Positions 1 to 20,915 of a stretch of DNA of 20,915 bases are shown piece by piece; position 1 is the first letter of the stretch; each line of letters starts with the position of its first letter. This stretch comes from Parvularia atlantis. Lineage: Eukaryota; Opisthokonta; Rotosphaerida. The notes beneath the pieces were generated by a model. It saw only the letters and a program-made list of their open reading frames with translations. It did not search any database and was not told the origin of the DNA. Where the stretch lies: NCBI GenBank assembly GCA_943704415.1, contig CALSCO010000325.1:1-20915 (forward strand), in the 5' to 3' direction. The translations under genes were made by a program, and so were the position numbers.

Positions 1-249
1 CCCCCCCGCGCGCTGCCACCGCCACCACCCGCGTCACGTGCGTTGCGCGCCACGACACCGCAGTGCCAACCGTGCCACGCGCACGCCCGCCTGACGCGGC
101 GCGCGGCGCGGTGCGCGTGGCGTGCGCGGCACCGTGGACGTGGCGGCTCGCTGTGGCGTGCGCGGCATGTGGCGATGGCATCTTCCGCACGCAGCGGCCC
201 CCCGTACGCACGCGCAACCCTCCGCTGACACGCGCGTGGCGCACCTCAG
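1..249. other. Upstream edge of the ELAPOR-like gene, unresolved
   Basis: Very GC-rich stretch starting with a run of seven C. A 3' splice site with a good branch motif (CTGACAC then CTCAG) ends at 249, so the region holds the last part of an intron and probably part or all of the first exon(s) with the signal peptide. ATGs at 167 and 175 could start translation: 167 reads through without splicing, and 175 works with an intron at 204-249. Neither gives a convincing signal peptide, so no start is chosen. A CACGTG palindrome lies at 35-40. Confidence 0.4.
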
Positions 250-3200
250 CGACGCGTGCACCGCCGACGACATCGGCCACACGTACCTCCCCTGCGACCA
301 GTCGTCTCAGACGCGCGTCGGCGTCTACTTCTACACGCGGCCGTGCCAGCCGACCGGTGTGGCGCCGCGCCCGGTCCTCTCCTTTCCTCCCCCGCGTGCT
401 CACGCCACGTGCCGCGCGCTCTGCAGACGCCGCGCCGCTGCCGGCGGCCGTCCCCAACCTGCCGTGCAGTGCGTCGGTCAAGTTTGCGGGCGCAGCCACG
501 CCTTGCTCATGGTTGGCGCGCCGCAGACATCCAGTGCGACGCCGGCTCGCGCCTGCCCTTCGGGGCGACCTCCTGTGCCGCCTGCGAGCCCGGCACGTAC
601 AGCATCGGCGGCGCAGACCTGTACACGAGCTGGGACACGTGCGTGGCGCGCGCCGTGTTTGGCGTACCCGCCGGACGCGGCGCCTGACCTGCGCCGATCA
701 GTATGCCGCTGCCGTTCCGCACCGACTGCACCGGCACCAACTGCGACGGTCTGTCCCGGGGCGCACAACCGCGCTGCACGCCCACCTCCTGACCCGATCG
801 TGCGCCCGCATAGTGTGGTACCCGAACGGCACCTACGTCGCCACGGCCAACGTGACCGGCTTCCACAACGTCGACGCGCGCCTTTATCTCGTGGCGCAGT
901 TTGTGCGCAACTCGGGCAACTACATCCAGTTTGCCTTCCGCGTCGACGCCGAGAACTGCGGCTCGTCGCTGTCGTGCGATGGGTGCGCCGCGCGCCTGTG
1001 CCCGCGCGGCCCTCCGCTTACCGACGCCGCCCGCAGCCTGCGCTTCTACATCGGCAATGTGCTTGTCATGCCGCTCGTCTCGACCTCGCTCACGTGGCAG
1101 ACCGTGCGCTTCAACGTCTCGGCCGGCACGCACGAGTTCCGCTGGACATACCACAAGGACTACAGCATCTCGTTCGGCGAAGACCGCGCGGCGATCCAGT
1201 CGATCGAGCTGTTTGGCACCAAGACCTTCACGGAGGAGTGCGCCAAGTGCCCGCCGGGCACGTTCAGCCAGGGCCAGGGCAACTCGGCGTGCAAGGAGTG
1301 CGTGCTGCCGCTTGGCTGCTTTGACTGGGCGTCTGTGCGGGGCCGCTGACGCTGCACCGGCGCGGCAGGTGCGACTACAATAAGATCACGAGCGACAGTG
1401 GCATGAGCACGTGCACGCCGTGCGGCGCGAACGAGTACGCCTTCACCGACAGCTCCAAGTGCACGCCGCTGCCGGCCTGCACCGCGCGCGACTACTTTGT
1501 GCGCAACAAGCCGTGCCAGGCCAACGGCAAGTTCGACCAGGAGGCCGTGGTCAAGGACATCGTGCCGGGCGTGATCAAGGCGTGCGACCCGTCCAACCCG
1601 GCCTCGGTCGCGCCGCCGGCGGTGCAGACGCAGCTGCCGTGCACGTGCGACAAGGGCCTTGTGCTCCAGAACGGCGTGTGCCGCACCTGCCCGGCGGGCC
1701 AGGCCTCGTACGGCGGCACGTGCAACACGTGCCCCGCGGGCTCGGCCGCGCCCAACATGATCGAGGTAACCGACTGGTGCGTGCACTCCGCCCGCCGCGA
1801 GCACTGGCCTTGTGGAGCTGACGGGGCGGCGGCACGCAGGTCCTCGCTCCCGCCCATCTTCAAGACGACGTGCCTGGGCGACTGCGACCCCGGGGGCTGG
1901 CTCCCGCGCGGCTCGGCGATCCACACGGGCTACAACTTCCGGCAGTCGATGGACTCGTACCTCAACACGGTCCAGACGTTTGCCAACGATCAGGGCACAA
2001 TCAACTTCAACCTGGCCATGGCCGTCTCGGGCTCGTACTGGTACCGGCGCGACGTCTTCCTGCAGTTTGTCGTCTCGAACCAGACCGACGGCCAGCTCAT
2101 CTCGGCCACGCTGCGCCCGAGCTACTCGGCCGGCACGCTCGTCGTCAGCAATGCCACGTTCTCGATCACCAATGCGGGCACGTACAACATCACCTGGCGC
2201 TTCCACGTGGGCGACGGCGGCGGCTTTGACCGCAACACCTACGCCGAACTCACGGCCGTGCGCTTCACGGGCATCGCCGACGGCGGCGCGTACCGCTGCC
2301 AGCCGTGCCCGCCGGGCTTTGGCACGAGCGTGCCGGGCGCGGTCAACTGCGACGAGTGCAAGCCGGGCACGTACAGCGCCGCCTCGGGCGACGTCTGCAA
2401 GCCCGTGCCCGACGGCTACTTTACCAGCACGTACCGCGCGACCTCGTACGTCGCGTGTGGCCCGGGCACGACGTCCAACGCCAACCGCACCGACTGCGAG
2501 ACCGACTGCACCCTCGCCGCCCATGGCGTGCAGCTGCACCCGAACCATAACCCCCAGCTCAAGTACGACCTCAGCCCGCTCAGCAACCCGGAGCGCATGT
2601 ACTTTGCCGGCGTCGACTCGTCCTACAACAGCTACTTCCTCAACATGTGCTACCGCGGCGTGTCCAACGTGACCTGCTTCACCGACGACGGCACCCCCGT
2701 GCCCTCATTCGCGTGCCAGACGGTCAAGGGTGCGCTTCCGATGCCCGCGCGCGGCATGCACCCGTCCGCTCACATGCACGCGCGCGCGCGCCGCCGCAGG
2801 ATGGGGCTACTCGGTTGACCTCGGCAGCATTATCGGCTTCACGGCGCTGCAGCCGATGTCCGACGCGCACAAGGGTGCGCTGCGCGCCCGTGACAGCACG
2901 TGTGTGCCTGGTCTGACGATGTGCCGGCCCGCGACAGGCCTCATCGTCACCTTTGGCAACGGCACACCCGGTTGCGGAGCCACCTACGGCACGGCGCAGC
3001 CCCGCCGCACCAACATGACAATGATCTGCGACCTCCAAGCTGGCGTCGGCACGCCCACGGGCAAGTACAACGCGACGGTGGAGTACCCGGCGCGGAGCTG
3101 CGTCTACAACTTTGTCTGGCGCACCAAGTACGCCTGCCCCGTCTGCAACGACGCCGACTTTGAGTTCGACGCCGAGCCGTGCATCAACGGGTACAAGGCG

Positions 3201-4003
3201 TTCACGTACCGCAAGCTGTACGACTGCTACGGCGAGCCGAAGCCGGACAAGGTCCCCGCGCCGCAGCGGTGCTACCTGTGCCCGCGCGACGCGCGCAACA
3301 CGACGTGCAGCGGCCGGGGCTCGTGTGATGAGACCTCGGGCCTGTGCAACTGCCAGTCAGTCTGGACAGGCCCGGCGTGCAACGAGTGCAACACGGGCTA
3401 CTTTGGTCAGAACTGCCAGAACGGTGCGCGCGCTCGCCGCGTGTGCGTACGCGATGATCGGCTCATGCACGCGCGCCGCCTGCGCGCAGCCTGCCCCGGC
3501 GGCGCGCGCAACCCGTGCAGCGCGCACGGCCAATGCGACGCCGGCGTGACGGGCACGGGCGTGTGCGCGTGCAGCACGGGCTGGACGGGCGCGGCGTGCA
3601 ACGTGTGCGCGGCCGGCTTTGACGGACCCAACTGCGAGCGTGCGTGGGCGTGCGACGCACGCACGGAGAGGTGGGCTGACCGGGTGCGCCGCCAGCGCTG
3701 CCCGCCGCGATCACCGACGTGCTGCCGGGCTGGGCCATCCTGCTCATCATCGTGGCCGTGATCGGCTTGGTCGTCGCGGCCGTGCTCCTGTACCGCGCGA
3801 AGAAGGCGGTGCGTGTCTCGCCGCGCGGCACGTGGCACAAGGGCGCTCACGCGCGACGCCAGGCCGAGTACAAGTACTCGCGGCTGCTGTCGAGCCAGCC
3901 GATCGAGCTGGGCGACGATGACGCCCCCGGCACGCCGGGCGACAACCTCGGCGGCCTGCCCAACGACGAGGAGCGCGAGCGGGCGGAGAACGAGCGGGTG
4001 TGA
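250..4003 (+). CDS. ELAPOR1: ELAPOR (KIAA1324/EIG121)-like type I membrane protein with two EGF-like modules; 5' end not resolved
   Basis: Exons: 250-356, 427-468, 527-638, 702-748, 814-982, 1037-1330, 1369-1776, 1840-2729, 2800-2874, 2938-3423, 3490-3639, 3696-3808, 3863-4003, giving 1010 residues plus stop. The spliced protein follows animal ELAPOR1/2 end to end. It has the N-terminal CTADDIGHTYLPCD block, repeated GCC2/GCC3 cysteine motifs (CPPGTFS, CKPGTYS, CGPGTTSN), the WSSLPPIF turn, ACTARDYF, and a C-terminal MRH-like region with CVYNFVW and YACPVCNDADF. A single membrane helix follows at about 3718-3795, then a basic stop-transfer and the conserved cytosolic EYKYSRL motif. Known family role: an endolysosomal/Golgi transmembrane protein linked to autophagy, vesicle traffic and granule maturation. 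Unlike animal ELAPOR, two EGF-like modules (about 3270-3640) sit between the MRH-like part and the helix. Several introns are multiples of three without stops; their removal is supported by alignment to family spacing. It converges on UGDH with 236 bp between stops. The signal peptide was not located. Confidence 0.86.
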
Positions 4004-4239
4004 GGCGACTCGTAAGCGCGTTCTTTAGAGCGGGGGGGCCTGGGAGGTGAAAGAGCGTGCAGACGGTGTGAGGTTGTGCGAGGGCGTGACGCGGACTGTG
4101 TGCGTGGGGTGGCGTTCTGTGTGGCAACGGGCGGGAGCATGTACGAGCAGTTTGGACATGGTGCATGCGTGGTGGAAAACCGACAAACGAAAAACGACGA
4201 TGAAACAAGCAATGGTTAGTGAGGCGACGGCGCGGAGGG

Positions 4240-6228
4240 CTACTGGTGCTGAGGCTTGCCGATCGCGTGCACCTTGAAGCCGATCTTGCGCAGCTGCGTC
4301 GCATCGAGCATGAGGCGGCCGTCGAAGATGAACGCGGGCTTGTTCATCGAGTCAAACACGGCCTGTGGGGCGCGCAGGCGTCAGCACGGCGGCGGGTCAG
4401 CGATGTGCACGCGCGCGTGCCTGGTAGTCGAGCGTCTTGAACTCGTCCCACTCGGTGCACACGACGATCGCGTCGGCGCCCTTGACGGCCTCGAGCGCGC
4501 TCGGCATGACGTGCAGGCACTTGGGCACTGCGAGGGGTGTGAGCGTGAGCGTGCCAGGCCGCGCGTGTGCAACACGCAGCGACGCACCGCGCTCCTGCAT
4601 CAGCGCGTTGGGCGCGCCCTCGTACTCGCCCGTGATGTCCGAGACCATCTGCTCGCGCGAGACCTGCGGGTCGTACACGGCGACGATGGCGCTCTCCTCG
4701 AGCAGGTAGCTGTTGCGGCGCGTGAGGGGCACGGCAACGCCACGCGCGCGACATGCCGCACCGCGCGACGTAGATCGACGCCGACTCGCGCGTGTCGCCC
4801 GTGTCCTTCTTGAACGCGAAGCCGAGGAGCGCGATGCGCTTGCCCGAGATCGTGTTGAACAGGCTCTTGATGATGTTGCCCACGAAGCGCTTCTTCTGGT
4901 AGTCGTTCATGACGATGACCTGCGCGGCGCAAGCGTGAGGCGCGGTGGACGGGCGCGCGCGCGCGCACACACACACCTGTCGCCAGTAGTCGGCCACCTC
5001 AATCAGGTTGAGCGACTCGCACAGGTAGACCAGGTTGAGGATATCCTTTTGGAAGCAGCTGCCGCCGAAGCCTGGGCCGCGCGCGCAGTAAGCACAGCGC
5101 AGCCGCGGCGCACAGACGGCCAGCACACGCGCACGCACCGACCGAGGCCTTGAGGAACTTGGGGCCGATGCGGCTGTCGGTGCCGACGGCGTAGGCGACC
5201 TCGTCCACGTCGGCGCCGGTGGCCTCGCAGAGGGCACTGAGCGCGTTGATGGACGAGATGCGCTGGGCGAGCATGGCGTTGGCGGCCTGCGCGGCGGGTG
5301 AGCGACACAAAGGACAGCGCGGGCGGCCGAGTGCGCACCAGCTTGGACAGCTCGGACGACCACAGGTTCATGGTAATGATGCGCTCGCGCGGGACCCAGC
5401 GCGCGTAGACGTCGACGAGGGCGGCCTGCGCCTGGAGGCCTGCGGCGGTCTGGAGCGAGCCGATGAGGACGCGGTCGGGCTTCTCGAGGTCGCGGATGGC
5501 CGTGCCCTCGGCGAGGAACTCGGGGTTGGAGAGGATCTGGAACGAGAGGCCGGGCTTGGCGTTGGACTCGAGGATGACGCGCATGCTTTCGGCTGTTGTG
5601 CGCGCGTGCAGATTGATGAGTGAGGACAGCACAAGCACGGGGAGGAGGAGGACGCACCGGTCTTGCACGGCACGGTCGACTTCTCGACGACAATCTTGTT
5701 GCTCGTGGCGACCTCGGCGATGCGGCGCGTCGCGCGCTCAACGAAGCGCAGGTCGGCGGCGCTGCCCTTGCCGATGCCCTGCGTCTTGGTCGGCGTGTTG
5801 ACCGAGACGAAGATGATGTCGGCGCGGCGGATCGCGTCGTCCACGTCGGTGCTGAAGAACAGGTTGCGCCCGCGGCACGCTGTCGATGCGCCCGCCAGTG
5901 GTCGCTGCCGTGAGCCTATGCGCACGTGACGCGAGGGGGCGCACCCTTGACGATCTCGTCCAGGCCGGGCTCGTAGATCGGCAGCGTGTCCGAGTTCCAC
6001 GCGGCCACGCGCGCGGTCGAGATGTCGACGACCTCGACGCGCACGTCGGGCGCCTTGTACGCGATCATCGCGCACGTGGGGCCGCCGACATACCCTGGCC
6101 CCCGCGGCGCGCGTGCGGCGTGAGCGGGATGCGCCCGTGCGGGCTGCGCGACAGGCCGCTGACGCACCGGCGCCGATGCAGCACACGTGCACCTTGAACG
6201 CGGTCGTTCCCTGACCCATGTCGGCCAT
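4240..6228 (-). CDS. UGDH: UDP-glucose 6-dehydrogenase
   Basis: Exons on the minus strand: 6228-6168, 6094-5945, 5879-5658, 5592-5339, 5286-5139, 5071-4977, 4919-4762, 4709-4588, 4527-4421, 4362-4240; 479 aa, the usual length. It oxidises UDP-glucose to UDP-glucuronate with two NAD+, supplying glycan and cell-wall precursors in the cytosol. Visible: the Rossmann motif [13 protein letters not shown] (assembled across intron 1), [43 protein letters not shown], the catalytic-cysteine motif [10 protein letters not shown] (Cys284, human Cys276 plus the 8-residue longer N-terminus), [14 protein letters not shown] and KPAFIFDGR. The start at 6228 is the first ATG after an in-frame upstream stretch with no similarity; a second ATG lies three codons later. 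The last intron (4363-4420) has a GC donor, required by both frame and family spacing. It is divergent from WDR26 and shares a 136 bp CCAAT-containing gap. Confidence 0.97.
4363..4420 (-). other. GC-AG intron in UGDH (donor CAG|GCACGC)
   Basis: Phase-0 intron. With the GC donor the protein reads [15 protein letters not shown], the same length as the human family block between LDY and KPAF. The nearest GT downstream puts the next exon out of frame. Ends CACAG. Confidence 0.9.
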
Positions 6229-6364
6229 GTCGCGCGGCGTGGTGGGCGGCACGGGATCTGCGGCGCGTGCGGCGCGCCCGCGTGAGGCACGGCGCGTGCG
6301 GCCAGGGGGCCACGTGCGAGTTAAGTGTGGCCAACACGAGGCGTCAGCCAATCAGCGCCCAACA
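6229..6364. promoter_or_regulatory. Divergent UGDH / WDR26 promoter gap
   Basis: The 136 bp between the UGDH start and the proposed WDR26 start hold a textbook NF-Y site (CAGCCAATCAG, CCAAT core 6348-6352) and a CACGTG E-box-like palindrome at 6311-6316. The CCAAT core is about 120 bp upstream of the UGDH ATG but only 12 bp before the proposed WDR26 ATG. If NF-Y serves WDR26 as well, its transcript may start downstream of 6365. Inference from sequence only. Confidence 0.5.
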
Positions 6365-6766
6365 ATGGCCGCGCTTTGGCAGCCACACTGGGTGTGCTCG
6401 CACTGCGTTTTGCGTTCGCGCTGTTGACCTTGCTCGTCCTCATTCGCGCCTTGTGCTGCGCTCTGCTGGCGCTTGCCGTGCCGCCCGTCGTACTCGCCCT
6501 GCTCGTTGCTGTCGTTCTGCTCGCGGTCACAGCGCGGCCGCAGAAGAAGCGCCGTCGGACGCGCGGCGGATGGACTGATGACGTCGTGCGTGCGACAGGC
6601 GACAGCCGCGCTCGCGCGAACCCCCGCGCAGCAACAACGCCGCCGCCGCCGCCGCCCGCCGCACCAGCACCCGCCGCGGCCGCGCACCCCCGCGACGAGG
6701 ACGGCGCGGACGACGACGACGACGCCAACGCCGCCGAGGCCTGGGAGCAGCAGCAGCAGCAGCAGC

Positions 6767-6849
<83 letters not shown>

Positions 6850-9331
6850 CAGCTGCTGCAGCAGAGGCGGCGCAAGCGGCAGCGCACGATGGTGACGAGC
6901 AGCGGCAACGGCAGCTGCAACGGCAGCAGCAACGGCAGCAGCAGTGGCGGCAGCAGCGCAGGCGGCGGCAGCGCCGAGGGCCCTGCCAGCAACGGCGCCG
7001 ACCACGCCATGGCCGTAAGCAACGGGGCCGGCGCCGGCGGCGACAGCTGGGCCATGTTTGAGCGCGAGGAGGTCGTGCGGCTGCTGATCCAGGCCATAAA
7101 CGAGCTCGGCTACGCGTGCGCTGCCCAGCGCGATGCGCGATCACCACCACTCGCGCGCTGATGGCGTCACGCAGGCACGCCGCTCGCGCGCTTGAGAGCG
7201 AGTCGGGCTACGTGCTCGAGGACCCCGCCGTCGCCGCGTTCCGCCAGAGCATCCTCGGCGGCCAGTGGGCGCTGGTGCGTCAACACCTCGCTGACCGACA
7301 AGCACGGCATCTGACGTTCGTGCGCGCCAGGTCGAGGAGCTCCTGCCGAAGCTCAGCTTCAAGTCACCCGAGCGGCTGCAGCGCGCCATGTTCAGCGTGC
7401 GCCAGCAAAAGTTCCTCGAGCTGCTTGAGCGTCACGACGCGCACGGGGCGCTGCTCGTCCTGCGTAACGAGCTCTCGGGCCTGAACATGGACGCCAAGCG
7501 CCTGCACAAGCTGTCGAGGTTCGTGCGCACACGGCCGTTTGCGGCGCTGACACAGCGTGCAAGCTTCATGATGTGCGCGAGCGCCGAGGACCTGCGCGCG
7601 CGCGCAAACTGGGATGGCGCGGCGGGGCTATCGCGCTCGCAGGTGCTCGCGGAAGTGCAGCGTACGTCGCATGTGCTCCGCATGTTTGGTGTGCAGCGCC
7701 TCACACGTGCCCGCGTGCACCAGAGCACCTCTCGGCCTCGTCGATGATGCTCGACGGGCGCCTGCAGAAGCTCCTGCAGCAGGCGATGCAACACCAGGTG
7801 CGCCGCCTCGAGTTTGTCGCGACCGCTGACGCGTGTGCACGGCCGCAGGTCGCGCAGTGCTCCTACCACAACGTGCGCGAGACGCCGCGGACGCTGTACG
7901 AGGACCACCACTGCGACGAGTGCGTGCGCGGGCGCGTGCGTGAGTGGCCGCGCTGTGCTCGAACGGCGCGCACGACGCAGGACCGTTGTGCCGCAGCGCA
8001 CGCTGTTCACGCTGCAGGGACACACGGACGAGGTGTGGTTCGTGGCCTACTCGCACGACGGGCGCTTCCTGGCGTCGGCGTCCAAGGACACAACGGTGAT
8101 TATCTGGAGCGTGGAGGTGCGCGCGCGCACGTCGGTGTGAGCTGTCGCGGTGCCCCCCCCTGAACCGCGTGCACGCAGCTGCGACGGCGCGTGCACACGC
8201 TCTCGCAGCACCAGAAGCCAATCTCATATGTCGCGTGGAGCCCGGACGACTCGCTGCTGCTCTCGTGCGGCAACGACACGCTGATCAAGCTGTGGACGAC
8301 GTCGGTGCGTGGACGCATCTGCGCTGCGGACGCGCGGCTGAGCGGCGGGCGCAGAGCGGGCGCTACGTGCGCGAGTTTGGGCGGCACACGGAGGCGGTGA
8401 CGGCCGTGGCGTGGCTGCCGGGCAACCGGTACTTTGTCTCTGCGGGGCTCGACAAGAAGATCTTCATGTGGGTGCGTGCGCTGCCCGTGCTGCCTGCGGC
8501 CGCCGGACCGTACTGATGCGTGCGCGGCAGGACCTCGACGGCAACGTGCTGCAGGCGTGGAACGGCGCGCGGATAACAGACATGACGATGAACATCGAGG
8601 GCACCAAGTTTGTGGCGATCTGCCAGGACAAGCGCGTGCTCGTGTACCGCATGGGGCGGCCGTCGGAGGAATTGTGCGTCGCGTGTTCTGCGGGCTCTGT
8701 GCGCGGTGCGACTGACGTGACGGCGCGCGCATGCAGCCACATCCAGGAGGCCGAGACGGTGACGTGCGTGTCGCTGTCGAGGGACGGGCGCTATGCGCTG
8801 GTCAACGTGGCGTCCAAGGTGCGCATTGATGATCGCAGCTGCTCGGTGGCTGAGTGAGGCACGGCATCGGCGTGCGCAGGAGATCCACCTGTGGGACCTC
8901 GAGACGCGCCGGCTCGTGACCAAGTACATCGGGCAGCAGCAGCACCGGTTCATCATCCGCTCTTGCTTTGGCGGGCTGAACGAGGCCTTTGTGCTGAGCG
9001 GGAGCGAGGGTGCGTCACGGCGCGACAAGTGCGCGGGCGCGCCTGACTTGCGGCACGGGCGCAGACTCGCAGGTGTACCTGTGGCATCGCCACACGCAGC
9101 AGCTGCTGCAGGTGCTGCCGGGGCACGCCAACGTGGTCAACAGCGTTGCCTGGTCGACCGTGGACCTTGCGCAGTTTGCGTCGGCGAGGTGTGCGCTGGG
9201 CCGCACGCAATCGCGCCACCGTCTGATGCGCCGCCCCCAGCGACGACGGCACCGTGCGCGTGTGGGGCCCCGCGGCGGCGGTCGCCGCCCCGGCCGCCGC
9301 GGACGGCGACGACGCGTCGGCGATGCAGTGA
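6365..9331 (+). CDS. WDR26: WDR26/Gid7-like subunit of the CTLH/GID E3 ubiquitin ligase
   Basis: Exons: 6365-6391 (tentative), 6544-7115, 7175-7274, 7331-7518, 7564-7661, 7724-7797, 7849-7935, 7997-8116, 8179-8304, 8355-8471, 8531-8673, 8737-8818, 8880-9009, 9065-9188, 9241-9331; about 692 aa. Order: a low-complexity N-terminus with basic clusters (KKRRR, RRRKRQR), an acidic run, Q7 and a His-Glu repeat; a LisH helix (REEVVRLLIQAINELGY); CTLH (FRQSILGGQWAL, QQKFLELLE, MCASAEDLRARANWDG); then WD40 blades including EVWFVAYSHDG, SKDTTVIIW, AWSPDD, LWDLETRRLV, FIIRSCFGG and ASASDDGTVRVWGP. All match human WDR26 in order. Known role: scaffold or substrate-recruiting subunit of the CTLH ligase (yeast Gid7). 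The start is uncertain: the long second exon has no in-frame ATG before 6889, so either the 27-nt first exon is real or translation begins at 6889, leaving the repeats untranslated. The donor of intron 7 may be 7924 rather than 7936. The 7519-7563 intron ends AAG. Confidence 0.93.
6748..6849 (+). repeat. CAG tract followed by 13 copies of CACGAG
   Basis: Seven CAG codons (6748-6768) run straight into 13 perfect CACGAG hexamers (6769-6846) and one more CAC. In the WDR26 frame this encodes Q7 and then an uninterrupted alternating His-Glu tract. The perfection of the array suggests recent slippage. Confidence 0.97.
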
Positions 9332-9382
9332 AAGCCATTGTGACGCTGTAGGCCTACGTGGTACTTTTGCACTTCTGCACGA

Positions 9383-9945
9383 ATGTCGAGCGGCGAGAAG
9401 GCTGACAGCTTTGACGGGGCGGCTGCGCTCGTTCTGCCGGAGCGGCCCGCGCGCGTCGAGCCGTGGGAGGACGTGGGCGCGTGGCTGTGGCAGACACCGT
9501 GCGTGTCGTCCAGCCTGGCGTACTCGTGCTTCTCGAGCGTCGCCTTTACCCTCTCGGCGGCCTTTGTGACGCGTGCGTGCGCCTGCCGTTCGAGCTGTGC
9601 ACTGAGCGCGCCGTCGCAGGGCGGCCCTTCTCCGCGGCCCTGTACGGGCTGGGCGCGTTCACCGTGACGGGGCCGCTGACGTGGTGCGTGGCGTGTGCGC
9701 GGGTTGGCGGGTGCATGAACGACTGAGGCACGCGTGCGTGCACGAGAAGGCAGCTGTGCAAGTATCGCCGCCGCAAAAAGAAGGAGGCGATCTTCGAGAT
9801 GATGACGAAGCAGTCCGTGCCCGTCGACCCCGTGACGCTCAAGCCGCTCGCGCCGTCCCAGCCGCAGACGAAGATCGACTCGCCTGCCGAGGACGCCAAG
9901 CCCGCCGACGCACCGCCGGCAGCGCCCGCAGCCCGCGGCAAGTGA
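9383..9945 (+). CDS. COX20: COX20-like cytochrome c oxidase assembly protein
   Basis: Exons 9383-9572, 9620-9683, 9750-9945; 149 aa (human COX20 118). Family role: an inner-mitochondrial-membrane chaperone that stabilises newly made Cox2 during complex IV assembly. Visible: an N-terminal soluble part, then the family signature TPC directly before helix 1 (SSSLAYSCFSSVAFTLSAAF), a short charged loop (VTRRP), helix 2 (SAALYGLGAFTVTGPLTW), and the trailing motif W-x-x-C-K-Y-R with a basic run, matching human WFHCRYNYAKQR in spacing. The C-terminus is Pro/Ala-rich and unconserved. The second intron is best read as GTGCGT...AAG (9684-9749), which keeps human spacing; GTGGCG...CAG at 9687-9753 is an in-frame alternative changing one residue. 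The ATG at 9383 lies only 51 bp after the WDR26 stop on the same strand. The stop is 63 bp from the convergent gene's stop. Confidence 0.8.
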
Positions 9946-10008
9946 CGCCCCGCCGCGCAGAACGTGTGCAGCGACACGCACCCAAGCACACACACGGCAT
10001 TGTGCGTC

Positions 10009-10759
10009 TCATTCGGCCTTGGGCTTGGCCAGGGCCAGCGCGTCCGCGACCGCCACGCGCTTCTCGTCCTCGACGTGGGCGGCGTAGGCCATCGCCTGGC
10101 AGAAGCCGATGAAGCCGGCGAGGCCGAGCGCGAGGAAGTGCCAGTTGTACAGCCACTGCAGGTCGTCGTGCGTCGGCTGCGCGTCGCCGGTGAAGGTCGC
10201 GCCGACACGCTTCTCGAGCGGCGCGATGACCAACACGGCGAGGGCCGCGTTTGCGACAAAGATGGCTGCGCGTGCGGCATGAGCATCGGGCCAGCAGGAC
10301 GGGCGCCGCAGCGCACCCGCGCCGAGCACGTCAAACAGCTTGCGCTTGAGGCTGGCCTGCGTGCGCACGGCCGCGATGAGCGCGCTGGCGTAGTTGACCG
10401 TGCCGGCCGTGAGCAGGAACGCCTGGATGGCCTGCATGAACAGCGCTTCGTCGCGCACGCAACGCAACGCGTCAGCAGGGTGCATCGCCGAGGACGCGCG
10501 CATCGCACCGGGCCGGATGGCCTTGCGGAAGTAGAAGGCCTGGATGGCGCGCACGCCGTCGGGGTAGCCCGCGCCCATGTCGATGCTGAGGGCGACGGTG
10601 AGCATCCCTGCGTCCCGCCCGCCATGCGCATCAGCGCGATCTCGCGTGCGGCAAGCAGGGCACGGCAAAGGCACGGCAAGGCGCACCGACCGAGTACAGC
10701 AGGCCCAGCAGGCTCGAGGGCGCGAGGGGCACGCGGTCGCCAATGCGCGCCGCGGCCAT
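10009..10759 (-). CDS. SHR3: Four-helix membrane protein resembling the Shr3/Psh3 amino-acid-permease chaperone
   Basis: Exons 10759-10687, 10607-10509, 10445-10317, 10265-10009; 185 aa. Four predicted helices: SLLGLLYSVGMLTVAL; about ALFMQAIQAFLLTAGTV; KLFDVLGAAIFVANAALAV; and NWHFLALGLAGFIGF followed by CQAMAYA. The Shr3 family, as I recall it, has the same layout: FY then a proline before helix 2, LFD-G/A at the start of helix 3, and an L-x-x-L...N...LAL...G...Q...YA pattern in helix 4. All are seen here in order. Shr3 acts in the ER membrane and helps amino-acid permeases fold and leave the ER. Similarity is moderate and the family call is from memory; another small tetraspan protein is possible. 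Intron 2 (10446-10508) ends AAG and is a multiple of three; removing it joins helix 2 cleanly. The start is the first ATG and gives a short soluble N-terminus. It is divergent from PLC (104 bp gap). Confidence 0.58.
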
Positions 10760-10863
10760 TGCTGAGCGCTGATTGGGTTTTGATTTCGGTGCTTTCCTGG
10801 AAGTTCGCTGACGCCCCCTCCTCGTTCCGCACCGCAGTTCTCCCCCTCCCCGCCCCCCCTGCG
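10760..10863. promoter_or_regulatory. Divergent SHR3-like / PLC promoter gap
   Basis: 104 bp between start codons, with an inverted CCAAT (ATTGG at 10772-10776) 88 bp before the PLC ATG, then a pyrimidine-rich tract rich in C runs up to the ATG. A possible 5' leader intron end (GCTGAC...CCGCAG) lies inside it but cannot be confirmed. Confidence 0.45.
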
Positions 10864-13800
10864 ATGGCCGCCGAGGCGTCGTCGTCGTCGGCCGTCGCGC
10901 CCGAGCCCGCGACCTTCACCAAGCCCAGCGAGGCAGATCTCGCGGCCGTGACGGCGGGGCAGGAGCTGCTCAAGGTGGCGCGACTGGGCGCCGGACTCTT
11001 CCCGCGAACGACGCGCGCGCGCTGACGAAGGGGATCTCCGCGCAGTTCTGCAAGCGCGCGTCGCCCCACTCGCGCACGTTCAAGGTTGACGTGCTGAGCG
11101 GGCAGATCGTCTGGGCCTCGCCGTCAAAGTCCTCGTCCAAGACCGTCGTCAACCTCGACAGCGTGCGCGAGATCCGCGAGGGCCAGACGACCAAGATGTG
11201 CGTGGCGGGCCGCGCGCCCCGCGCGATCCCCCGCACACGCTCGCTGCGCTCTCCTCGTTGCTGACGTCGCGCCGTCCGCCCTTCGCCGAACGACCTGCGG
11301 GGATCCCTCTTCACGAACCACCCGCCACCGCAATAACGATAAACAACAGCTTCAAGGCGCGCCCCAACGAGCACAAGCCCGAGCTGTCGTTCTCGGTCGT
11401 CTACGGCAGCACCTACACCACGCTCGACCTCGTCGCGCCCACGGCCGAGCAGGCCAAGCTGTGGATCAACACGCTGCGCTACCTCGTGGCCGAGGCGCCC
11501 AAGGCCGACCGCATCATCACGTGGCTGCGCCAGGCCTGGCGCAAGGCCGACCGCAACGGCGACAACCAGCTCAGCCTGGACGAGATCATGCGCCTGCTGG
11601 GCCAGATCAACGTCCACCTCCCGCGCAACGCCGTCAAGAAGACGTTTGAGATGTTCAGCAACGGCACCAAGTTCCTCGACTTTGACGGCTTCTCCAAGTT
11701 CTACAAGCAGCTCAAGTACCGCCGCGACGTCGAGGAGTTGTTCAAGGACCACGCCAAGACCTACAAGGGCGTCTCGCTCACCGCGGGCGAGTTTGGCGGC
11801 TTCCTCAGCGCCGAGCAGGGCCTCAAGCTCTCCAACGACGAGGTGCGCGTGCGCGCTGCCCCGTGCGCGCCGTGCTCACCGACTGCGCGCTGCCCCGTGC
11901 GCGCCGTGTTCACCAACTGCGCGCTGCCCCAATCAGGTCGTCAACCTCATCAAGAAGTACAGCAAGGACAGCTTCGCGGCCGTGCCCGGCACGCTCTCAC
12001 TCGACGGCTTCTCACGCTACCTGGCCGAGGAGGACTCGGAGGCGATGAACCAGGCACACCTCACGACGGTGTATCAGGTGCGGCTCACACGCACGCACAT
12101 GCACTCTCGCTCAAGCCGCTCCTGCACCCGCGCGCAGAACATGGACCTGCCGCTCAACTACTACTTCATCAACTCGTCGCACAACACGTACCTAATGAAG
12201 GACCAGCTGCGCGGCCCGTCGTCGGTCGAGGCCTACATCAAGGCGCTGACCAAGGGCTGCCGCTGCGTCGAGCTCGACTGCTGGTGCAGCGCGCGCCCGG
12301 CCCGCTCGTGTTCGCTCACAACCGCCTCGCTGCCAGGGACGGTCCGGACGGCGACCCGATCATCTTCCACGGCCACACGCTCACGAGCAAGATCAAGTTC
12401 CGCGACGCGATCAAGGCCATCAACGACTACGCCTTCAAGGCGTCGCCGTACCCGGTCATCCTTTCGCTCGAGGTGCACTGCCACCTGGAGCAACAGGGCA
12501 AGATGGCCAAGATCATGCGCGACATCTTCGGCAGCAAGGTGCTGCGCCCCCCGGCCACGGCGCAGAGTGCCGCGCGCGCTCACACTGCCCGCTGTGCGCC
12601 ACCAGCTGTACGACGTCCCGATCACGTCCGTGACCGAGCGCCTGCCCACGCCCAACGAGCTCAAGAACAAGATCCTCGTCAAGGGCAAGGGTGCGCGCCC
12701 TCGTGACCGCCACTTGCACGCGGTCGCGCTCACGTTCACGCCGCGCCGCGCGCAGCGCTGCCGCCCCAGGTGCCCAAGCCTGAGGAGTACGAGTCGGACG
12801 ACGACTCGGACGAGGACGAGGACGAAGACGAGGAGGCCAAGAACGACCCGAAGCTGGCCGAGGCCAAGAAGATCAAGGAGGAGCAGGCACGCGCGACACC
12901 ACATCTTGCAACTCCACGCGCTCACATAACGCGCGCACGCAGGGCAAGAAGAAGGGCGCCAAGGTCAAGGTGCACAAGGACCTGTCGGACCTGGTCAACT
13001 GCTTCAAGTCGGCGCACTTCAAGAGCTTCGAGGAATCGCGCAAGAAGGGCCGACCAAACGAGATCTCGTCGTTCGTCGAAGGCAAGTCGATCAAGTTTGC
13101 GACCAAGAACTCGGAGGAGTACAGTGCGTCCTCGGCGCGGGCGCCCGGCTTGCGACGGCGACCTCACGTCCCCGCGCAGTCGAGTTCAACTCGATCTCGA
13201 TGACGCGCACGTACCCCGCCGGCGGCCGCATCGACTCGTCCAACTACGACCCGCAGCCGCACTGGAACCACGGCTGCCAGGTCGTCGCGCTCAACTACCA
13301 GGCACGGCGACGCGCCGCCCTCGTGTCGTGCGCGCACACTGCCCGCTGACGCGCCGCCCGCAGACGTACGACCGTCCGCTTCAGCTCAACCTCGGCAAGT
13401 TCGCGGACAACAAGAACGCGGGTTACCTGGTCAAGCCGCCGGCGTGCATGAAGTACGACCCCAAGATCTACCAGCAGGAGCCGCTCAAGCCGCTCAAGCT
13501 CACAATCCGCGTCATCTCGGCGGCGCAGCTGCCCAAGCCCGCGCGCCAGACCAAGGGCGAGGTCATCGACCCCTACATCGGTGCGGCCGCGGCGCCTGTG
13601 CTCGCGCGCGCGAGACACAGTGGCTCACGCCGCTGGCGGGCGCAGCGGTCGAAGTCAGCGGCGTGAAGCAGGACAGCGCGCAGCATCGGACGAAGCAGTG
13701 CGTTGTGGCGCACGCGTGCACGCGCTCGTGCTCACACGTGCACAACAGCGTCGACGACAACGGCTTCAACCCCGAGTACAACGAGACGTTCACCTTCAAC

Positions 13801-14052
13801 GTGAGTGTGCCCGAGCTGGCGCTCGTGCGGTTCACAGTGATGGACATGGACGTGGGCGGCGGCGGTGCGTCGCCGCGAGCAGGCGGCCGTGCAACCTGCG
13901 CCTGACGGGGCTCCCACGCAGACGACTTCATCGCCACGCGCACAATCCCCCTGCCCTCGCTCCTGCCGGGCTACCGGCACGTCAACCTGTTTGACTACCA
14001 GCACCGCGAGATCAACCTCGCGGCGGTGAACGTCCACATCAAGATCGAGTGA
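10864..14052 (+). CDS. PLCD: Phosphoinositide-specific phospholipase C, delta type
   Basis: Exons: 10864-10974, 11046-11197, 11350-11842, 11937-12077, 12138-12283, 12337-12538, 12606-12690, 12756-12886, 12943-13123, 13180-13301, 13364-13580, 13646-13697, 13749-13864, 13922-14052; 759 aa (rat PLC-delta1 756). It cleaves PIP2 to IP3 and diacylglycerol in a Ca2+-dependent way. Order: PH domain ([18 protein letters not shown] to [14 protein letters not shown]); EF-hands, the first canonical ([12 protein letters not shown]); X domain with His314 and Asn315 (SSHNTYL), Glu344/Asp346 (ELDCW), His359 ([12 protein letters not shown]) and Glu393 (ILSLEVHC), each exactly three positions beyond its rat equivalent; an acidic X-Y linker; Y domain ([41 protein letters not shown]); C2 domain ([36 protein letters not shown]). 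All catalytic and Ca2+ ligands are present, so it should be active. Two introns use GC donors, one has a GTGGCG donor, and one carries a tandem duplication. Confidence 0.97.
11850..11930 (+). repeat. 34-bp tandem duplication inside a PLC intron
   Basis: Units at 11850-11883 and 11884-11917 differ at two positions; a 13-bp third partial copy follows at 11918-11930. The host intron (11843-11936) is 94 nt; removing one unit would leave 60 nt, the local norm. Confidence 0.95.
12887..12942 (+). other. GC-AG intron in PLC X-Y linker (donor CAG|GCACGC)
   Basis: Phase-0 intron between KIKEEQ and [10 protein letters not shown]. The length is not a multiple of three, so it must be removed to keep the Y domain in frame, and no GT lies at a workable donor position. 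Ends CACGCAG. Confidence 0.88.
13302..13363 (+). other. GC-AG intron in PLC Y domain (donor CAG|GCACGG)
   Basis: Joining CAG to ACG gives [16 protein letters not shown], the same length as the rat/human block from ALNFQT to GRF. A GT donor 24 nt downstream would insert eight residues absent from the family. Confidence 0.85.
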
Positions 14053-14265
14053 CACGGCCGGGGCAAGTACCGTGCGCCGCTCTATTATGTTCCGTTATGC
14101 TCCGTGCGCCTCTGGCAGGGCGCGCCAAACGCGCATTTCGATCGCCATCCGCGCGTGTTCTCCGCTTTTAACCCTCCCTCCTTGTCCCCTGCTCTCTGTC
14201 GACCGTTCGCGAACGCGTCTTCAGAGACAGAATGAGCAGAAGGACCACAAAAAATGCCAACACGG

Positions 14266-14962
14266 TCAGATGACGAAGAACGAGCCCACCACCGCCAGAC
14301 GCCCGCCCACGAAGCGCTTGCCCGCGTCCGGCGCGCCCACGCCGCACTCGGTCACGCGGTTGCAGCCCCAGATGTACACGCGCCGCAGCTGCACCAGCTT
14401 CTCGCGGAACACGTTCATCAGGTCGTCTGCGCGCCAGGTGAGCGGCAGCGCACGAGCGGCGGCTGCGCGCACCGTCCACGTCGCGGATCCACGACACGTC
14501 AAGCGTCTCGAGCGCGGTGCACGTCTCGGCCACACGCTCGAGCGCCTGGCGGCTGACGTTGCGCAGCGCGTTTAGCATGAGACGCGTCAGCTTAGGCGCG
14601 GCTGGCGACGCCGCGAGCATCTCGACGCCGTCGCTCGTGACGCGCGTGCGCGTGAGGTCGAGCACGCCGAGCTCCGAGCACAGCTGCGCGCAGGGTCAGT
14701 CACGAGCGGCTTCACACCGCGCCCGCCACGCACGCGGAGCACGTGGCTGAGCGCGTAGTCGTCAAACGCCGTCGCCGACACGTCGAGCTTGGTCAGCGCC
14801 GCGCCGATGAGCCCGCGGTCGAGCCGCGCAAAGACCACGGTCGCGTGCAGGTCGTCGCTCTCGGCCAAGGCTTTCATCTTGCCCAGGCGCGCCTGGCGCT
14901 GCCGCTCGAGTCGCTGCGCGCGCGGGCCGTCGTCCTCGCCCGTGCGGCCGCCCATTGCGTCC

Positions 14963-14998
<36 letters not shown>

Positions 14999-17958
14999 AG
15001 CTTGTTGCGCTGCGTCGTCGCGCCGCGGCCCTGCAGCGAGGCCACCGGCAGCGTGTGCGCCTCCTCGGCCGCGCGGCCGGAGAGCGCGTGCCGCAGACGC
15101 ATCGCGTCGCGCAGGTTGAGCTTGCGCAGGCCCGCACCGATCGCCTGCAGCAGCGGGAACACGCCCTCGTCGGTGATCTGCCGCCACCGCGCGCGCGCTT
15201 GCGTCAGTCTCGTAAGCGGCGCAAGACATGCCGCACCGCACCTGCACGCACGCACGCAGCGACAGCACGTCCAGCCGCTCCATCACGCGCAGCTGCCGCA
15301 GCGCCTCGTCGTCGACGTTGGAGCACATCTCCAGCTTGAGCTTCTCGAGCGTCGCGGCGCAGCGCGCGACGAGGGCGCGCACGGCACCGAGGCCGATGCG
15401 CGCCGAGTTGGCCACGCAGAAGCGCTGCGCGCCGGGCGTCAGCACTACGCAGCGGGCGCGCTGTCTCGCGCGCGCCGCACCCGCAGCGGCAGGCGCAGAT
15501 TGCTGATGACGAGCGCGCATGCGTGGTCGCTCACGAGGAATGCGCCGTCGAGCGTCAGATCCGAGAGCAGTGGCGCAGCGTCCGGGATCTGCAGGAAGAC
15601 GTCGTCGTCCAGCCGGCCGCAGCCCTTGAGCGTGAGCGTCGAGAGAGCGCCAAGGTGCGGCAGCATCGACACAAAGCCCTGGCGGTCGAGCTCTGCACGA
15701 AAGGTCAGCGCCAAGAACGATTGCCCGCATGCAGCCGGAACGCACTGGCGCAGTCGTACAGCCGCAGCGACTCGGCGCGCGCGTCCAGGAACAGCTTGAC
15801 GGTGCTATTGGTGAGGCGGCGCACGTGGCACACAAGCTGACAGATGCGGTCGCGCGCGCGCTCGTCCAGGTCGCCGAACGACTCGACCTCGTCAATGTTG
15901 TCGCACACGTAGCGCATGCAGATCTCCTGCAGCGGCAGCACGCGGCCATGCAGCTCGTTCAGGATCGAGCCCTCCGAGCCTTTGGTGCGGCGCTGGCGCG
16001 ACGATGGCGAGACGGTCGTCGCCGCGGGGCTCCCGCGCCGCGTCTCGTTGTCCTTTTTGGCGCAGTTGGCGCAGCGCAGGACGCCATCGGGCAGCCGCGT
16101 GTCGCACTGCGCCGATGGTCAGCCACAGCGACAGGGCGTGCGATCGACAGGCGGCACGTGCCTGGCCGCAGAAGGCGACACGGCGGCGCACCATGCGAAA
16201 ACCCGCGATCCACCGGTTAGCGTCGTCTGCACGTTCGCGCGTGAGCGGCGCGATCGCGCGCACGGGCACTGGCGAGGCACACCGCCCTCGCCGTCGTCCG
16301 AGCTGGACGAGTCGGCGCCGCGCTTGCGGCCCTTGCCCTTGTCCTTCCCCTTGTCCTTGTCCTTGCTCTTGCTCTTGCTCTTGCCGTCGGCCTTGCCGGC
16401 ACCCTTGCTCTTGCTCTCGGGGCGGCGCGCGGGGTCGTCCAGCACGGGCTCATCAACATACTCGAAGCGCAGGCGCGGGCGGTTGCTGATGCGCGCTCTG
16501 AGTGGGCAGGTGCCTACGCGTGGTGGGGAGGCAGAACGCACGCCTGATGCGACGTTGGACGGTTGTCGACCGTCGGGAAGGCGTACAGGTTGCGGCCGAG
16601 CGTGGCCGGGTCGGTCGTGTCGGCATTGGCGTCGGCGTTGGCGTTCGTGCCACCTGACGCGCCCTCGGTAGCGGGCGTCGCGGTGTCGCCGCGCGTCTCG
16701 GCCGCCAGCCGCTCAAAGTGGCGCTGGCGGATGCGCTGTGCCGAGATGCCCTGCGACCACGCGTGGTCAGAGCGAGCGACGGCTAGCAGTGCCGCACCTT
16801 CTCAGCGAGGAACGACGTGAGCGCGCTCGTCGGGCCGCTGACGCCGTTCGTCCGGCGTCGCGCGGGCTGCGCGGTCGCACGGTCGGGCTCCGCCTCTACC
16901 TCAGCGAGGGCGGCGGGGGCGGGCGTGGCGCGGCGCGACGGCTCAGGCGATGGCAAGCTCAGCGTCGGGAGGCGCGGCGTGCTCACGGAGCTGCTCGACG
17001 CAGCCCTCACGGGCGTGGCGGGCGTGGCCGGGGCGGAGGCCGTACGGCGCGGCTGGGACGGCGTGAGGTGGCGTGTCGAGGGTGCGGGCGTGATTGGCAC
17101 GATGCGGATAGCCGGCGGCAGCTTGAGCGTCGGGTCGAGCGGCACAAGTTCGGCCCCGCGGCGCTGGCGCACGCAGTACGGGCAGACCCAGCTGTCGGCG
17201 ACGTCACGCAGCTGCGCGGGCTGCACGAGCAGGCACGCCGCGTGGAAGACGCGCGAGCAGCCGGTGCAGGGGAAGCGCGTGGGCGTGCGGCGCTGGCAAA
17301 CCCAGCACTCGCTCTCGTCGGCGTCCTCGCTGGCCGGCATGGTGTTGCGGGCCGGCGTGGGCGACCGTGCCGCGGCGGCGATCGGGCTCGTGCCGGCGCG
17401 CCACACGCGCTTCTTCTTGGCGGGCGAGGGCGACGACGCGGCCGAGGCCGGGAGCGATCCGCCGCGTGGGCGCGCAGGGCTATCCTTGAAGTCGTCGTCG
17501 TCGTCGTCGCTGTCGCCAGGATCAGCGCCCTCGTCCGTAGCCGGGCGCTTGCGCGGCTTGCGCGAGGGCATGGCGTCGCGCTTGCGGCTCGCGTTGCTGC
17601 CGCTGCTGCTCGGCGTGTGCGGCGTGTGCGGCGGGTTTGGCGCGGGCTCGCCGTCCTCCGCCACCTCGGCGGCGCGCACGGGGATCGCGACGACGGCGAC
17701 GGTGGCGGTCGCATCGGCTTCGCTCTCGCAGTACCTGCGCCGCGCCGTCGTCGTCCCGATCAGCGCCGCCACGTGTGGGCGCAGAGACGGCGCATCCATC
17801 ACGCACGGGCACAGCCAGCGCGCCATCGCCTCGACGGCCTTGCGGCGCAGCCCGAGGCACGCGGCGTGGAACGCGCGCGGGCATCCGTCACAGCACAGCA
17901 GCGAGCCGCCGCGCTCGCACAGCGCGCACGCGTCGTCGTGCGCGTCCTCGCTCGCCAT
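14266..17958 (-). CDS. RAD7: PHD-PHD-Rad7 fusion: Rad7 repair protein with two N-terminal PHD fingers
   Basis: Exons: 17958-17807, 17734-16798, 16750-16542, 16485-16283, 16226-16162, 16106-15746, 15692-15481, 15424-15242, 15177-14734, 14683-14473, 14426-14266; 1045 aa (yeast Rad7 565). PHD1: Cys11, 14, 23, 26, His31, Cys34, 50, 53, completed only when intron 17735-17806 is removed (WLCPYC). PHD2: Cys194, 197, 207, 210, His215, Cys218, 235, 238. A Pro/Ser-rich linker follows, then the Rad7 N-terminal motif GPTSALTSFLAEK joined by splicing to GISAQRIRQRHFERLAAE (yeast GPNSALTQFLREEGISAENI). Next come a Lys-rich stretch, a CxxC-x10-CxxC zinc motif (520-537), the Rad7 core (LPLQEICMRYV, STVKLFLDARAESLRLYDC) and leucine-rich repeats to the C-terminus (ALETLDVSWIRDVD). 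Known role: partner of Rad16 in global-genome excision repair and in a cullin ligase. The start is the first ATG; no in-frame ATG lies between PHD2 and the Rad7 motif. The acceptor at 16485 could instead be 16497. Confidence 0.92.
14965..14997 (-). repeat. GTC triplet run encoding eleven aspartates in the Rad7 repeat region
   Basis: Eleven GTC triplets on the plus strand read as an Asp11 tract inside a charged insert that splits the Rad7 leucine-rich repeats. Confidence 0.95.
16107..16161 (-). other. GC-AG intron in RAD7 (donor CAG|GCACGT)
   Basis: Removal joins FCGQ to CDTRLPDGVLRCANC and so creates a complete CxxC...CxxC zinc motif. Branch-like CTGACC and acceptor GGCGCAG are present. The 55-nt length is not a multiple of three, so it must be spliced. 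Confidence 0.88.
16330..16386 (-). repeat. Imperfect hexamer repeat encoding Lys-Ser/Lys-Asp/Lys-Gly dipeptides
   Basis: Variants of CTTGTC and CTCTTG in tandem encode a long alternating KS/KD/KG tract in the Rad7 part, upstream of its zinc motif. Likely a flexible basic, DNA- or nucleus-targeting segment. Confidence 0.8.
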
Positions 17959-18017
17959 CGGTCCGCCGGTGGCGCGACCAATTAAGCAGAGTGACGATCG
18001 CGGTGGCGCCACTTGTG
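17959..18017. promoter_or_regulatory. 59-bp bidirectional RAD7 / RAD16 promoter
   Basis: The start codons of the PHD-Rad7 gene (minus) and RAD16 (plus) are 59 bp apart. The gap holds CCAATTAAG (CCAAT 17978-17982), 19 bp from the RAD7 ATG and 35 bp from the RAD16 ATG. Both leaders must be very short or overlap, which suggests joint control of the two partners. Confidence 0.6.
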
Positions 18018-20915
18018 ATGTCGATCGTGGCGGCAGCAGCGCGGCGCATCCGCCGCCGGCTGGCGGCCGACGAGGACGACGACGAGCACGAGAACGGCAT
18101 TGGCGACGAGGGCGCCGATCCGCGCAGCAGCAGCAGCGGGAGCAGCACGCCGAGACGCGGCGCGGCGGCCGAGGCGGCGGCGCGGCTCAAGCGGCTGCGC
18201 GGCGACGCGCACGTGGCGCCACTGGACGACGAGGACGAGGAGGACGATGCAGAGTACGTCGCGGACGGCAACGGCGACGGCGACGGCAACGGCGGTGGCA
18301 GCAGCAGCAGCGACGAGGACGAGGATGCGGCCGTCGCCACTGACAGCAGCAGCGACGAGGACGGCAACCGCGTGGCGATGGACGACGACGACCGCGGCAT
18401 CGCGGGACGCCGGCGCCAGCGCGGGCGGGGCGGGCGGCGACAGCGCGAGCCGCGTGCGCCGCGTCAGGTGCGCCGCCGTCGCTAGGGCCGTGCGCGCGCA
18501 CGATCGCCGCGCTGACCAGTGCCACCAGCCGCGCTCGCGCGTGCCGCCGCACAGGCATCCGGAGCTGCTCACGCTGTGGGAGAACCTGGACAGGACGCAC
18601 CCGCTCGTGCAGGTCGGCGCGCGCGGACGGCGGTACCAGCGCGCGTGCTCACGACATGCGCCGCACAGACGTCGATCGCCCAGCCGCCGCCCACGCTCAA
18701 GATAGAGCTGCTGCCGTTCCAGAAAGAGGGCCTCGCGTGGATGCTCAAGCAGGAGGGCACCAACTTCCGCGTGCGTGCCGTGCCGTGCCGTGCGAGCGCC
18801 CGCACCGGGACGGCTGAACGGGGGGCGCGCACAGGGTGGCATCCTCGCCGACGAGATGGGCATGGGCAAGACGATCCAGATGATCGCCCTCATGCTCAAC
18901 GTGCGCTCCGACACCCTCCCGACGCTCGTCGTCTGCCCGACGGTGCAGCCGCCGCGCTCTGCCTGGGCCGCGGGCGTGCTCACGGCACTGGCCGCGTGCA
19001 GATCGCGCTCGGCCAGTGGAAGGCCGAGATCGAGCGGCACACGACGCCGGGCGCGCTTGACGTGGAGCTGTACTACGGTGCGCGTGCGGAGGGGCCACTC
19101 GACGCGCGCGCTGACGATAGCGGCGTGCGCAAAGGCGCCACGCGCGACCGCGACCCCAAGCGTTTCCAGCGGCCCGTCATCTTCCTCACGACGTACTCGA
19201 CGATTGAGACCGACCACCGCCGGTGCGCCCGAGCCGCTGGCACTCCACGCACGCGCAGGCGTGACGTCCTCGGACGTCGCACGTAGGCAGGAGTACGGCT
19301 TCAAGCGCAACGGCGAGACCGTGCGCGAGAGCAGCCCGCTGTTCCAGGTGACCTTCTTCCGCATCGTGCTCGACGAGGGTGCGTCGCGGCCGTGCTTTTG
19401 CGCGCCGCCCGCTCATCGCGCACGCAGCGCACTCAATCAAGGACCGCTCGTCCAACACGGCGCGCGCCGTGTTCCAGCTGCGGTGCGAGCGCAAGTGGAG
19501 CCTCTCGGGCACACCGCTGCAGAACCGCGTGGGCGAGCTCTACTCGCTCATTCGCTTCCTCCAGGTCCGGCGTGCCTCCTGTGGGTGATGGCACGCTCTT
19601 GTCTGACGTGCGAGCGCGTGTCACGCACAGGTGAGCCCGTTCAGCTACTACTTCTGCACCAAGTGCGAGTGCAAGATGCTCCAGTGGTCGTTCAAGAAGG
19701 ACCACAAGCACTGCGACGAGTGCGGGCACATCTCGCATCAGCACTACTGCTGGTGGAACCGTGAGATCCTCCGCCCAATCCAGAAGTACGGCGCGCTGGG
19801 CGACGGCAAGGACGCGTTCACGAAGCTGGTGCGCTCGGCCGCGGCGCGTCTGGGTAAGGCGCGTGGCTGACTTTGGCGCAGAGCCGCCTCATGCCGCGCA
19901 TCATGCTCCGCCGCACCAAGCTCGAGCGCGCCGAGGATCTGGGCCTGCCGCCGCGCGTAGTATGCTCGGGTCGCGCTGGCTTGAGTGAGCGAGGGGCCGC
20001 GACAGCTGATCGGCGCGCCCGCCCTCGCGCCAGGTCGTTACGCGCCGCGACTACTTCAACGAGGAGGAGGAGGACTTTTACGACGCGTGCGGCGCGCCTG
20101 TGGCACTGCGCGCGGCATGCTGACTTGCTCACTGCTGACCGGGCGCAGGCTCTACTCCGAGTCCAAGACCAAGTTTGTGTCGTACGTGCAGCAGGTGTGC
20201 GGACACACGTTCGCAAGCGCGCCCCGACGGCCCTGATCACCCGTTCGCGCGGCGGTACCACAGGGCACGCTGCTCAACAACTACGCGCACGTCTTCGAGC
20301 TCATCACGCGCATGCGCCAAGCGGCGGACCACCCGTTCCTGATCACGCACCGCATCGCGATCGACGGCGACCGCGTACGCGCCTGCTGGTTGCGGCCGCG
20401 CGCACGCGTTCACGCGCCTCGCAGAACGTCGACGTGTGCGGCATCTGCCAGGAAATCCCGGAGGACCCAATCCGGGCCGGCTGCAAGCACATCTTCTGCC
20501 GCGAGGACATCGCGCGCTACCTCGCGTCGAGCATGCTCGAGGACAGCGTCGAGTGCCCGATCTGTTTCAAGTGCTTGCCCTTTGCTCGCGTGTGCAGCAG
20601 CGAGCGGCTGACGGGCCGGCGCGCGGACGTGGCAGAAAGCTGTCGATCGACCTCAACCAGCCCACGTGGGAGGCCGCCCACAAGACCAAGAAGCGCCAGT
20701 CGATCATCAGCCGCATCGACATCGACCGCTGGCGCAGCAGGTGCGCGTGCGTCGCGCCCGTGCCTCGGCCCCCGCGCCGAACGCAGCGACGCGCAGCACC
20801 AAGATCGAGGCGCTGCTGGAGGAGCTGACGATGCTACGCGAGCAGGGGGACAACATCAAGTCGATCGTGTTTTCTCAATACGTGCGTGTGGCGGCGCTCG
20901 CGTGGCCTGGGGGGG
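18018..20915 (+). CDS. RAD16: Rad16-like SNF2 ATPase with RING domain, truncated at the right edge
   Basis: Exons: 18018-18467, 18529-18612, 18669-18770, 18835-18942, 19002-19077, 19135-19222, 19287-19378, 19428-19564, 19631-19828, 19882-19959, 20034-20086, 20149-20194, 20264-20374, 20425-20570, 20636-20740, 20797-20881; an intron opens at 20882 and the rest is outside. 653 residues are visible. A long acidic/Ser-rich N-terminus (about 150 aa) precedes the SNF2 N-lobe: [28 protein letters not shown] (Lys224), [17 protein letters not shown] (332-335, restored by splicing), [20 protein letters not shown], then the Rad16 Cys-rich insert (FCTKCEC, HCDECGH), [29 protein letters not shown] and [13 protein letters not shown]. 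Next come the RING (546-588), KLSIDLNQP and the start of the C-lobe ([20 protein letters not shown]). Known role: DNA-dependent ATPase and ubiquitin ligase subunit with Rad7 in excision repair of silent DNA. Oddities: intron 19078-19134 ends AAG, and the sixth RING ligand position is Asp. Confidence 0.97.

Follow-up and report, generated by a model that had tools for sequence, protein, structure and literature searches.

Why would an excision-repair protein carry a pair of PHD fingers? The question is raised by a gene of Parvularia atlantis in which two PHD fingers are followed by Rad7, located in a window of 20,915 nucleotides (the whole stretch of DNA that was analysed). Rad7 works with Rad16 as the complex for global-genome excision repair, a pathway that serves untranscribed nucleosomal DNA. 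To our knowledge, none of the Rad7 proteins described so far has a PHD finger. The locus is best explained as a RAD7 orthologue with an N-terminal PHD pair, and a role in repair is predicted for its product.

The gene was independently rebuilt on the minus strand, from 17958 to 14266. The initial annotation had described an ATG-started model of 11 exons that stay in phase, and the same 11 in-phase exons were obtained. The length differs: the coding sequence of 3150 nt has 1049 codons, where a product of 1045 residues had been given. The features of the gene are as follows.

17807-17958, minus strand: exon 1, which opens with the start codon and encodes the greater part of PHD1 (closest solved chains CHD4, NSD2, AIRE and BHC80)
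16798-17734, minus strand: exon 2, end of PHD1, a linker, PHD2, a Pro/Ser/Thr-rich linker and the Rad7 motif GPTSALTSFLAEK
17161-17340, minus strand: PHD finger 2 with its lead-in, residues 183-242 (PF00628, 1.1e-06, 29.0 bits), a duplicate of PHD1
16542-16750, minus strand: exon 3, where the N-terminal Rad7 motif continues with its second half, GISAQRIRQRH
16283-16497, minus strand: exon 4, Lys/Asp-rich linker
16162-16226, minus strand: exon 5, first Cys pair (FCGQC), which spans a GC-AG intron; weak zinc ribbon match
15746-16106, minus strand: exon 6, second Cys pair, BC (Elongin C) box PLQEICMRYV and beginning of the repeats
15481-15692, minus strand: exon 7, leucine-rich repeats
15242-15424, minus strand: exon 8, leucine-rich repeats
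14734-15177, minus strand: exon 9, leucine-rich repeats interrupted by an acidic insertion (D11)
14473-14683, minus strand: exon 10, leucine-rich repeats
14266-14426, minus strand: exon 11 and stop codon, Rad7 match

The genome is intron-rich with a GC content of about 70%, and the RAD7 locus reaches 75%. Nine introns of RAD7 are of the GT-AG type and are 44-72 nt long. Intron 5 (16107-16161, minus strand), which lies between the two Cys pairs, is best read as GC-AG with FCGQ joined to CDTRL; the alternative is a GT-AG intron of 79 nt that gives ten residues fewer. Either form leaves the PHD-Rad7 fusion unaffected. A branch-point-like sequence, CTNA[CT], is found close to the acceptor in most of the 24 introns modelled for RAD7 and RAD16, and CTGAC is its most frequent form. 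Intron 1 is backed by homology, since its removal converts WLCPC to the canonical WLCPYC of PHD1. This intron (17735-17806, minus strand, 72 nt) is also in frame and stop-free. If it were retained, the last zinc knuckle of PHD1 would change from CPYC to CPC, which could serve as a splice switch of the finger.

Is the second half of the product really Rad7? Its parts follow the order N-terminal motif, four-cysteine knuckle, BC box and leucine-rich repeats. Among solved structures, the best relative is yeast RAD7 (PDB 5zb2, E=4.7e-21, 78 bits), with 22% identity over residues 574-1023, and the runner-up is FBXL2 (5.4e-12), a generic leucine-rich-repeat match. The Rad7 core and repeats named in the initial annotation are therefore borne out by this match, and the core aligns with yeast Rad7 at 29 SD above shuffles; the yeast core sequence used agrees letter for letter with residues 5-405 of the PDB chain. 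The N-terminal motif that had been reported, SALTxFLxExGISAxxI, is present at about residues 347-372. The stretch GPTSALTSFLAEKGISAQRI scores 22 SD above shuffles against residues 1-60 of yeast Rad7, an N-terminus that is absent from the PDB. The claim of a zinc motif holds in part: a four-cysteine knuckle that weakly resembles a zinc ribbon is present, but the model of the Rhp7-type treble-clef zinc finger, PF23550, gave no match at E<=10. Budding-yeast Rad7 presumably lacks this finger as well, and for that reason PF23550 was not treated as Rad7-defining. Inside the leucine-rich repeats, exon 9 (14734-15177, minus strand) has 11 consecutive Asp and some 90 additional residues.

Compared with S. 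cerevisiae Rad7 (5zb2), the N-terminal motif, BC box and leucine-rich repeats occur in identical order, and a Rad16 partner exists in both organisms. The yeast protein, however, has 565 residues and no PHD finger, while here about 340 residues, including both fingers, lie upstream of the motif. The BC box PLQEICMRYV, located ahead of the repeats, aligns with yeast SLQSLCITKI at the same position, thus the fusion protein has probably retained the module for an Elongin C-cullin ligase.

The identity of the gene is also supported by its neighbour, RAD16, which the initial annotation left unmentioned.

18018-20881, plus strand: RAD16, encoding an SNF2 ATPase with a Rad16-type zinc insert and a RING; 15 exons read, 3' end past the window
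17959-18017, no strand assigned: interval of 59 bp between the RAD7 and RAD16 start codons, with a CCAAT; presumed shared bidirectional promoter

Pfam models for SNF2 (1.9e-54) and RING match the product. Its zinc insert lies between the helicase motifs and is missing from the aligned Rad5. The product is 51% identical to yeast Rad16 over 278 aligned columns, zinc insert included, versus 26% to Rad5 over a shorter stretch. With no more than 59 bp between their start codons, RAD7 and RAD16 are most likely expressed from a shared bidirectional promoter. The divergent RAD16 gives independent support for the Rad7 identity and indicates that the PHD-coding ATG is the natural 5' end of RAD7. The partner is present in S. 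cerevisiae too, but the back-to-back arrangement seen here is a difference.

The two PHD fingers are complete, as had been claimed. Both carry the C4HC3 zinc ligands, and a Pfam scan found PF00628 twice (6.9e-11), above the curated cut-off; PHD2 by itself, at residues 189-240, scores 29.0 bits, where the cut-off is 24. The fingers are an internal duplication with a common lead-in, ASEDA (18 SD; DNA identity of 73% over 49 nt). The linker that follows PHD1 in exon 2 holds basic clusters of the KKKRVW type. PHD1 shares the C4HC3 frame and the GGxLxCCDGCPRAFH core with AIRE PHD1, BHC80/PHF21A and the CHD4 fingers, as well as the aspartates for contact with H3K4me0 and H3R2. Unlike those fingers, the pair described here sits in a repair protein, and its second member is without the contact residues.

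Can these fingers read histone H3? AIRE D297 and BHC80 D489, two residues before the first Cys, contact unmethylated K4, and PHD fingers that read H3K4me3 have a key Trp instead (PMC3214078). PHD1 has Asp9 two residues before the first Cys, Asp24 after the third Cys, and Ala29 at the Trp position of methyl-lysine readers; the counterpart of AIRE Asn295 is His. In PHD2 the zinc ligands are kept, both H3-contact aspartates are replaced (Ser and Thr), and there is no Trp. The combination of an acidic residue two before Cys1, an Asp after Cys3 and no cage Trp is thus found in PHD1 and not in PHD2, so only PHD1 fits an H3K4me0 reader. The suggestion that the fingers read H3 tails is accordingly narrowed: it is plausible for PHD1 and does not extend to PHD2. 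PHD1 alone appears equipped to read H3, namely H3 with unmethylated K4, and its binding to unmodified H3 is reasonably likely, as judged from a few residues. PHD2 probably serves as a structural module or as one for targets other than histones; its AlphaFold model, made from a single sequence, has a pLDDT of 56, too low to be of use.

It is from budding yeast that the placement of Rad7-Rad16 on untranscribed chromatin is understood, and there Abf1 is responsible. Abf1 is part of the yeast Rad7-Rad16 complex and marks where the complex sits (PMC10498010, PMC5052058). The complex occupies Abf1 sites until UV exposure and then spreads, with Gcn5 and H3 acetylation (PMC5052058, PMC10498010). A different arrangement may exist here. 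The fused RAD7 would be expressed from the short interval common to RAD16, and through its BC box Rad7 would assemble with Elongin C and a cullin into an E3 ligase. PHD1 would bind the N-terminal end of H3 if its lysine 4 carries no methyl group, and this contact could tether Rad7-Rad16 to untranscribed nucleosomal DNA without a sequence-specific anchor like Abf1. Nucleosomes without H3K4 methylation would represent untranscribed DNA, to which the PHD reader would direct the complex in place of the Abf1 anchor. A RAD7 orthologue with a PHD pair and H3K4me0 anchoring of Rad7-Rad16 is the best explanation overall and is favoured with some confidence. That H3 binding by PHD1 steers repair is, taken by itself, slightly short of an even chance. 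More tentatively, the global-genome repair complex of this lineage may have an H3K4me0 reader built in, with the lack of H3K4 methylation marking where Rad7-Rad16 patrols; the arrangement could even be ancestral, in which case it would have been lost later and yeast would depend on Abf1 instead.

The fusion may also be real without the fingers placing repair via H3. They could instead serve protein contacts, nuclear retention or the choice of ubiquitin-ligase substrates, or be largely neutral. The replacement of both H3-contact aspartates in PHD2 is in keeping with such roles, and some PHD fingers are reported to have atypical targets (PMC10124903). However, PHD1 has kept the residues of the H3K4me0 type, and fingers shown to read H3 are among its closest solved relatives; a role apart from H3 is the less likely reading.

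Two genes on the same strand, a PHD gene and a RAD7 with a missed start, or two transcripts from one locus, would agree with the lack of PHD fingers in the Rad7 proteins known to us. They would also agree with the Pro/Ser/Thr-rich linker having the weakest coding signal, with a codon-usage score of -0.18 against 0.3-0.9 bits per codon in other parts. The arrangement of exon 2 argues against this. PHD2 and the Rad7 motif had been placed in one uninterrupted 937-nt exon with no in-frame ATG between them, and exon 2 has exactly this length and a single frame throughout. In-frame Met codons occur at 1, 45, 106, 183 and next at 516, and from 17340 to 16626 ATG is absent from every frame. A separate RAD7 would therefore have to start at a codon other than AUG or begin in an upstream exon that is spliced into the linker. 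A splice acceptor in the linker is itself unlikely, because only one branch-point sequence of the CTNAC type, CTCAC at 17067, lies there upstream of the motif. A start codon or polyadenylation site between PHD2 and the motif, named at the outset as what would split the locus, was looked for; besides the missing ATG, no AATAAA-like hexamer occurs on the minus strand within the RAD7 gene, linker included. The GC fraction stays at 0.66-0.80 through the PHD2-Rad7 region with no gene-edge dip, and it falls to 0.53 just past the stop codon.

An open frame is not in itself proof of a fusion and was rejected as such. Open frames are cheap at 75% GC, and the antisense strand has open frames of 437 and 518 codons over the PHD2-Rad7 region, so the case has to rest on evidence other than openness. 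In the linker between PHD2 and the motif, GC3 exceeds GC1+2 (p=0.003), the synonymous codon preference in the fusion frame exceeds 2000/2000 shuffles, and the fusion frame contains no stops versus 4 and 3 in the other two sense frames. We infer from these features that the PHD and Rad7 parts are on a single transcript. The PHD-PHD-Rad7 fusion gene is very probably real, and division into two genes or transcripts is improbable.

Could the protein belong elsewhere? KDM2A/B and FBXL19 combine a PHD finger, an F-box and leucine-rich repeats, use F-box/Skp1 and carry CXXC, with JmjC in KDM2. A chromatin protein of this kind would account for the joint presence of PHD fingers and repeats, and weak KDM2B matches (E about 0.1) were obtained. 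The RAD7 match, however, scores 78 bits versus about 14, the Rad7 N-terminal motif and the RAD16 neighbour are present, and a Pfam scan of the fusion protein matched no JmjC, CXXC or F-box model. A KDM2/FBXL19 identity was rejected on these grounds and is very improbable. These proteins are not relatives of Rad7, but they offer a functional parallel, since there too a PHD finger precedes the repeats of a cullin-ligase receptor.

A misassembly, with a PHD gene wrongly joined to RAD7, is barely credible: the fusion is known from a single contig, but the join would have had to keep the frame within exon 2, where GC is uniformly high, and PHD1 and PHD2 are duplicates of one another, which is common within a single gene.

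No description of a PHD-Rad7 fusion was found in the open literature on Rad7 with PHD. Viral contigs scanned with Rad16 and Rad7 gave no relatives, and prokaryote contigs scanned with Rad16 gave only generic bacterial and archaeal SNF2 helicases with 22-28% identity. The PHD-Rad7 architecture may be a new variant, the parallel of a PHD finger before the repeats of a cullin-ligase receptor being known from KDM2/FBXL19. A gene fusion is evolutionary evidence that both functions belong together, and the fusion seen here, back to back with RAD16, points to a repair complex that could locate silent chromatin unaided. An H3 reader within Rad7 would, if true, tie histone state to the start of excision repair in a direct and testable manner.

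Rfam and tRNA scans of the window were empty. Four other genes were read in it. An ELAPOR/EIG121-like membrane protein with EGF-like repeats is located at 1-4000 on the plus strand (PF23091 weak, PF23106), and a UDP-glucose dehydrogenase with several exons at 4344-6351 on the minus strand. A phosphoinositide-specific phospholipase C with a C2 domain (11090-14050, plus strand) is convergent to RAD7. The gene at 6325-9500 on the plus strand encodes a WD40/CTLH protein like WDR26/Gid7 (PF21889 weak), which has a long stretch of repeated His-Glu dipeptides close to the N-terminus.
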